64,000 nucleotides of DNA from Armatimonadota bacterium. GTDB lineage: Bacteria > Armatimonadota > Fimbriimonadia > Fimbriimonadales > Fimbriimonadaceae. The notes beneath the pieces are model-generated. The model did no database searches, was not told the DNA's origin, and was given only the letters and a program-made list of their open reading frames with translations. Positions 1-64,000 of the stretch are shown in pieces; the stretch's first letter is position 1, and each line of letters begins with the position of its first letter. The stretch covers positions 372,001 to 436,000 of the forward strand of contig DAIDHV010000003.1 of NCBI GenBank assembly GCA_027451905.1. The letters are read 5' to 3'. The position numbers and the translations under genes are program-made.

Positions 1-41
1 CTTCCAGTCAAGGAACTTAAAACGATGAGCGCAGTCAACAT
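1..41 (-). CDS. Possible 5' end of a secreted protein, cut by the window edge
   Basis: On the minus strand an ATG at 41-39 opens a frame that runs off the window and starts MLTALIVLSSLTG, which resembles the hydrophobic start of a signal peptide. A GGA lies six bases upstream of the ATG. It would be the next gene after the GH127 gene, 95 bases downstream in the same direction. Only 13 residues are visible, so function cannot be judged and chance is possible. An alternative in-window ATG at 51-49 opens another frame. Confidence 0.3.
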   Translation of the reverse strand, partial: MLTALIVLSSLTG

Positions 42-136
42 TAGTTTCCATTATGAACTGCTCTTAAGATTCTGTGAAGACGCTGTGAATTCCGCGTCTG
101 AACTTGTTAGTTGGCCACCTTTCTTTTTGCCTCGTT

Positions 137-2494
137 TTATCGAGAATAGAGTTCGATTTCGCTGACTTGAGCCGCATTGGGATATTTTGGATTGGCAGAG
201 GATGAGATCGTTAGCCGGAAGGAATCGGCCATGATCGGCGGAAAAGTTTTTGTGAAAAGCTGAGTAAGCGCATTATTTTTTACTGAAAACAGAACCGTTG
301 TCTTGTTTTCAAGGCGAACACTGCATTGAAAATCAACCGGATAGCCGGCTGGATCTGCAAAATGGAGAATGACTCTTCCGATCATCGCAGGTTTAGCAAG
401 ATGAATTTCAACCCAATGAGGATGAGGCGTTAGAAGTGAGGAATGCCATCGGTTAGAAAAATCACTAGGAACGGCAATGACGCCATCGTTAACAAGGGCG
501 GTGCAGCCTGGTTCTAGGGCATATTCGCTATCCGATATTGCAGTTGCGCCATTCACGGCAAGGGCTAGGTCTTTCCTTGGGTCTAAAATTCTTGGTCTTG
601 GAGGGGGAAGATTGGTCCACTCTGAGGCATGGGTAAGAGTTTGCCAAGTTTGCCCAGTTTGGAAAACAGTCATTAAGTTGACGGTTTTGGGAATCCAAGT
701 GCGAAAAGTATTGGATTCACTAAACCCATTTCCGGCAGAAGCATAGTCACAAAATGTCAGCCCGTGGGCTCGAAATGCCATCCAAGCTCCGATCCTTTTT
801 GCGGCAGAACGATCTACCACAAATTGAAGATGTTTGGGCAGGATGATGGTTTTTGCAGTTAACGGGTTGAGCCTACTATCCAAACTCAGCACGATTGGGC
901 CCCGCTGGTAGGCTACAAAATGGTTCATCTGCCTAACCCTGACCTTCATATCAAAGTGGATCTCAACCTTATTCCCTTGGTGCCATCTCCGATTGATTTT
1001 GAAGTAGCCTGGGTTTGGGAAATACGTTTTGCCAGCAAGTTGGATTTTGGTTTGATGGCTCCAAGATGGAATCCGCAGCGTAAGGGTAAATCGTTTCTTA
1101 GCTTTGGGGTTTACGGTGATGGTCACGATATCACCAACAGGATAATCTCCCGCTACCATGAGGTCTGCCTTCGCTAGATGGGCAATCGCAGGGCTATACA
1201 GATTAACTACCGGCCCGCTTGAGCTATTCATAAATGCCCACTTTGGGGTCAACATCAAGCCTCTGGGACCATTTGTCACGCAGCAGCTTAGTCCAACATC
1301 TGCATGCTGAACATAGCTTGGAACGCGCACGCCCATAAGGCCACTAAAGTAAGCCCACCAGTTACCCTGAGGCATCATCGCCCCGAGCAGCCCATTGTCA
1401 AGGTTCTTCTCGAGTTCATCGGCGTAATGAGGATCGCCTGTGAGCTGGAGCAGTTTGTAACAGAGCCTCATCCATGTCTCGGTCACACAGGTCTCCATTG
1501 GCTTATCAACCACCCCAGTTTGTTTGTCCTTGCCATCAAACCAAACCTCATTCCTTGTGCCAACTCCAACAATGGTTTCTTCATGGGCTTCTATTTGATG
1601 AGCTAAGTTGATGGCTGCTTGCAGGTCATTTGGACTTCCAGTGACCTTGTAGAGCTCACAAAGACCTTCGAAGCAAGACATCATTTCGTAGGCCTTGGGC
1701 GCGCACATCTGGCTCGGGGCGGTGTCAAGGAGTGCGTCTTGGATTAGCCTCATCCCGTGGGGCAGCCGCTTAGAGGGCTTGCTCCAGCAAGAAACAATGT
1801 ACTTAGCAAAATCGAGATATTTGAGGTTTCCAGTCCGCTCGTAGACCATCACGACGGGTCCCAAAACCGATGATGCGGGTAAGCCATTCCAATCACCGAC
1901 GTTGGCAATGTCCACTTTTCCGGGGCCGAATTCTTTAATTAAGACGTCGACCTCTTTTTCGCATGCCTGGAGAACTGCAGGATTTTTTGTGCGGTCAATA
2001 TCGGCAAGTAAGCCCAGGAGTGCATATTTGCAGCCCCATACGTCCCAGCCTTGAAGCCGATATTGTGGTTGACGGGTTCCCAAGTAGCCATCGGGAGCCA
2101 CGGTTGCCAGAAGCTCGTCGGTGGCAAGCTTCATCTTGGAACGGGTCTGATTTGTTGAATGATAGGAATCGGCAAGGGCAAGGGAAGTGAACCACTTGCC
2201 CCAGTACTCGCACCGCCAGTCACCAGACCCGATTTCCGTTTTCAGTTCGTAGGGTGCGATGACTGCTTCAACATCCTGTGCCAATATGCGGTTTTGAAGG
2301 CAAAGACTCAGCTTATTTTGGAGTCGACCAGAAAAAGTTATGCTGCCAGGCAAGGCGGGGCTTAGCTTGGGCGCCACCACGTGGGCGCGAGCTGAGGCAA
2401 TTCCCAAGAAGTGGCAAGCTATTAAAACCAATCCGAATTTATTGAAAAAAATGCGATTACCACCAGTAAGTGGTCCACGTTTTAAATGCTTCAA
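137..2494 (-). CDS. Secreted GH127 (DUF1680) beta-L-arabinofuranosidase-like glycosidase with C-terminal discoidin-like domain
   Basis: Predicted exported glycoside hydrolase of 785 residues. The N-terminus has a basic stretch, then a hydrophobic segment (about residues 20-37), consistent with a signal peptide ending near ARA. The DUF1680/GH127 core follows. ETC at 334-336 and the vicinal SCC at 403-405 match the zinc/cysteine-nucleophile centre described for GH127 beta-L-arabinofuranosidase (Glu, Cys, Cys, Cys); Glu316 (NEVW) is the likely acid/base. Residues from about 650 to the end look like an F5/8-type (discoidin) carbohydrate-binding domain. The start is TTG at 2494 with a weak AAGG upstream; no ATG lies before the signal peptide. 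It is last in a minus-strand run of two GH13 genes and a PEP-CTERM gene, suggesting extracellular glycan degradation. The family also includes non-arabinose enzymes, so the exact substrate is uncertain. Confidence 0.85.
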   Translation of the reverse strand: MKHLKRGPLTGGNRIFFNKFGLVLIACHFLGIASARAHVVAPKLSPALPGSITFSGRLQNKLSLCLQNRILAQDVEAVIAPYELKTEIGSGDWRCEYWGKWFTSLALADSYHSTNQTRSKMKLATDELLATVAPDGYLGTRQPQYRLQGWDVWGCKYALLGLLADIDRTKNPAVLQACEKEVDVLIKEFGPGKVDIANVGDWNGLPASSVLGPVVMVYERTGNLKYLDFAKYIVSCWSKPSKRLPHGMRLIQDALLDTAPSQMCAPKAYEMMSCFEGLCELYKVTGSPNDLQAAINLAHQIEAHEETIVGVGTRNEVWFDGKDKQTGVVDKPMETCVTETWMRLCYKLLQLTGDPHYADELEKNLDNGLLGAMMPQGNWWAYFSGLMGVRVPSYVQHADVGLSCCVTNGPRGLMLTPKWAFMNSSSGPVVNLYSPAIAHLAKADLMVAGDYPVGDIVTITVNPKAKKRFTLTLRIPSWSHQTKIQLAGKTYFPNPGYFKINRRWHQGNKVEIHFDMKVRVRQMNHFVAYQRGPIVLSLDSRLNPLTAKTIILPKHLQFVVDRSAAKRIGAWMAFRAHGLTFCDYASAGNGFSESNTFRTWIPKTVNLMTVFQTGQTWQTLTHASEWTNLPPPRPRILDPRKDLALAVNGATAISDSEYALEPGCTALVNDGVIAVPSDFSNRWHSSLLTPHPHWVEIHLAKPAMIGRVILHFADPAGYPVDFQCSVRLENKTTVLFSVKNNALTQLFTKTFPPIMADSFRLTISSSANPKYPNAAQVSEIELYSR

Positions 2495-2547
2495 GATGCC
2501 TTATCTTAGCTTTATTGGTTGCGTAAAATCAGAAAGCTGGCTTAGCC

Positions 2548-5500
2548 CTATGGAATTCCGTTACCATTTTTCACGCTATAAGAGACATAGGGATATCCTG
2601 CCAGCGAATAAATGGTGAGTTTGGTTGATAATCCTTGGCTCGGGGCCAAGCTAGCAACCGGAAATTTCACAACAAAAGAATTGGGGCTTGTGTAATCAAG
2701 CCCGGTAGCCTGATAGACATTGAATCCAGCTGTTTTGAAGTGAATCACCAGAAAGATGGGGCCTGCAATTGTTGATGTGCCTTTGTTAATTAGCATGACC
2801 GAAGTTTGGTACGTATTTTTGATCGTGACTTTCTTAACTGGCTTAGCTAAAATCTCGATATTTTGGTTATCTGAGGCAAAGGGCAAGGTGTATTCAACGT
2901 ACTTTGTCAGTTGAATAGGATTCGTGCCTGGGTCAGAAGTGATACCGGGCTGAGGAGGCAAGATTTGATTAAGGACATAGCCGTGAGGCTGAGGCCTGCC
3001 ACCAAGAGTTGCCCTTAGCGGATCGTGGGCAAGTAGAGTCGTTCCTGTTTCACCGGTAGATGTGATATAGCTGAGTAGGCCTATCTGTGTGCCAGGTTGC
3101 ACGCCACTCGGGAAGAGCGAGCCAATGGGGATTGCCGCCTCTAGCCCTGTCACTGATCCAAATGGGTTTGCACGAGGCAGCCATGCAATTTTAACCGGCT
3201 CGCCAACCTCAATCCCCGGTTTGTTGGGGTTGAGGTTAAACAAACCAGACATGGCCCCATCAAGCGCAGGCATGGCGGGCCCTCCGGTTCCAACAATACC
3301 AAATGAGCTGTCGAGAGTGAATTGATGAAAGGTCACCAGTCCAAAGTTCGCAGAAAAGCCAAGTGGCGCCGTCACTGCCGAATTCGACATGAGCCTTCCC
3401 GCTTCTCCATAATCATCACCTATCGCGTTGAAGTTAGTAAATCCACTTGAGCCGCCAAGATTTGTATCAATAAATGTCACCACCCCATTGTTATAAGCGT
3501 TGCTAGTGTCGACCTGTCCCGCTAAACCAAGATAGATGTAGCGGTCGTCGCAGTTCACAAGCATCTCATCGAGGCGATTTGATTGGCTTGTGGGTGTTAC
3601 GGTTTGAGTTGCTATCGGATTGCCAAGGCCAGATAAGTTTCCATTCACGGAGTCCGCTGGATCTCGTTCGAGATCAACAAAAATGGGGAAATCTTGAAAC
3701 ACACCGGGACCACCATTTGTGTTCTCAAAAACCCGGATCCTTAGGCAATGGAGTCCGTCTGGAAGGGCGGTCAGATTGAGGTTGAGCGCCGAGAAAGTGG
3801 GACCACTGCCAGACAGTTTAAAGTAGCCATCGCTTAATCCTTCAGCGGTTCCGGAAAGAAGCTGAGTGCCAGGAAGCTGGACGCCATTATCAACTTTAAT
3901 CAGGGCTGAACTTCCAATATCGGTTGGAATTTGCAAAGACAGATAATTACTGTTGATGGTGTACAGTTGATAGCTTCCGGGGCCGCCATAAGTTCCAGCT
4001 GGGGTTTGGACGGTTCCTGGCTGGACCGTTCCCGATGAACTTGTGACTACAATTGGGCTTGTTAAGGCAGGTGCCTGAGGGGTGTAGACCACGTATCCGG
4101 TGCCATTATTTGGAGAGGATGCACTTCCATTGGAGGGAACGGTTATACTGACGGTTCCGTTGGCGGATACGGTTAGAGGAGGTTCTTGCTTGGTTAAATC
4201 GTCAAGAACCGTTCCAGGTGCAAATGCGGTTTGAACCGTCGCGCTCAGCGCCGTGCTATCGCCTCGATTATTGAGTCCAACCAGCATGACTCCAATGCCA
4301 CTGACTTGCCTTTCGTACACAAAAAGGTTTGTTGATGTGTATCGGTCAACCAGATTTCCTCTGCCAAATCTTGCCCTTGCATCCACAAGGGTCGGAATCA
4401 GGTTGTCTTGATAGCCAAGCGCATCATATCGGCCAGGCTTTGGAAATTGGCTGTAATTGAATGGGTCCAGATTATTGCCATCAAAATAGACGATCGTGGG
4501 TTCAGGATCGGTTAGGGTGAATGCGTACGCTAAATTACTAGAGGTCGGTGGCCCGTAATCGTGGCTTTGAACAAAGGAAACTCCTTCATCAGGGGCAAGG
4601 CCGCCATTGGCAAAGGTCAGGCTGGTTGCAGAGTCAATGCCATATGCGTTTCCTAAACTTGAACCTAAACTTCCAAATCCATTTGAATTAAAGAGGTTTC
4701 CAATTGTATTGAAGAGAGGAAAGTCCAATAAATCCATCCCCGTCTTTTCGTATTCTCGAAACTCATAATTGTTTTGATTGTCATCTTCTCCAAAGACAAA
4801 CAGGTTTGGATTATCTGCGTAAAGTTGAGGAAGCAAGCTACCACCGTTAACCCAAAAACCGGCCTGTGAGTTCAATCTATTAAAAAAAGCAGGAGGTATT
4901 TCACGCACCGCATCTAGCCTTAATCCATCAAAACCGATCGCATTAATTAGCCAGCTGCACCAGCGCTCTAGGTACTGACGGACGTCTTCATCGGTAGGAA
5001 CACCCCCCGGATAGTACTGCGGATCGAGAGGTTGACGAATAAAAGATGGCTTGCCGTAAGCGTTAAATGTGGCCCAAGCGGGCAAATTGAAGGGACCTGT
5101 TTCAGTGAGATTGCCATCTTCGTGGGCAATGTCGGCAAGGCCACTAAGATCACCATTGAGGATATTGAGGGTGAAGGGAGTGTTGTTATTGAAGTCAATT
5201 TGATTGTTATTGGTATTGGCAGAAGAAAAAATATGAAAGTCTTCAGGAATCACATTGGGATAAGTGTCAATTGGGGTTGAAGCACGATTATCGTTGTGAT
5301 TGAGAACCGTATCACAATAAACTTGGATTCCAAACCGGTGAGCCATCTGAATCAACTGTTGAAGTTGCTCACTGGTTCCATACTGGGTTGGAACAGTACC
5401 CTGCTGGTATCGATTGCCGAGATCAAAACGATCGAACGGGTTGTATCCAACGCTGAATCCTCCACCACCTGCTTTCTCTGGCGGAGGTAAATAGAGGGCA

Positions 5501-6024
5501 CCGTAACCATCAGCTACCACTTCGGGTAGCCATTTCATCATCGTCTGATAGTTAGTTGCAAACCATTGAAGAATGGCTCTTCGCTTTGGTTTAGGTTCAA
5601 ATCGGCTGATAAATCCGTAGTTTTGGCTGCTGTTGTTATCAAAAATATCAATGCCATTGGTCGTTTTTGCTTCTAGGTAAAAAAGAACGTCAGTATTGGG
5701 AGGCAAGGGACCCAAGACGGTGTACCATTGGCTGTTGTTTCCCGTGTTGTAGTCAAAGCTGAGCTGAACAGTGTGGCTGGTGTTCCAGTCATCAGTAGTG
5801 TAGGTTAGAAATACGCTTTGGCCAGGACTGACCGGGTACGTCTGAGTGGTGACTGATATTGTTTGATTGGGCTCAATAAATCCGCCTAGGGTTGGCATAG
5901 TGCCGACTCCCGTATTGGTGAGAGTTGTGTTGCCAAGAAAAGAAAGCTGCTGGGCGCATGATATGGCAGCAATGCCTAACAGCATTACCCCCAATAGGAG
6001 TTGGCGGATGAGCGATCGGAGCAT
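2548..6024 (-). CDS. Large secreted GH13 alpha-amylase family protein with C-terminal surface domains
   Basis: Exported 1158-residue alpha-glucan hydrolase. A signal peptide covers about residues 1-24 (hydrophobic core, then SCAQQ). A beta-rich N-terminal domain (about 30-140) precedes a GH13 barrel (about 145-600). DTVLNHN at 238-244 is conserved region I, GLRLDAV carries the nucleophile Asp371, FGEDD the acid/base Glu413, and QSHDY the third acid Asp489, so the catalytic triad is intact. Residues about 770-1030 form a domain resembling the mature part of the neighbouring PEP-CTERM protein, and the last 110 residues are a beta-sandwich-like tail. The start ATG at 6024 has no strong ribosome site. 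It lies 51 bases downstream of the PEP-CTERM gene with a strong hairpin between them. Linkage specificity cannot be told from sequence. Confidence 0.85.
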   Translation of the reverse strand: MLRSLIRQLLLGVMLLGIAAISCAQQLSFLGNTTLTNTGVGTMPTLGGFIEPNQTISVTTQTYPVSPGQSVFLTYTTDDWNTSHTVQLSFDYNTGNNSQWYTVLGPLPPNTDVLFYLEAKTTNGIDIFDNNSSQNYGFISRFEPKPKRRAILQWFATNYQTMMKWLPEVVADGYGALYLPPPEKAGGGGFSVGYNPFDRFDLGNRYQQGTVPTQYGTSEQLQQLIQMAHRFGIQVYCDTVLNHNDNRASTPIDTYPNVIPEDFHIFSSANTNNNQIDFNNNTPFTLNILNGDLSGLADIAHEDGNLTETGPFNLPAWATFNAYGKPSFIRQPLDPQYYPGGVPTDEDVRQYLERWCSWLINAIGFDGLRLDAVREIPPAFFNRLNSQAGFWVNGGSLLPQLYADNPNLFVFGEDDNQNNYEFREYEKTGMDLLDFPLFNTIGNLFNSNGFGSLGSSLGNAYGIDSATSLTFANGGLAPDEGVSFVQSHDYGPPTSSNLAYAFTLTDPEPTIVYFDGNNLDPFNYSQFPKPGRYDALGYQDNLIPTLVDARARFGRGNLVDRYTSTNLFVYERQVSGIGVMLVGLNNRGDSTALSATVQTAFAPGTVLDDLTKQEPPLTVSANGTVSITVPSNGSASSPNNGTGYVVYTPQAPALTSPIVVTSSSGTVQPGTVQTPAGTYGGPGSYQLYTINSNYLSLQIPTDIGSSALIKVDNGVQLPGTQLLSGTAEGLSDGYFKLSGSGPTFSALNLNLTALPDGLHCLRIRVFENTNGGPGVFQDFPIFVDLERDPADSVNGNLSGLGNPIATQTVTPTSQSNRLDEMLVNCDDRYIYLGLAGQVDTSNAYNNGVVTFIDTNLGGSSGFTNFNAIGDDYGEAGRLMSNSAVTAPLGFSANFGLVTFHQFTLDSSFGIVGTGGPAMPALDGAMSGLFNLNPNKPGIEVGEPVKIAWLPRANPFGSVTGLEAAIPIGSLFPSGVQPGTQIGLLSYITSTGETGTTLLAHDPLRATLGGRPQPHGYVLNQILPPQPGITSDPGTNPIQLTKYVEYTLPFASDNQNIEILAKPVKKVTIKNTYQTSVMLINKGTSTIAGPIFLVIHFKTAGFNVYQATGLDYTSPNSFVVKFPVASLAPSQGLSTKLTIYSLAGYPYVSYSVKNGNGIP

Positions 6025-6040
6025 AAGGAAGGAAAAGTTT

Positions 6041-6065
6041 GGGTTGGATGCTTTGCATCCAACCC
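6041..6065 (-). terminator. Perfect hairpin between the PEP-CTERM and GH13 genes
   Basis: GGGTTGGATGC (6041-6051) and GCATCCAACCC (6055-6065) form an 11-bp perfect stem with a 3-base loop. In the minus direction it is followed by AAACTTTT, a poor U tract. It may be a leaky terminator or an RNA-stabilising processing hairpin that lowers expression of the downstream amylase relative to the surface protein. Confidence 0.5.
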
Positions 6066-6075
6066 ACTACGTTAG

Positions 6076-6945
6076 TTAGGCCTTGCGGCGTCGAACAAAG
6101 AGGCCGATAGCACCTGTGGCCAAGGCAAGGATGCTGGCTGGCTCGGGAACGGACTGGCTGACTGTGAAGTAGCTCACTCCGTAGCTATTCAAGTTAATCG
6201 GATTGTTGGCCCCGAGGGTACCAAGATTTTGGGTGTGAACACTAGCGCCTCCTAGGAATTGGTTGGACATGTAACCATTGCCTCCTCCATTGATTGCGGC
6301 TAAGATGTTAATGGGTCCGGTTGGGTTGCCAAGAGCTGCCAACGAAATCCCAAACTCCATTCCAGTGGTAACGCCGGCTGCATAACCTGATGTTAATGCA
6401 GTTCCGCTTGCTCCTGATTGGCCAGGAGCGTTGCTGTCGTTAATGGCAGCAAGTACTCCATTGGGATTAGTTCCTCCGGTCAGCGCACCAGTTCCGGTGC
6501 CCCAAGTTCCGTCTCCCAGATAGTTATTTGACCATTTTCCGCCACTATAGGAATCTTGGTTGACGTACAGGTTAGTGCCGTCGCCGTTGATATCCAGAAT
6601 TTGACTGGCATTGAGGCCAGTTGGAAGGGTCAGATTATCCAATCCATCGTTTGTGCCAGAAAGAGCATTTTGGCCGGTTGCGTTTGTGCCAATGAACACA
6701 TCCAAGTGGTTAAAGTTGCCTTGAAGGTTGCCAGTGAACATGAGGTACAAGGTTCCGCTCTGGATGGTTGCGTATGCGCCGTCCAATTCGTTTTGTCCTC
6801 CGCCAAAGCCAGTAACGATGGTTTGCAGTGAGTAAGCACTGCCATAGCCGCTGTCTCGTGTTCCATCAACAATGATATTAGCGTGGGCTGCAAAGGCGGC
6901 TGCCATGGCTAGGCCCACAATGGTTAGTTTATTGATTCGATTCAA
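6076..6945 (-). CDS. PEP-CTERM surface protein
   Basis: 289-residue exported protein with a C-terminal sorting signal. The preferred start is TTG at 6945: a GAGGAG stands nine bases upstream and the product begins MNRINKLTIVGLAMAAAF, a normal signal peptide ending near AHA. An ATG at 6996 is in frame but would add 17 residues before the signal peptide. The C-terminus shows VPEP, a hydrophobic stretch and RRRKA, the tripartite PEP-CTERM signal that exosortase recognises; no exosortase gene is in the window. The mature domain is rich in Gly, Asn and Thr, with LDGAYATI, LYLMFTGN and LDVFIGT segments that parallel a C-terminal domain of the adjacent GH13 protein. It may be a surface or matrix carbohydrate-binding protein; that role is inference. 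Confidence 0.85.
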   Translation of the reverse strand: MNRINKLTIVGLAMAAAFAAHANIIVDGTRDSGYGSAYSLQTIVTGFGGGQNELDGAYATIQSGTLYLMFTGNLQGNFNHLDVFIGTNATGQNALSGTNDGLDNLTLPTGLNASQILDINGDGTNLYVNQDSYSGGKWSNNYLGDGTWGTGTGALTGGTNPNGVLAAINDSNAPGQSGASGTALTSGYAAGVTTGMEFGISLAALGNPTGPINILAAINGGGNGYMSNQFLGGASVHTQNLGTLGANNPINLNSYGVSYFTVSQSVPEPASILALATGAIGLFVRRRKA

Positions 6946-7066
6946 TTGAGTTGACTCCTCGTAGAGTAAAGGGTTTGCAAAAAAAGTCGGCCACAAGCCT
7001 ACTGATGACGACCTGGTTAGTTAAGTTATGATTCAAGATTGGGGCCAAGAAGACAACTTGGCTGAA

Positions 7067-9319
7067 TTAATGACCTCCATCCTGAATACGAAGTGTGCCA
7101 GACGGCAAAGACGGCGATTTGCGGTTGGTGTTTACCCGCGGACTTAAAATGAGAAGCCTTGGTTCCAATTCCTTTTCTGGAACCAACAACATGGCAGTTT
7201 TTGGCGCAATTATGCTCCTCCAAGTTCCTCCCGGTATTTCTTGGAAAGACTTTCCTGAAATGGCGTCTTCTAAGACAATGTTTTGAATATTTTCCGGTAG
7301 TTTAAACTGAAGAAGCTGCTCTTGGTTTGAACGGTTGACAATACACAGGGCTGCTTTCTTTTGATAGATTCGTGCAAAGGCCAAAGTTTGAGCTTTATCG
7401 TTTGTCAGCAAGAACTCAGGGCGGCCCATCTGCAATTCAGGTGAGGCATTTCTGGCTTTGATCAGGGATTTATAAAAGGCAAGGGTCGGATTTCCTTTAT
7501 GGTCCAAATACCATTCCATCGGATTTCGGTTATCTGGATCTTTTCCACCCGCCATTCCCAATTCATCTCCATAGTAGATGGTAGGTGCTCCCACCCAAGC
7601 AAACTCTAATGTAGCCGCGATGTTGCGTAGAGCTGAATCGCCACCACATTCTGTAAGAATGCGAATGGTGTCATGAGAATCAATTAAGTTCATCATGTTC
7701 CGGTCGGATTGAGGTGTGTACCACCCATAAACCTGCATGAGGGTATTTGCAAGGACCGAAGGACTTGCTGAACCTTTCTGTCCTACAAAATTCCAGACTG
7801 CAAATAAGAAGGGGTAGTTCATCACAGAATCCCACAGATTGTTATTCAAATAAGAACTGGAGTCACCCCAGTCTTCACCTACAATCCAGTCATTGGGGTT
7901 GATGCTCTTGACTTGGTGATGGAATTTGCGCCAAAACTGGTTTGAAACTTCTTGAGCAGCGTCGAGTCTCCAACCGGCAATTGAGGCGTGTTGATTCCAG
8001 AAACTTGGCACATTAAGCAAATAGTGAATCACGCCAGGATTGTGGTGATTCAGCTTCGGCATGCTTGGATAATTGTCCCAAGCCTTGTAATTGGGATTAT
8101 TTTTAATTTGAACCGGAAAACCGTAAAAGGTGTACCAGTGCAGATATGGGCTAGCTTCGCCGTGTTTGACCACGTCTTGGAAAGCAAAAAACTTGGTGGA
8201 AGTGTGATTAAAAACCCCGTCAAGTACGGTGCGAATTCCTGCCGACTTTAGCCTTAGTGTTAGATCGGCAAACTCTTCATTGCTGCCATAGTGAGGATCA
8301 ATCTGTAAGTAATCAGAAGTCTCATATCCATGGTAAACGGTGGACTTAAAAATCGGATTGAAATAGATGCCTGAAATCCCCAAAGACTTTAAGTAGTCAA
8401 GGTGAGATTCCATGCCTGCAATATTTCCCCCCGCGTACCCAAATAAGGCTTTTGTCTGGTTCCACTTTGAGTCAGGGGAATCTTCTTCGGCGGGATTGTT
8501 GTTGGAAAACCGGTCCGGAAAGATTTGATAAAATATGGTGTGCTGAACCCAGTGAGGAGGGTTCAACGAAGGCACCGTATCTTTGGATAGATCAAATTGA
8601 TTCTTGCCAAGCTGCCTTGTAAAACCCTCGGGCCCAAAGTACCTGACGGTAGCTCCATCCTGAATTTTGAAGCCATAGCGAAATGGTTTATCCCCGTGCC
8701 AAGGCAACCGGATCACGTCATATTGGTAAACCGGATCGGTGGAAAGAACGCTCATGGACTTGCCAACTTGACCGTTCTTAATAAACCAAACCGACTGCAC
8801 ATCGTTTGGTCTTAACCGTAATTCCACTTGCAATAGACCGCCTTCGTAGCTGCGATCCCAATTCAAATAGGGAAGTTCTGGCTTGTGCTCGATTGCACTG
8901 TAGGTGATTTTTCCGTCCCCGATTTCAGCAGGGGTTTTATAATCAGGAGGGAACACCCAAGTTATCGAGTTCACATTCCCGCTTCCATCACTTTGGTTGA
9001 TGGCTTTCGGGTCCGTCATCCACTGGCTACCGTTGACAACAAATTTGTACTGATACTCGCCGGCGGGAAGTTGTAGGGTCAGCCGCCAAATTGTTGTGCC
9101 TGAAACGTGGTTCATGGGCATGGCAGTGGCATTCCAGTTGTTGAAAGTCCCTGCCAAAGACACGGTCTTGGAGTTTTCTGGGGCGCTGAAGGTAAAAGTT
9201 TTTGAGAAGGTTTCGGGTTGATTTAAAGTCGACTTCTTGGCAAGCTTCCTTTCCTTAAATCCAAAGCGCAGAGGGCTCAGACGAGCAGGATTTGCAAGGA
9301 GTAGAGGGAAGATGAGCAT
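7067..9319 (-). CDS. GH13 neopullulanase/cyclomaltodextrinase-like glucan hydrolase with N-terminal glycogen-binding domain
   Basis: About 750 residues. Domain order: a CBM48/AMPK-beta-like domain (about 37-123, with GTFNNWN and GEYQYKFVVNG), an alpha-amylase N-domain (about 135-235), then the GH13 barrel starting at IFYQIFPDRF. Conserved regions include DGVFNHT, GWRLDAA (nucleophile Asp453), VGEDWG (acid/base Glu482) and DSHDT (Asp550). The MPxLN segment typical of neopullulanase/maltogenic amylase relatives is also present. ATG at 9319 is preferred because GGAG lies about nine bases upstream; a TTG at 9340 is in frame. The N-terminus is hydrophobic but lacks a clear cleavage site, so the location is uncertain. 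It is probably first in the minus-strand carbohydrate cluster. Confidence 0.85.
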   Translation of the reverse strand: MLIFPLLLANPARLSPLRFGFKERKLAKKSTLNQPETFSKTFTFSAPENSKTVSLAGTFNNWNATAMPMNHVSGTTIWRLTLQLPAGEYQYKFVVNGSQWMTDPKAINQSDGSGNVNSITWVFPPDYKTPAEIGDGKITYSAIEHKPELPYLNWDRSYEGGLLQVELRLRPNDVQSVWFIKNGQVGKSMSVLSTDPVYQYDVIRLPWHGDKPFRYGFKIQDGATVRYFGPEGFTRQLGKNQFDLSKDTVPSLNPPHWVQHTIFYQIFPDRFSNNNPAEEDSPDSKWNQTKALFGYAGGNIAGMESHLDYLKSLGISGIYFNPIFKSTVYHGYETSDYLQIDPHYGSNEEFADLTLRLKSAGIRTVLDGVFNHTSTKFFAFQDVVKHGEASPYLHWYTFYGFPVQIKNNPNYKAWDNYPSMPKLNHHNPGVIHYLLNVPSFWNQHASIAGWRLDAAQEVSNQFWRKFHHQVKSINPNDWIVGEDWGDSSSYLNNNLWDSVMNYPFLFAVWNFVGQKGSASPSVLANTLMQVYGWYTPQSDRNMMNLIDSHDTIRILTECGGDSALRNIAATLEFAWVGAPTIYYGDELGMAGGKDPDNRNPMEWYLDHKGNPTLAFYKSLIKARNASPELQMGRPEFLLTNDKAQTLAFARIYQKKAALCIVNRSNQEQLLQFKLPENIQNIVLEDAISGKSFQEIPGGTWRSIIAPKTAMLLVPEKELEPRLLILSPRVNTNRKSPSLPSGTLRIQDGGH

Positions 9320-9419
9320 TAAAAATGACTCCACATACAACTAAGGCTGTTGACCTCAGCTTTTCTAATGCTTCCTTTTGCTTTATTGAATCCCACCCAC
9401 ATTGGTAGTTTTACCTTAA

Positions 9420-9431
9420 GAATACGTATTC
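9420..9431. promoter_or_regulatory. 12-bp perfect palindrome, candidate operator
   Basis: GAATACGTATTC is a perfect palindrome centred on CG, about 100 bases upstream of the neopullulanase-like gene, in a 248-base gap after mazG. CG-centred palindromes of this size are typical of LacI/GalR-type operators, but no such regulator is encoded here. The rest of the gap (9320-9567) holds an imperfect AT-rich inverted repeat near 9500-9520 and nothing else I can interpret. Confidence 0.35.
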
Positions 9432-9567
9432 ACAAAACCGTATTACCTTCTCATTGTACACCACGCTAGGTTCAAAATGACACCTCAAATCAAGAAACTA
9501 GTGAAAATACTAGGTTTTAATCCGCAGTTAACGTGGAAATCAACAAGCTTGAAGGCCGGTAGGGGCT

Positions 9568-10536
9568 TTATCCAAGCCTTTGGCTGACTTTCGCTTGATT
9601 CCAAAGGTCGTCCCACTCGGCAAGAGATAAATCCCTCAGCGGTTTGGAAGCGTGAGTTTCCATGAACTCGAATCGTTTAGAGAATTTTTGATTGGTGATC
9701 TGGAGTGATTCCTCGGGCTCAATTTTGTGATGCCTAGCTATGTTGACAAGGGTAAAGAGGAGGTCTCCCATTTCAGCTTGAATTTGCTTCGTGTCTCCCG
9801 ATTCAACCGCTTCCATAAATTCTTGGAGTTCTTCATCAAATTTCATCCAAACTTCAGATTCGTTTTCCCACTCAAATCCACTTCTTGCCGCTCTTTTACT
9901 GATCTCGTAAGCTCGCAAAAGGGCAGGAAGCGAGTTTGGGATGCCGGCAAGAATGGAACTTGATTCTTGCTTGCTGCTTTTTTCTTGGCTTTTAATGGAG
10001 TCCCAGTTTCTAAGAACTTCTGCTTCGGTTGTTGCCTCTACGTCTCCAAAAACATGCGGATGGCGGCGAATTAGCTTGCTAACTATAGAATCACAAACGT
10101 CGGCAAGGGTGAATTCTCCGGCCAAGGCCGCCATTTCCGCATGCATTAAAGGCTGTAGCAAAACGTCTCCCAATTCCTCGATCATGGCCGATTTGTTTTT
10201 GTCATCAATGGCCTGAAACAGTTCATAGGACTCTTCTAAGAGGTACCGCTTAAGAGATTCATGGGTCTGAGCTTGATCCCAAGGGCAACCTCCCGGGCCG
10301 AGGAGGCGGATCGCAATCTGATTGAGGTGCTCTAGGTTGCCAGAAGCTTCTGGAATCAATAAGGTGCCATCTGTGACCTCACCTTCCTGCATCGGAAGAA
10401 TGGTAACCCCGCTTTCTTGAAGAACCAAACAACCGTTTGAGCTGATGTCTGGGTGGTAGCAAGTTCCGGCTCCTCTCAACTCTTCAATAAGTTGTTCTTG
10501 AAATGGAGGAGCCGGAAGATGCTTGATGACAACCAA
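9568..10536 (-). CDS. mazG: Nucleoside triphosphate pyrophosphohydrolase MazG
   Basis: 322 residues: an N-terminal extension of about 75 residues, then two MazG domains as in the long house-cleaning form. The first carries GCPWDQAQTHESL, LLEESYELFQAI and EELGDVLLQ, the EExxE...ExxD magnesium-binding set. The second carries GFEWENESEVWMKFDEELQEF and EMGDLLFTLVN. It hydrolyses noncanonical NTPs to NMP and pyrophosphate in the cytoplasm. The N-terminal part may be a remnant of the tetrapyrrole-methylase half of YabN-like fusions, but it is too short to be active. The start is TTG at 10536, three bases after the parvulin stop, so it is probably translated from the etf-parvulin mRNA. Confidence 0.88.
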   Translation of the reverse strand: MVVIKHLPAPPFQEQLIEELRGAGTCYHPDISSNGCLVLQESGVTILPMQEGEVTDGTLLIPEASGNLEHLNQIAIRLLGPGGCPWDQAQTHESLKRYLLEESYELFQAIDDKNKSAMIEELGDVLLQPLMHAEMAALAGEFTLADVCDSIVSKLIRRHPHVFGDVEATTEAEVLRNWDSIKSQEKSSKQESSSILAGIPNSLPALLRAYEISKRAARSGFEWENESEVWMKFDEELQEFMEAVESGDTKQIQAEMGDLLFTLVNIARHHKIEPEESLQITNQKFSKRFEFMETHASKPLRDLSLAEWDDLWNQAKVSQRLG

Positions 10537-10539
10537 GAT

Positions 10540-11541
10540 TTATTTGCCCGACGATTTTAAGGACTTACTGACCTGGGCGTACTGCTCGGCAAAGGTGGGA
10601 TTATTGATGACAATCTTAGACTGGCCCCGCAAGTCATTTAATTCCTTAGCAATGTCATGAAGTTTCGTGCCGCGATCCACCATCAGGGCCCTCCTTATGG
10701 AATCGGTTAACGCGGAATCAAGAGGAAGAACCTTCTGAGGAGCTGCGTTGACAAATAATAGCTTAAAGTAGAAAGTTCTGCCGCTTTGGCTAGATCCTAC
10801 ACCCCAGCCAGTTGTTTCTCCAATCTTGACGCCCTCTAAGGCCGTCTTGAAATAGCTAGGTAAATTGGATTCGGGGATAAATCCAAAATCGCCACCGCGC
10901 TCTTTGGTAATGTCGTCACTGTACTCTTGGGCGACCTTATCAAAAGGTGTTCCCGCTTGCAGTGCGCTGTCAACTTTGGCTTCTTCTTCGGAAGAGGATA
11001 AAATAATGACTCTTAAATGAACCCGCTTGGGCAAGGTGTACTGATCTAAATGCGTGTTGTATTGGTCTTTAACTTCTTGATCGGTAACAATAATGCCGCG
11101 GGTGAGAATATTGAACCTAGCCGCTTCTAACTTGTATTTAAGACGAAGCTCGGATAGGGGGCGACCACTTTCCGTCCAATTCTTTTCGAGCAAGGGATTG
11201 GCTGAGAGGGCATCTCTTTCCAACTGATCAACTTGAGCCGCCGTGGGGCTAACTTTATACTTTTCCGCAAGCTGCAGTACCAATTGCTCGGTGATCAATC
11301 GGTCCAAGGTCATCAGCCCGGGTGAAACTTCAACGTATTGCTTGCCAACCAGAGTCCCCATATCTCCAAGGAATTCCATTCGGTGATAGTATTCGCTTGT
11401 GCTAATCGCATGACCGTTCACTTCTGCAATGGCGTCCGAGGTAGTGGCTTGAGCAAAGGCAGAAAACGAGGCTGCCAAAAAGATGGCGGCAGCGAGGAAT
11501 CGGGTTGAAGAGATCGGCTTGAATTTGATTGAGGTTGTCAT
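10540..11541 (-). CDS. Exported SurA/PrsA-like peptidyl-prolyl isomerase (parvulin)
   Basis: 333 residues beginning with a signal peptide (hydrophobic core FLAAAIFLAASFSAFAQA). A SurA-like chaperone region follows (about 40-165, starting IAEVNGHAISTSEY), then a parvulin domain (about 170-270) with the signatures RVILSSSEEEAK, FDKVAQEYSDD and GGDFGFIPESNLP. It probably assists folding of exported proteins in the periplasm or at the membrane. It sits 14 bases downstream of etfA and 3 bases upstream of mazG on the minus strand. The client proteins are unknown; the many secreted proteins nearby are only circumstantial. Confidence 0.85.
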   Translation of the reverse strand: MTTSIKFKPISSTRFLAAAIFLAASFSAFAQATTSDAIAEVNGHAISTSEYYHRMEFLGDMGTLVGKQYVEVSPGLMTLDRLITEQLVLQLAEKYKVSPTAAQVDQLERDALSANPLLEKNWTESGRPLSELRLKYKLEAARFNILTRGIIVTDQEVKDQYNTHLDQYTLPKRVHLRVIILSSSEEEAKVDSALQAGTPFDKVAQEYSDDITKERGGDFGFIPESNLPSYFKTALEGVKIGETTGWGVGSSQSGRTFYFKLLFVNAAPQKVLPLDSALTDSIRRALMVDRGTKLHDIAKELNDLRGQSKIVINNPTFAEQYAQVSKSLKSSGK

Positions 11542-11555
11542 TTGCGGATAGGTGT

Positions 11556-12464
11556 TTAACGTTTGACTATGGCGGTAAGTTCTGGCACTGCTTCAAAAAG
11601 GTCGGCAACCAGGCCAAGGTCAGAAACTTCAAAGATGGGTGCATCTTTATCTTTATTGATTGCAACGATGATCTTGGAATCCTTTATGCCCGCAACATGC
11701 TGGGTGGACCCGCTGATGCCGGCAGCAATGTACAAATCTGGAGCGACGACTTTTCCGGTTTGACCAACTTGAAGGTCATTGGGGGCAATACCAGAATCAA
11801 CCGCGGCTCTTGTGGCTCCAACCGCTCCGCCAAGGGCATCGGCAAGACTACCAATAACTAGCTCAAATGTGTTGGCGTCTTTAAGCGGTTTTCCGCCGCT
11901 CACTACAACTTTGGCTTGGGCTAAATCGGGCCGCTTTTGAGCGCCTTGTAGGTTCTCAAGAACCCTTGTTCTTGCTGATGGAGTGGCTGGAATCCTTATC
12001 ACTTCGGCAGCGGGGTTGCTTCCATCTAATGTGGGTACCGATGATGGCTGAAAAGAAGATGGGCGAAAAGTTGCCAGAAGTGGGCTGCCCTCCACTTCGA
12101 CGGTTGCAAGGACCGAACCTGCGAGTATCGGGCGTTGAAACCGATTGCCGCCCACAACACGGATAACGTCGGTCACAGCCGGTCTGCCAAGTTTTCCCGC
12201 CAAGAGCCCAATCAAATCTTTACTCGCGATGGAGCTAGGGGCAACTATGGCAGAAAACTCCTGGATGTAGGTCCAAATGGAATTAACAATAGCTTCCGAA
12301 GGATCGTTGGGACTGAATTCAAGTTCAAAGATTTGCTTTGCGCCGAAGTTAGGCAGGGATGCTCCGATTGCTAACAAGCTCAAGTCTTGTCCAAGGGCCT
12401 TGGCAAAGGCAACGTTAGCAGCTGCATCAAGTGGACTAAAACAGATTCCTAAACAGCCCGCCAC
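11556..12464 (-). CDS. etfA: Electron transfer flavoprotein alpha subunit
   Basis: 302 residues, typical length. The C-terminal FAD domain shows [38 protein letters not shown] and [17 protein letters not shown], the EtfA signature. With EtfB it carries electrons from acyl-CoA dehydrogenases to the membrane quinone pool. The start is GTG at 12464, one base after the etfB stop, so the two are translationally linked. The FadN-like enzyme upstream in the same direction fits fatty acid beta-oxidation. Confidence 0.95.
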
Positions 12465-12465
12465 C

Positions 12466-13212
12466 TTACGATACCGCCCCCAAGGATTTTAGCTCTGCAA
12501 CCAGTTCTGGTACGGATTGAACCATTTTGCCTGCCTTTCTAGAGGGAACAGATTCCACCGAAAGAACGCGGTATTGAACTTGATCGTTATGAACCGGAAC
12601 TCTTTTTTCAAGCGGTTTGGACCTTGCCTTTATGATGCCAGGAAGGGCGATATAACGGGGCTCGGCTAGCCTTAGATCAGCGGTCACAATTGCTGGTAAT
12701 TCAAGCGACACTCTCTGCTCTCCTGAGTCTGTTTCCCGCCGAACCTCAATATGTGAACCAGAAAGTGAAATCTGAGAAGCGCACGAGCAATAACCCCAGC
12801 CTAGCAGAGCGGCCAGCATTTGGGAGGCTTGGTTGCAATCATCATCGGTGGCTTGTTTGCCCATGATGACAAGTTTGGCACCAGTCGATTTTGCAATTTC
12901 GGCTATCTCTTTAGCAACTCCCAATGAATCCATCCCCCCTTGCTTTTGGACTAAAATCGCAGAATCAGCCCCCATTGCCAATCCTTTTCTTAACTGCTCT
13001 TCAGCCTCATCAGGGCCAATCGAGACGACCGTAATGGCAAGTTCGACGCCTTGCTCGCGGAGCCGTATTGCGGCTTCAAGAGCAATTTCATCAAACGGAT
13101 TGATTTCGTGCTTGACGTTGGCGACGTCCAACCCTGAACCATCGGGAAGGGGTTTAACCTTGATGTAGGGGTCTGGCACACGCTTAATTGGCACTAAAAT
13201 ATTTATCATCAC
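12466..13212 (-). CDS. etfB: Electron transfer flavoprotein beta subunit
   Basis: 248 residues with the EtfB pattern: ILVPIKRVPDP at the N-terminus, NPFDEIALEAAIRL, and the AMP-binding region GKQATDDDCNQASQMLAALLGW, followed by LPAIVTADLRLAEPRYIALPGI. It partners EtfA, whose start follows by one base. The first codons are GTG-ATG; translation may begin at GTG 13212 or ATG 13209. It lies 90 bases downstream of the fadN-like gene. Confidence 0.95.
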   Translation of the reverse strand: MMINILVPIKRVPDPYIKVKPLPDGSGLDVANVKHEINPFDEIALEAAIRLREQGVELAITVVSIGPDEAEEQLRKGLAMGADSAILVQKQGGMDSLGVAKEIAEIAKSTGAKLVIMGKQATDDDCNQASQMLAALLGWGYCSCASQISLSGSHIEVRRETDSGEQRVSLELPAIVTADLRLAEPRYIALPGIIKARSKPLEKRVPVHNDQVQYRVLSVESVPSRKAGKMVQSVPELVAELKSLGAVS

Positions 13213-13302
13213 TTCGTTGGGAACAGTTCAAAAGTTTACCGTTCGAGATGGCAACTCCAAGTCGAGGGTGACTTTGTCAATTCGGGGGCTATTGTAGGCG
13301 CT

Positions 13303-15477
13303 TTAATTTCTAAGGGGCTTCCCATTTTCTAGCATGGCTTTGATTCGAGCAAGGGTAAGTGCATTCTTGCAAAGGTCCAAAAAGAGTTTGCGTTCCTTAT
13401 CCAAAGAATCTTCGTAGCTTGTTGATTTTGCAAAGACTTGCTTAATAGATTCACCGATCAGCACATCATGGGCCGATATATCTCCCTTGAGTTTTCTCTG
13501 AGCAAGGTTCTGATCTACCATCCCTGCCAAGGGGCCCTCAATGGGCCTCCATTGGAGCTTTTCTTGGGTTGGCGTGGTCTTAGCAAGATCAATCGCGGCG
13601 GCAAGAACGTGATCCTGGTTGAACTCGATGGCATCAGATTCTTTCAAATAGCCAGCTTGCAGCGCGATCAGGGCGTTGTCTTGGATATGCCCCAAAGTGA
13701 GCGTTATAGCCGCATTGGCAGCTTCTTTTGCACTTTGCTGAAACCTGGTTCTTAAAATCGTAGTGCCTCGCCCGCCTGGCAACAACCCGACCCGACTTTC
13801 TGGCAGTCCAATTTTTGCTTCCGAGTGGGCCACAATTCGACTGCAAGACATCGCAAGTTCTAACCCGCCGCCAAGCGCATATCCATGAAGGGCAGCAACT
13901 GTATCTTTAGATTCTAACAGTTCTCCCAGCTTTTGCAGCAAGACAAGATCGGCTTCGATTGCCTCAAAATCACCCGATTCAATAGCATGGTTAAAGACTT
14001 TAAGGTCATATCCAACAGAAAACGAACTTTGGTTGGAAGTTAAGACAAACCCAGTTGCGGCAGATTCATTGATGCTGGCCTCGAGGTCTTTGCAGACCTG
14101 AGGGGTGATTGCTCCCATTTTTGAGGTAATAGCAAGAACGTGGATGCCGTCTCCTCCATCATAAATGTCTACCGTTGATTTGGATTCCAACTTTGGAAGG
14201 CTTTCAAGGGTGATATACCTGGGCTCATTGGGGAACGGAGCATAGGATTGGCCATTGTTTTCGAGGAAAGTTTTGCCTTGATAGAAGGGCTTGCTTTGAA
14301 TGCCACATTTTTCAGCACCAATGATGTCAATAAGTTCAAAAGGACCTAATTTCCACCCAAAACCCCACTTCATGACGCGGTCAAAATCGAGAGGGCTAAA
14401 GCTAATCTCAGACCGAATTGCGTGGGCGTATGCCAGGGCAGGAATGAGATGAAGACGCAAAAACTCGCCAACCTGATCACCCAACTGAAGGCTCGATACA
14501 ATCCTTTCTGCTGTGGGGACCTTTTGGGTTGATTCAATAAAAGAGAACTTGGCTTCTTGATAGGGCCGGTAGGACAGCCTCTTGAGGTCTAGGCTGAGAA
14601 GGCTTTTGCCCTCCTTCCGGTAATAGCCCTGACCAGATTTGGCTCCAATCCAATTCAGATTCAGCAAAGACTCTACTGAACTAGGGGTCTTGAGGGCATA
14701 AATGTAAGGGTCATCTTGGCACCGGGCAAGCAGGTTCGAGGCTATATCGTTCATGACATCAAGCCCAATGATGTCGGCAAGCCGAAACGTGCCGCTTCGT
14801 GGTCTGCCAATAAAGGCGCCGGTAATGGCGTCGGTCTCCTCTACAGTGAGATCAAGCGCATTGGCAGTATGAATGGCTTGAAATAGACACCACATTCCAA
14901 AGCGATTTGCAATGAACCCGGGAGTGTCTTTGGCAAGGACAACCCGCTTGCCAACTTGGTATTCCAAAGTTTCGATAAAGCACTTGGTGACCTCTGGCTT
15001 GGTTGAACTGGTGGTGATCAGCTCAACTAATTTGAGGTACCGAGGAGGATTAAAGAAATGAGCACCCACCAGTCTTTCTCTCATGTCTTGAGGCAATCCT
15101 TCTGAAATGGATTCGATTTGGAGCCCGCTGGTGTTTGTGGATATCAGCGCATCAGGTTTTATAACATCCGATAGCCGTGCAAAGAGCTCTCGCTTTGGTT
15201 GAAGTTTTTCGATGACAGCTTCACAAACCCAGTCTGCATCAGAAGCGGCCTCTTCTAAAGAATCGAGGCCGATAGTGGAGACATGGGCGGCGGCTTCGTG
15301 AACCATGAAGTGGGGCGGGCTTGCCGATTTGCACTTTTCCATGCCATTGACAGCAGTCTCTGCGGTGAGATCGGCCAACGTGACTTTTAAGCCAAGATTC
15401 ACCAAGTGGGCTGCAATTCCCGAGCCCATCGTACCGGCTCCGACAACAAGAACTTTTTCGAGTGGTGCTCTATTCAT
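13303..15477 (-). CDS. fadN: 3-hydroxyacyl-CoA dehydrogenase / enoyl-CoA hydratase fusion (FadN-like)
   Basis: 724 residues. The N-terminal NAD-binding domain starts with VLVVGAGTMGSGIA, followed by 3-hydroxyacyl-CoA dehydrogenase C-terminal domains (DTPGFIANRFG, GRPRSGTFRLADIIGLDV, and a second half with WGFGWKLGPFELIDIIG). The C-terminal crotonase domain carries ALHGYALGGGLELAMSCSRI and LPESRVGLLPGGRGT. The dehydrogenase-first order matches Bacillus FadN rather than E. coli FadB, where hydratase comes first. It would carry out the hydration and oxidation steps of beta-oxidation. It precedes etfBA in the same direction; acyl-CoA dehydrogenase and thiolase genes are not in the window. Confidence 0.92.
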   Translation of the reverse strand: MNRAPLEKVLVVGAGTMGSGIAAHLVNLGLKVTLADLTAETAVNGMEKCKSASPPHFMVHEAAAHVSTIGLDSLEEAASDADWVCEAVIEKLQPKRELFARLSDVIKPDALISTNTSGLQIESISEGLPQDMRERLVGAHFFNPPRYLKLVELITTSSTKPEVTKCFIETLEYQVGKRVVLAKDTPGFIANRFGMWCLFQAIHTANALDLTVEETDAITGAFIGRPRSGTFRLADIIGLDVMNDIASNLLARCQDDPYIYALKTPSSVESLLNLNWIGAKSGQGYYRKEGKSLLSLDLKRLSYRPYQEAKFSFIESTQKVPTAERIVSSLQLGDQVGEFLRLHLIPALAYAHAIRSEISFSPLDFDRVMKWGFGWKLGPFELIDIIGAEKCGIQSKPFYQGKTFLENNGQSYAPFPNEPRYITLESLPKLESKSTVDIYDGGDGIHVLAITSKMGAITPQVCKDLEASINESAATGFVLTSNQSSFSVGYDLKVFNHAIESGDFEAIEADLVLLQKLGELLESKDTVAALHGYALGGGLELAMSCSRIVAHSEAKIGLPESRVGLLPGGRGTTILRTRFQQSAKEAANAAITLTLGHIQDNALIALQAGYLKESDAIEFNQDHVLAAAIDLAKTTPTQEKLQWRPIEGPLAGMVDQNLAQRKLKGDISAHDVLIGESIKQVFAKSTSYEDSLDKERKLFLDLCKNALTLARIKAMLENGKPLRN

Positions 15478-15600
15478 GAATTAAGGAAAGGATCCCTTCA
15501 TTCAAAGACGGATGAAGTGGTTGTTTTGGCGTCAATTCTCAAATTCATTAATCTTCTTAACGCTCAAGAAAAAAAATGGAACCTTTTTTACCTATCTTGC

Positions 15601-15628
15601 TTCTTTTGAATGTGCCGACATATATACT
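15601..15628 (+). promoter_or_regulatory. Possible promoter for infC-rpmI-rplT
   Basis: In the 195-base gap between the divergent fadN and infC genes, TATACT (15623-15628) is a good -10 match. TTCTTT (15601-15606) sits 16 bases upstream as a weak -35. Transcription would start near 15635, giving a leader of about 40 bases before the AUU start. A TTGACA at 15639 has no -10 at suitable distance before the gene. Confidence 0.3.
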
Positions 15629-15672
15629 AGTATTTAGTTTGACAACGATGCAAAAACTTGAGGTGATCCAAG

Positions 15673-16311
15673 ATTCGACGATTTAACCGCCCACCCCGCC
15701 CTGATCACGGGCCAGAAATCAATGGGCGCCTACTTAAGCATAAAGAGGTCCGGCTAATTGGGTCGGATGGGCATCAGGTTGGTGTTGTAACTAGCCGAGA
15801 GGCTCTGGACATGGCGCGAGCCGAAGGGCTGGATTTAGTTTTAGTATCTGGTACAAGTTCGCCTCCAGTCTGCCGTATCATAGATTACGGCAAGCACAAG
15901 TACGAAGAAGGGAAGTTAGGCAAGGATAAGAAGCCGAAGCAGCAAGAAGTCAAAGGCATTAAAATTAGCCCAAGAATTGCGGAACACGACATCTCCTTCT
16001 TGGTGCGTAACGCAATTAAGTTTCTAGAGGAAGGCAACAAGGTTAAAGTTGTTTGCCGATTTATGAAGCGAGAACTTGTTCACCCCGAACAAGGTAGAAT
16101 AAAACTTGATTTATTTGCCGAGCGTGTGAAAGAGCATGGCACGGTAGAACGAGCCCCCATTTTGGAAGGGAATCAGATGAGTATGATCGTGATTCCCGTC
16201 AAAGCCGGTTCGGGTGGTAAAAAACATGCCAAAGATCAAGACAAACAAGACAGCAGTCAAGCGGTTCAAAATCTCGGGGACAGGGAAGATTCTGCGACGG
16301 AAGTCGCATAA
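15673..16311 (+). CDS. infC: Translation initiation factor IF-3, AUU start
   Basis: 212 residues from an ATT codon at 15673. An in-frame TGA at 15664-15666 leaves no ATG, GTG or TTG before the conserved IF3 N-domain (EINGRLLKHKEVRLIG). AGGTGA stands six bases upstream of ATT. The first in-frame ATG (15811) falls inside the domain and would remove 46 conserved residues. IF3 prevents subunit joining and proofreads the initiation codon; E. coli infC also starts at AUU and IF3 represses its own translation through it, so the same control is likely here. The C-domain contains KGIKISPRIAEHD and KVKVVCRFMKRE. Residues 185-212 form a non-conserved polar tail overlapping rpmI in another frame. The infC-rpmI-rplT order is conserved in bacteria. 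Confidence 0.93.
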   Translation: MRRFNRPPRPDHGPEINGRLLKHKEVRLIGSDGHQVGVVTSREALDMARAEGLDLVLVSGTSSPPVCRIIDYGKHKYEEGKLGKDKKPKQQEVKGIKISPRIAEHDISFLVRNAIKFLEEGNKVKVVCRFMKRELVHPEQGRIKLDLFAERVKEHGTVERAPILEGNQMSMIVIPVKAGSGGKKHAKDQDKQDSSQAVQNLGDREDSATEVA

Positions 16312-16420
16312 TAACCACCAGTTCTTGCATAAGAAAGCGAGCCGAAAGAGACGCTTAGAACAAGAGCCAGAACTCTTCAGAGGCGAGCGCAAGCGCGTCC
16401 GTCGATTGTTAGTTCTGTAA
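16226..16420 (+). CDS. rpmI: Ribosomal protein bL35
   Basis: 64 residues, MPKIKTNKTAVKRFKISGTG at the start, the standard L35 sequence and length. The ATG at 16226 lies inside infC, in the +1 frame, so the genes share 86 bases. GGGTGG about seven bases upstream, within the infC coding sequence, can serve as ribosome site. An in-frame GTG at 16214 is not preferred because L35 starts at MPK. The very basic composition fits rRNA binding in the large subunit. Confidence 0.95.
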   Translation: MPKIKTNKTAVKRFKISGTGKILRRKSHNNHQFLHKKASRKRRLEQEPELFRGERKRVRRLLVL

Positions 16421-16489
16421 ATTCATCAACCTACCGCTACCGCCGATTTTGGCTGGGACCCGGTCTATTAAACAAAAGGAGATTCAACT

Positions 16490-16843
16490 ATGGCACGCGT
16501 CAAACGCGGTCTAATGCGCCACAAGCGCCACAAAAAAGTAATAGCAAAAGCCTCGGGTTATTGGGGCAGAAAGAAAAACGTCTTCAGCCGTGCTCACGAG
16601 CAGGTCATGAAGTCTGGTCAATATGCATTCCGGGATCGTCGAGCTAAGAAGAGAGATTTTCGAAGGCTTTGGATTGCCCGTATTTCGGCAGGATGCTCAG
16701 AAAACAGCATCAAGTACTCGGAACTGATCCACGGTCTAACAACCCAGGGAATCGAAGTCAACCGAAAGATGCTCAGCGAGCTTGCCATTCATGATCCCGC
16801 AACCTTTGCCAAGGTTGTAGAATCAGCACGAGCCGGACTGTAA
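16490..16843 (+). CDS. rplT: Ribosomal protein bL20
   Basis: 117 residues, normal for L20, beginning MARVKRGLMRHKRHKKVIA and containing GYWGRKKNVF and RDRRAKKRDFRRLWI. It binds 23S rRNA early in large-subunit assembly; in E. coli it also represses the rpmI-rplT mRNA, but whether that holds here is not visible. AGGAGA lies seven bases upstream of the ATG. It is the last gene of the infC operon and is followed by a strong terminator. Confidence 0.96.
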   Translation: MARVKRGLMRHKRHKKVIAKASGYWGRKKNVFSRAHEQVMKSGQYAFRDRRAKKRDFRRLWIARISAGCSENSIKYSELIHGLTTQGIEVNRKMLSELAIHDPATFAKVVESARAGL

Positions 16844-16882
16844 GTCGTTTGAGCCCACTGGCTGGTCAAAAGCCGGCCAACT

Positions 16883-16930
16883 AAAGCTCTTCACCTTTTC
16901 AATTTTTAGGTGAAGAGCTTTTTATTTTTT
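16883..16930 (+). terminator. Rho-independent terminator after rplT
   Basis: AAAGCTCTTCACCT (16883-16896) pairs perfectly with AGGTGAAGAGCTTT (16908-16921), 14 bp with an 11-base loop, followed by a T-rich tract that runs into the topA stop region. It ends the infC-rpmI-rplT transcript and could also act on the converging topA transcript, though the opposite-strand T run is only three bases. Confidence 0.85.
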
Positions 16931-19591
16931 GGTCTTTCGTTTCACTGACTTTGGTGCTGCCGACTTTTTAGCCGTCTTTTTCCACGACGGCTTTTGACTT
17001 GGGCCCGCTTCTCGCTTTTTCTGGAGCAGTTCCTGGGCTTGGACCAGTTCTAAGGAAATGGGATCGGTTCCTTTTGGAAGGGTTGCATTCGTGGTTCCGT
17101 CAGACACGTAGGCGCCAAATCGGCCAGAAATAACCTTGATCTGGGCTCCATCTACGGTGCCAAAGTCTTTGAGTATCGCGGGGCCAGCTGAAGCCGTCTT
17201 GCCTTTGGGCGCAGCAAGGATGGCAACTGCTTCTCCAACCGAGATCATAAAACCATCCCTCCAATTGGGAAGCGTCCTACGCTCGGTTCCCGACTCTAAG
17301 TAGCCACCGAACTTACCCATTTTGTACAAAATATCTTCTCCGGTTTGAGGGTTCTTGCCGACCGTTCTCGGAAGAAGGCAAAGCTGATGGATATCGTCTT
17401 GAGACAAATCGAACGGCGAAACATTGGGCAAGGAAATGAATCTTGGTTTGGTTTTCGATTCGATTTCTTCCTCCGTTTGCTCGACCTGCAGGTAGTACCC
17501 CCCTCGATTTTTCAGCAGGAGGTTTCTGCCGGTCACAGGATCGATGCCGAATGGCTCTTCCTTGCCTTTCTTTCCATCTAAGAGTTCCACCGCCCTCGCT
17601 ATAGTCAAGTCAGCAGGGATTGTGTCTTCCGGGATTGAAGCGAATTTTTTGGATTCGCGAGGGCCCTGCTGAAGGAAGGCGTCTCCCTCTCGACTGATTC
17701 TAATCACAATGTCTTCTCCTGTTTCTGGGTGCTTGCCAAGGTGAAAAGCAGGGAAGGGGATTTCCGCCTTTCTGGTGTCGACAGCTGTTTTCAGGCCATT
17801 GTTGCCCAAGAAAAAATCCTTCAGATAGTCGCTCCGCTTCGATTTTCCTTCTGCAATTTCATCAAGAGACTCGTCCATTTGGCGGGTGAAATCGAGAGAT
17901 GCAAATTCTTGAAAGTGATTTTCTAAAAGGTCCATAACCAAAAAGGCCTTAAAGGTTGGCACCAAGTAGTTTTTCACTTTTCTCACATAATTCCGCCCGG
18001 GACCGATAACTCCTAGGATCGAGGCGTAAGTGCTGGGCCTGCCAACGCCGTGCTGCTCTAATGCCTTGATTAAAGTTGCCTCTGTATAGCGAGAAGGCGG
18101 CTTGGTTGAATGACCAACCGCGTTGACCTTTTGACAATTTAAGATGTTTCCCTTGGCCATTGGAGGCAAGATCCGATTCTCATCATCTAGATCAGAGTCA
18201 GATTCATCAATTCCTTCCTGATAGACACGCCGATACCCATCAAACAAGACCTGCTGACCGTTTGCCTGGAAGGTAAGCGCCTCTTGACCCACCGAAACCT
18301 TGATTTGGGCGGTGGTTTGCAGGGTTAAAGCTGGCTTCATTTGGCAAGCAACTGTGCGTTTCCAGATCAGATCATAAAGCTTGAACTGTTCAGCGGTCAA
18401 AGATTTGCTGAGGGCGTCTGGCTTAAGCTGAGGATCGGTTGGTCTGATCGCTTCGTGGGCTTCCTGAGCGTTCCTAACCTTACTGGAATAGGTTCGAGAT
18501 TTGTCTGGCAAGCAGTCAGGATATTGAGATCGGATGTACGAGCGCAATCCATCTACCGCGGTGGAAGCCAAGTTCAAACTATCGGTTCTCATGTAAGTGA
18601 TGAGACCTTGGAGTTGGCCGTTGACAGTAACCCCTTCGTAGAGTCCTTGAGCAATGCGCATGGTCTGTTCCCCTGACCAACCAAATTTTCGATTGGCTTC
18701 TTGCTGCAAAGTCGTGGTCATAAACGGCGGTTTGGGAGAATCGGAAACTTCCTTTTGCTCAAGGCTCTCAACCGTCCAAGGAGAGGCCTTGGCAGAGAGC
18801 TCGGCAAGACTCTTAGCTTCAGATTCCAGCAAGTGCCGAACAACTTTTTTGCCTGGTTTTAGCTGGCCAGTCGTTGGTTCGAAGTCTTGAGATCCGGCAA
18901 TGGCAACTGAATTGATCTGCTTGAGAACTGCAGGAAAGGATTTTCCCGCAGTTTCTAGGGTCGCGGTTAAATCCCAGTAGGCTGCCTCTCTAAACTGCAT
19001 CCGCTCCTTTTCGCGGTCAACAATGAGTTTGACCGCGGGGGTTTGAACCCGACCGGCACTAAGGTTGGGCCGAATTTTGGTCCATAAAATGGGGGATAAG
19101 GTGTAGCCAAAGAGCCGATCAAGGACACGTCTGGCTTCCTGAGCCTCAACTAAGTCTTGATCAATTTGCCGAGGATGGTCCAGGGCGTATTTTATGGCGT
19201 CTTTTGTGATCTCGTGAAAGGCAATTCTTTTGATTTTCACTGACTTTGATGGCTTGAGCACTTCAAGAAGGTGCCAGGAAATAGATTCTCCTTCTCGGTC
19301 TTCGTCAGTAGCTAACACAAGCTCCGTTTTTCCCTTTAAAGCGCCTCTTAGCTTGCTGACCTGTTTTAGTTTTTCCGGGGTGACCTCGTAAAGGGGGGTG
19401 AAATCGTTATCTATATCAACTGCAAATTGGGACCACCACTGTTTTTTAAGCTCCGGAGGAAGTTTGCTGCCATTTTCTGGCAAGTCGCGAATATGGCCGA
19501 TGCTGGCTTCCACTTCATAATCGGAACCTAGATAGCCTCCAATGGTCTTGGCTTTCGCCGGTGATTCAACAATTACAAGTTTTGATGCCAT
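16922..19591 (-). CDS. topA: DNA topoisomerase I
   Basis: 889 residues, type IA topoisomerase relaxing negative supercoils. The Toprim domain has VIVESPAKAKTI (Glu9) and the acidic ATDEDREGE (95-103). The strand-cleaving tyrosine is Tyr333 in ITYMRTDS. FMTTTLQQEANRKFGWS and the RPNLSAGRVQTPA segment complete the core. Instead of Cys4 zinc fingers the C-terminus has Toprim_Crpt-type repeats (about 625-860), recognisable by segments such as GKNPQTGEDILYKMGKFGGYL and GRFGAYVSDG, ending in a Lys-rich tail. This resembles actinobacterial TopA C-terminal architecture. It is convergent with the infC operon and divergent from the transglutaminase gene. Confidence 0.95.
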   Translation of the reverse strand: MASKLVIVESPAKAKTIGGYLGSDYEVEASIGHIRDLPENGSKLPPELKKQWWSQFAVDIDNDFTPLYEVTPEKLKQVSKLRGALKGKTELVLATDEDREGESISWHLLEVLKPSKSVKIKRIAFHEITKDAIKYALDHPRQIDQDLVEAQEARRVLDRLFGYTLSPILWTKIRPNLSAGRVQTPAVKLIVDREKERMQFREAAYWDLTATLETAGKSFPAVLKQINSVAIAGSQDFEPTTGQLKPGKKVVRHLLESEAKSLAELSAKASPWTVESLEQKEVSDSPKPPFMTTTLQQEANRKFGWSGEQTMRIAQGLYEGVTVNGQLQGLITYMRTDSLNLASTAVDGLRSYIRSQYPDCLPDKSRTYSSKVRNAQEAHEAIRPTDPQLKPDALSKSLTAEQFKLYDLIWKRTVACQMKPALTLQTTAQIKVSVGQEALTFQANGQQVLFDGYRRVYQEGIDESDSDLDDENRILPPMAKGNILNCQKVNAVGHSTKPPSRYTEATLIKALEQHGVGRPSTYASILGVIGPGRNYVRKVKNYLVPTFKAFLVMDLLENHFQEFASLDFTRQMDESLDEIAEGKSKRSDYLKDFFLGNNGLKTAVDTRKAEIPFPAFHLGKHPETGEDIVIRISREGDAFLQQGPRESKKFASIPEDTIPADLTIARAVELLDGKKGKEEPFGIDPVTGRNLLLKNRGGYYLQVEQTEEEIESKTKPRFISLPNVSPFDLSQDDIHQLCLLPRTVGKNPQTGEDILYKMGKFGGYLESGTERRTLPNWRDGFMISVGEAVAILAAPKGKTASAGPAILKDFGTVDGAQIKVISGRFGAYVSDGTTNATLPKGTDPISLELVQAQELLQKKREAGPSQKPSWKKTAKKSAAPKSVKRKTKK

Positions 19592-19801
19592 TCTGAGTAA
19601 CCAAACAGTACTTAATGTCTATGTATGACGTCTTTAATACAGCGGTTTGCAATCCGGTTCCCAATTCTGGGAGAATCCATTGCTTTTTTCGCTGGATGAA
19701 CATGGGTTCAGCAAAAACTGCCAAACACAACGTCGCCAATGGAATGTACCGGATACTTTGAGTATTTGCATGACGTTGAGATATTGAGAGCAATTGAGAC
19801 T

Positions 19802-21253
19802 ATGAATAGTATTGGCATCCAACAATGGAAAACAGTTCCATTCTTGAGAAAAATGACCCTTGGGCTTGCCCTTTTTGGTTTGTCTGTTTTGGCGAGAGCC
19901 CAAACTAGCGGCTACCTTGGAATCTATGCACTAGGAAGCAAGTTAGGTTACTCTTCTTATCAAGAGACTCATACCATTCTTCACAACACTCCGGTTAAGG
20001 AGACGATGTCTTACACCCTGATCAAGGCCAATATGATGGGGACTTCGCTAAACGTCAAGGTTGATGGAAAGTCCTTTTATTCGGCGACGGGACCTGTGGA
20101 AATTGACTATGTGACCAGCAGCAATGGCCGCGATCAAGATATTACGGCTGAGTTCAAAGGGAAGAAGGTTTTTCTGGCTATCAACAATTCGGGTACTGTG
20201 AGCCATCTCACGCTTCCCATGCCTCCGGGACCCGTCACCGATGATCCTCTTTCGGGAGTGGTTTTAAGCGGTGTTAAAAAGAACAGCGACCGCGTGGTGT
20301 ATGTGCTTGATCCCACAACCGCAAGCTTTATTAAAACTAAAGTGCAATTCAAGGGAGAGACAAGTCTGACGATAAACGGCAAAAAAGAGTCTGCTTATTT
20401 GGTGCAATTTGTGGATCCTAGAGCCACGGAATATGTTTATCTAAAAGGCAACAAAGTCCTTGAAATTTTGGGGCCGATGGGGATGACGATGATTCCAGAA
20501 CCTAAAGACGTTGCCACCAAGGGATTTGGAGATTCTAAGGTTGATTTAGCTTTTGGATCGAGAATTGTGCCAAAGGTTCCTGATGGTGCCAAGCCCAATT
20601 GGGAGTTTTTAAGCCACTTGAAGGTTGAGATTTCAACCGCAGCTGGCGCGCCGAAAATCCCGACTTTGCCGGGCCAAACGGCTCGGATTGAAGGTGATAA
20701 GACTGTGGTTTCGATTGATCCGATTCCGTTTGAAAGTCCGGCTGGGGTCACCATCGCGGAAGCAGGCAAATTAAAACCGCAGTGGATTCAGCCCGATTTA
20801 GACGTACCATCAAATGAGGTCAGATTTAAGAAGCTTGCTCAATCTATTGTTGGCCCAACAACCGATGTTGCGGAAGCGGCAAGGAAGATTCAGAAGTGGG
20901 TATTCAGCATCATGACGCCTGATGCCTCGATTGGGGTGCTGAGGAATGCCAACGACGTTTTGGCTTCTAAGCGCGGCGTGTGCCGAGATTACGCCATTCT
21001 CTGCGCCACAATTTGCCGAGCCTCTGGCATTCCTGCAAAGCTCGTAACTGGGCTGGTTGATTGGGACGGAGATTATTACTACCACGCATGGGTTCTTTAC
21101 TACAATGGCAAGAACTGGGTTGGGCTTGATTCAACATGTCCCGACCGTCAGATGTGTGCTTCACACATTGCCCTTGCTTATGGTTCACTAGCTAAGGCTT
21201 TTCAAACAATCTTTTTACAAAATCCCACGATGACTGTCGTATCCTACAAATAG
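19802..21253 (+). CDS. Secreted transglutaminase-like cysteine protease-fold protein
   Basis: About 483 residues. The C-terminal domain is transglutaminase-like with the triad Cys (RGVCRDYAILC), His (YYHAWVLY) and Asp (GLDST). The N-terminal 300 residues are beta-rich and carry no recognised domain. A signal peptide (TLGLALFGLSVLARAQT) indicates export. ATG 19802 with a nearby GAGA is preferred; ATG 19739 adds 21 residues, and ATG 19853 would leave just the signal core. Secreted members of this superfamily are usually peptidases or amidases rather than crosslinkers, so the reaction is uncertain. It lies 15 bases upstream of the YacL-like gene. The 210-base gap before it holds no clear promoter. 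Confidence 0.8.
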   Translation: MNSIGIQQWKTVPFLRKMTLGLALFGLSVLARAQTSGYLGIYALGSKLGYSSYQETHTILHNTPVKETMSYTLIKANMMGTSLNVKVDGKSFYSATGPVEIDYVTSSNGRDQDITAEFKGKKVFLAINNSGTVSHLTLPMPPGPVTDDPLSGVVLSGVKKNSDRVVYVLDPTTASFIKTKVQFKGETSLTINGKKESAYLVQFVDPRATEYVYLKGNKVLEILGPMGMTMIPEPKDVATKGFGDSKVDLAFGSRIVPKVPDGAKPNWEFLSHLKVEISTAAGAPKIPTLPGQTARIEGDKTVVSIDPIPFESPAGVTIAEAGKLKPQWIQPDLDVPSNEVRFKKLAQSIVGPTTDVAEAARKIQKWVFSIMTPDASIGVLRNANDVLASKRGVCRDYAILCATICRASGIPAKLVTGLVDWDGDYYYHAWVLYYNGKNWVGLDSTCPDRQMCASHIALAYGSLAKAFQTIFLQNPTMTVVSYK

Positions 21254-21268
21254 AACAAAACCCCATTT

Positions 21269-22441
21269 ATGAGCAAACAAAAATCCGCACAGGAACCTCA
21301 AACTCCACCAAGAGAAAGCGCTGACGAATCGACCGGCCAGTTATCTAGGCGCAATCGGGGCTTGTATATTGCGGTTGTTATATCTTCGGTCTTAATTGGA
21401 AGCCTGTTTGCCTTTGTTGGGCCGTTCTTATTGGAACTCCTCTATAAAGCCATTAGCCAAAACTCAACCGAGCACTATAGCAATTCATGGTCTTGGCTTC
21501 CCTTTTTGCTTCTCGGGTTGATTATCGGAAGCTCATTGGGTCGAAGAGGATACTACGGCAGTGCCAAGCTTGCGGTTCGGTGGGAGAGAACTGATCGCGG
21601 AGATAAAGTCACCTTGTTTTTCGGATTCTTTGCTGGCTTGGTGATTAGTCTGCCGGTCTTGAGTTTGCTAATCTCGGCAAAGATTTCCGGCAAAGCTCTG
21701 CCACTCTTATCGGTCGGCGTGGTCCTCGGGTTTGTCTCACTGGCGGTGTACTTTTTGCAATCTATTCGAGATTTGCTTCCTTGGTATAAGCAATCGGGAG
21801 TTACCAAGCGGTCTGGCATAAAAATTCTCGATACTAACGTCATCATTGATGGTCGAATTTATGATGTTGCAAAAGCGGGGTTTTTGGATGGCGAACTTTA
21901 TGTTCCCAAGTTTGTCTTAGAAGAGCTCCAGTTTATTGCCGATAACCACGACGCATTGAAGCGCAACCGAGGAAGGCGAGGGCTTGATGTTTTGCGCCGA
22001 TTGCAAGCCGAGCTTGAACTAACAACCGGTGCCTACGACCGCTATGCGCCCGATCCCCATGAGCCGGTGGACAGCCGTCTTGTACGAATTGCCAAGGCGA
22101 TCGGAGCCGACATTGTTACCAACGATTGGAACTTAAATAATGTTGCTCGGCTCCAAGACGTGAGGATTCTTAGCCTCAATGAACTTGCCCTAACTTTGCG
22201 CCCCAACGTCCTTCCTGGCGAACCAATGAATCTTAGCATCCTGCGTGAAGGAAACCAGTATGGCCAAGGAGTTGGGTATCTGGATGACGGCACCATGGTG
22301 GTGGTAGAAAACGGAAGGGAACATATCGGGGAAACAAGAGATGTCACGGTTACCCAGGTCATTCAAACCGAAAGAGGCAAAATGATCTTTGCCGAAATTG
22401 AAGAATCGGGAAGCGAAGCCCGAGGTTCTAAAAAGCGTTGA
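21269..22441 (+). CDS. yacL: Membrane PIN/TRAM domain protein, YacL family
   Basis: 390 residues. Four hydrophobic segments in the first 175 residues precede a PIN nuclease-like domain (about 190-305) with ILDTNVIIDGRI, VLEELQFIAD, DSRLVRIAKAIGADIVTND: the acidic residues expected for a metal-dependent RNase are present. A TRAM-like RNA-binding domain (about 315-380) follows, with GEPMNLSILREGNQYGQGVGYL. The gene precedes ispD/ispF as yacL does in Bacillus, supporting the family call. The physiological role of YacL is not settled. Its TGA overlaps the TTG start of ispDF. Confidence 0.88.
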   Translation: MSKQKSAQEPQTPPRESADESTGQLSRRNRGLYIAVVISSVLIGSLFAFVGPFLLELLYKAISQNSTEHYSNSWSWLPFLLLGLIIGSSLGRRGYYGSAKLAVRWERTDRGDKVTLFFGFFAGLVISLPVLSLLISAKISGKALPLLSVGVVLGFVSLAVYFLQSIRDLLPWYKQSGVTKRSGIKILDTNVIIDGRIYDVAKAGFLDGELYVPKFVLEELQFIADNHDALKRNRGRRGLDVLRRLQAELELTTGAYDRYAPDPHEPVDSRLVRIAKAIGADIVTNDWNLNNVARLQDVRILSLNELALTLRPNVLPGEPMNLSILREGNQYGQGVGYLDDGTMVVVENGREHIGETRDVTVTQVIQTERGKMIFAEIEESGSEARGSKKR

Positions 22442-23601
22442 AGGTTGGAGTTGCGATTCTTGCGGCGGGAAGCAGCAGTCGGTTTGGAGCCGACAAAGTC
22501 CTACTTGAGTTAGGGGGAAGACCGGTTTGGGACTGGAGCGTCAGGACTTTTCGTGGCATCCAAGACGTCTGTGAAATCGTCATAGTAGCAGGTGAGAATC
22601 GCTCACAGATTGCCTCTAAGACGATCCTTCGCGTTGTCTCAGGTGGGCAAAGCCGACAATTGAGTTCTCGAATAGGGGTGGAAGCCCTGATGAAGAACTG
22701 CGACGTTATCCTGGTTCATGATGCGGCGCGTCCTTTTATTGACGAAGACTTGGTTACCAAAGTCATTGATGCAGCTCATCAGCATGGGGCAGCAGCTTTA
22801 GTGACTCCAGTTCCCGACACAATTCGGCAAAGGGTAGATGGAACCGCAACCCTTGTGGATCGATCCAGCCTTGAAGCCATGCAAACTCCCCAGGCTGCCA
22901 CCAGGGATAACTTTGCTAAAGCGTTTGCTTTTTTAGATGCCAATCCCGACCAAACATTTACGGACGACATGGCTCTAGTCGAGGCAGCGGGGATGAATTG
23001 GGTCCCTGTAATCGGATCAAAATTAAATTTTAAAATTACAGCAAAAGAAGATGCTGCGATTGCCAACGGGCTGCTGCGCCACGAAATGCGAACAGGCTTA
23101 GGATATGACGTTCATCGATTTTCTTCTCAACTCAGCAGACCCTTGTACCTAGGTGGTCGGCTATACCCCGGAGAAATAGGCTTAGAGGGGCATAGCGACG
23201 CAGACGTCATTCTCCATGCGGTTGTTGATGCACTGTTAGGGGCAGCGGCTCTTGGTGATATTGGGCAGCACTTTCCACCCACTGACGAAATTTGGAAGGA
23301 TTGCTCTTCTTTGCAATTTGTGCAGGCTGCCGGAAATTTGGTTGAGATGAACGGCTGGAAAATTGTCAACTTAGATATCGCGGTGATTGCAGAGGCACCA
23401 AAGATTATGCCTCATGCAACCGAGATGAGGCATAAAATAGCAACCCCGCTGGGGATCGGCGTCAATCAAGTTTCGATTAAGGCAACAACAAACGAGGGGT
23501 TGGGAGCTATTGGACGCAAAGAGGGGATTGCTGCCTTTGCAACGGCCTCGATAGAGCGGTATCAAGCCCCAAGCTGGATGCTTCCCACAACTTCCAATTA
23601 G
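22438..23601 (+). CDS. ispDF: Bifunctional IspD-IspF enzyme of the MEP isoprenoid pathway
   Basis: 387 residues fusing 2-C-methyl-D-erythritol 4-phosphate cytidylyltransferase (about 1-220; AILAAGSSSRFGADK, VHDAARPF, TDDMALVEAAG) and 2-C-methyl-D-erythritol 2,4-cyclodiphosphate synthase (about 222-380; GYDVHRF, GHSDADVILHAVVDALLGAAALGDIG, IKATTNEGLG). The DxH zinc ligands (GYDVH) and GHSDAD motif are intact. The fusion carries out steps 3 and 5 of the pathway; IspE, the intervening step, is not here. The start TTG at 22438 overlaps the yacL stop TGA, a coupled junction. There is no separate ribosome site other than those inside yacL. Confidence 0.95.
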   Translation: MKVGVAILAAGSSSRFGADKVLLELGGRPVWDWSVRTFRGIQDVCEIVIVAGENRSQIASKTILRVVSGGQSRQLSSRIGVEALMKNCDVILVHDAARPFIDEDLVTKVIDAAHQHGAAALVTPVPDTIRQRVDGTATLVDRSSLEAMQTPQAATRDNFAKAFAFLDANPDQTFTDDMALVEAAGMNWVPVIGSKLNFKITAKEDAAIANGLLRHEMRTGLGYDVHRFSSQLSRPLYLGGRLYPGEIGLEGHSDADVILHAVVDALLGAAALGDIGQHFPPTDEIWKDCSSLQFVQAAGNLVEMNGWKIVNLDIAVIAEAPKIMPHATEMRHKIATPLGIGVNQVSIKATTNEGLGAIGRKEGIAAFATASIERYQAPSWMLPTTSN

Positions 23602-23653
23602 CGAGATCTGACCGCGGCTTGCTAGCTGTGCGAAGGCATATTTTGTACCGAAC

Positions 23654-24157
23654 TCAGATGCGGAAATCCCTAATAATTCGAAGAGCTTCTTCTCGATCTT
23701 TCCAGCCCCTAATATCAACCGACTTGTTTTCTAATTGCTTATAGACTTCAAAAAAGTGAGTGATCTCCTTGGTGGTGTGCTCGTTGAGCTGGTCTAGGCT
23801 TTTTCGATATCCGTAGCGAGGATCTTTGACCGCGACGCACATGATTTTTTCATCAGGGCCATTTTCGTCCGTCATTTCAAGGACTCCAATCGCCGATGCC
23901 TCAATAATGCAGCCGGGAAATGTTGGGTGCGTGATCAAAACAAGGGCATCAACCGGGTCTCCGTCCAAATAGTGGGTTTCGGGAATATAGCCGTAGTCAA
24001 AAGGATAAAAAAGTGGAGAATAAAGCACGCGGTCAAGCCGAATCAAGCCAGTTTCTTTGTCAACCTCATATTTGTTGGTACTTCCTCTTGGGATTTCGAT
24101 GACGACGTTAAAAGATTCAGGAGCATTAGCCCCAATTTTGGCATTCAGCAAGGACAC
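23654..24157 (-). CDS. ppa: Family I inorganic pyrophosphatase
   Basis: 167 residues, typical for bacterial soluble PPase. It shows VVIEIPRGSTNKYEVDKETG, FYPFDYGYIPET and the signature DGDPVDALVL with its three metal-binding aspartates. It hydrolyses pyrophosphate to drive biosynthesis. The start is GTG at 24157, with AGGAAG about 12 bases upstream, a long spacing. It is 89 bases downstream of miaB and convergent with ispDF. Confidence 0.96.
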   Translation of the reverse strand: MSLLNAKIGANAPESFNVVIEIPRGSTNKYEVDKETGLIRLDRVLYSPLFYPFDYGYIPETHYLDGDPVDALVLITHPTFPGCIIEASAIGVLEMTDENGPDEKIMCVAVKDPRYGYRKSLDQLNEHTTKEITHFFEVYKQLENKSVDIRGWKDREEALRIIRDFRI

Positions 24158-24246
24158 AAGATTAGGTTACTTCCTAGCGAAAGTTTTGGAGTTCCCGCGC
24201 CAACGCTTCCCGATTTGTCAAGAATCAACCGGAACTCATTTGGCGC

Positions 24247-25668
24247 TTAATTGGGAAGCCCGACGGTGGTTCCGGTTAGCCCCCAATGATGGGCGCCAGT
24301 CGCGGAGACTTCAGCGATCCTACCTGCTCGTTCCCCGTTGGCTTCAAAACAAAAGTGAATGCCTTCACGAGTGTAGCCAGAAAGAAATCCAGGATCTCTT
24401 TGAGATGGCCCTTCAACTAAAACCTCAAAATTCTTGCCAATTAGACCCTCATGAATCTGCTTGGTGACTTCATCTTGCACTTTGAGCAACTGCTGAAGTC
24501 GCTCCATTTTGAGTTCACTGGGCACTTGTTCCATCGAGGCGGCAGGGGTACCTGGCCGGGGAGAATAGGCAAAGCAATAGGACCCATTGAACTTAAGCTC
24601 CTTAACCAAGGATAGCGTGGCTTCGAACTCGGCATTCGTTTCGCCAGGAAATCCAACTATGATGTCGGTCGTGATGCCAATTCCTGGCATCCTTTTTCTT
24701 AGTTTTCCAACAATCTTGGTAAAGCCTTCCACTGTATAAACGCGGTGCATCCGCTTGAGAAGGTCATCATGACCGGCCTGTAAGGGCATATGACATTGCT
24801 CCATCACTTTGGAATGGGTGGCAATAACTTCGATAAGTTCATCAGAAAAATCTCGCGGATAAGGGGACATGTACCGAATCCGCTCTAGTCCTTCTACGTT
24901 TTGCAGCTTGCTAAGAAGCTCGCTAAACCTAAACTTGCCGCCTGGAAGATTCTTACCATAAGAATTCACGGTTTGGCCCAGCAGAGTCACCTCTTTGGTG
25001 CCATTTCCAGCGAGAACTTGCACTTCGGAAACGACATCGTCAACTGGCCTTGACCGTTCTCTGCCCCGGGTTGTCGGCACGATGCAAAAGGTACAGAACT
25101 TATCGCAGCCATATTGGATCGGGACATAAGCCTTGATTTTTTTGACAGTTGGCACCAAGCGGGTTGGAATGTCGGCCACGGTGGCACCTTTGCGCTCTGG
25201 CAATGAGATCGATTTCAACCTGCGCTGTCCATGAAGAGCCTGTTGAACAAGCCCAGTGAGGTTTCCCAAATCTCCAGTTCCCAAAACAAAATTGACATGA
25301 GGGGCTCGTTTAAGAATCTCGTCGTACCTAGCTTGGGCCATGCAACCACACACGCCAATGATGGTTTCGGGATGATGCAATTTTAAGGCTTGCAACTCTC
25401 CTAGCATCGAAAAGGCTTTATCTTCTGGCTTTTTACGAACAGAGCAGGTGTTCAAGAGGATGATCCTTGCCAATTGGGGCCGAGCAACTTTTTTGAACCC
25501 CATTTTCTCGAGCTGGATTTGGAGCTGCTCGGAATCTTCTTCGTTCATTTGGCAACCCCAGGTTTGAATAAAGTAACCGTCTGGCCGGTAAGCCGATGGG
25601 ACAAAAGAAAGAAGAGAATCTTTTGGAACTGATTTTAGGGGGGTTGCAGTTACTGTATTGGAACTCAA
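24247..25668 (-). CDS. miaB: tRNA-2-methylthio-N6-dimethylallyladenosine synthase MiaB
   Basis: 473 residues. The N-terminal MTTase domain has Cys39 (TWGCQMNEEDSE), Cys75 (NTCSVRKK) and Cys109 for the auxiliary cluster. The radical-SAM cluster motif is GCDKFCTFC (Cys188, 192, 195). A C-terminal TRAM domain follows (about 395-465). The enzyme adds methylthio at C2 of i6A37 in tRNA. RGRERSRP and the overall length favour MiaB over RimO or MtaB. The true start may lie downstream of 25668: only 21 bases separate it from the divergent VKOR-DsbA reading frame and the first 28 residues are not conserved in type. Confidence 0.94.
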   Translation of the reverse strand: MSSNTVTATPLKSVPKDSLLSFVPSAYRPDGYFIQTWGCQMNEEDSEQLQIQLEKMGFKKVARPQLARIILLNTCSVRKKPEDKAFSMLGELQALKLHHPETIIGVCGCMAQARYDEILKRAPHVNFVLGTGDLGNLTGLVQQALHGQRRLKSISLPERKGATVADIPTRLVPTVKKIKAYVPIQYGCDKFCTFCIVPTTRGRERSRPVDDVVSEVQVLAGNGTKEVTLLGQTVNSYGKNLPGGKFRFSELLSKLQNVEGLERIRYMSPYPRDFSDELIEVIATHSKVMEQCHMPLQAGHDDLLKRMHRVYTVEGFTKIVGKLRKRMPGIGITTDIIVGFPGETNAEFEATLSLVKELKFNGSYCFAYSPRPGTPAASMEQVPSELKMERLQQLLKVQDEVTKQIHEGLIGKNFEVLVEGPSQRDPGFLSGYTREGIHFCFEANGERAGRIAEVSATGAHHWGLTGTTVGLPN

Positions 25669-25689
25669 TAGAACCTTAAAATACCCGCA

Positions 25690-26928
25690 ATGTTAACCAA
25701 CACCCTTAATGAGAAGACTCAACAGCCGTATAATGATAGGGTGAAATCAGTCCTTTACAACCGAATCCTCATTTTTCTGGGATTCCTTGGGATATTTGAC
25801 AGCGGAGTCTTAACAATCGCCGCGTTTTTTGGCGGCAACGTTCCGTGCGGTCCTCTTCATGGCTGCGAGGTCGTTGCTCAAGATCCGACTTCGCATCTCC
25901 TGTTAGGGGTGCCCAACGCCTTTATCGGACTTTTAGGATACGCGCTGCTCACTTTAATCGCTTGCGCAAGAGAATACGTTGGTTTCGACGATCCAAACCT
26001 GACTAAGGCTGCCATCGCGTTTTCTGGAATTGGGTTCCTAGTCAGCATTGGCCTTCAGTACCTTGCCTTCTTCCGTATCAAAGCTTTCTGCCCTTGGTGT
26101 TTCACTTCGGCAGTGGATATGACCCTGACCCTCGTGTTCACTTTGATGCTCGCTAAAATTGTCATGAAGAAGCCAATCGAAGTAGAGGGCCAGCCGCGAC
26201 CGTCTGAACCTAGCCCTAAGGTTAAGCCGAGCTACATTGTGCCCATCCTTGCGGTGGTTACTTTTGGAGGGCTAGGTTACGAAGCGATCTCTATGCAGGG
26301 TCAAGGAGCCATTGTTGTTGATACCCCTCAGCAACTGATCACTCAGATGGAAGATCCCAGCGGTCACGTCATTAATCCTGGTGGCAAAGTTACGGTTGTT
26401 GAGTTTGGAGATTTGGTGTGTCCATTTTGCCATGAGCTTTATCCACAGGTGGAAAACATCGTGAACCAGTCTCATGGCCAAATTCGGTTTATCTTCCACA
26501 ACTTTCCGCTTTACACTAATCCTGAGCACAAAGATGCATTGCCAGCCGCCTTCTTGAGCGAGATCTTAAATGAGAAGGGACAGTTCTTTAATTTTGTCAA
26601 TGCGGTTTACACGACTCCGCCCGATAAAAAGACAAAAATGGTGACCCTGGACCAGATTTTTAATATATGTTCGAGTTTGGGCTACGATCCTACAAAGCTT
26701 CAAGCGAGGCTTGTTGCCATGGCTCAGAACCCCAACAACACGGATCCTGCGTTTCTTGCCGTGAAGAAGGACCTTGCCCTTGCCGCCAAATTGGGGGTTG
26801 ATGCCACTCCGACCTACTATGTTTTTGCACCGGGCCAGCCAGAAGAAATGGCTCAAAACGATTCGATTCTTAAGATTCTAGCGGAGCCTGCCATCCACAA
26901 GTATTGGGGTTCACCAGCTAAGCAGTGA
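25690..26928 (+). CDS. VKOR-DsbA fusion, disulfide bond formation
   Basis: 412 residues. The N-terminal vitamin K epoxide reductase domain has several membrane segments (from about 20 to 160, plus one near 182-200), the loop cysteines Cys53 and Cys59 and the active-site CPWC (134-137). The C-terminal thioredoxin-fold domain (about 225-405) has CPFC (244-247) and the cis-proline loop ATPTYYV. VKOR reoxidises the DsbA-like domain with quinone, so the protein is a self-contained oxidative folding machine at the outer face of the membrane, in line with the many secreted proteins. ATG 25690 or GTG 25741 may be the start. Its stop overlaps the mnmA start. Confidence 0.93.
25706..25734 (+). promoter_or_regulatory. 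Possible promoter inside the 5' end of the VKOR-DsbA frame
   Basis: TATAAT at 25729-25734 is a perfect -10 hexamer. A weak TTAATG (25706-25711) lies 17 bases upstream. The predicted transcription start falls near 25741, exactly where an in-frame GTG opens the conserved part of VKOR-DsbA, so a leaderless or near-leaderless mRNA is possible. The evidence is a single hexamer. Confidence 0.3.
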
Positions 26929-28028
26929 CAAAGAACCAGAAAGTCTTAGTGGCAATGTCGGGGGGCCTTGACAGCAGTGTCGCTGCTGCCGTCCTTAAGC
27001 AGCAGGGCTACGAAGTTATCGGCCTGACGATGCAGATTTGGCAGGAAAGCCAGAGAGACCCGCGTCATGCAGGCTGCTGCTCGCTTGGAGCGGTTGAAGA
27101 TGCAAGACGAGTGGCAGCCACTCTTGACATTCCTCACTACGTGGTGAACCTAAAAGAAGAATTTAAGGCTTCTGTGATCAACAAGTTTGTAGACGAGTAT
27201 TCCAAGGGAAGGACCCCAAATCCGTGCGTGGAATGCAATCGGCATGTTAAGTTCGAACTGTTGTTAGAAAAAATGGAGGCTTTTGGCTGCAACAAGCTAG
27301 CTACCGGCCATTATGCCAGGGTCCACCAAGATCAAGACTTCCTGAGATTTCGCCTCCTTCGCCCTCTTGCCAAAGATAAGGATCAGTCTTATGTGCTGTA
27401 TATGCTTGGGCAAGAGCAGCTCTCGAAGACAATTTTTCCAATGGGTGAATTCCGGAGCAAAGCAGAAGCCAGGGAACTTGCACGAAGCTTAAATCTCTGC
27501 GTGGCGGATAAGCCAGAAAGCCAAGATATCTGTTTTGTGAGTGAGTCAGGAGGCTATAAAGAGTTTCTTAGGAAGGCAAGGCCAGAATTATTGCAGCCTG
27601 GTGAGATCGTGACTGCGGAAGGTCAGAAAGTTGGCGAACATGAATCTCTTGCCGATTTTACAATTGGCCAGCGTCGGGGAATTAGGATTGCTTCGAAGCA
27701 ACCACTCTACGTTTTGCAGATTTTGCCAGAAACGAACACGGTAGTTGTGGGAGAATCTCATTCATTACAAGCTTCCGAGGTTTGGCTGGATGAGGTCCTC
27801 TACCCAGCCGACGCGGTACCCAGCGAGGGGCTAGAGGTTGTTGCGAAGATTAGGTACAACATGGAGCCGCAGACTGCAGAATTCTACGGTGGCGCCAGCC
27901 CCCATTTGGTCTTCAAGAGCCCAGTTCGAGCAGTGACCCCTGGGCAGATTGCGGTGGCTTACCGAGGCGAGGAAGTTGTTGCAGGTGGAATCATCATGGG
28001 GCAAAATAATCAGAAAGTTGGGATTTAA
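26925..28028 (+). CDS. mnmA: tRNA-specific 2-thiouridylase MnmA
   Basis: 367 residues with the PP-loop [15 protein letters not shown], the catalytic cysteine region [24 protein letters not shown] and the second cysteine in PESQDICFV. It thiolates U34 of tRNA Lys, Glu and Gln. The GTG start at 26925 overlaps the VKOR-DsbA stop (GTGA), so the two are translationally coupled. With miaB across the divergent junction, two tRNA-modification genes flank the disulfide gene. Confidence 0.95.
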
Positions 28029-28138
28029 CAACCACGAATTTTGTCCTAATTATCAGGTAAGGTGCTAGACTACTATTACCGAAAACAAGAATGCGGAATG
28101 AAAAGCAAGATCAATTTGCTTTTCTAAAGGATAAAGAA

Positions 28139-28372
28139 ATGAATAACGAAAGTGATGGAAACAATTTGGTATTTTTACTGGCCGGTTTTGGGCTCGGTGC
28201 AATTATTGGCGCCGCTGCCGGTTTGATGTTTGCGCCTAAGCCAGGAAGCGAGCTGCGAGATGACGTTTCAGACCGAGTCAAGGAATTAAAAGGGAAAACC
28301 CAAACTTGGCTTAATGAGCAGCGCAACAAGAGCACTTCGGCTCTAGCTTCTCCCGAGGAAGTTGGCGCTTAA
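28139..28372 (+). CDS. YtxH-like small membrane protein
   Basis: 77 residues from ATG 28139, with AAAGGA seven bases upstream. One glycine-rich membrane segment (LVFLLAGFGLGAIIGAAAGL) is followed by MFAPKPGSELRDDV and a charged helix, the YtxH/gas-vesicle-like pattern often seen in stress-related small proteins. An in-frame ATG at 28091 would add 16 residues and lacks a better site. The permease gene starts 16 bases after the stop. Function unknown. Confidence 0.75.
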   Translation: MNNESDGNNLVFLLAGFGLGAIIGAAAGLMFAPKPGSELRDDVSDRVKELKGKTQTWLNEQRNKSTSALASPEEVGA

Positions 28373-28388
28373 GGGCCGATAATCAAGC

Positions 28389-29597
28389 GTGGTTGGTTGG
28401 AGAATCGCTCTATGGGCGGCGCTAGTCATTGGCGCCCTCGTCTTCTTGTTTTTAGTCAGAGCAATTCTCCTTCCGTTCCTCGTTGTCTTCATTATTGCAA
28501 GCGTCCTTGAGCCGCTTATACGTAAACTACGGTACCGAGGGTTTTCCCGAGGGGTCGCGGTTCTTTCGATTCTTGCCCCCTTTTATCTGGTTTTGGCGGG
28601 AGTCATTGCCTTTGTTGGGCCACGTATCGCTAACGACATTTCTGGACTCTCTTCTGGCATCAACTCGATTGCATCAACCCTATCGGAATCAACCGATAAC
28701 ACCAATTTCTTTATCAAATGGAATCCAGTCGTTGAAGCTCAGCAAAGTACTGGCATTGATGCCAGCATCGACAAGTTCTTAAAATCTGTACGGGGACCTC
28801 TTGAAAAGGTGGGCTTGCCCTCAACGCGGCAAGAGATCATGCAAGAGTACGTTGAGCCTAATAAGACTCAAATTAATCATGCGATCAAAAACGGGGCTCT
28901 TTCCTTTTTTGGAATCTTAGGATCGGTTGCTCAGAAGGGGTTTTCCTTGCTCATCGTGGTTGTGGGCGTGCCGATGCTGCTGATAGACCTCGAGAATTTT
29001 AAGCAGCAGTATCCTCGATGGATCCCACCAACAATAAGGGCCAACACCATGGCGCTGCTATCCGATATAGGGCAAGTTTTTACAAAGTATTTGCGGGGCA
29101 TCGCCACGGTGCTTGTCTTATATATCGTTTCTGCCTCCGTCATTTTATCTTTGCTCGGCGTTCCTTATTCGCTGCTCTTGGGCATCCTTTTTGGGGCGCT
29201 CTATTTGGTGCCAATCCTAGGCAACCTAACTGCCTATTCAACACTTTTACTAGTTGTTGGATTGACCGGAACCACCGGAAACTTGCTTTTTCACGTCCAT
29301 TCGCCCTGGATCTATGCAATTATTGTCACCGGAATTTACATGGTTATGGGGCTAAGCTTCGATCAAATGCTGTACCCAACTCTTGTTGGCAGTGCGGTAG
29401 GTTTAAGCGGAATTGTCAGCTTGTTTGTCATCGTCAGCGGAGCCGCTCTCTTTGGCATAGTCGGGATGATTGTTGCCTTTCCCCTTGCTGGCTCGGTGAA
29501 GATTATAATTGATCGAGTGTTGAGGTTCTCAACATCTTCCCAAGAGTCTTTAGCATTGCCTCAAATTCCGTTGCGCCACCGGCAGTCTAACGCCTAA
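28389..29597 (+). CDS. AI-2E transporter family membrane permease
   Basis: 402 residues with about eight hydrophobic segments in the arrangement of the AI-2E transporter family (PF01594): an N-terminal pair (WRIALWAALVIGALVFLFLV, LPFLVVFIIASVLEPLI), a soluble helical insert at about 90-180, then the C-terminal group including GVPYSLLLGILFGALYLVPILG. Despite the family name, members transport varied small molecules or act as sodium/proton antiporters; the substrate is not predictable. Start GTG 28389, close behind the YtxH-like gene. Confidence 0.8.
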   Translation: MVGWRIALWAALVIGALVFLFLVRAILLPFLVVFIIASVLEPLIRKLRYRGFSRGVAVLSILAPFYLVLAGVIAFVGPRIANDISGLSSGINSIASTLSESTDNTNFFIKWNPVVEAQQSTGIDASIDKFLKSVRGPLEKVGLPSTRQEIMQEYVEPNKTQINHAIKNGALSFFGILGSVAQKGFSLLIVVVGVPMLLIDLENFKQQYPRWIPPTIRANTMALLSDIGQVFTKYLRGIATVLVLYIVSASVILSLLGVPYSLLLGILFGALYLVPILGNLTAYSTLLLVVGLTGTTGNLLFHVHSPWIYAIIVTGIYMVMGLSFDQMLYPTLVGSAVGLSGIVSLFVIVSGAALFGIVGMIVAFPLAGSVKIIIDRVLRFSTSSQESLALPQIPLRHRQSNA

Positions 29598-29637
29598 GCA
29601 CGATCACCAGAACTTGGGCTTGGTGCAGTTTGCTCTT

Positions 29638-31845
29638 TTAGATTTGGGTTGCCACAGGTTGGCTTTTAGCCTGTTCAATCAAAGATTTAATTCTGATGCC
29701 AAGGTCCTTGGCACCTAATATGATGGTTCTTGGCCCGGAAGAAAGGGAAGCTTCTAGCTCGATGGGATCAACAACAAGAAAGTAAGACTTTTCTTCGGTC
29801 TTAAGCAAAAGCTGGCTTTCTTGGACATTAACTTCGAGCACCTCTTCAATTGGAATTTTGAGCTTTTTGAGTAACGATCCAAAGGAAATCTCGGTATGAG
29901 TGACAACCAAGACCGACGACTCTTCTTTCTCTTGAACTAACGTCGCGGTACCCCTCCAAATGGTTCCTTTTTCGTCTATGCCAAGGTTTCCACTGCGGTA
30001 TTCACGAAGCAGAGCCGCATCAAATCGATCATAAAATGAGGGCTCTTCAGCCACGGTTGGCAAATTGTGGGCCAATCGGTGCCAATCTTCAGGGGTGTTG
30101 ATTTCATCGGTGTGGGAACGAAGGGCGATGGACGAGGTTCGAACGAGACGCCATAAATTGCCTTCAAGATCAAACTCGGTCCCACAGGCGGTGCAGGTCG
30201 GGCCCGGGTGAGGACTTATTTTACCTGCTCCTACCCATCGACTTTGTTCCAGAGTCAGGTGGCGACCTTGAAACCGATCGACAAATCCGTAAGGGTCTTC
30301 ATAGGCGCCAAGGAGGGTGAAGGAATCGTCGTCAATGTAGTAGTCTGCCTCGCAAGCCGTGCAGTAGTGAGTGCCAACGCCGGGATCCAGATTGGCGGCG
30401 ACTCTTGACCACTCTTCAGGAAAAAGCGTTTTGTGCTCATGAAGCTCAATAGGAGGGAACACACGGCCCCATCTGCCATCTACAAGGATGTCAAAAATCG
30501 CCTCACAAGAGTCGCACAGAACGACTTGCTTAGTCCTGCCCGAGATTTCTTGCCACTCTTGCCAGCTGTGGGTTTCTCCGATCCGGTCTGAGTCTTTTGG
30601 ATCATCGGCAAGGGTCCAAATTTCACCTGCACAACTCAGAACCGAACCGCAGCCTTTGCAGCAAGCTTCTACTGACTTATGGATGAAGCCTCTGCTTCTT
30701 AGCTTTAGGGCGTGAACCGAGCAAATAGGGCAAATGGACTCGTGCTGAACGTTGTCCAAAATCTTTAAGACGCCGGTACGGCAAACGGGGCAAGCCAAGG
30801 GATGCAGGGCCCGCTTTTTGATAGTGCCTTTTCTGCAGACGGGACAAGCATCTTTTTTGAGGGGCTTTGGATCGGATAAGACTTCCCCGCAGCAGGGACA
30901 CTGTTTTTTGTAGGGCTTTAACTTCTTGAGATGTGCGGTTCGATGATCAAAGTCTTCGATGGTGAGGGCCGAAGCAGGGGTGGCACCTCTTCGTAGTATC
31001 GAGGCAAACTCGGCCATGGTGGCGGGACGATCTTCGAAGCGCAAGTTCAGGCCAGCCTCAATCGCTTGAGCCAGAGATTCTCTAACCGAAGGCCGAACTT
31101 CCTTGAGAGGAGGCAAGCGAACCCCGTTCATTCTGTCTCCAACCGAAGGAGGAGCGTTGCCAACTAAGGCAAAATAGGCGGTTGCCGAGAGGCTGTAGAT
31201 ATCGGTGGCAGGGCCCCTGACTCCGAGCTCGCTAAACATTTCAAGAGGCGCGTAGCTGGGAGTAAAGATCGAGGTTTGAGAATCTGTTTTATCGGCGTGC
31301 CACTCTCGTGCGGCTCCAAAATCGATAATCACGGGAGCTTGCTTAGGTCGAATCAAGATATTGCTAGGCTTGATGTCTCGGTGCAAAATTCCTTTTTGGT
31401 GAACAGCCTCAAGGGTCTCTGCAATGTCAAGCAGTGTTCTGATCAAAGTGGGCTCATCTAAGGGACCAAATGTTTTTACCCAAGCCTCCAGAGAGCGGGC
31501 GGTTGGATAGTACTCAGTAATGAAGGCCGCTGTTCCATGATCGCTGCTGACGGCCCGAATTTTGGGAATGCAGGGCAGATTTAAATGGCTCAGAGACTTG
31601 GCTTCTTCTAAAAAACGCTGTCGCAGGCGATGGGCAGCCGAGCTTCCCAGTTCTTCAAGGTGAATGACTCCGTGTTCATCCCTGCGGACCCCCAAAGGCG
31701 CCAACTCTTTAATAACCACATCATCCTTGCGGAGCTGATCTATGGCTCGGTAGACAATTCCAAATCCACCCTGACCAAGAACTTCGATAATCTGGAAGCG
31801 GTCTTGGATCAGAGTCCCAGCGGGCAGAGGAACTGGTTTCACCAT
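29638..31845 (-). CDS. Ser/Thr protein kinase with eight CxxC zinc-knuckle motifs
   Basis: 735 residues. The N-terminal kinase domain (about 15-290) is complete: LGQGGFGIVY loop, Lys46 in VVIKEL, HRDIKPSN (155-162), DFG (175-177), and an APLE-like SYAPLEMF. It is followed by a region with eight CxxC pairs at 316, 334, 352, 372, 396, 444, 495 and 551, spaced like zinc ribbons, and a compact C-terminal beta-rich segment (about 610-715). No transmembrane helix is evident, so it is probably cytoplasmic, unlike classical PknB with external sensor domains. Zinc or redox sensing by the ribbons is inference. It is transcribed divergently from a secreted protein gene; no phosphatase is adjacent. Confidence 0.85.
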   Translation of the reverse strand: MVKPVPLPAGTLIQDRFQIIEVLGQGGFGIVYRAIDQLRKDDVVIKELAPLGVRRDEHGVIHLEELGSSAAHRLRQRFLEEAKSLSHLNLPCIPKIRAVSSDHGTAAFITEYYPTARSLEAWVKTFGPLDEPTLIRTLLDIAETLEAVHQKGILHRDIKPSNILIRPKQAPVIIDFGAAREWHADKTDSQTSIFTPSYAPLEMFSELGVRGPATDIYSLSATAYFALVGNAPPSVGDRMNGVRLPPLKEVRPSVRESLAQAIEAGLNLRFEDRPATMAEFASILRRGATPASALTIEDFDHRTAHLKKLKPYKKQCPCCGEVLSDPKPLKKDACPVCRKGTIKKRALHPLACPVCRTGVLKILDNVQHESICPICSVHALKLRSRGFIHKSVEACCKGCGSVLSCAGEIWTLADDPKDSDRIGETHSWQEWQEISGRTKQVVLCDSCEAIFDILVDGRWGRVFPPIELHEHKTLFPEEWSRVAANLDPGVGTHYCTACEADYYIDDDSFTLLGAYEDPYGFVDRFQGRHLTLEQSRWVGAGKISPHPGPTCTACGTEFDLEGNLWRLVRTSSIALRSHTDEINTPEDWHRLAHNLPTVAEEPSFYDRFDAALLREYRSGNLGIDEKGTIWRGTATLVQEKEESSVLVVTHTEISFGSLLKKLKIPIEEVLEVNVQESQLLLKTEEKSYFLVVDPIELEASLSSGPRTIILGAKDLGIRIKSLIEQAKSQPVATQI

Positions 31846-31905
31846 CAGGCTGTTATTAATGACGCTCCTTCACAATAGAAAATGTATTCTTCATAGTAAC
31901 AGGTT

Positions 31906-32709
31906 ATGGTTTTTGTCGCACTAGCCCTTCTCACTCCTCAAGCGGTTGGATCAACTGCAATAGCCTACAGTTTTCATAACGCTAAAACTCTTCAAATTTC
32001 AACCCTAATGACTTTTAGCGGAGACATCCCTATTTTAGGAGGGCAAAAAGGAGATGCGACTGCAAGCCTAGAATTCCACGTTCACAAGCTAGCGGATACA
32101 GGTAAGAAATTGAAGTTTAGTGAAGAGCTGACTCAATTTCATGTTGAGTTTAATCAAACGGTTTTGCCAATATCAGTCCAAGACGCCGTCAAATACTTTC
32201 CCAAAACTAGCTTTGAGTTTGACTCGGGCGGAACTTATAGGGCTCTCTCTAGCCCTCCGAAAAAGGTTCCTGTGCAGTTGCCAGGGCTTAGCTTGGTTAA
32301 TGTGCCAAGAATAAGCTTTTTACCCCTTCAGCTACCAGTTGGCTTGGGACCGAAGGGCTCTACTGGCGTGTACTCAGAGAAAGTCAACGGAGGGGTTGCA
32401 CGATTTAGACTGACAATTGGCGACTCGGCACCAATGGGAACCGCAATCAATTTCACCTATTCCTTTGAAAGAATTGGCTTGGAAGATGCAGCCGAAATGT
32501 TGACCACCAACCGAAAGGACGCGGTTAGCAAAGTTGCAATGACCGACCATGGAAAGGGTCTTGCCGTGTTCTCACCAAGTTGGGGCGCAATTATCAACGT
32601 TCAAATGTCAGATAAGGCTCAATACAAGGTTGTGAACCTATCGAGTCATAAAACAACTTATCGCCATCTCGTCAGAAAAGTTTTCATTAACGTTACGCCT
32701 CAAAGTTGA
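31906..32709 (+). CDS. Secreted protein of unknown function
   Basis: 267 residues starting MVFVALALLTPQAVGSTA, a probable short signal peptide without a strong basic N-terminus. The mature part is beta-rich with no cysteine and no recognised motif. It contains the segments FSEELTQFHVEF and GTAINFTYSFERIG. General style (small exported beta-rich protein) is like the proteins at 38324, 51174 and 52041, though I could not align them clearly. Divergent from the kinase gene, with 60 bases between. Confidence 0.65.
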   Translation: MVFVALALLTPQAVGSTAIAYSFHNAKTLQISTLMTFSGDIPILGGQKGDATASLEFHVHKLADTGKKLKFSEELTQFHVEFNQTVLPISVQDAVKYFPKTSFEFDSGGTYRALSSPPKKVPVQLPGLSLVNVPRISFLPLQLPVGLGPKGSTGVYSEKVNGGVARFRLTIGDSAPMGTAINFTYSFERIGLEDAAEMLTTNRKDAVSKVAMTDHGKGLAVFSPSWGAIINVQMSDKAQYKVVNLSSHKTTYRHLVRKVFINVTPQS

Positions 32710-32726
32710 TCCTTAAAACTAGCGGT

Positions 32727-33977
32727 TTAGCGCGTATTTTCTAAGAACAGGTCGGGATAAGTGAAGGTAGGATCGGTGGAACCTCCGTCATCAAGCCCGT
32801 TTTCTCCCGCGCTGTAAAGGAGAAACCCGTGTTGGCTGGGAACATAAAAGAACGGCTTGCCGGTAAATGGATCGGTTCTCGTCGCTGTGTCGGCCACGCT
32901 CAATGTTGGTGGTGGAGCGTGTCCTGTTTTTATTTGCACTTCTAATAGGCAATAAAGGATGAGCAATCGAGTTCTTGCCAACGTTGCATCATCAACCTGA
33001 AGCCAAGAATTGCCGGTTGTCATCAGGTAAGCCGCCAGCTCTTTCCAGGGAGCTGCGGCTGTGACCTTGTACTTCAACGGAGCCGCTCGCTTTGATGTTG
33101 GGAAATTTGCATTAGCTTCCAGCCAACTGGATTGCTGTTTGGCTTGATTAGCAAGATGGGTAAAGAAATTGATTTGGGAGGCAGAATTTTCGGACTGAAG
33201 GTGAACCAGAGCGCTTAAAGACAGTCTAGCTGATGGACCTAAAATCCTTGCCATGTCCTCTTGCTTGCCTTGCAGTGTGGAGTCTTGAATCGTCTCAACG
33301 ATGTTCATCAGAGTTGCCGCCTCATTTTGAACGGTCACCGATCGAGGCGGTCTCTCGGCAAGAACGCTTTGGACTCCGCTTGCCAAGCTCTCTAATTGGG
33401 AGGCTCCAAGGCTTAGCAAGTTAGTCATGAGGGCTTTTCTGACCGCATCCGCAATTTGGTCTCCAATAATGGCGTCCTGAGCGTCGCCTCCATCCAGCAA
33501 GAAACCGAGCTTGGTTCCAAGGAGGAACATTTGAATTGCGTCATCTCCATTTTGGGTTGTCAGGTCATCCAGAATGCGCCACGAGAGTACGCGGCCCAGT
33601 AGGGCAAGGCCCAAGTTGGATTGAGAAGGCGCAAATGGATTTGATACGGAAAACTGGAGTTGGCATGGGCTTTGCAGTGCGGTCTGGACCTGCAAAATGA
33701 ATGGAGAAATAGTGGCTTCCAAAGTTTTTGACTGCCTTGGCGTAAATTGAACTTGAACTAGAGAACTTCCAACCGAATCGCTGATTTGCTTTCCGATTTG
33801 AATGATCTGGCTAGCGGGACCAGGATTTTGAGTGACGGTTGCAGGGGGAGAACTATAGGTTGGAAATACAGGCGGCGATTTTTGGCCACACCCTGACGAG
33901 GTCATGAAAACCACCCCCAGTGCAAGGAGGAGGGTGCGTCTAGAACAGCTTAGGCTCAAAAAACTCAGGGATTTCAA
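32727..33977 (-). CDS. Predicted lipoprotein of unknown function with C-terminal DPFTGKP...DDGG motif
   Basis: About 416 residues from a TTG at 33977 (TGAG just upstream), giving MKSLSFLSLSCSRR, a hydrophobic stretch and SSGCGQ, a lipobox-like site. Upstream in-frame codons would overlap the divergent nucleotidyltransferase gene and add an unlikely N-terminus. The body is mostly helical. The C-terminus reads DPFTGKPFFYVPSQHGFLLY and then SAGENGLDDGG, a motif I know from secreted proteins of Planctomycetes and Armatimonadota, where it resembles the end of pseudopilin-like or general-secretion-related proteins. Function unknown; membrane anchoring likely. Confidence 0.65.
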   Translation of the reverse strand: MKSLSFLSLSCSRRTLLLALGVVFMTSSGCGQKSPPVFPTYSSPPATVTQNPGPASQIIQIGKQISDSVGSSLVQVQFTPRQSKTLEATISPFILQVQTALQSPCQLQFSVSNPFAPSQSNLGLALLGRVLSWRILDDLTTQNGDDAIQMFLLGTKLGFLLDGGDAQDAIIGDQIADAVRKALMTNLLSLGASQLESLASGVQSVLAERPPRSVTVQNEAATLMNIVETIQDSTLQGKQEDMARILGPSARLSLSALVHLQSENSASQINFFTHLANQAKQQSSWLEANANFPTSKRAAPLKYKVTAAAPWKELAAYLMTTGNSWLQVDDATLARTRLLILYCLLEVQIKTGHAPPPTLSVADTATRTDPFTGKPFFYVPSQHGFLLYSAGENGLDDGGSTDPTFTYPDLFLENTR

Positions 33978-34021
33978 AGCAGGCTCATTAAAACTACCCC
34001 GAGAGGGTAGATTATGACCTG

Positions 34022-34978
34022 ATGAACAAAGCTGTTGTCCTTGCGGCAGGAAAGGGAAGCCGGCTCTATCCGGTAACCCATCGTATTGCAAAGCCACTCT
34101 TACCGATTGCGAATCGAGTCACTTTATTGTATGCCTTTGATAGGCTCACTGAAATTGGCATAACCGACGTTTGTTTGGTGGTTGGAGAACAAAACGAACA
34201 GCAAATGAAGGAAACGCTTGGCGACGGCTCCAAGTTTGGAATTCAAATTACCTATGTTGTTCAGTCTTCGCCTCAAGGAATTGCTCATGCCCTCGGATTT
34301 GCTAAGGATTTTGTCAATAATCAGCCCTTTGTGCTTTATTTAGGTGACGCCATCTACACGGAGGGATTTCAGAAGTATGCCGACGACTTTGCAAATTCTC
34401 CGTGCGCGAATCTAAGCATCGTCAAGGCAGTTCCAGAAGCGAGTCGGTTTGGAGTTGCCGTCTTTGATGCAAATTTTCACATTTCTCAGTTAGTTGAGAA
34501 GTCGGCTAATCCTCCTTCCAACTTTGCAATGGCAGGATTTTACTTTTTTGGCCCAGAAATCTGGCAGGTTTTGCCAGACCTTCAGCCAAGTGCAAGAGGT
34601 GAGTATGAAATTACAGACGCAATCCAGATGATGGTTGACAGGCAAATGGAAGTGCGGGCCGGCGTCTATTCAGGAGACTGGTTCGATACCGGTACGCTGC
34701 ACTCCTTTTTGGATACCTCGCGGCATTTATGCGGCGGCAAATCTTTGGTGGATCCGACTGCAAGAGTCCTAGCCGCTTTGGGTGAATTTGCGGTGATTGG
34801 AGAAAATGCAATCGTGGAATGCAGAACGATTGAAAATTCGGTGGTCTTGCCAGGGGCTAACATTCGTGGCGATATCGAAATCAACGGTTGCCTGATTGGC
34901 GGATCGTGTGCGCTTTACAAGGATCTCTATAACGAAATTGTGTGGGGCAACCCCCTGGTTGAAGTGTCAGAAGACTGA
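34022..34978 (+). CDS. Sugar-1-phosphate nucleotidyltransferase (RmlA-long type)
   Basis: 318 residues. The nucleotidyltransferase fold shows AVVLAAGKGSRLYPVTHRIAKPLLP at the N-terminus, LYLGDAIY (the metal-binding Asp region) and GEYEITDAIQ with DWFDTGT. The C-terminus (about 240-310) has hexapeptide-like repeats (ALGEFAVIGENAIVECRTIE, SVVLPGANIRGDIEINGCLI). This matches long glucose-1-phosphate thymidylyltransferases of the RmlA2/StrD type, which make dTDP-glucose for surface sugars; UTP-type enzymes cannot be excluded. ATG at 34022 is four bases after the 6-bp inverted repeat CTACCC/GGGTAG region's flank (33994-34010). It ends at a bidirectional terminator. Confidence 0.85.
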   Translation: MNKAVVLAAGKGSRLYPVTHRIAKPLLPIANRVTLLYAFDRLTEIGITDVCLVVGEQNEQQMKETLGDGSKFGIQITYVVQSSPQGIAHALGFAKDFVNNQPFVLYLGDAIYTEGFQKYADDFANSPCANLSIVKAVPEASRFGVAVFDANFHISQLVEKSANPPSNFAMAGFYFFGPEIWQVLPDLQPSARGEYEITDAIQMMVDRQMEVRAGVYSGDWFDTGTLHSFLDTSRHLCGGKSLVDPTARVLAALGEFAVIGENAIVECRTIENSVVLPGANIRGDIEINGCLIGGSCALYKDLYNEIVWGNPLVEVSED

Positions 34979-35012
34979 AACTGCTTCGAAAGTTCCAGTA
35001 AAAAGCAAATCA

Positions 35013-35056
35013 AAAAAGGGACCAGCGTCCACTTGGCGCTGGTCCCTTTTTCTTTT
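35013..35056. terminator. Bidirectional terminator between nucleotidyltransferase and small lipoprotein
   Basis: AAAAAGGGACCAGCG (35013-35027) pairs perfectly with CGCTGGTCCCTTTTT (35037-35051), 15 bp with a 9-base loop. T-rich runs follow on both strands, so it ends both the 34978 (+) and 35066 (-) transcripts. Confidence 0.9.
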
Positions 35057-35065
35057 CTCCGAAGA

Positions 35066-35257
35066 TTAGTTGCCTGTTGTTGAAGATGCGGCAGGAGCAG
35101 TCGATCCTGTGGTAGCTGTTCCAGCGGTTCCAGAAGCGGCAGGTGCGGTTGTGCCGGCAGTTGAGCTCGTATCAGAGCCTGAACCACCGCTGCATCCAGC
35201 AATGATAGAAGCAGCAAAAGCTGCGATTAGCGAAAGGGCGATGATTTTCTTTGTCAT
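35066..35257 (-). CDS. Small low-complexity lipoprotein
   Basis: 63 residues from ATG 35257, with AAGAGGA four to nine bases upstream, which decides the start over an in-frame codon at 35302. MTKKIIALSLIAAFAASIIA is a signal peptide followed by the lipobox Cys (AGC). The mature 40 residues are almost only Ser, Thr, Gly, Ala and Pro, with repeated TAPAAS and TAGT units, likely a flexible, exposed tail. A good promoter lies upstream and a strong terminator downstream, so it is an independent, probably well-expressed unit. Function unknown. Confidence 0.75.
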   Translation of the reverse strand: MTKKIIALSLIAAFAASIIAGCSGGSGSDTSSTAGTTAPAASGTAGTATTGSTAPAASSTTGN

Positions 35258-35342
35258 TTGTTCCTCTTGATTTTCCGGCCCCCCTGAGATTGACAATTGC
35301 AAGCAATTATCAAAAACACCGAACCAGACGGGATTTTACCCG

Positions 35343-35378
35343 TGACCATATTATAAAGCATAATTCTGTTGCTTACAA
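35343..35378 (-). promoter_or_regulatory. Sigma-70-type promoter for the small lipoprotein
   Basis: On the minus strand TTGTAA (35378-35373) and a perfect TATAAT (35355-35350) are separated by 17 bases. Transcription would start near 35343, leaving a leader of about 85 bases before the ATG at 35257. This is the best promoter match in the window. Confidence 0.7.
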
Positions 35379-35699
35379 CCGGCCCTGATTTACTGACGTT
35401 GAAAGTTCCCAGTTTGAAGCAGATAAATGACGAAACTTGAGTTTGGAGCCTTCCTCGTTTCAATCACTTGAGGGTTTCTAGTATTGGATTGACCATTTTG
35501 ATGTCGATTCTGGTAAATTGTAACTTCAGTGGAATCGAGCGCACATTCATCCGTTATTCGCGTTCAGAAAATCCGTTCCCAGCGTATTTAGGGGGACGGC
35601 TTAGAGAAGCTATTCTCCACATCTTGTGGCTTCCGTCCTCCTCAATTTCTTAATTTCTTAAGATTCTTAAGACCTTTTTGAGCCAATCATTGACAAACA
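35379..35699. other. Intergenic region upstream of argDF
   Basis: About 320 bases without a convincing gene. It holds three TTCTTAA repeats (35647, 35655, 35664) just upstream of argDF and a TTGACA at 35690 too close to the start codon to be an ordinary -35 for it. A 61-codon open frame at 35468 has no ribosome site or recognisable product and I do not call it. Confidence 0.5.
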
Positions 35700-37808
35700 A
35701 TGCTGAAATTTGACGATATAAAATACCTCGACGACACGTTCGTGATGGGAACGTACAAACGAAATCCGGTTCTTTTTGTGCAGGGAGCGGGCTGCACGTT
35801 ATGGGATAACCGCGGCAATGAGTATCTAGACCTTGTTGCCGGAATTGCGGTCAACCTTCTTGGACATTGCCATCCGGCGGTGGTCAGTGCGATCACCAGA
35901 CAAGCTCAACAGCTCATCCATACCAGCAACCTTTACTTAACTGCGCCGCAAGCCAAATTGGCGGAAAGGCTTTGCAAAATCAGCGGAATGGACAAAGCGT
36001 GGTTTGGTAACTGTGGTGCCACCGCCAACGAAACCGCCCTCAAAATTGCCAAAAAGAACGGGCTCAAGAAACGCCCCGATGGGGATTATGAAATAATTTG
36101 CCTCCATCGAGGATTCCACGGCAGAACAATGGGTGCTCTTTCTGCAACTGGGCAAAGAAAGTATCAGCGCCCATTTGAGCCTTTGGTGCCTGGGTTTGTC
36201 CATGTGACTCCGAATGACGCCACGGAACTACGAGAGAAGGTTTCTCACAAAACGGCGGCAATTTTATTGGAACCTGTGATGGGCGAGGGGGGGATTTTGG
36301 TGTTAGAAAGGGCCTACTTAGAAGAGGCCAAAAGGCTCTGCCAAGAAGTTGGCGCGCTATTGATGTTTGATGAAGTTCAGTGTGGATTGGGCAGAACCGG
36401 TCATTGGTTCGCCTTTCAGCACAGTCAAGTCACTCCAGACGTTTTGATTCTGGCTAAGGGGCTAGGCGGCGGCGTTCCGATTGGGGCTGTTCTTGCCAAG
36501 GGGCCCGCTGCAGAAGTGCTAGAGGCTGGAGACCATGGATGTACTTTTGGCGGAAATCCTTTGTCTTGTGCGGCAGCGGTTGCAGTACTAGACACAATCC
36601 AGCACCAAAAGCTTGCCCAAAACGCAGCGAAGGTGGGGAGCTTTATCCAAAATGAGGTCAAAGGGTGGTCTCAAAAAGTTGAAGAAGTCGCCGGAATCGG
36701 ATTGATGATCGGCATCAAATTAAAGGAACCAGTTGCCAGAGAGATCGTTTCACGGGCGCTTGAAAAACGGCTATTGGTCAACGCCACTGACGAATTTACT
36801 TTGCGGCTCGTACCCCCGCTGATATTAACCGAGGCCCAAGCCAACGCGGCATTGAGCATTTTGGCAGAGCTTCTGGAAGTTGAGAGGAAGCCAGTCCCGC
36901 TTATTGCTACCAAGCCGCCAAGAAGGCTTACTGACATCCTTGCCATTGACGATTATTCTGATGATGAATTGCAGAAGACCCTGAATTTAGCAGCGGAACT
37001 CAAAATCCAAAGAAAGGAAGCTCCCGCTTTTATTCCTCAAGTCGAAAACCGTTCGGTGGCTTTGGTATTCGAGAAGCCATCTTTAAGGACTCGAGTCTCA
37101 TTTGAGGCGGCAATCCAAGAACTCGGTGGCCACCCGGTTTATCTAAGCAGAGCAGACATCGGCATGGGTAGTCGAGAATCAGTCAAGGATGTGGCTGGCA
37201 ATCTGAGCGGCTGGGTCTCTGCCATTGTGGCACGGCTCTATTGGCACAAGCACCTTTTGGAACTTGCCGACAATGCAACCGTGCCCGTAGTCAACGCATT
37301 AACGGAGTTGGAGCATCCTTGCCAAGCGATGGCAGATTTATTGACGATCCAAGAAGAATTTGGACAAGAAAAAGTTAAGATCACCTATGTTGGAGATGGA
37401 AACAATGTGTCTCGATCGCTCGCCAAAGCCGCAACCCGCTTAGGCTATCCGGTTACGATTTGTGGGCCGGAGAACTTCCGACTTGAGGAGATGGCTGGCC
37501 TTAGCCAAACATCGTCTTTGGAGGAGGGTTTAGCGGGGGCCAAGGTGGTCTACACTGATGTTTGGATTTCTATGGGTGATGAGCACGAACAAGAGCATCG
37601 CCTTAAGGTTTTTGAGCCTTATCAGGTCAACAGTAGAGTTATGGCAATGGCAGATTCCAATGCCATCTTCATGCACTGCCTGCCGGCTCACCGAGGCTAC
37701 GAAGTGACGGATGATGTTATCGATTCTCACCATAGCCGGGTGTATCCGCAGGCAGAAAATAGGCTGCATGCTCAAAAGGCGATGCTTAAGTTTCTTTTGG
37801 ATTGGTAG
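35700..37808 (+). CDS. argDF: Fused acetylornithine aminotransferase / ornithine carbamoyltransferase (ArgD-ArgF)
   Basis: 702 residues in one uninterrupted frame. Residues 1-395 are a class III aminotransferase of ArgD type: GNCGATANETALKIA, HRGFHGRTMGALSATG, FDEVQCGLGRTG and the PLP lysine Lys253 in ILAKGLGGGVPIGA. After a short linker (about 396-408), residues 409-702 are ornithine carbamoyltransferase: SLRTR (461-465) for carbamoyl phosphate, HPCQ (539-542), SMG (624-626) for ornithine and HCLPAHRG (659-666). The SMG loop argues for ornithine rather than N-acetylornithine as acceptor. The enzymes are the 4th and 6th steps of arginine synthesis; deacetylation by ArgJ or ArgE, absent here, lies between. 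ATG 35700 lacks a clear ribosome site; an internal start near 35745 is possible. Confidence 0.93.
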   Translation: MLKFDDIKYLDDTFVMGTYKRNPVLFVQGAGCTLWDNRGNEYLDLVAGIAVNLLGHCHPAVVSAITRQAQQLIHTSNLYLTAPQAKLAERLCKISGMDKAWFGNCGATANETALKIAKKNGLKKRPDGDYEIICLHRGFHGRTMGALSATGQRKYQRPFEPLVPGFVHVTPNDATELREKVSHKTAAILLEPVMGEGGILVLERAYLEEAKRLCQEVGALLMFDEVQCGLGRTGHWFAFQHSQVTPDVLILAKGLGGGVPIGAVLAKGPAAEVLEAGDHGCTFGGNPLSCAAAVAVLDTIQHQKLAQNAAKVGSFIQNEVKGWSQKVEEVAGIGLMIGIKLKEPVAREIVSRALEKRLLVNATDEFTLRLVPPLILTEAQANAALSILAELLEVERKPVPLIATKPPRRLTDILAIDDYSDDELQKTLNLAAELKIQRKEAPAFIPQVENRSVALVFEKPSLRTRVSFEAAIQELGGHPVYLSRADIGMGSRESVKDVAGNLSGWVSAIVARLYWHKHLLELADNATVPVVNALTELEHPCQAMADLLTIQEEFGQEKVKITYVGDGNNVSRSLAKAATRLGYPVTICGPENFRLEEMAGLSQTSSLEEGLAGAKVVYTDVWISMGDEHEQEHRLKVFEPYQVNSRVMAMADSNAIFMHCLPAHRGYEVTDDVIDSHHSRVYPQAENRLHAQKAMLKFLLDW

Positions 37809-37883
37809 TTTGTTGCCAGCAGCCTTCAACATTCCTAGCGGGCAGAGCCTAAATATTTTGCCGTACCTGCCAAAAATACGGAT

Positions 37884-38219
37884 ATGGATAATTTGGCCGT
37901 TTCAACGGAGAAATGGCTGCAAGACAGTTCAAGCGCCTTGGCAATTGTTAATGTGCCAAGGCAAAAGCCTCTTGGTCGCAGCACATTAAAGACCATCGAA
38001 TCGTTCTTGCTAAGTCAAGAAGATGTCACCGATGCCTCGGTTTGGGAGCGTTGTGGTGCAGTTTATGCCCATGTATCGGTGTATGAATCTAGCTTGTGGG
38101 ACGAAGCTTCTCTTAAGCTGAAATGCTTAAAATCCCTTGGCATTCAGATGACTCCTTCAGCAATTTATATGGTGATTGATGGGACTCGCGGTAATGAACC
38201 TTGCCGCCTTGCCGCATAA
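37884..38219 (+). CDS. Small protein of unknown function
   Basis: 111 residues from ATG 37884, 75 bases after argDF in the same direction. No signal peptide or motif I recognise. It has three cysteines and a mixed alpha/beta look (ASLKLKCLKSLGIQMTPSAI). The frame is long for chance in this context and the spacing suits co-transcription with argDF, but I cannot assign a role. Confidence 0.5.
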   Translation: MDNLAVSTEKWLQDSSSALAIVNVPRQKPLGRSTLKTIESFLLSQEDVTDASVWERCGAVYAHVSVYESSLWDEASLKLKCLKSLGIQMTPSAIYMVIDGTRGNEPCRLAA

Positions 38220-38248
38220 GGCTAGCTCATTCCAAGTCAAGTTAAGCA

Positions 38249-38277
38249 TGTAACCTTCATCGTAGGTTACAATTTTG
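38249..38277 (+). terminator. Weak hairpin terminator after the 37884 gene
   Basis: TGTAACCT (38249-38256) pairs with AGGTTACA (38264-38271), 8 bp with a 7-base loop, followed by ATTTTGG. The T run is short, so termination may be partial. Confidence 0.4.
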
Positions 38278-38323
38278 GTGCAAGAACTGGCACCTTAACG
38301 GTTCTTCGTTCGTCCTAAGAATT

Positions 38324-39340
38324 ATGCTCCCTGCCCTTTTCATTTCTACTTTATTCCCAATAAACTCAATAAACTCAATCCAGAGCGGGCAAGCCACCGA
38401 AGTGGCAGCAAAGCCGGTCAATTTTGAGCGCACTTACGTGGTTGGTGTTAAGTCTCACTACAAAGTTAACGCGTCAATCGAAAATGAAGTGCGAGAACCC
38501 GCCCAAGGGCTTCTAACGTACTTGCCAACTGAGGCTCTGATCTATTACGATTTCTACACCAAGGTCCTAAAAGTTGAGGCTGGCGATGCCACAATCCGAT
38601 ACTATCGGCCATCAGTTTTTGAAACTGACGATGACGGATCGGATTCGGGTCCGGTCACCACCAAGATTCCTCTAAACGTCATTGTTGATCTGACAATGAG
38701 CCCAATCAACGAAATGTTGGACATGAAGGAGATTGCCTCGATTAAAAAACCGAAAGGGGTGACGGTGCCAACTCCGAACAATGCCACGCTTCCCCTGTTA
38801 CACCAAGCTGGTGCGTCGATTGGTCTATTAGGGGGGCTGTTTTCACAGCTTCAACAAATTGCTGCTTTTATTGGCGGACCAGGATCTGGAATTGACCTCA
38901 AACCTGAATTGAGCTTGCTGCCAGTTTCGGTGGGATCAACTTGGGAAAAAACCGTTGGTTACGAGCCCCAAGAGATTGGAAACGGAAGTACAAAGACGGC
39001 GGTGAAACGGTTGGATGTGAAGTACACCTATATGGGGCCCGTCAAATACAAAGGCAAGAGCTTCCTTGAGATTCAAGGTTCAATCCATTTGGATTCTGAC
39101 CTTCAAAAATACTTTGAGGATCAATACCATGCCAGTGCCGAAGAGACTCACCTGAAGTCTCTTCCCATCAAGCTAGACGAAACTTTGCATTTTTACTTGG
39201 ATCCTAAAACGAAGCAAACAATTTATGGCATCGTTGATTCAACTGGCGGGGTGTCTTTTAACACAACCGACTATGATCAGCCTTTGCTTCAGATCAAGCT
39301 CAAAGGGCATTGCGATCTTAAGTTAGTTAGCAAGTCCTAG
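38324..39340 (+). CDS. Secreted protein of unknown function
   Basis: 338 residues. The N-terminus MLPALFISTLFPINSINSI is hydrophobic and could be a signal peptide, though it has no basic residue; the DNA there holds a short AATAAACTC duplication. The mature part is beta-rich: VVGVKSHYKVNASIENEV, TYLPTEALIYYDFYTKV, LKSLPIKLDETLHFYLDPKT. The general plan (a short strand describing a quantity, then WEKT, then a stored conversion of it) resembles the paralogous pair at 51174 and 52041 only loosely. No catalytic motif is visible. It precedes the HD-GYP gene by 38 bases. Confidence 0.65.
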   Translation: MLPALFISTLFPINSINSIQSGQATEVAAKPVNFERTYVVGVKSHYKVNASIENEVREPAQGLLTYLPTEALIYYDFYTKVLKVEAGDATIRYYRPSVFETDDDGSDSGPVTTKIPLNVIVDLTMSPINEMLDMKEIASIKKPKGVTVPTPNNATLPLLHQAGASIGLLGGLFSQLQQIAAFIGGPGSGIDLKPELSLLPVSVGSTWEKTVGYEPQEIGNGSTKTAVKRLDVKYTYMGPVKYKGKSFLEIQGSIHLDSDLQKYFEDQYHASAEETHLKSLPIKLDETLHFYLDPKTKQTIYGIVDSTGGVSFNTTDYDQPLLQIKLKGHCDLKLVSKS

Positions 39341-39378
39341 CCTCACGATTGCCAAAAGATATCGAGGGTGAATAGAAG

Positions 39379-40698
39379 ATGACTTTTTCAAAAGTGGACC
39401 GGGCTCTGAAAACCACACTTTTTGGGCTAGTCATCTCTGTTCTTTCAATCTATGGGTGTGTAGAAGTCACAAAATCTCACCCTGATCAGTGGCTTCTTCT
39501 TTCTGTTCTTGGCTCAATTGCGATTGCCATGGAACTGATCTCCCTAGAATCGGCAAAGGCGGGAGTTCGGTTCACATTTTCTCTGCCTTACATTGCCGCG
39601 ATTACGGTGGCAATTGGGGCAAGGCAGGGTCTGTTTATTGAGGTTCTTATGGTTACCATTGGCACTCTGTGTGCCTTTTGGTTTCAGGGATCTTTTCGGC
39701 TTTGGACTTTAGTGTGGAATCGGGCGCTTGGATTCACATCATTTTTAGCAGGTTTACTGGCCTATCATTGGTTAAAGCTTCACTTTGGAGAGACCTTACT
39801 AGCACCCGCAGAAGTCGTGGTTTTTATGCTTGCCTACGTAACGGTAGACCTGCTCGGCATGGCTTTTGTCCAAGGATTGCCCGCTCTCTCGACCCTTGCG
39901 ATTACGGTCGGGGATTCGACTTGGCTCGCGGCCTCCCTGATTGGATTTTATATTTTGATCGGAGTTTTTGCGGCAAGTTTGGTCTATGAAGGCAGTTTTT
40001 GGCTGCTGCCAATCACCGCAATTCCTGCTTTGGCCTTAAGGGCAGGGATTAGTTATCGGGTCAAAATGGTGCAAACCTACGATGATACGATCACCGCACT
40101 AGCCCTGATGCTGCAGCGTGCTCACCCGTTTACTCATGATCATGTGGATAGGGTTGCGGATACCGCAGAAAGAGTGGCAAGGGTCTTGGGTCTTTCTCGG
40201 AAACAGGCAAAGCTTGTGAGAACAGCTGCCGTCCTTCACGACATCGGAAAAATTGCGGTTGATGAAAAGATTCTTGACAAGCCATCAAAACTAACGGACG
40301 ACGAATACAAGCATGTTCAGCAGCATGCCGAAATCGGGGCTCAGATATTAGAGCCTGTGCGCGAACTCAACGAAATTTCCGAATGGGTGAGATATCACCA
40401 TGAAAGGCCAGATGGCAGGGGATATCCAGCGGGATTAACTTCGGTTGAAATTCCGCTTGAAAGCAAAATCATTGCCGTGGTGGATGCTTTTGATGCAATG
40501 ACGGGAAGCGATGATCCCAATGGAGTGCGACCGTACCGGAAACCCATGTCTTCTGAGGAAGCGCTCCGTGAGTTAAAACGCTGTGCAGGAACTCAGTTCG
40601 ACACCATTGTGGTGGAAGCGTTTTGTAAGGCTTATAAAGAAACGCGGCCCGAACTTGAAGACAGGACTTCTTTGCAAATGGAGGATGCCTTTGCCTAG
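39379..40698 (+). CDS. Membrane-bound HD-GYP domain protein, probable c-di-GMP phosphodiesterase
   Basis: 439 residues. About seven membrane segments (residues 10-225) form an N-terminal sensor-like module. The HD-GYP domain (about 235-420) has HDIGK (287-291), HAEIG (316-320) and HHERPDGRGYP (340-350), all metal-binding residues and the GYP signature intact. Such enzymes hydrolyse cyclic di-GMP (some act on cGAMP). The 3' end contains GGAGG that serves the next gene. It is followed by a degenerate HD-GYP relative and a glycosyltransferase, suggesting control of surface polysaccharide. Confidence 0.9.
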   Translation: MTFSKVDRALKTTLFGLVISVLSIYGCVEVTKSHPDQWLLLSVLGSIAIAMELISLESAKAGVRFTFSLPYIAAITVAIGARQGLFIEVLMVTIGTLCAFWFQGSFRLWTLVWNRALGFTSFLAGLLAYHWLKLHFGETLLAPAEVVVFMLAYVTVDLLGMAFVQGLPALSTLAITVGDSTWLAASLIGFYILIGVFAASLVYEGSFWLLPITAIPALALRAGISYRVKMVQTYDDTITALALMLQRAHPFTHDHVDRVADTAERVARVLGLSRKQAKLVRTAAVLHDIGKIAVDEKILDKPSKLTDDEYKHVQQHAEIGAQILEPVRELNEISEWVRYHHERPDGRGYPAGLTSVEIPLESKIIAVVDAFDAMTGSDDPNGVRPYRKPMSSEEALRELKRCAGTQFDTIVVEAFCKAYKETRPELEDRTSLQMEDAFA

Positions 40699-41323
40699 TC
40701 TCAACGTCTCGGTTATTATTTTTGCAATGCTGGCTACCGCGTGGCTGGTGTACTATTCCCGCATCGTCTTACCAAGGGAATTTGAAGAGAAATGCCGACA
40801 GTCGATGGCAACCTTTAGCGCCGCCATTGAGAAAAGATCACCCTTGCACAAGGGTATTGCCAAACGAGTTTCCCGGATTAGCCGCGCGATAGGCAGCCAT
40901 CGGGGACTTCCTACCGTCGCTTTAATCGAGTTAGAGTTAGCGGCTCACCTAAGAGGGATCGGTTTATGCGGTCTGCCTTACGAAATGCTGAATATGGACA
41001 ATCCCAACAAATGGACGGCTTCGCAGATTAGGGCTTATAAAAAACATCCAGAACTAAGCGCGGGCATGGTGAGGCTGATTCCGGCTCTGCAGCATCTTGG
41101 TGACGTTATCAGCATGGATGCCAACAAACTGCCCTTGGTAACACTGGAATCTCGAGAGATACTAGATCTCACCCATGAGTACATCTGGACAGAGCGGTGG
41201 GAAGGTACAAAAAAGGCAAGAGAAGTCTTGAACCTGCGTCTATCAGAATTACGGGACCCTCAAATTGGTAGGGATCTCCTCGATGCTCTTCAACACTCAT
41301 CTCGAGAAGCATCCCGTGTTTGA
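40685..41323 (+). CDS. Membrane-anchored degenerate HD-GYP-like protein
   Basis: About 212 residues. One membrane segment near the N-terminus (SVIIFAMLATAWLVYY) precedes a helical domain (about 45-165) that follows the HD-GYP order: KGIAKRVSRISRAIGS for the first helix, AAHLRGIGLCGLPYEML where active proteins have VLHDIGKIAVDEKIL, and KKHPELSAGMVRLIPALQ for the QQHAEIGAQIL helix. The HD pair is replaced (RG), and HHE...GYP is absent, so no catalysis is expected. ATG 40685 or TTG 40691 starts it, overlapping the stop of the active HD-GYP gene, so it is coupled. It may be a regulatory partner; that is inference. Confidence 0.7.
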   Translation: MPLPSLNVSVIIFAMLATAWLVYYSRIVLPREFEEKCRQSMATFSAAIEKRSPLHKGIAKRVSRISRAIGSHRGLPTVALIELELAAHLRGIGLCGLPYEMLNMDNPNKWTASQIRAYKKHPELSAGMVRLIPALQHLGDVISMDANKLPLVTLESREILDLTHEYIWTERWEGTKKAREVLNLRLSELRDPQIGRDLLDALQHSSREASRV

Positions 41324-42980
41324 CTTAAAAGCACTTAATCGATCATCCACCAAGTGGGCGATCTCCTTATTCGTTTTGGCGTTATTGATCCGGCTGGTTG
41401 GAATCCAATGGGGGCTTGCCAATAACCTGCACAACCAAACTTACCATCCCGATGAAGAGGTGAATTGGAGATATTCCCAAGAAATTAATATTGCTCACCT
41501 AAAACTGACCCCTGGATTCTACGGATATGGGACCTTATACTTCACATTACTCAACGTAGCCAGCGATGCTACCGCCGCCTACGGCGGGGCACCAAAATCC
41601 GCGGAAGACTGGCAATACATCTCCCGCTGCGAATTGGCTGGACGGGTACTGTCGGCCATCTTTGGTGCAGGATTGGTGGTTTGCGCTTTTGCGATTGCGT
41701 ATCGAATTTCAAACCTCTTGGGGGGGATTGTGGCCGGTCTTTCGGTTGCGGTGTCGCCCGGTCTGGTTGTGCACTCCCGATTTGCAACCGTGGACATGTT
41801 TGCTGCCTTTTTGATCGGGGTTAGCCTTGTTGTTGCCTTGCAGCTACTTGAAGAACGGGATTGGACGGATAAAGACCTCCTGAAAGTCTGTCTTTGGAGC
41901 GGGGCTTTTGCAGGATTAAGCGCGGGTACAAAATACACGGGAATCTTGGCAGTACTGGCTCCGATAGTTTTGCTGTTTCTGCTTCATAAAAAGTTGGCAG
42001 TCAAGGGCACTTTGGCGGTGATCCTTTCCTCCATTGTGTTCTTTGTGATCGCAACTCCAGGATGTCTTTTAGACACCCACCGGTTCTTGTCAGATGTCTT
42101 ATTTGAGATGCGCCATACATCAACTGGCCATGGATTAGTCTTTACCGGCACTTCAAGTGGGTTCTTGTATCAGATTAGCAATTTGTGCTTAGGAGTTGGC
42201 ACACTAACCGTGCTTTTTGGTTACGGATTTTTAATCTATAGGGCGTTTCGCAAACAGTATTGGGCGATTGCCATTCTTGCTTTTGTTTTACCAACCTATT
42301 TACTGATTGGCAAAGCTCAGGTGAAGTTTTATCGGTACTCGATTCCCCTCGCTTTGCCGGCTTCGGTTGCCTTAGGAGTTGCCCTAGGAGAATCGGATCG
42401 GCAAACTTGGAAGGGTAAATTAATGGCTGCGTTTGCCGCGATCGCAATTGTTGGTCTTGATGGAGGCGGTCTCAGGGGAACCGTAACATTTACCTCGGCA
42501 ATGGTATCTCCCGACCCAAGAGACTTGGCGGCTGAGTACCTTAAATCGGTCTCGAGCCCAACAACCACAGTAGGCTTTGTCAGCGATCCATGGTTTTGGA
42601 GCCCGCCTTTGTTCCCCAATACCGGTCTTGTAAGGATGATTCCATTTGAAGTGAGAGATAAGTTTAGAGCGCAAGCTACCGATCCTCAAGTGCTGCAGTA
42701 CATCCCTCCAAACCCTAATGATCGAATTCAATGGGATACAAGATTGATCACGGAATTAAAGCCTCAGTACATTACCTACTCCGATTTTGAATCCCTTGAT
42801 GACCAAAGATTGGTAGAAGAAGGCAATCCGTCCCAGAGCCTAGAGGTGGGCAACTATGAGGATTTCATGACCCTCCTCAAGCAAAAATACCACCTCATCA
42901 AGGTATTTGGATACGACACAAACCTTGTTGAAGATATGCGCTACGCGATGACAACTGTGTATATATGGAAGCGAACCTAA
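41283..42980 (+). CDS. GT39-like (ArnT/PMT-type) membrane glycosyltransferase
   Basis: About 565 residues with some ten hydrophobic segments. The first external loop carries YHPDEEVNW, the acidic motif typical of GT-C fold enzymes of the PMT/ArnT type that use polyprenyl-phosphate sugars. A small soluble C-terminal domain follows (about 420-560). It overlaps the degenerate HD-GYP gene: ATG 41283 with GGGA eight bases upstream is preferred; GTG 41316 with GAGAAG upstream is also plausible, giving 11 fewer residues. It probably glycosylates a protein or surface lipid. Acceptor and sugar are unknown. Confidence 0.75.
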   Translation: MLFNTHLEKHPVFDLKALNRSSTKWAISLFVLALLIRLVGIQWGLANNLHNQTYHPDEEVNWRYSQEINIAHLKLTPGFYGYGTLYFTLLNVASDATAAYGGAPKSAEDWQYISRCELAGRVLSAIFGAGLVVCAFAIAYRISNLLGGIVAGLSVAVSPGLVVHSRFATVDMFAAFLIGVSLVVALQLLEERDWTDKDLLKVCLWSGAFAGLSAGTKYTGILAVLAPIVLLFLLHKKLAVKGTLAVILSSIVFFVIATPGCLLDTHRFLSDVLFEMRHTSTGHGLVFTGTSSGFLYQISNLCLGVGTLTVLFGYGFLIYRAFRKQYWAIAILAFVLPTYLLIGKAQVKFYRYSIPLALPASVALGVALGESDRQTWKGKLMAAFAAIAIVGLDGGGLRGTVTFTSAMVSPDPRDLAAEYLKSVSSPTTTVGFVSDPWFWSPPLFPNTGLVRMIPFEVRDKFRAQATDPQVLQYIPPNPNDRIQWDTRLITELKPQYITYSDFESLDDQRLVEEGNPSQSLEVGNYEDFMTLLKQKYHLIKVFGYDTNLVEDMRYAMTTVYIWKRT

Positions 42981-43879
42981 CTTCCTTAACCGAGCCGATT
43001 CTTGATTTTTTAGATGCGTTACGGGCAGAAAAAGGTGCTAGTCCCCATACAATTGCTGCCTATAGGCTTGACCTTGATCGGATGTTGGAAGTGCTGCGAG
43101 AAAGTGGTTTGGAAAGTTGGCAACAGCTGTCTGCCTTGCACTTGATGCAGTTGGAAACTCATGGAGCAGAGAAGGAGTCTCCAGCAACCCATCGGCGACG
43201 TCTGGCTGCGCTTCGATCCTTTCTGAAGTACCTTAAACGGCACAATCTTGGGCCCAGCTGCGCCTTGCCAAAATCGAACCTAAAAAGGAGTGCTCATCTT
43301 TTGCCAAAGTGGCTACCTAGGCAAGATCTTAACGCCCTGTTAGAATCGGTTGCAGAGCTTGATGCCAAAGGTCTGAGGGATAGGGCCCTTCTTGAGCTTA
43401 TTTATGGCTGCGGGCTCCGCGTTAGCGAAGCGACGGAAATGGAGCTGGACTGGTACATTTCTTCCTCCCACGTCCTAAGGGTGCTTGGCAAAAGAAGCAA
43501 AACAAGGCTTATTCCGATCCCAAAGGAAACCGAAGTTTGGCTCTTGCGATACCTTGAAGCGGCACGCCCTAAACTTGCGTCAGCTAGTGGCCAGGGTAAA
43601 GCGGTTTGGATGTTTTTGAACGATCACGGTCGTCAATTGCAGCGTCAAAATGTATACAAAGTTGTTCAGAATGCAGCGGAGCGGGCGGGGATCCGAACGC
43701 CGGTTTCACCTCATACTTTGCGCCACAGCTATGCCATTCACCTACTTGAAGGAGGGGCAGACTTACGCGTAGTTCAAGAGCTGCTGGGACACGAGTCACT
43801 AGAGACCACCCAAATCTACACTCAGTTGGAGACGGCAAGAGTGAAAGCCGAGTACTTAAAACGGCATCCTAGAGCTTAG
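42965..43879 (+). CDS. xerC: Tyrosine recombinase XerC/XerD
   Basis: 304 residues, the normal Xer length. A SAM-like core-binding domain (1-95) precedes the catalytic domain with Arg152 (CGLRVSE), Lys175, HTLRH (250-254), His276 (LLGHESLETT) and nucleophile Tyr285. It resolves chromosome dimers at dif. Size, context and lack of phage genes argue for the housekeeping enzyme rather than an integrase; XerC versus XerD cannot be settled. The ATG at 42965 overlaps the upstream gene by 16 bases. Confidence 0.85.
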   Translation: MEANLTSLTEPILDFLDALRAEKGASPHTIAAYRLDLDRMLEVLRESGLESWQQLSALHLMQLETHGAEKESPATHRRRLAALRSFLKYLKRHNLGPSCALPKSNLKRSAHLLPKWLPRQDLNALLESVAELDAKGLRDRALLELIYGCGLRVSEATEMELDWYISSSHVLRVLGKRSKTRLIPIPKETEVWLLRYLEAARPKLASASGQGKAVWMFLNDHGRQLQRQNVYKVVQNAAERAGIRTPVSPHTLRHSYAIHLLEGGADLRVVQELLGHESLETTQIYTQLETARVKAEYLKRHPRA

Positions 43880-43892
43880 AATTTCCAATTAG

Positions 43893-44885
43893 CTACCTGG
43901 GCAAAGGTGAGTTTGCCGCTACATCTTCGGACAAAGAACTGACTTTGCCTTGGGAGAACCTTAAAGATGCGGCCAAGCCAATCATCGCCGCGTTATCGGT
44001 GCAAAGTTCGATCGGGGCACAAAGAAAGCGCAGCCCATGGCGATTGCACTCAGCTTCCAGCCTGCTTCTTAGCTCCAAGTTGGCGCTGACCCCTCCTCCA
44101 ACCGTCACACAGTCTAGGCAACAATGCAAAGCAGCCTGAATGGTTTTGGTAACAAGGGGTTCTACAATTGCATTTTGTACCGATGCCGCCGCTTTCTTGA
44201 CATCAAGCTGAGTGCCTTCTTTGCTGACAAGTTGAAGGACCGCGGTCTTGAGGCCGCTAAAGCTGAATTCGGTGGGGCCAACTTTTGCAATCGGAAGCGG
44301 GTAGAGGCTGCCAGAGTATCCAGAAGCCTCATTTTGAATCGAGACGCCGCCTGGTGACGGCAAACCTAAAAGCCTCCCACATTTGTCAAACGCCTCGCCG
44401 GCTGCATCGTCGCGAGTCGAGCCGATCAATTCGTAGTCGCCAAGGCTATTGACCCTAACCAACTCGGTATGACCACCGGAAGCAATAAGGCACATAGCAT
44501 TGCCGGAAAAATGGAGGTCGGAAGCTAACACACTCCAGATATGTCCCTCCAAGTGGTGAATTCCGATCCACGGAATGTTGAGAGAGATGGAAAGACCCTT
44601 GGCAAAGGCAACTCCAACCGACAACGAGCCAACAAGACCAGGCCGATTGGTTGCAGCAATGGCATCTAGTTGGCTGAATTGGACATTGGCCGCATCTAAG
44701 GCTTCAATAACAATGGGAGAGATGGCTTCGACATGCGCCCGAGCCGCCGCTTCTGGCACAACTCCACCCCACTTTTTGTGGAGATCTATCTGAGAGGAAA
44801 TGACATTGCATTTGATATTCGAGCCCTCTAAAACAGCGGCCGCGGTTTCATCGCAACTCGATTCAATAGCAAGAATCAGAGCCAA
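43893..44885 (-). CDS. tsaD: tRNA N6-adenosine threonylcarbamoyltransferase TsaD
   Basis: 330 residues of the Kae1/TsaD family: ILAIESSCDETAAAV at the start, HVEAI and HHLEGH (the metal-binding histidines), LIASGGHTELV, and the C-terminal GGVSANLELR and CTDNAAMIGLA. With TsaB, TsaC and TsaE it makes t6A37 on ANN-decoding tRNAs. The TTG start at 44885 is three bases past the rimI stop. rimI and tsaD are frequent neighbours in bacteria. Confidence 0.96.
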   Translation of the reverse strand: MALILAIESSCDETAAAVLEGSNIKCNVISSQIDLHKKWGGVVPEAAARAHVEAISPIVIEALDAANVQFSQLDAIAATNRPGLVGSLSVGVAFAKGLSISLNIPWIGIHHLEGHIWSVLASDLHFSGNAMCLIASGGHTELVRVNSLGDYELIGSTRDDAAGEAFDKCGRLLGLPSPGGVSIQNEASGYSGSLYPLPIAKVGPTEFSFSGLKTAVLQLVSKEGTQLDVKKAAASVQNAIVEPLVTKTIQAALHCCLDCVTVGGGVSANLELRSRLEAECNRHGLRFLCAPIELCTDNAAMIGLAASLRFSQGKVSSLSEDVAANSPLPR

Positions 44886-44888
44886 GTT

Positions 44889-45359
44889 TTAGCTTTGTCC
44901 TCGATCCAGGGAGCCTAAGTTGTACAACCACATGACGAGGGCATCTTCTTTGTTATTGGGATAATACTTTTTGCGGGTGCCAACCACCGTAAACCCAAGC
45001 GACTCGTACAGATGAATTGCGGGGCTATTACTGGCTCGGACCTCTAAGGTGGCGCACGTCATGCCTCGTTCTTGGGCTTCTTCCAACAGCGCATTAACAA
45101 TTTGCCTACCGTAGCCTTGCTTCCGTTCAGATTCGGCAACGGCAAGGGTTGTGATATGGGCTTCATCGATAACAAACCAAACCGCTCCATAGCCAACGAT
45201 CGTATCGCCCGCATTCGCAACTAAGAACAATCCGTTAGGGTTTTTGACTTCGTGAACAAAGCTTTCGTAAGTCCAAGGAGAAGGATTGCTGAGGGTTTCG
45301 ATTTCTCGAACCCGCTCTATATGGTTTTCTTCTAGACTTGCAAACTTGAGGCTAGCCAA
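44889..45359 (-). CDS. rimI: Ribosomal protein S18 alanine N-acetyltransferase RimI
   Basis: 156 residues, GNAT fold: PWTYESFVHEVKNPNG, HITTLAVAESERKQGYGRQIVN (acetyl-CoA loop) and ASNSPAIHLYESLGF. The start is TTG 45359; GGAGG inside the last codons of the upstream ABC ATPase lies five bases before it. Family members acetylate protein N-termini, RimI that of S18. Its place beside tsaD supports the call. Confidence 0.9.
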   Translation of the reverse strand: MASLKFASLEENHIERVREIETLSNPSPWTYESFVHEVKNPNGLFLVANAGDTIVGYGAVWFVIDEAHITTLAVAESERKQGYGRQIVNALLEEAQERGMTCATLEVRASNSPAIHLYESLGFTVVGTRKKYYPNNKEDALVMWLYNLGSLDRGQS

Positions 45360-45360
45360 A

Positions 45361-46062
45361 TTAGCCTCCTAAATAGGCTTCTTTCACGCGAGAATCTTCT
45401 AAGAGCTCTTTGCCAGAACCTTCTATAACAATGGACCCCGTTTCGATGACGTAGGCTCGGTGGGCAACTTCTAAGGCTCGGTGGGCATTCTGCTCCACAA
45501 TCAAAACCGTAGTGCCATCTTTGTTGACATCGTTGACAATGGAAAAGATTTCGGTTACCAAATTGGGTGCAAGACCCAAGGACGGTTCATCGAGCAAAAG
45601 CAAAGATGGCCTCGACATCAAGGCGCGCCCTATCGCCAGCATTTGCTGCTCTCCTCCACTGAGGGTGCCGGAACTTTGTTTAATGCGCTCTCGAAGACGG
45701 GGAAAGCGCAAAAGAACCTTTTCAAGGTCCTTTTCGATTTCAGCATCCTTTCTGATGTAAGCGCCTAGCAAAAGGTTTTCAGACACGGTCATGTTTGTAA
45801 AGATGCGCCTGCCTTCTGGTGAATGGCTAATGCCTAATTTGACGATCTGATCGGCAGGAACACCAGAAATGGTTTTATCTTGGAACTGAATTGTTCCGGT
45901 GCGCGGCTTAAGTAGGCCACTGATTGTTCGAAGCAGAGTTGACTTCCCAGCTCCGTTTGAGCCGATAATGGCAACGATTTCACCCTGATTGACATTGAGC
46001 GAAACGCCTCTTAGTGCTTGGATGGCTCCGTAATAGACATCAATGTGATCAATTGTCAGCAT
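45361..46062 (-). CDS. livF: Branched-chain amino acid ABC transporter ATP-binding protein, LivF-like
   Basis: About 233 residues with Walker A GSNGAGKST, signature LSGGEQQ, Walker B LLLLDEPSLGLAP and the H-loop region EQNAHRAL, the LivF subgroup pattern. It energises import through LivHM permeases. No livG, livH, livM or livK is in the window, so it is orphaned from its partners or works with another locus. It is instead followed directly by rimI and tsaD. Start ATG 46062 (MLTIDH) or ATG 46071. It lies 66 bases downstream of hrcA. Confidence 0.85.
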   Translation of the reverse strand: MLTIDHIDVYYGAIQALRGVSLNVNQGEIVAIIGSNGAGKSTLLRTISGLLKPRTGTIQFQDKTISGVPADQIVKLGISHSPEGRRIFTNMTVSENLLLGAYIRKDAEIEKDLEKVLLRFPRLRERIKQSSGTLSGGEQQMLAIGRALMSRPSLLLLDEPSLGLAPNLVTEIFSIVNDVNKDGTTVLIVEQNAHRALEVAHRAYVIETGSIVIEGSGKELLEDSRVKEAYLGG

Positions 46063-46128
46063 GAACCTCATTGATATACCCGCATCTGGCCCATTTGATT
46101 CCGATAGGGAAGGAAAACCGATTGGGGG

Positions 46129-47154
46129 CTAGCCAAAAAATCGAGACAAGGAGGCGCTTAAAGCTTGGGCAGTGAAGTTTACAAGGGGAATTCCACCCTC
46201 GTAGTTAATGCGAGTTGGGCCAACAATGGCGATAATTCCCGCTTCACTTTCGCCCACAAAAAAGTTTTGGCGGATAATTGAGAGTTTCTTGAACGCATCG
46301 GGCTTGTTTTCTGAGCCAATGGTCACCTGTTGAACCGAGTCGCCACTCACCGCTTCATACAACAAATCAGATTGAGCCAAGTTATTGAGCAATTCATTAA
46401 GAGCGGCGGAGTCTCGGCTAAACTCAGGCTGGGCAAGCATGAACTCTTGGCCCTCAGCAATAACCTTGCCACGGGTTAGTGTTTTTGCATAAGTTTTGAG
46501 GACCGCCCATACCAAAGCGCACAATTTATCCCTGGCTACAGACCGGTTGGCGGTAGGAAGCTTTGACTTCACCAAAGATTTGAGGCTTTGCCCAACTGCC
46601 AGCTGAGAAAGTAAGTCATTAACCGCGCCGATGTCATCAAGCCCCACGCCAAGTGGCAACTCGATCATTTTATTTTCGACATGGCCATTACTAAGAACAA
46701 GTACAAACAGGGCCCTAGATTGGTCTAAGGCGCTTAGGATTGCAGTGCGAACGGTAGTTTTTTGTTCTTTGGTTGTGGCTGCCACCGACAAAAGCTGAGT
46801 CAGTCTGCTTAATGACCTTGCGGTTTCGTGGAGCATCTCGTTCAGAGCGTCACCATCGGAGAGAGCCAACTGAACTGATTTTTTGTGGCGATCGGCAATG
46901 TCTTCGGTAACAATCAACTGGTCAACAAAGTAACGATAGCCTAGGTCACTAGGAATTCTGCCTGCCGATGTATGGGGCTGCTCAAGAAGACCCAGATCGA
47001 ACAGTTCCGCCATTTCATTGCGGATTGTTGCGCTGCGGACCCCCATTTCGTACTTTTGTGAGAGCACCTCGCTTCCCACCGGTTCGGCGTTGCAAACGTA
47101 TTCAATAACAATAGCTCTTAAGATGGTTTCTTTTCGAAGATCAAGCCTTGTCAT
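46129..47154 (-). CDS. hrcA: Heat-inducible transcription repressor HrcA
   Basis: 341 residues, usual length. The N-terminal winged helix has EPVGSEVLSQKYEMGVRSATIRNEMAELFDLGLLEQPHTSAGRIPSDLGYRYFVD, unmistakable for HrcA (shown here in pieces: GSEVLSQKY, ATIRNEMAEL, HTSAGRIPSD). It represses chaperone genes by binding CIRCE and is itself activated by GroEL. No CIRCE inverted repeat is visible upstream and no groESL or dnaK is nearby, so its targets are elsewhere. It is divergent from the 47217 gene with 62 bases between. Confidence 0.94.
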   Translation of the reverse strand: MTRLDLRKETILRAIVIEYVCNAEPVGSEVLSQKYEMGVRSATIRNEMAELFDLGLLEQPHTSAGRIPSDLGYRYFVDQLIVTEDIADRHKKSVQLALSDGDALNEMLHETARSLSRLTQLLSVAATTKEQKTTVRTAILSALDQSRALFVLVLSNGHVENKMIELPLGVGLDDIGAVNDLLSQLAVGQSLKSLVKSKLPTANRSVARDKLCALVWAVLKTYAKTLTRGKVIAEGQEFMLAQPEFSRDSAALNELLNNLAQSDLLYEAVSGDSVQQVTIGSENKPDAFKKLSIIRQNFFVGESEAGIIAIVGPTRINYEGGIPLVNFTAQALSASLSRFFG

Positions 47155-47216
47155 CTCTTCTATATTCTACGCATGAAGCCCCTGTCCGATTGATACGGAT
47201 ATAAGCCAGAATAAAG

Positions 47217-47615
47217 ATGGGAATGGCTTTTGATGAAAATAGTGACTGGGTAAGGATGGGGGTTGCCGCTGCCCTTTCTAAGAGTCGTGAGGGAGACTTG
47301 CCAGGGTATTTAGAACAAGTGACTTGCTTTTTGGAGCAGCTTATGCCTCAGTCCGTCAAAAGGAAGACAGTGGGATTGTTTAAGAAATCTCTTTGTGGCA
47401 TTGAAGTCTTCTTTCCTGAGGAAAGGTTGGGATTAGACTTTAGCATGGGGAATCTGACCGGTTGGTACACAAAAGTGAGCCGGGGAATTGCCCTTAAAAC
47501 CGAGAGCGTGACCTTGCCGGAGTGGATTGAGTTGTTGACCACCGCATTAGAGGATCGCGCCAACCAGGACGCCTCCGCAAGGGAAGGCTTGAGGAATCTG
47601 CTAGGATTAAATTAA
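47217..47615 (+). CDS. Protein of unknown function upstream of the YbjQ-like pair
   Basis: 132 residues, cytoplasmic by composition, with no signal peptide. I recognise no family. It contains FLEQLMPQSVKRKTVGLFKK and GLDFSMGNLTGWYTKVSRGI. The start may be ATG 47217 or ATG 47223. It ends five bases before the first YbjQ-like gene, in the same direction, so the three may form one unit. Confidence 0.6.
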   Translation: MGMAFDENSDWVRMGVAAALSKSREGDLPGYLEQVTCFLEQLMPQSVKRKTVGLFKKSLCGIEVFFPEERLGLDFSMGNLTGWYTKVSRGIALKTESVTLPEWIELLTTALEDRANQDASAREGLRNLLGLN

Positions 47616-47620
47616 GTTTC

Positions 47621-48481
47621 ATGGAGCCAAACAATCTTCCTCAGAGTGCTATTGCAAGGCTCAATCAGGCTAAACAAGGGGCAAGCAGTGCCGATGGGCG
47701 CAAGTTTCTGTTTAGCGGCGATTTTACGGCACGAGACCTTTTGTTGATAAAGCAGGCCGGATTTCAACCCATTGGTCTTGTTTTTGGCGCTTGTGTAATG
47801 CAAGTTGGAATGAATCAGCTTGGCTATTATCAAGTAGGGGAAGTCCCCACTTATTCCATGGCTTACCAAGATGCAGTCGGCAATGCCATCATGCGGTTAG
47901 AGCAAGAGGCGCAAATCTTAGGCGCCGATGGAGTGATTAACATTCGGTCTCACATTTCAGGCTTTGGTGAGGATTCTTCGGGTGTATTTGGAAGCCAGGG
48001 CATGATTGAAGTGACATTTTTCGGGACTGCCATCCGCTACAACGGAGATGCCCAACTAAAAAATGCTCGAAGCGCTCCGTTTATGACCGAATTGAACGCG
48101 GATGGATTTTGCGGACTGTTACGAACTGGCTACATTCCTACTGGGCTTGCCACCGGATCAACCGTTTATCTTTCCATGGCATACTCCACAGGGTACGGAT
48201 TTCAGCCTTTTGAGGAGCCTAACCTCACCGCGACCCTCTACCGTTGCCGAGAATCGTGCCAGTCTCAGGCGGAGCAATGGGCTCGATCCCATGGGTCAAG
48301 CGGGATTGTGGACTTTCGCATTGGGCTTCATATGCACCCCTGGGAATCAGGAAACCAGGGCCAAGGCTTCTTTGCAGTTTTTGCTCTATGCCTAGGCACC
48401 TGCGTATCCCAATACAACCTGCCCGAGGCTACAGCATTTCTTGCCCAAGGTGAAAAACTCGTTTTACCACTAAACAACTGA
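47621..48481 (+). CDS. Double YbjQ/UPF0145-like protein (copy 1)
   Basis: 286 residues made of two related halves. The first (about 28-150) has FLFSGDFTARDLLLIKQAGF, GLVFGACVMQVG, AIMRLEQEAQILGADGVINI and EVTFFGTAI, the YbjQ (heavy-metal-binding, DUF74-like) pattern of a short beta-alpha repeat that forms pentamers. The second (about 160-275) repeats it in more divergent form: FMTELNADGFCGLLRTGYIP, ATGSTVYLSM, EQWARSHGSSGIVDFRI. The cysteines and histidines are not arranged as an obvious metal site. A homologous gene follows 16 bases later. Metal binding in this family is poorly supported, so the function is open. Confidence 0.75.
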   Translation: MEPNNLPQSAIARLNQAKQGASSADGRKFLFSGDFTARDLLLIKQAGFQPIGLVFGACVMQVGMNQLGYYQVGEVPTYSMAYQDAVGNAIMRLEQEAQILGADGVINIRSHISGFGEDSSGVFGSQGMIEVTFFGTAIRYNGDAQLKNARSAPFMTELNADGFCGLLRTGYIPTGLATGSTVYLSMAYSTGYGFQPFEEPNLTATLYRCRESCQSQAEQWARSHGSSGIVDFRIGLHMHPWESGNQGQGFFAVFALCLGTCVSQYNLPEATAFLAQGEKLVLPLNN

Positions 48482-48497
48482 AACCAAGAAGAATACA

Positions 48498-49337
48498 ATG
48501 AGCAATTATCAACAAGGATCGCAATCTGGGCTTCCTGAAGCCGCCGTTCAACGTCTGCGTGAGATGCGTGGCCAGGGCCCCAAGCCCCATTTGTTTACAA
48601 GTGATCTTTCTTCCAACGAATTTTTGCTGGTGAGGCAAGCCGGCTTCACACCGCTTGGCCTTGTGATGGGTAGTTCCATTTATCACCTAGGGTTCCAGAT
48701 GGCAAACGTGTTTCAAAATCAGGAAATGGATGTGGCTACGCAAGCTCTTTATCAAGCCCGAGAACTTGCGATGACCCGTATGGAAGAAGAAGCCGACATT
48801 CTGGGAGCCGATGGCATTGTTGGGGTTCGGCTGAACGTCAACACTCAGGCTTGGGGGCCGGGATTAGTTGAATTCATGGCAATCGGCACCGCGATTAAAC
48901 ACGACGCGGGCGGAAACTATCGCGCTAAAGATGGACGTCCGTTTACTTCTGATCTTAGCGGTCAAGATTTCTGGACGCTTCTGCAAGCCGGTTATAGGCC
49001 AGTTGAGTTGGTTATGGGAACCTGCGTTTACCATGTTGCCCACCAAGGTTTTAAAGCTGCCCTTGGACGCTTTGGCAAGAATACAGAAATGGAGAATTTC
49101 ACCCAGGCTCTTTATGACGCCAGGGAACTTGCCATGTCGAGGATGCAGGCAGAGGCAGAGCGGCAGATGGCCAATGGAATTGTAGGGGCTAGGGTAGAGG
49201 AAAACAATTTTGGGTGGGATACTCACATCATTGAATACTTTGCAGTAGGCACCGCGGTTGTCGAATCTCCTGAATCGGCCCTTGCCAAGACGGCTCCTCA
49301 GCTTGTGTTGCCTCTTACCGATAGCCAACCCACATGA
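48498..49337 (+). CDS. Double YbjQ/UPF0145-like protein (copy 2)
   Basis: 279 residues, a tandem paralogue of the previous gene with better conserved halves: LFTSDLSSNEFLLVRQAGFT, GLVMGSSIYHLG, MTRMEEEADILGADGIVGVR and EFMAIGTAI, then PFTSDLSGQDFWTLLQAGYR, ELVMGTCVYHVA, MSRMQAEAERQMANGIVGAR and EYFAVGTAV. The two halves are close enough to suggest an internal duplication preceding or alongside the gene duplication. It starts at ATG 48498 with no clear ribosome site. Its TGA overlaps the M1-like peptidase ATG, so expression of the two is coupled. Confidence 0.78.
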   Translation: MSNYQQGSQSGLPEAAVQRLREMRGQGPKPHLFTSDLSSNEFLLVRQAGFTPLGLVMGSSIYHLGFQMANVFQNQEMDVATQALYQARELAMTRMEEEADILGADGIVGVRLNVNTQAWGPGLVEFMAIGTAIKHDAGGNYRAKDGRPFTSDLSGQDFWTLLQAGYRPVELVMGTCVYHVAHQGFKAALGRFGKNTEMENFTQALYDARELAMSRMQAEAERQMANGIVGARVEENNFGWDTHIIEYFAVGTAVVESPESALAKTAPQLVLPLTDSQPT

Positions 49338-51100
49338 TTCTCGCCTTCCTTCTCGGCCAGCTAGGGGATTCTAACCTAAAGGCAAAATCCTTTTTGCAGA
49401 CAATCAATACGGACCTGAACTCTGGCGATTACACAGATATCAAGAGCCACTTTTTAAGGAGAAGAGATTATAAATATCTCTTTGACATGAAGGTGTTTCG
49501 CCCCAACCTTACTGCAGAATTGATACCTCGCCCACCCGGATACCAAAACGGCAAGTATTGGCTGATTTTTTCTTCTTGGCAGGATATTGAATTAACTGCT
49601 GACGCGGTCTACCGGGTCTATGAAGTCGGCGGCAAATTTAAGATCGGCAAGGAAGTTTGGGAAGACAACTTGCGCGGATGGAAAATAAAGAACATCAGCT
49701 ACAGCGCCGTCTTGCACCCTTCTCAAAAGTCGGTGTCTGTGACCGCTGACCTCTTGCTGAGCGGAACTGCCTCTATTGCACTTCCATTTCGGCTCAATCA
49801 AGGCATTCAGTTAGAGTCTTCGGCAGCTCAGCCCGTATTGATAGCCCAGCCAAATGAGCTGATCGAGCCACATGCAGGGGATCTGGTTAGGGCAGGCGGT
49901 CTGTTGATCCCTTGGACTGATCATCCGAAAAAGGAATACATTTTTAAGTATGTGGATACGCCTCCAGCAGGGGTAGAAGATTCCATTACAAGCCATCATG
50001 CTTATGTGACGGCTTGGTGGATTCCATCCTTAGGCCGCTTGCCTTGCCCCGTACAAGCCAAAGTTACGGGCCCCTCGAGTTGGCACATCCGCTGCGAAGG
50101 GAACCTGGTTTCCGATCTTCATAACGGAGACAAGCAAACGGCTTCTTACAATTGCCCTTTGCCCATTTCGTTTCCCAAGATTGTGGCTGGGCAGTACACC
50201 TTGATGGCGTCTGAAAGGCAAAATGGGGAGACATTTCATGTTTGGCAAGTTGACCCTACTGATAAGTCACTTGCTCTCCACGATCTTCAAAATATGGTGA
50301 GGGCGGCTGATTACTATCAATCCATTTTGGGGCCGTTGCCTTTTCCCGGCTACTCTTTATATGATTCCAAGAATTACTATGGGATCGAAAGCTACAGCCA
50401 CACGCTTCTTGATAAGTCAGACACTCATTTTGTGACCCATGAAATGGGCCATTCCTACTTCGGAGGGTATGCGCCTTGCACCTATGTCCATGACGCTTGG
50501 AACGAGGGCTTGACCGAGTTTCTTGATTCAGTTTTATTGAATCATGACGCCGATCACACCTTAGAAAGCGCCTTCAGTTCTATAAACGATCCAACCCCAT
50601 TAAGCAAAATTCGAATTTGCTGGGCCCATGATAATGAAGCCTATATGCGGGGAGCCTACGTGATGCAAATGCTGGAATCTGTGATCGGAAAGGCTGACCT
50701 CATTAAAGGCATGAAGTACATTGTGCAGATGCGGGTGGGTAAAGACACCAGATGGGATGACCTGAGACAGTATTTTGAAATGGCCTCTGGGAAGCAACTG
50801 GGCTGGTTTTGGGATCAGTGGATTGACAATGGAGTGTTTCCGACCCTTCAAGTTATTTCCAAAAAGACCAACAAGGTCGGTTCGGAATACCAAACAAGGG
50901 TTGTCGTGGAGCAGTCGGGCACGCCTTTGCCCTTTCAATTGCGATTCAATTTAAGTGCTCAAGGTAGCGGCAGCCTCACAAAAGTCCAAGAAGAGATGAC
51001 GGCGCCGCAAGAGGAATACATCCTAACGACTCCTGTTCCGCCAGATTCGGTTTCTGTTGATATTTTTGGGCTAACTTTGGCTCATATCAAAAAAACTTAA
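49334..51100 (+). CDS. M1-like (gluzincin) metallopeptidase
   Basis: 588 residues. The zinc site is HEMGH (369-373) with Glu391 in WNEGLTEF; the spacing to the third ligand is 17 residues, one shorter than the usual 18 of M1 aminopeptidases. An upstream YGIES (349-353) takes the place of the GAMEN-like substrate strand. The N-terminus MILAFLLGQLG is weakly hydrophobic and could be a truncated signal or none. A beta-rich domain precedes the catalytic domain and a C-terminal beta domain follows, where M1 enzymes have theirs. It is coupled to the YbjQ-like gene by an ATGA overlap. Location and substrate are unknown. Confidence 0.8.
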   Translation: MILAFLLGQLGDSNLKAKSFLQTINTDLNSGDYTDIKSHFLRRRDYKYLFDMKVFRPNLTAELIPRPPGYQNGKYWLIFSSWQDIELTADAVYRVYEVGGKFKIGKEVWEDNLRGWKIKNISYSAVLHPSQKSVSVTADLLLSGTASIALPFRLNQGIQLESSAAQPVLIAQPNELIEPHAGDLVRAGGLLIPWTDHPKKEYIFKYVDTPPAGVEDSITSHHAYVTAWWIPSLGRLPCPVQAKVTGPSSWHIRCEGNLVSDLHNGDKQTASYNCPLPISFPKIVAGQYTLMASERQNGETFHVWQVDPTDKSLALHDLQNMVRAADYYQSILGPLPFPGYSLYDSKNYYGIESYSHTLLDKSDTHFVTHEMGHSYFGGYAPCTYVHDAWNEGLTEFLDSVLLNHDADHTLESAFSSINDPTPLSKIRICWAHDNEAYMRGAYVMQMLESVIGKADLIKGMKYIVQMRVGKDTRWDDLRQYFEMASGKQLGWFWDQWIDNGVFPTLQVISKKTNKVGSEYQTRVVVEQSGTPLPFQLRFNLSAQGSGSLTKVQEEMTAPQEEYILTTPVPPDSVSVDIFGLTLAHIKKT

Positions 51101-51173
51101 GTGAAATTGTCAGTTTTCTGAGTTTTATACGTAACTGTTGACTAAGCGATGAATGTCGCGATGGAAGATTGTT

Positions 51174-51872
51174 ATGAAAACCTTAACCTACTGTCTTGCT
51201 GGCGTCTTTGGATTTCTTTGTGTTGGCTTAGCTGTTTCCCAAGTGCCAGATGGTCCCCAAAAAGTTGACGTGAAACCTGTGTTTCAGGTTGGAGACCTAT
51301 ATCGTTATTCAGAAAAAATTGATCTCGAGGGAGAAAAACCTGCCAAGGTCAGCCTGGATCTAACTCTGAAGGTCAAATCAGTTGACGGGGATGGTTCAGC
51401 AACCATTGAGTACCGCCGTAACAATATGACGGTCCACACAGAAGGGCAGACAATGAATCCACCGGATCCAAAATCAAAAACATATCAGGTTGACGAGTTT
51501 GGGAAGCTTCCCGATCCGGAAGCCAAGATCAATGTTGCGGGAAATGTGCTGGCCATGGTTGTCAGTTTGGCTCAGGCCAAAGTCCCGCTGGGAGAACCGG
51601 TGAAAGTGGACATTCAGTTTCCAAACAAGCCAGGGCACATCTACGGAACTTATGAATTTGATCCGGCAGATAACGGGACCCTAAAGGTCAAAGAAAATCT
51701 GACCTTTGAAATGAGCCCGGGAGTGCAAAAACCGACAACGATTGTAGGCAACGAAGTTATCGATGCAAAAACTCACGTCTTAAAGAGTGAAACAGCAGAA
51801 CTCACCAATATTGACCCTTCCAATAGTGGAAAGTTCAATTCGGTCCATATTGTCGTGAGCCCTCGTTCTTGA
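51174..51872 (+). CDS. Secreted protein of a lineage-specific family (paralogue 1)
   Basis: 232 residues from ATG 51174 with GGAAG six bases upstream; a frame-compatible ATG at 51153 would precede the signal peptide. MKTLTYCLAGVFGFLCVGLA is the signal. The mature domain has VFQVGDLYRYSEKID, GQTMNPP, KINVAGNVLAMV, GHIYGTYEFD and TTIVGNEVIDAKTHVL. The last four have clear counterparts in the next gene, so the two are paralogues. No known domain or catalytic motif. Confidence 0.75.
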   Translation: MKTLTYCLAGVFGFLCVGLAVSQVPDGPQKVDVKPVFQVGDLYRYSEKIDLEGEKPAKVSLDLTLKVKSVDGDGSATIEYRRNNMTVHTEGQTMNPPDPKSKTYQVDEFGKLPDPEAKINVAGNVLAMVVSLAQAKVPLGEPVKVDIQFPNKPGHIYGTYEFDPADNGTLKVKENLTFEMSPGVQKPTTIVGNEVIDAKTHVLKSETAELTNIDPSNSGKFNSVHIVVSPRS

Positions 51873-52040
51873 ATTCGGCCCGCTCTTGAAGATGGTTCAG
51901 CGATGACGCTGAAATAGGTTTGGCGGACAATTTTTAGGACAAATTTCTTATATCGCAGACAAGAAATTGGACGACAAACGTCTTATAATTTGGAAACCAA
52001 TCTTGAATTCATTCAACAAAGAGCGGGTAAAAAGAAATCT

Positions 52041-52736
52041 ATGAAAATTAAAATGTTGCTTTATGGGGCAGGAGCGTTATGCCTTGCCATGCCGGGTTTT
52101 GCATCACCGATGCAGACAGGGACAGTCTACAGCCTAACTCCGATTTACAAAGTCGGACAGGAGCTCAAGTACAAAACGGCAATGACAATGGATGGTCAAA
52201 TGGCAATGCAAATGGCCTTTAATATTGACGAAAAGACGACAAAAGTCTATCCAGACGGCAGTGCCGATATGTCAATCAATCTTATTGGCATGACCATGAC
52301 GATGAATGGGCAGACGATGTCTCCACCTGCACCGCCAGAGATGACCGTGCACGTGAGCAAGTACGGTGCAACCAGCGGAGCGGCTGCAAAAATAAATATG
52401 GCAGGGAATATCGGAGCCATGATTAACGAAGGTCTCGGACAAGGGATTTCCGTTGGCCAATCCGTAAAAATTGATAACACCGATCCCAAGTCCAAAACTC
52501 ATGTTTATGGAACCGTCACTTGCGATGGGGTCAAAGATGGTTTGATCAACATCAGTGAGGACCTAAAAATTCAGCTCAAAGGCAATTCAGGAACTCCTAT
52601 GCATGTTGTGGGAACTGAATCGGTTGATCAGGTGACCCACGTCTTGCAGCACGTGAAGTCAACAATGACTCATGTCCAGGGTCCTCAAGGCATGACGTTC
52701 AGCAAAATTACAACCACGATGGACATCGTTAAGTAA
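52041..52736 (+). CDS. Secreted protein of a lineage-specific family (paralogue 2)
   Basis: 231 residues from ATG 52041. MKIKMLLYGAGALCLAMPGF is the signal peptide; upstream in-frame codons from 51990 add a polar stretch and are not preferred. Counterparts to the 51174 product: IYKVGQELKYKTAM, GQTMSPP, KINMAGNIGAMI, THVYGTVTCD and VVGTESVDQVTHVL. It is unusually rich in methionine in its first half (MTMDGQMAMQMAF, GMTMTMNGQTM), which might bind copper or act as oxidant sink; this is speculation. A hairpin terminator follows. Confidence 0.75.
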   Translation: MKIKMLLYGAGALCLAMPGFASPMQTGTVYSLTPIYKVGQELKYKTAMTMDGQMAMQMAFNIDEKTTKVYPDGSADMSINLIGMTMTMNGQTMSPPAPPEMTVHVSKYGATSGAAAKINMAGNIGAMINEGLGQGISVGQSVKIDNTDPKSKTHVYGTVTCDGVKDGLINISEDLKIQLKGNSGTPMHVVGTESVDQVTHVLQHVKSTMTHVQGPQGMTFSKITTTMDIVK

Positions 52737-52765
52737 TCCAGACAATCTCGCCATAAGATCAAGAA

Positions 52766-52794
52766 GTGCGAACAAGCTACGAGGTTGTTCGCAC
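52766..52794. terminator. Terminator between the secreted pair and trpE
   Basis: GTGCGAACAA (52766-52775) pairs perfectly with TTGTTCGCAC (52785-52794), 10 bp with a 9-base loop. The plus-strand tail is TCAGCCTTTT, a weak T run. Its position exactly between converging genes, ending one base before the trpE stop, supports a shared terminator. Confidence 0.65.
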
Positions 52795-54246
52795 TCAGCC
52801 TTTTAGGGCTAAGTCCTGCTGAGCCAATTCTACAGCCCGTAAACACGCCATCGCTTTGTTGCAGCTTTCCTGAAATTCTGCAGTGGGGTTGGAATCATAC
52901 ACAGCTCCGACCCCGGCTTGGACATACGCAATTCCGTCTTTTAGCAAGAGGGTGCGGATCGCAATGCAAGTATCCATTTCACCATTGGCGGAAAAGAATC
53001 CAATAGAGCCCGCATACACGCCTCGACGCGTCTGCTCAAGTTCATCAATGATTTCCATTGCTCTAACCTTTGGCGCGCCTGATACGGTCCCGGCCGGAAA
53101 GCAGGCCCTAAAAAGATCAAAAGCATCTTTATTAGGCTGTAATTCTCCGGTGACATCACTCACGATATGCATGACGTGCGAGTACCTCTCGACAATCATC
53201 AGGTCGTTGACCCGCACTGTTCCGTATTTGCAAACCCTTCCAAGATCGTTTCTGGCGAGATCAACCAGCATAACGTGTTCAGCGCGCTCCTTTTCATCGG
53301 AAAGTAGCTCTTCAGCGAGGGCCTTATCTTCGGCTTCCGATTTTCCCCGCGATCTGGTTCCGGCAATGGGCCGCAAGTGGGCAGAGTTTCCGTGAAGAGA
53401 GACCAGCAACTCCGGTGATGCGCCGATAATGTCGTATCCCCGCAGCCTAAGAAGGAACATATAGGGGGATGGATTGATCAATCGAAGTGCGCGGTAGATG
53501 GTGACCGGATGAGCCTGAACTTTGGTTTGAAATCTTTGCGAAGGCACAAATTGAACGCCATCACCCTGGGTTACGTATTGAACCGCTTTCTTAACTGCGG
53601 ACTCAAATTGTTCTTGAGTGAGATTGGAATTCACTTTGTGAGATCCAAAGCTTCCGGTTGGCAAAGGCGGCATTGGACCCTTTAATTTTTCAACGGTTGC
53701 GTCGATTTGGTCAGAAACCGATTCCACTTCATCTTCTGCAAACGCTATCCCCATCACGCGGATAAGGTTTTTGGCGTGGTCAAAGGCAACAACCACAGAG
53801 GTCAACATCATGGCCATGTCGTCCACTTTTAAATCGTCTGTGCAATCATCTGGTAGTTGCTCAAAAAATCTAACAAGATCATAGCCAAGAAGTCCGACCG
53901 CTCCCCCAATAAACGGCGGCAATTCAGATGTGTTGAGATGGGCGGCAAGCTGAATGTGAGACTTCAGCAAATCCAATGGATCTTGATCCGGTTGAAGTTG
54001 GGAGTGCTCCTCACTTCCGGGCCGATCAAGAAACACCTTTTGACCCTTCGATTTGATGACAAGTTTGGGCCGGACTCCCAAGAAAGAATATCGGCTGACC
54101 TGCTCACCGCCAGTGACCGATTCCAGTAAAAACGAATACGGCTCGTCGTGAGCCAATTTCCAATAAGCGGCCAGAGGAGTTTCAATATCGGCAAGAATTT
54201 GGCGTTCTAAGAGCCGAGGATAGGATTGGTCTGGCGTGGATGGCAT
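52795..54246 (-). CDS. trpE: Anthranilate synthase component I
   Basis: 483 residues from ATG 54246; 68 further in-frame codons upstream have no similarity and overlap the region needed by leuD. The N-terminal LLES (40-43) and Ser51 form the tryptophan feedback site, which separates TrpE from PabB. The chorismate-binding domain has IIGASPELLVSL, RPIAGTRSRGK, HVMLVDLARNDLGRV and AGTVSGAPKVRAMEII. It converts chorismate to anthranilate with the glutaminase TrpG. No trpG or other trp gene is near. No attenuator is visible upstream. Confidence 0.93.
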   Translation of the reverse strand: MPSTPDQSYPRLLERQILADIETPLAAYWKLAHDEPYSFLLESVTGGEQVSRYSFLGVRPKLVIKSKGQKVFLDRPGSEEHSQLQPDQDPLDLLKSHIQLAAHLNTSELPPFIGGAVGLLGYDLVRFFEQLPDDCTDDLKVDDMAMMLTSVVVAFDHAKNLIRVMGIAFAEDEVESVSDQIDATVEKLKGPMPPLPTGSFGSHKVNSNLTQEQFESAVKKAVQYVTQGDGVQFVPSQRFQTKVQAHPVTIYRALRLINPSPYMFLLRLRGYDIIGASPELLVSLHGNSAHLRPIAGTRSRGKSEAEDKALAEELLSDEKERAEHVMLVDLARNDLGRVCKYGTVRVNDLMIVERYSHVMHIVSDVTGELQPNKDAFDLFRACFPAGTVSGAPKVRAMEIIDELEQTRRGVYAGSIGFFSANGEMDTCIAIRTLLLKDGIAYVQAGVGAVYDSNPTAEFQESCNKAMACLRAVELAQQDLALKG

Positions 54247-54318
54247 TAAAGTATTGTGAACGATCTTGGCTGTTATTAATGATGACAAGGAAATGTCAAG
54301 AGCAAGACATAATAAGAA

Positions 54319-54912
54319 GTGCAGCCTTTCACCGTTTTTGATGGAAAAATTGCCGTATTGAACCAAGACAATGTGGATACGGACCGGATTATGCCGGCTA
54401 GATACCTTACTCGAATCGAACGCAGCGGTTATGGTGACCTGTTGTTTCATGATGTTCGGGGTAATGGGTTTGAACTTGATGAACCAAAGGCGTCCGGAGC
54501 CAACATCCTTGTTGTCGGCACAAATTTTGGTTGCGGTTCAAGCCGCGAGCATGCGGTTTGGGGTCTTCAGCAGGCTGGGTATCGCGCAGTCATCTCAAAA
54601 AAACTTGAAGCAAGCCCAGGTTTTAGTGACATTTTTCGGCAAAACAGCATGAACTGCGGACTGCTTCTCATCGAGCTGCCAGAGCATGACCATTTAAAAG
54701 TTGCAAACCTTGGCACTGGCGCAAACTTGCGGATTGATCTTCCCAACCAAAAGTTGGAATCTGGCCAAACCACGCTCTCCTTCGAAATCAATGAGGCGAA
54801 TAAGGAAACTCTAGTTAAGGGTCTTGATCTCATCGGAGTGACCCTGGAACTTCAAGAGGAAATTGCCAATTATGAATCTCAGATGAGGAGTTATGCGCAA
54901 GTTGAGAATTAG
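54319..54912 (+). CDS. leuD: 3-isopropylmalate dehydratase small subunit
   Basis: 197 residues, typical for LeuD: NQDNVDTDRIMPARYL, NFGCGSSREHAVWGLQQAGYRAVIS and FRQNSMNCGLLLIELP. The large subunit LeuC carrying the iron-sulfur cluster is not in the window. Start GTG 54319, 72 bases from the divergent trpE start, so two amino-acid genes share a short promoter region. The DUF192 gene overlaps its 3' end by 20 bases. Confidence 0.94.
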   Translation: MQPFTVFDGKIAVLNQDNVDTDRIMPARYLTRIERSGYGDLLFHDVRGNGFELDEPKASGANILVVGTNFGCGSSREHAVWGLQQAGYRAVISKKLEASPGFSDIFRQNSMNCGLLLIELPEHDHLKVANLGTGANLRIDLPNQKLESGQTTLSFEINEANKETLVKGLDLIGVTLELQEEIANYESQMRSYAQVEN

Positions 54913-55675
54913 TGGATTGAAGAGACTTTCTTCTCCGATGGGGGCGATTCTCGGGGTTGGAGTCTTTGTTGCTTTCGCCATTTTAGGCTGTTCTCATTCT
55001 GAAACTGCGCCTAAATCAGATCAGCCAGTTGCAACGAATCCCCCAAGCTCTTCGGCTTCCACCGATCAGCCGCCCAACATTGATTCTGTGATTAGGAAGG
55101 ATGATCAATCAGCAACCAACATTCCTTCTGGCACCTCAACTTTGAACGGAGGCAAAAACTCGGCTTCTTCGGAGATTGATAAAAGCGCAATCCTAAAAAG
55201 TCCGCCAAGCAATATGGAATCCAACCGGCTTTTCCCCTTAGATTTGCTACAGGTTGTTACATTGCAGGTTGGAAATAAGAAGTTCCCTGCTTGGGTAATG
55301 GACACGGTTCCTAAACAAGCTGAAGGAATGATGTATCTCACCAGAAAGGACATTCCCAAAGGTCATGCCATGATCTTTGTTTTTACCAAGCCTCAGCCAC
55401 AAAGCTTTTGGATGGAAAACACTTACATTCCCTTGGATATCGCTTTTGTGGCGGCAAATGGAAAGGTTCTTAATGTTGCGGAAGGGAAGCCGCTAGACGA
55501 AACCAGTCTGCCAAGTAAAGGGCCTTGCCAATTTGTTATTGAAACGTACAAGGGCGATGGCGCATTAGACGGGATCAAGGCAGGAGCGATCATCAAAATC
55601 CCTCGCCTGATCGGTGGTGAATCTTTTACACCAGAACTCAACAAGAGCGGTATTCCAAGTTCGATCGGTCAGTAA
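54893..55675 (+). CDS. DUF192 (UPF0127) lipoprotein
   Basis: 260 residues. A basic N-terminus, hydrophobic stretch and LGCSHSE lipobox indicate a lipoprotein. A Ser/Thr/Pro-rich linker of about 75 residues leads to a DUF192 domain (about 120-245) with VTLQVGNKKFPAWVMDT, EGMMYL, HAMIFVF, FWMENTYIPLDIAFV and GKVLNV, all standard family features. Role of DUF192 proteins is unknown. GAGGAG lies two bases before ATG 54893, which is close, so a TTG at 54902 may be the true start. It overlaps leuD. Confidence 0.8.
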   Translation: MRKLRISGLKRLSSPMGAILGVGVFVAFAILGCSHSETAPKSDQPVATNPPSSSASTDQPPNIDSVIRKDDQSATNIPSGTSTLNGGKNSASSEIDKSAILKSPPSNMESNRLFPLDLLQVVTLQVGNKKFPAWVMDTVPKQAEGMMYLTRKDIPKGHAMIFVFTKPQPQSFWMENTYIPLDIAFVAANGKVLNVAEGKPLDETSLPSKGPCQFVIETYKGDGALDGIKAGAIIKIPRLIGGESFTPELNKSGIPSSIGQ

Positions 55676-55724
55676 CTTGGGCTGAACCATTCCTTTTGGA
55701 AGTTTCGTCTGCTCAAGCAGGGGT

Positions 55725-57173
55725 ATGAAGAAAGTCCTTGACATTCGGCGGAGTATTTGGTTTTGTTTCGGAATTGTATTGTCGGCTCGCTCCATGGGCC
55801 AAAGCGTAGCACCCATCATTCCTAGCCAAGGCTTTGACCTTGATTGGATTGATGGTCCTAAGAATGCTTTTATTGTTTTGCCGAAAATCCCCCTTGCTAC
55901 CGGTCGTGTTTCGTTTGTCAAATGGTCTCCAACCGGATCCCGCTTGTATTTTCTGTATAAGCCGTTAAGGGTTATTGGAACGGACAGTGCCAAGGAGCTA
56001 AAAATGGCATTGCTCGGGAAGATAATCCCACCCAAAAGGCAAATGCTGCTGGCCTCCTGGGATAGGTCTACAAACCAAACCAGCCCAATTTATAACTTTG
56101 GAAATCATCAGGACTTCCAAATTCTTGGCTTCAAGTGGCTCAAAGGTGGCAACACTGCGATCCTTGTGACTAACCAGATTGAGGTCAGTGGCGCCAATCG
56201 AGGCGAGGGCAGTCAAGTTTGGATTTTTTCGGCCAAGGCTGGTTCTCTTTCTCCACTTCAATTGCCAGGCGGAAAACTCCAAAGTGATTCTTTGGACGTC
56301 AGTCCTGATAAATCGCTGGCCGTCATTGACGTCCAAACTGTTGTAACGAACCCCTCCGCCGATAAGAAGTCACGGAATTATAATCCCAAAGCAATTCCTT
56401 GGATGATTCAATCTAGCCATTACTTATTGGACTCTCACGGTGCGATTCTTGCAAAATTGGCGGACGGCGAATGGGCCGTCAAATGGACATCACCCCATGA
56501 CTTCGTTGGAGAAACCTTCCATGCAAAAATGGTCCCGGGCAAGAGAAAGCTGCTGACCCATTTTTGGTCAGTTAGTGCTTCCCATAAGGTTGCAATCAAC
56601 ACTCCGCAAGCTCTTTACGTTGCACCAAAGAGTTCACCGGACTTTATCTATGTTGTTCAGGCCGTTCACCCTCAAAAGGGTCTATTGAAAAGCACTTCAT
56701 TCAACTATTGGATGCACTGTCAGCAGAAGGTGCAAGAAAAAGATTTGATTTTAGCAAGTTCGGTTAGAGTTGGGTTTATGGTGCCAGCACCTAAGAATCG
56801 GGGAGTTGCCATTCAATTACATGGCGAACTTTATGTTAGAGATTTTGTGCCAGTGGATGACGTGCTTCGAAAGAAGTTAGTGGCAATCGCAATCGGAAAA
56901 GCCCTGACTAAAGCTAAAGAAGTTGGCTTGGCCCTGATTATGTTTGGAGGCGATAATGGCGACAATTTGCCAGGCTCACAGAACCTCAATAGCGTTGATC
57001 CTTATCTGCAAGATGCCAGCGCCTTAGATGGCTTTCACTATGAGCCTCCGAGCCAATTAAATTTTGCTCAGTGGAGTAGTCCTTCTACAACCGTCATTGG
57101 GGCGGTCGGCGGACCGGGAGGATCGGCCGTCATTTATGGTGACGGGCACGTGAAATGGCAAAACGGACCCTAG
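55725..57173 (+). CDS. Secreted beta-propeller-like protein with pseudopilin-type C-terminal motif
   Basis: 482 residues with a probable signal peptide (IRRSIWFCFGIVLSARSMGQ). The main part (about 40-370) has strands resembling TolB/WD-like propeller blades (VSFVKWSPTGSRLYFLY, DSLDVSPDKSLAVID, VKWTSPHDFVGE). The last 90 residues have GDNGDNLPGSQNLNSVDPYL and SAVIYGDGHVKW, which recall the end of DUF1559/H-X9-DG proteins, the pseudopilin-like proteins abundant in Planctomycetes and Armatimonadota. A separate N-terminal methylation site is not evident. Function unknown. It starts 49 bases after the DUF192 gene, with AGGGGT just upstream. Confidence 0.65.
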   Translation: MKKVLDIRRSIWFCFGIVLSARSMGQSVAPIIPSQGFDLDWIDGPKNAFIVLPKIPLATGRVSFVKWSPTGSRLYFLYKPLRVIGTDSAKELKMALLGKIIPPKRQMLLASWDRSTNQTSPIYNFGNHQDFQILGFKWLKGGNTAILVTNQIEVSGANRGEGSQVWIFSAKAGSLSPLQLPGGKLQSDSLDVSPDKSLAVIDVQTVVTNPSADKKSRNYNPKAIPWMIQSSHYLLDSHGAILAKLADGEWAVKWTSPHDFVGETFHAKMVPGKRKLLTHFWSVSASHKVAINTPQALYVAPKSSPDFIYVVQAVHPQKGLLKSTSFNYWMHCQQKVQEKDLILASSVRVGFMVPAPKNRGVAIQLHGELYVRDFVPVDDVLRKKLVAIAIGKALTKAKEVGLALIMFGGDNGDNLPGSQNLNSVDPYLQDASALDGFHYEPPSQLNFAQWSSPSTTVIGAVGGPGGSAVIYGDGHVKWQNGP

Positions 57174-57175
57174 GA

Positions 57176-58252
57176 TTACCGCCTTTTTGAAGGAATCCAG
57201 TTCTTAAAACCACCACCTGATTCGATGCGTTGGTACTGAACCATCTGGTATTCGCCTCGGTGAACAATCAGCATATCAACCTCTTCGGATGTGCAGCCTA
57301 GCTCAAATTGAGCTAAAAACTGGCGGATTTCATCATCGGACGGGCCTTTAATTTCTCCAGTGAAGCCGTGAGGATATTGATCCGGTCTCTGGTAGCCCAT
57401 TCTCTCGTACAAAAAGTTATATTCAATTTCTCGTTTCACCCCGAACTTTGATGGCTTGTCTGGTGCCGAATTCTCAAATCGCTTCGTGGCTGGCTTTGGA
57501 GCCGATTCTTTACTTTCAGAGTCTTTTGATGCGATCGAAGGTTTATCGGATGTCGGCGTTGGCTCTTGCTTTCCTTTTGTTTCGGTTGGTTGCTGAAGTT
57601 CAGGTTCTTGGGTCAGGCTTTTCCCTTGAGAAGGAACAGCCGGCACTGGATCTCCAATAAGAGCGGCCCGAAGGGATTGGATGAAACTGGCTTGGCTTTT
57701 GGCAAGACTATCCAAATCAGTTTTTAAAGACTCAATGGCGGCTTTAAGGGAAGTGATTTCCGACCTCAGTTTATCGGCATCTCGTCCTTGCCGCTCCACC
57801 ATGTCTTGAACTTGGGCGACCATTGACATTGCTTTGGCTCCTTCTCCCTGGGCCATTTTCGCAATTTGGACATTGGCGTCTTCGATGGCTTTATCAAACT
57901 GATCAAGCCTAGCTACAACATTGATCAACTCAGATTGGCTGGCAACTTTTTCGGAAACCCTTTTATAGTTGTCTTCCAGGTCAAGAATTTTCTCCGCTGC
58001 TAGCCTGACATCATGCGAATTTGAACTTGCAGCCTTGGAAAGCCAATCGATACTGAGGGCAGTTTTAGCGAGGTCATCCAGTTTCATGCCTTTTTGGCGC
58101 TCGGATATCTCGTGCTCCAGATCTGCTATTTGTGAATCTGTAATCGTCACTGACTGCGGATCCTTTTTACTGCTTGCGGCTAAATACAGCCTAAGAGCAT
58201 TTTCCGAGATTCCCAGGGAAGCGGCTACTTCTTCTATTGTGTGGCTGGCCAT
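57176..58252 (-). CDS. Coiled-coil protein with N-terminal helix-turn-helix-like segment
   Basis: 358 residues. The N-terminus (TIEEVAASLGISENALRLYL) looks like a MerR- or similar helix-turn-helix, followed by a long heptad-rich helix (about 60-195), a Pro/Ser/Lys-rich linker (about 200-270) and a C-terminal globular part (about 275-358) containing GYQRPDQYPHGFTGEIKGP. I recognise no known family. It could be a DNA-binding organiser or regulator. It ends two bases after the convergent 55725 gene and is 50 bases downstream of lysS. Confidence 0.6.
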   Translation of the reverse strand: MASHTIEEVAASLGISENALRLYLAASSKKDPQSVTITDSQIADLEHEISERQKGMKLDDLAKTALSIDWLSKAASSNSHDVRLAAEKILDLEDNYKRVSEKVASQSELINVVARLDQFDKAIEDANVQIAKMAQGEGAKAMSMVAQVQDMVERQGRDADKLRSEITSLKAAIESLKTDLDSLAKSQASFIQSLRAALIGDPVPAVPSQGKSLTQEPELQQPTETKGKQEPTPTSDKPSIASKDSESKESAPKPATKRFENSAPDKPSKFGVKREIEYNFLYERMGYQRPDQYPHGFTGEIKGPSDDEIRQFLAQFELGCTSEEVDMLIVHRGEYQMVQYQRIESGGGFKNWIPSKRR

Positions 58253-58302
58253 AATGTTATAGTTTAATAGACCCAGAGCGTAATCGTGCCAGGCAATTCT
58301 TC

Positions 58303-59778
58303 TTAATTTTCGGGCTTCATCATCGGAAACAGAAGGATTTCTCGTAAGTGATCGGCTCCAGTAAGCAGCATGACCATTCGATCGATGCCGATTCCAACGC
58401 CGCCAGTAGGTGGCATTCCCGTTTCTAGGGCAAACAGATAGTCTTCATCCATGGGATGAGCTTCATCATCACCATGAGATCGCTCTGCCATTTGGGCCTC
58501 GAACCTTTCTCGCTGATCAATCGGGTCATTTAGCTCGCTAAAGGCATTGCAAATTTCTCGACCCATAACGTAGCCCTCGAACCGCCTTGTCATTCCTGGT
58601 TTTTGGGGATCCTTCTTTGCAAGCGGAGAGGTGTCTATGGGGTAACCCACAACAAAAGTGGGTTCAATGAGATTGGGCTCAACAAATTTCTCGAGCAGTT
58701 TTTCGACAATTCCGCCGATGGTTCGTTCCTTTTCGGTTGGCAATCCGTGTCTTTTCATGGCCTCTTTTGCTGATTCCAGAGTGTTCAATTCGGAGGGATC
58801 AATGTTGGCAACTGTTTTGAGCTCTTCAATGAGATCAACTCGCTTCCACGGTTTGCCAAAGTCAATTTCCCGGCCTGGCTCGCCAACTACGGTGGTCCCA
58901 TAAACTTCAAGGCATACACTTGTGAAGAGACCTTCCACTCTTTGCATCATGTCCTCCAAGTTTGCATAGGCTTCGTACCACTCGATCATCGTGAACTCAG
59001 GATTGTGTCGGTTGCTGACGCCTTCGTTTCTAAAAACCCTGCCAATTTCATAAACCCGTGGCACGTCGCCGCAGATGAGTTTCTTTAGGTAAAGCTCGAG
59101 GGAGATTCTGAGCTTGACGTCCATTTCGTACGCGTTGTAATGGGTTAAAAACGGCCTTGCCGCTGCGCCGCCTGCCACGGTTTGCAGCAACGGGGTTTCC
59201 ACTTCCAAATAACCGAGAGAGTCAAAATAGTGACGAACCGCCCTTACAATTCGAGACCGATCAAGCAGTTTTTTGCGCGCCTCATGACTAGACATCAAAT
59301 CAAGGTGCCGATGACGATACCGAACTTCGGTGTCTTTGAGAGCAGAAAAGGTCTCGCCATCTTTTTCCTTGGCGATTGGAGGGGGTTCGAGAGCCTTGGA
59401 CAGAGGGGTTAGAGATCGAGCATGGATGGATTCCTCTCCGGTTTTTGTAACAAAGTACTCTCCGCTCACCCCGATGTGGTCTCCAAGATCAAGGCAACCT
59501 AGGGCAGCCCACTCGTTTTCGGTTAGGTCATCTTTCCGAAAATAGATTTGGATTCTTTGGTCTCCGTCGCTTATATCCAAAAATGACGCTTTACCCATCA
59601 TCCTTAGCGAAACAATGCGTCCCGCGGTAGAAACTGTTCCGCCGCTATTAAATTGCTTCTTGGCTTCGCTGACGGTGGCAGAAAGATCGAATCTTTCGAC
59701 CGCAAATGGGTCCATCCCGATGCTTTTGAGTTGTTGAAGCTTCTGCAGGCGCGCCTCTTTAAGAGTAGGTTCCGACAT
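58303..59778 (-). CDS. lysS: Lysyl-tRNA synthetase, class II
   Basis: 491 residues with the N-terminal OB-fold (AGRIVSLRMMGKASFLDISDG) and class II motifs: the motif 1 region VRHYFDSLGYLEVETPLL, motif 2 FRNEGVSNRHNPEFTMIEWYEAY and motif 3 GIGIDRMVMLLTG. The lysine-binding residues are within these blocks. Start ATG 59778; the next gene in the opposite direction begins only after about 40 bases. Confidence 0.96.
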   Translation of the reverse strand: MSEPTLKEARLQKLQQLKSIGMDPFAVERFDLSATVSEAKKQFNSGGTVSTAGRIVSLRMMGKASFLDISDGDQRIQIYFRKDDLTENEWAALGCLDLGDHIGVSGEYFVTKTGEESIHARSLTPLSKALEPPPIAKEKDGETFSALKDTEVRYRHRHLDLMSSHEARKKLLDRSRIVRAVRHYFDSLGYLEVETPLLQTVAGGAAARPFLTHYNAYEMDVKLRISLELYLKKLICGDVPRVYEIGRVFRNEGVSNRHNPEFTMIEWYEAYANLEDMMQRVEGLFTSVCLEVYGTTVVGEPGREIDFGKPWKRVDLIEELKTVANIDPSELNTLESAKEAMKRHGLPTEKERTIGGIVEKLLEKFVEPNLIEPTFVVGYPIDTSPLAKKDPQKPGMTRRFEGYVMGREICNAFSELNDPIDQRERFEAQMAERSHGDDEAHPMDEDYLFALETGMPPTGGVGIGIDRMVMLLTGADHLREILLFPMMKPEN

Positions 59779-59819
59779 AGTTTGAACTTAAAAGGTACCA
59801 GATGAATCTAACATTAGCT

Positions 59820-60130
59820 AAAAAAGACGGCAAAGAATCGATTGGCAATCGGCAGAGGAAAGTCCAGGTCAAGGGCAGTTGGATAGGCCGAGGTCATGAA
59901 AATCAAAGGAAGGCTGGATTGGGCCTTTTTCGGACAAGCCAAGTGATTTCTAAGAATCGTTGGAAGACGCTTGACAACTGCAACCAGAGTCGTTCATAAT
60001 TCTACTTGCCTTTGAGAGTGTCTCAAGGGTGGGCATCGCCAGGAGGAGTATCCGGAGATCGAATAGTCTAAACACAAAGACGATTTACGAAATCCAGGAA
60101 CCCTTGCGCCACGTGCGCTCGGGTTTTTTT
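59820..60130 (+). ncRNA. Candidate structured RNA or long leader upstream of the str operon
   Basis: About 310 bases on the plus strand, ending in a strong terminator, with no convincing protein. GAGGAAAGTCC (59855-59865) is identical to the CR-I island of bacterial RNase P RNA. Weaker matches follow in the right order: GCAACCAGAG (59980-59989) for CR-II, GGAGATCGAATAG (60054-60066) for CR-IV and ACAAAGACGATTTACG (60073-60088) for CR-V. The expected P4 complement (CCTGG-CTT) and the GGTAAGAGC block are missing, so a normal rnpB call is not justified. Other structure: CGATT/AATCG (59839-59851) and a 13-bp hairpin at 60005-60033. A 65-codon frame at 59802 is not recognisable. Either a divergent RNase P RNA, an unknown ncRNA, or an attenuating leader of rpsL. 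Confidence 0.4.
60099..60130 (+). terminator. Rho-independent terminator 45 bases before rpsL
   Basis: AACCC (60099-60103) pairs with GGGTT (60121-60125) and inner GCGC (60106-60109) with GCGC (60115-60118), followed by a seven-T run from 60124. It ends the upstream transcript. No promoter is evident in the 45 bases before rpsL, so it may act as an attenuator with some read-through. Confidence 0.75.
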
Positions 60131-60175
60131 AGTCTCTGAAAGGTCCTTGCACCAAGAGCCAAAAAGCAAACGATA

Positions 60176-60559
60176 ATGCCGACAGTTAATCAACTTGTGA
60201 GGAAGGGACGAGAGGTCCCGACGAGAAAATCAAAGGCCCCTGCCTTAGGAAGCAACCCTTTCCGGAAGGGAGTTTGTCTGATTGTTAGGACGATGACTCC
60301 AAAGAAGCCTAACTCTGCTTTGAGGAAAGTTGCAAGGGTTCGGTTATCGAATGGTGTTGAAGTTACTGCCTACATTCCTGGAATTGGGCACAACCTTCAG
60401 GAGCACTCGCAGGTCTTGGTGAGAGGAGGTCGTGTTAAAGATTTACCAGGCGTTCGGTATCACGTCGTTCGGGGCACCCAGCAGACATCAGGAGCTGCCA
60501 ATCGGAAGCAAGGTCGAAGCAAATATGGCGCGAAGAGGCCAAAGGCAGCCGCAAAGTAA
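60176..60559 (+). CDS. rpsL: Ribosomal protein uS12
   Basis: 127 residues. [20 protein letters not shown] and [18 protein letters not shown] are the conserved S12 blocks of the decoding centre, with the lysines that are mutated in streptomycin resistance in their normal state. The segment just before TPKK ([15 protein letters not shown]) deviates from the common CPQRRGVCTRVYTT form. First gene of the str operon; no strong ribosome site precedes ATG 60176, which is often so for leader-regulated ribosomal genes. Confidence 0.96.
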
Positions 60560-60572
60560 GGATTTATAGATA

Positions 60573-61043
60573 ATGCCAAGAAAAGGACAAGCCCCAAAGA
60601 GAGAGATTTTGCCTGATCCAGTGTATGGATCAGAACTGATTCAGAGATTCATTAACCGCATGATGCTGGACGGAAAGAAGGTAACTTCGGAAAGGATTTT
60701 TTACGGAGCCCTCAAAATCGTCGAAGAAAAAGCAGGCGTGCCCGCGCTAGAGGCTTTCAATAAGGCGCTTGAAAATGCAATGCCGCGCATGGAAGTTCGT
60801 CCAAGGCGTGTCGGAGGTCAAACATACCAGGTTCCAATGGAAGTTCGCGAGGATCGCAAGCGAACATTGGCTCTGAGATGGCTGGTGACGTACGCTCGTC
60901 GCCGCGCAGGCAAGTCGATGACCGAAAAGCTTGCTAGTGAACTTCTTGATGCCTATAACAACACGGGCTCAACCGTTAAGAAGCGAGAAGACACTCATCG
61001 GATGGCAGACGCAAACAAGGCATTTGCCCACTATCGATTTTAG
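60573..61043 (+). CDS. rpsG: Ribosomal protein uS7
   Basis: 156 residues, standard S7 length, with [22 protein letters not shown] and [21 protein letters not shown]. It nucleates the 30S head and in E. coli autoregulates the str operon by binding its mRNA; whether that holds here is not visible. 13 bases after rpsL. Confidence 0.97.
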
Positions 61044-61083
61044 GATTTTATACGTAGGAAGCTAAGCAAGAAAGGATTTCAAT

Positions 61084-63213
61084 ATGCCACGAAGCCACCC
61101 ACTCCAATATGTAAGGAATATCGGAATTGCCGCTCACATTGACGCGGGTAAGACCACTACAACCGAAAGAATTCTGTACTATACAGGCAAGTCTCACAAA
61201 ATTGGAGAAGTTCACGATGGAGCAGCCACGATGGACTGGATGGAGCAAGAGCAAGAGCGAGGCATCACGATTACGTCTGCCGCAACAAGCTGCTTCTGGC
61301 GTGGTTCCAATGAAGATAAGCCAGAGCACAAGATCAACATCATTGACACTCCTGGCCACGTTGACTTCACGGTTGAAGTGGAACGCTCCCTGAGGGTTCT
61401 TGATGGATTTGTTGCTGTTTTCTGCGCGGTCGGCGGTGTTCAGCCTCAGTCGGAAACCGTGTGGAGACAGGGGAACAAGTATGAAGTGCCTCGAATCATC
61501 TACGTCAACAAGATGGACAGGCTTGGCGCCGACTTCTTCTCGGTTGTCAATCGGGTTAAGGAGCGCTTGGGTGCTAATGTAGCCCCTATTCAGATTCCGA
61601 TTGGTGCCGAAAGCGGTTACAAAGGCTACGTCGATTTGATTGCGATGAAGGCTACGATCTACACGTCAGACGACGGCAAAACGTACGACGTGGTTGATAT
61701 TCCCGAGGAATTAAAGGCTCAAGCCGCTGAATTTCGCGAGAAAATGATTGAAGCGATCTCAGAATTTGACGATTCTATCATGGAGCGATTTTTGGAGGGG
61801 GAGGACCTGACCGAAGCTGAATTGCACAAGTCAATTCGAGCCGCAACCATTGCAAACCGGCTTGTTCCTGTTCTCTCTGGTTCTTCCTTCAAGAATAAGG
61901 GCGTTCAAGCTATGATTGACGCGGTTTGCGAGTACCTGCCGAGTCCGCTAGACGTGGGAGCGGTTAGGGGAGTTGATCCGGATACAGAGGCTCCTATGGA
62001 GCGCGAGCCCAGCGATACGGCTCCGTTCAGCGCTCTTGCCTTCAAGATTATGTCGGACAAGTACGTGGGTAGGTTAACCTACTTGCGCGTTTACTCGGGC
62101 GTACTTAAGAAGGGAAGCGCAGTTGCGGTGACTTACCGAGATCCCCAAACCAATGAGTTTCGAGTTCGTAACGAGAGAATTGGCCGCATTATGGAAATGC
62201 ATGCAAATTCACGTAACGATATTGACGATGCCTATGCAGGTGAAATTGTTGGCGTCATCGGACTCAACGACGTTAATACGGGCCATACGGTTTGCAATCC
62301 TGATAAGCCAATTGCTTTAGAGAGCATCAAGTTCCCTGAGCCGGTTATTCAAATTGCGATTGAACCCAAGTCAAAAGCGGATCAGGAAAAGTTAGGCGCA
62401 TCTTTGCAGCGGCTAGCTCAGGAAGACCCTACGTTTAGGGTCCAAACCGATGCGGAGAGCGGGCAGACGATTATTAGTGGAATGGGTGAACTTCACCTTG
62501 AGATTATTGTTGACCGTCTGAACCGTGAGTTTGGCGTCCAAGCCAACCAAGGCAAGCCGCAGGTAGCCTACCGAGAGACGGTCCGAACCCAGTCAAAGGC
62601 AGAAGGGCGATTTATCAAGCAATCGGGTGGTTCCGGTCAGTACGGAGTCTGTACAATCAGCATGGAACCCTTGCCGGTTGGGTCTGGTTTTCAGTTTGAG
62701 AACAAGGTCACCGGCGGAGCTATTCCCAAGGAGTACATTCCCGCGGTAGAAAAGGGAGTTCGCGAGGGCTTGCTCACAGGTGTTTTGGCAGGATATCCAG
62801 TTGTGGACGTTAAAGTTCAACTCTTGGATGGCAGTTACCACGAAGTGGACTCTAATGAAAACGCTTTCAAGCAGGCAGGCCTTCTTGCTTTTAGAGAAGC
62901 AATGAAAAAGGCAAACCCAGTCCTGAAAGAGCCAATCATGCATGTTGAAGTCACAAGCCCAGAGAACAACGTGGGTGATGTGATTGGTGACATCAACGGC
63001 CGAAGAGGTCGCATGGAAGGAATGGAGCCGGCACTGGGCGGAGTGACGATCATTAATGCCCACGTGCCGCTATCGGAAATGTTCGGGTACGTTACTACGT
63101 TGCGCTCGCTGACACAAGGCCGCGCGCAGCCAAACGTTACCCCCAGTCACTATGAAGCTGTCCCCGACAACATTGCCAATGAAATCATTGCAAAGTCTCA
63201 GGGCGGAAGATAA
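61084..63213 (+). CDS. fusA: Elongation factor G
   Basis: 709 residues. GTPase motifs [24 protein letters not shown] and NKMDRLG, the switch I region [13 protein letters not shown], and the EF-G domains II-V to the end ([21 protein letters not shown]). It drives translocation on the ribosome. 40 bases after rpsG, with AAAGGA upstream of ATG 61084. Confidence 0.97.
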
Positions 63214-63261
63214 GTTTTAATCAGGAATCCATAAGCAATTAGGAGCAAATAAAAAAGGAAA

Positions 63262-64000
63262 ATGGCAAGAGCGAAATTTGAGCGCAATAAACCCCACGTC
63301 AACATTGGGACGATTGGTCACGTCGACCACGGCAAGACTTCTTTGACCGCGGCGATCACCGGCGTCCTTGCCCAAAAGGGACTGTCCAAGAAGGTGAGCT
63401 ATGCAGAAATTGACTCAGCCCCCGAAGAGAAGGCTAGAGGCATCACCATTAACATTTCTCACCAGGAGTATGAGACCGAAAAGCGACACTACGCTCACGT
63501 TGACTGCCCTGGACATGCTGACTTTATCAAGAATATGATCACGGGCGCCGCCCAGATGGACGGAGCAATTTTGGTTGTTTCCGCAACTGATGGCCCTATG
63601 CCTCAAACCCGAGAGCATATCCTTTTGGCTCGCCAAGTTGGAGTTCCTTACATTGTTGTGTTCATTAACAAGGTTGACCTTGTTGACGATCCTGAATTGA
63701 TCGAACTTGTAGAAATGGAAGTTCGCGACCTGCTTAGCCGGTACGATTTTCCTGGCGACGATGTCCCGATTATCAAGGGCTCGGCAGTGAAGGTTCTTGA
63801 GCAGCTAGAAAAGGGTGCGGTTAATTTTGACGACGAGTACGTCAAGGCTGTGCTGGACTTGATGGACAGCGTTGACAATTACATCCCAACCCCAGTTCGA
63901 GACAAGGACAAGCCATTCTTGATGGCAGTTGAAGACGTGTTCACGATTAGTGGCCGCGGTACAGTTGCCACCGGTCGAGTTGAGCGCGGTCAGCTCAAAA
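63262..64000 (+). CDS. tuf: Elongation factor Tu, truncated by the window end
   Basis: The first 246 codons are visible, from ATG 63262 with AAAAAGGAAA just upstream. GTPase motifs [46 protein letters not shown] and NKVDLVDD, then the start of domain 2 ([17 protein letters not shown]). It delivers aminoacyl-tRNA to the ribosome. It completes the usual rpsL-rpsG-fusA-tuf order, 48 bases after fusA. No stop is seen; the rest lies beyond the window. Confidence 0.97.

Follow-up and report, generated by a model that had tools for sequence, protein, structure and literature searches.

Long overlaps between bacterial genes are usually explained without selection. For long phase-1 overlaps at the ends of genes on the same strand, the models described in PMC2542354 and PMC3887535 favour a 3' elongation of the upstream gene, selection being unnecessary in these accounts. 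Another point of reference is the rnpA/rpmH overlap of Thermus (Feltens et al. 2003, as reported in PMC9841429), in which a small ribosomal protein gene (for L34) overlaps a housekeeping gene in another frame, whose protein gains residues. According to the same report, rpmH lies completely nested there, and the two genes share a single initiation site. For the gene pair infC and rpmI, coupling through RNA structure has been described in E. coli (PMC6728339), as has an L20 operator of the pseudoknot type (PMC6728339, PMC10931766). Among the titles and abstracts listed by literature searches, none concerned an overlap of infC with rpmI.

The infC/rpmI overlap of the Fimbriimonadia (phylum Armatimonadota) presented here is very probably a terminal overprint of ancient date that was fixed in or near the ancestor of this class, with the resulting tail of translation initiation factor IF3 being under purifying selection. 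It is comparable to the Thermus pair, as that is reported, in that the gene of a small ribosomal protein overlaps a housekeeping gene in another frame. Unlike in Thermus, the shared part is confined to the 3' end of infC and the 5' end of rpmI, and the two genes have separate starts. With the modelled overlaps, as far as their descriptions go (PMC2542354, PMC3887535), it shares the common strand, phase 1 and the elongated 3' end of the upstream gene, but it differs from them in that the tail bears the marks of purifying selection and is retained across a class.

The window, i.e. the whole stretch of 64,000 nt that was analysed, carries infC (15673..16311, + strand), which encodes IF3 with 212 codons and a TAA stop (16309-16311). 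The product matches TIGR00168 (E 5.9e-50; 169.4 bits vs a curated cut-off of 60) and contains the N- and C-terminal domains PF05198 and PF00707. The next gene, rpmI (16226..16420, + strand; ATG at 16226-16228, TAA at 16418-16420), encodes ribosomal protein bL35 with 64 codons and matches PF01632 and TIGR00001 (E 2e-17; 63.2 bits vs a curated cut-off of 51.2, scored from the MPK start). As context, the third gene of the operon is rplT for ribosomal protein bL20 (16490..16843, + strand; TIGR01032, E 2.6e-44, above the curated cut-off). The most likely start of infC is ATT 15673, which follows the Shine-Dalgarno sequence GAGGTGA (15660..15666, + strand), rather than ATG 15811. This motif also precedes infC in many class members, and 93 of the 100 overlapping class loci have an ATA, ATT or ATC start of infC together with a Shine-Dalgarno match of at least 5 nt. 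As far as the type of start codon is concerned, the ATT at 15673 belongs to the non-AUG starts (AUU, AUC or AUA) known from IF3 autoregulation. A list of start codons restricted to ATG, GTG and TTG cuts IF3 to the part from 15811 onward.

The two genes share 86 nt (16226..16311, + strand) in a terminal same-strand overlap of phase 1, with the frames read from the sequence and the third bases apparently under selection (see below). Relative to infC, the rpmI ATG falls on codon position 2, and each infC-frame codon within the overlap joins position 3 of an L35 codon to positions 1 and 2 of the codon that follows. In total, 28 residues of IF3 are encoded there (HAKDQDKQDSSQAVQNLGDREDSATEVA). An earlier note on this DNA had described an 86-nt overlap in different frames with the rpmI ATG inside infC, and an IF3 tail of 28 residues over the L35 coding sequence; both descriptions hold, with the coordinates and the profile matches in agreement.

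As proposed in the earlier note, we compared the infC-rpmI junction across the Armatimonadota. The search of the class covered 113 genomes, of which 105 had an L35 match, and 102 loci were analysed; those of G043, G074 and G104 were excluded because the match was partial or lay at a contig end or close to it. In 100 of the 102 loci infC and rpmI overlap, always in phase 1 and over a length of 35-176 nt. The family of the window contributes 76 of 77 loci, and the remaining four families of its order 15/15, 0/1, 1/1 and 8/8. The overlap exceeds chance, because the same phase recurs in nearly all class loci and because the frame is more open than L35 and the local codon usage predict. L005 and L037, the two class members that lack the overlap, have stops in the overlap frame within rpmI codons 4-7 (CTT AAG and ACT AGC), at sites where this frame is open in every overlapping relative. 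The IF3 tail of L005 has retained an acidic end despite the missing overlap, which may be chance.

Outside the class, 126 matches were obtained in the phylum; 100 loci were taken and nine had no usable IF3 or L35 start, leaving 91 loci with both genes. Six of these overlap (families f23 and f30). Later searches added two more overlapping loci in family f42 (L212, L215; 152-nt overlap, same phase), and order-level searches around G188 and G229 gave few further overlapping genomes. In family f23 (L080, L122, L138, L204, L205), L35 has a Ser/Arg/Lys-rich N-terminal extension that is overlapped by infC in the same phase, and owing to this extension the L35 starts of the family are uncertain; its IF3 tails end in EDSGEAG. 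Long acidic or Pro/Ala-rich C-terminal tails of IF3 also occur without overlap elsewhere in the phylum (L131, L135, L149, L187, L195 and others). A tree built from IF3, L20 and L35 placed the overlapping families from outside the class apart from it, with weakly supported deep nodes, and the non-overlapping family f8 inside the class with a support of only 0.32. The overlaps elsewhere in the phylum apparently have separate origins.

From other bacteria we took 80 named loci, 63 of them with both genes. Nine overlap, throughout in the same phase, and belong to the Selenomonadaceae and Chloroflexota (L244, L255, L258, L272, L282, L291, L297, L308, L311). They involve the same gene pair and phase as in the Fimbriimonadia, but are shorter (14-44 nt). 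An overlap of infC with rpmI thus is something that originates repeatedly, and among the phylum sample and these named loci fixation in a comparably broad group was not found elsewhere. The alternative phase closes early, with the first stop at 13 nt in 51 class loci, and the use of a single phase is therefore explained by the composition of L35.

The null model recoded L35 at random, with IF3 and L20 of each locus as the sole source of codon usage, which could be done for the 93 of 100 class loci and 83 of 85 loci from other families that have L20 in the locus. The infC frame is open for at least 35 nt in 93 of 93 class genomes vs 45.0 expected; in families without the overlap, the same frame is open over this length in 50 of 83 loci vs 44.2 expected. 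A profile of third bases was derived from the loci with standard L35 layout, 80 of the class and 48 others. In rpmI codons 2-11 of the class, T-ending codons were found 3 times vs 83.9 expected at sites where T makes a stop in the infC frame, and likewise 3 times vs 38.9 expected where it makes none. The corresponding values for families without overlap are 46 vs 59.6 and 30 vs 33.9. Such genome tallies are made over related and thus not independent sequences, which the pair tests given below correct in part.

Particular third bases are favoured as well. At rpmI codon 2, A is found at a frequency of 0.86 (0.17 expected) and gives Lys in the IF3 tail; at codon 6, A reaches 0.71 (0.16 expected), mostly resulting in Lys; and at codon 13, G reaches 0.86 (0.20 expected), giving Val. 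Given an open frame, Lys, Ser and Val are above expectation in the tail and Arg, Leu, Ile, Phe and Cys below, with a tail consensus of approximately KK[DNH]AK[AD][EQ][DN]KQ[DN][GS][GS][EQK][AE]V.

The rival that survives best sees in this pattern the avoidance of harm only: any hydrophilic tail free of degradation or aggregation signals would suffice, so that T would be avoided for the Tyr, Cys, Phe, Ser and Leu codons to which it leads in the frame of infC. Absence of Cys, Phe and Tyr from the tail over codons 1-14, rarity of Leu and Ile relative to the recoded expectation, and the predicted flexibility of the tail are all in line with this proposal. It does not account for the preference of Lys to the equally polar Gln and Glu at codons 2 and 6, where polarity alone fails as an explanation because other bases also give polar residues, nor for the preferred Val at codon 13 and the depletion of Arg. 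Harm avoidance is a serious rival which we nevertheless consider unlikely, weakened as it is by these specific Lys and Val preferences. Regarding purifying selection on the tail itself, almost all genomes have the overlap over codons 2-13; because no overlapping genome stops earlier, the protein-level reading for these codons rests on L005 and L037. The case for them, as far as it can be made from sequence, is built on the recoding test, the families lacking the overlap and the two exceptions.

Further downstream, the varying position of the infC stop allows for a direct comparison. Whether rpmI codons 16-26 are overlapped distinguishes a short group (overlaps ending by 47 nt) from a long group (overlaps of at least 83 nt). 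At the non-stop sites of these codons, T-ending codons amount to 47 of 217 in the short group vs 47.1 expected and to 16 of 414 in the long group vs 71.0 expected. GC3 differs between the groups (0.644 in the short and 0.702 in the long one), which tempers this comparison, although the expectations are based on local codon usage. Among 33 pairs of nearest relatives with a short and a long overlap, T was more frequent in the short member of 21 pairs and in the long member of 4; the other 8 pairs were tied (sign test, p = 0.0009). We also counted third-base differences in 45 disjoint sister pairs. In rpmI codons 15-28, they were found at 75 of 296 overlapped vs 45 of 109 non-overlapped positions, and over the whole of rpmI at 213 of 981 positions in the overlap vs 374 of 1142 past it; the values for the comparison genes are 1367 of 3867 (L20) and 2134 of 5556 (IF3). 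The third-base bias stops where infC stops. This mutation pattern, with less change at sites that are silent for one gene only, as is typical of selection on both frames, indicates that the IF3 tail is under purifying selection.

Because the constraint tracks the infC stop codon, as an RNA signal would not, we regard it as quite improbable that the constraint acts on RNA or on initiation at rpmI (via an L20 operator, an A-rich start region or coupling to infC) instead of the IF3 tail. The E. coli precedents mentioned above, as they are described, speak for such signals, as does a weaker Shine-Dalgarno sequence of rpmI: a match of at least 5 nt was found in 0.39 of 100 class loci vs 0.69 of 85 loci in other families. 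On the other side, a scan of the window with Rfam gave no match, and 45 aligned class sequences yielded no consensus RNA fold (0.0 kcal/mol), a weak result in view of the gappy alignment. The rpmI start is about as accessible as elsewhere, with an opening energy of 8.6 kcal/mol in the class vs 8.8 kcal/mol in other families (50 of 100 and 50 of 85 loci sampled).

The same energies leave a sequestered rpmI start unsupported as a basis of coupling. Termination-reinitiation of the ATGA or TGATG type does not apply either, with infC stopping 35-176 nt inside rpmI. The earlier claim that the overlap couples L35 translation to IF3 is thus not borne out by the stop positions and the openness of the start, and such coupling is a possibility only. 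Since infC starts with AUA, AUU or AUC, it is expected to be much less translated than rpmI, and rpmI to be initiated mostly on its own. The weaker Shine-Dalgarno sequence of rpmI could reflect a reliance on ribosomes arriving from infC or merely a conflict with the IF3 code.

Even less probable is neutral readthrough, according to which infC lost its stop, its frame now runs to a chance stop and the tail is tolerated without a role. Consistent with this are the variable stop positions and the fact that much of the tail sequence is dictated by conserved L35 amino acids alone. At rpmI codon 14 (Phe), where TTT followed by AAR makes a stop in the infC frame, T occurs at the expected frequency (0.33 vs 0.31), so that later stops would be neutral. 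However, early stops are absent from the class, the bias extends to sites unable to make stops, and it ends at the infC stop; in its pure form, neutral readthrough is rejected by the recoding test and the comparison of short and long overlaps. A frameshift from sequencing or assembly at the infC end, the case that could have undone the earlier description, found no support and has practically no chance of being correct, with overlap and phase repeated in 100 of 102 class loci, including the single-contig genome G044 of the window's family.

As to the origin of the overprint, the IF3 match ends a median of 25 nt before the rpmI start in the class, vs 131 nt in other, non-overlapping families. 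Because this distance has shrunk, a deletion of the spacer is part of the origin; it accompanied the loss of the stop, which by itself is insufficient. We propose that most of the infC-rpmI spacer was deleted and the infC stop lost, whereupon the infC reading frame would have extended into rpmI, using the only frame in which the lysine-rich sequence for L35 usually lacks early stops. The overprint would then have become fixed in an ancestor or near-ancestor of the Fimbriimonadia, the tail being translated and now presumably under purifying selection, with rpmI codons 2-13 serving two proteins. Past L35 codon 14, a stop may be neutral in some lineages, which would lead to the observed range of overlap lengths. 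The earlier note had suggested loss of the old infC stop and overprinting of L35. Overprinting of rpmI by infC stands, whereas stop loss alone is too recent and too simple an event, because the overlap is nearly class-wide and the spacer has also shrunk. A recent stop loss is rejected by the 100 of 102 overlapping class loci.

In a fold model of IF3, both domains are predicted with confidence. The tail past the folded core (16207..16308, + strand; residues 179-212 of the model) has pLDDT values of 46-60 over the last four ten-residue blocks, compared to 79-96 in the C-terminal domain, and contains a low-confidence helix (183-209). Two IF3 proteins whose additional ends act as modulators may serve for orientation. 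InfC of Myxococcus xanthus (DsgA) has a C-terminal extension of 66 residues that is described as required for development and not for translation (PMC2129111). By this description it resembles the Fimbriimonadia tail in being a lineage-specific C-terminal addition to a bacterial IF3, and the function of the DsgA tail is selected. Terminal extensions of mitochondrial IF3 are described to reduce the affinity for the large subunit (PMC6321546). Here, as in the Fimbriimonadia, about 30 extra residues are present at an end, and according to that source ribosome binding changes with the core unaltered; the mitochondrial extensions differ in belonging to an organellar factor and in not being overprinted. 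We infer that the tail is probably made in cells and, by analogy, may serve as a flexible and polar modulator of IF3, e.g. of its hold on the ribosome. More tentatively, and with considerable doubt, the first codons of rpmI might be a dual-coding block that yields, as its second product, an IF3 tail of specific sequence with a partner or a regulatory task of its own. In their DNA, L35 and IF3 would then have been locked together from the origin of the class onward, and L005 and L037 would have needed a new, non-overlapping IF3 tail to lose the overlap.

For genome annotation, the locus is a warning that gene callers may meet an infC that starts with AUA, AUU or AUC and ends inside rpmI. With one overlap, many stop positions and about 100 genomes, the effect of the overlap can be read codon by codon between relatives. 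The analysis singles out the IF3 tail as worth testing. For the Fimbriimonadia it shows that two core translation genes have been sharing DNA through the history of the class.
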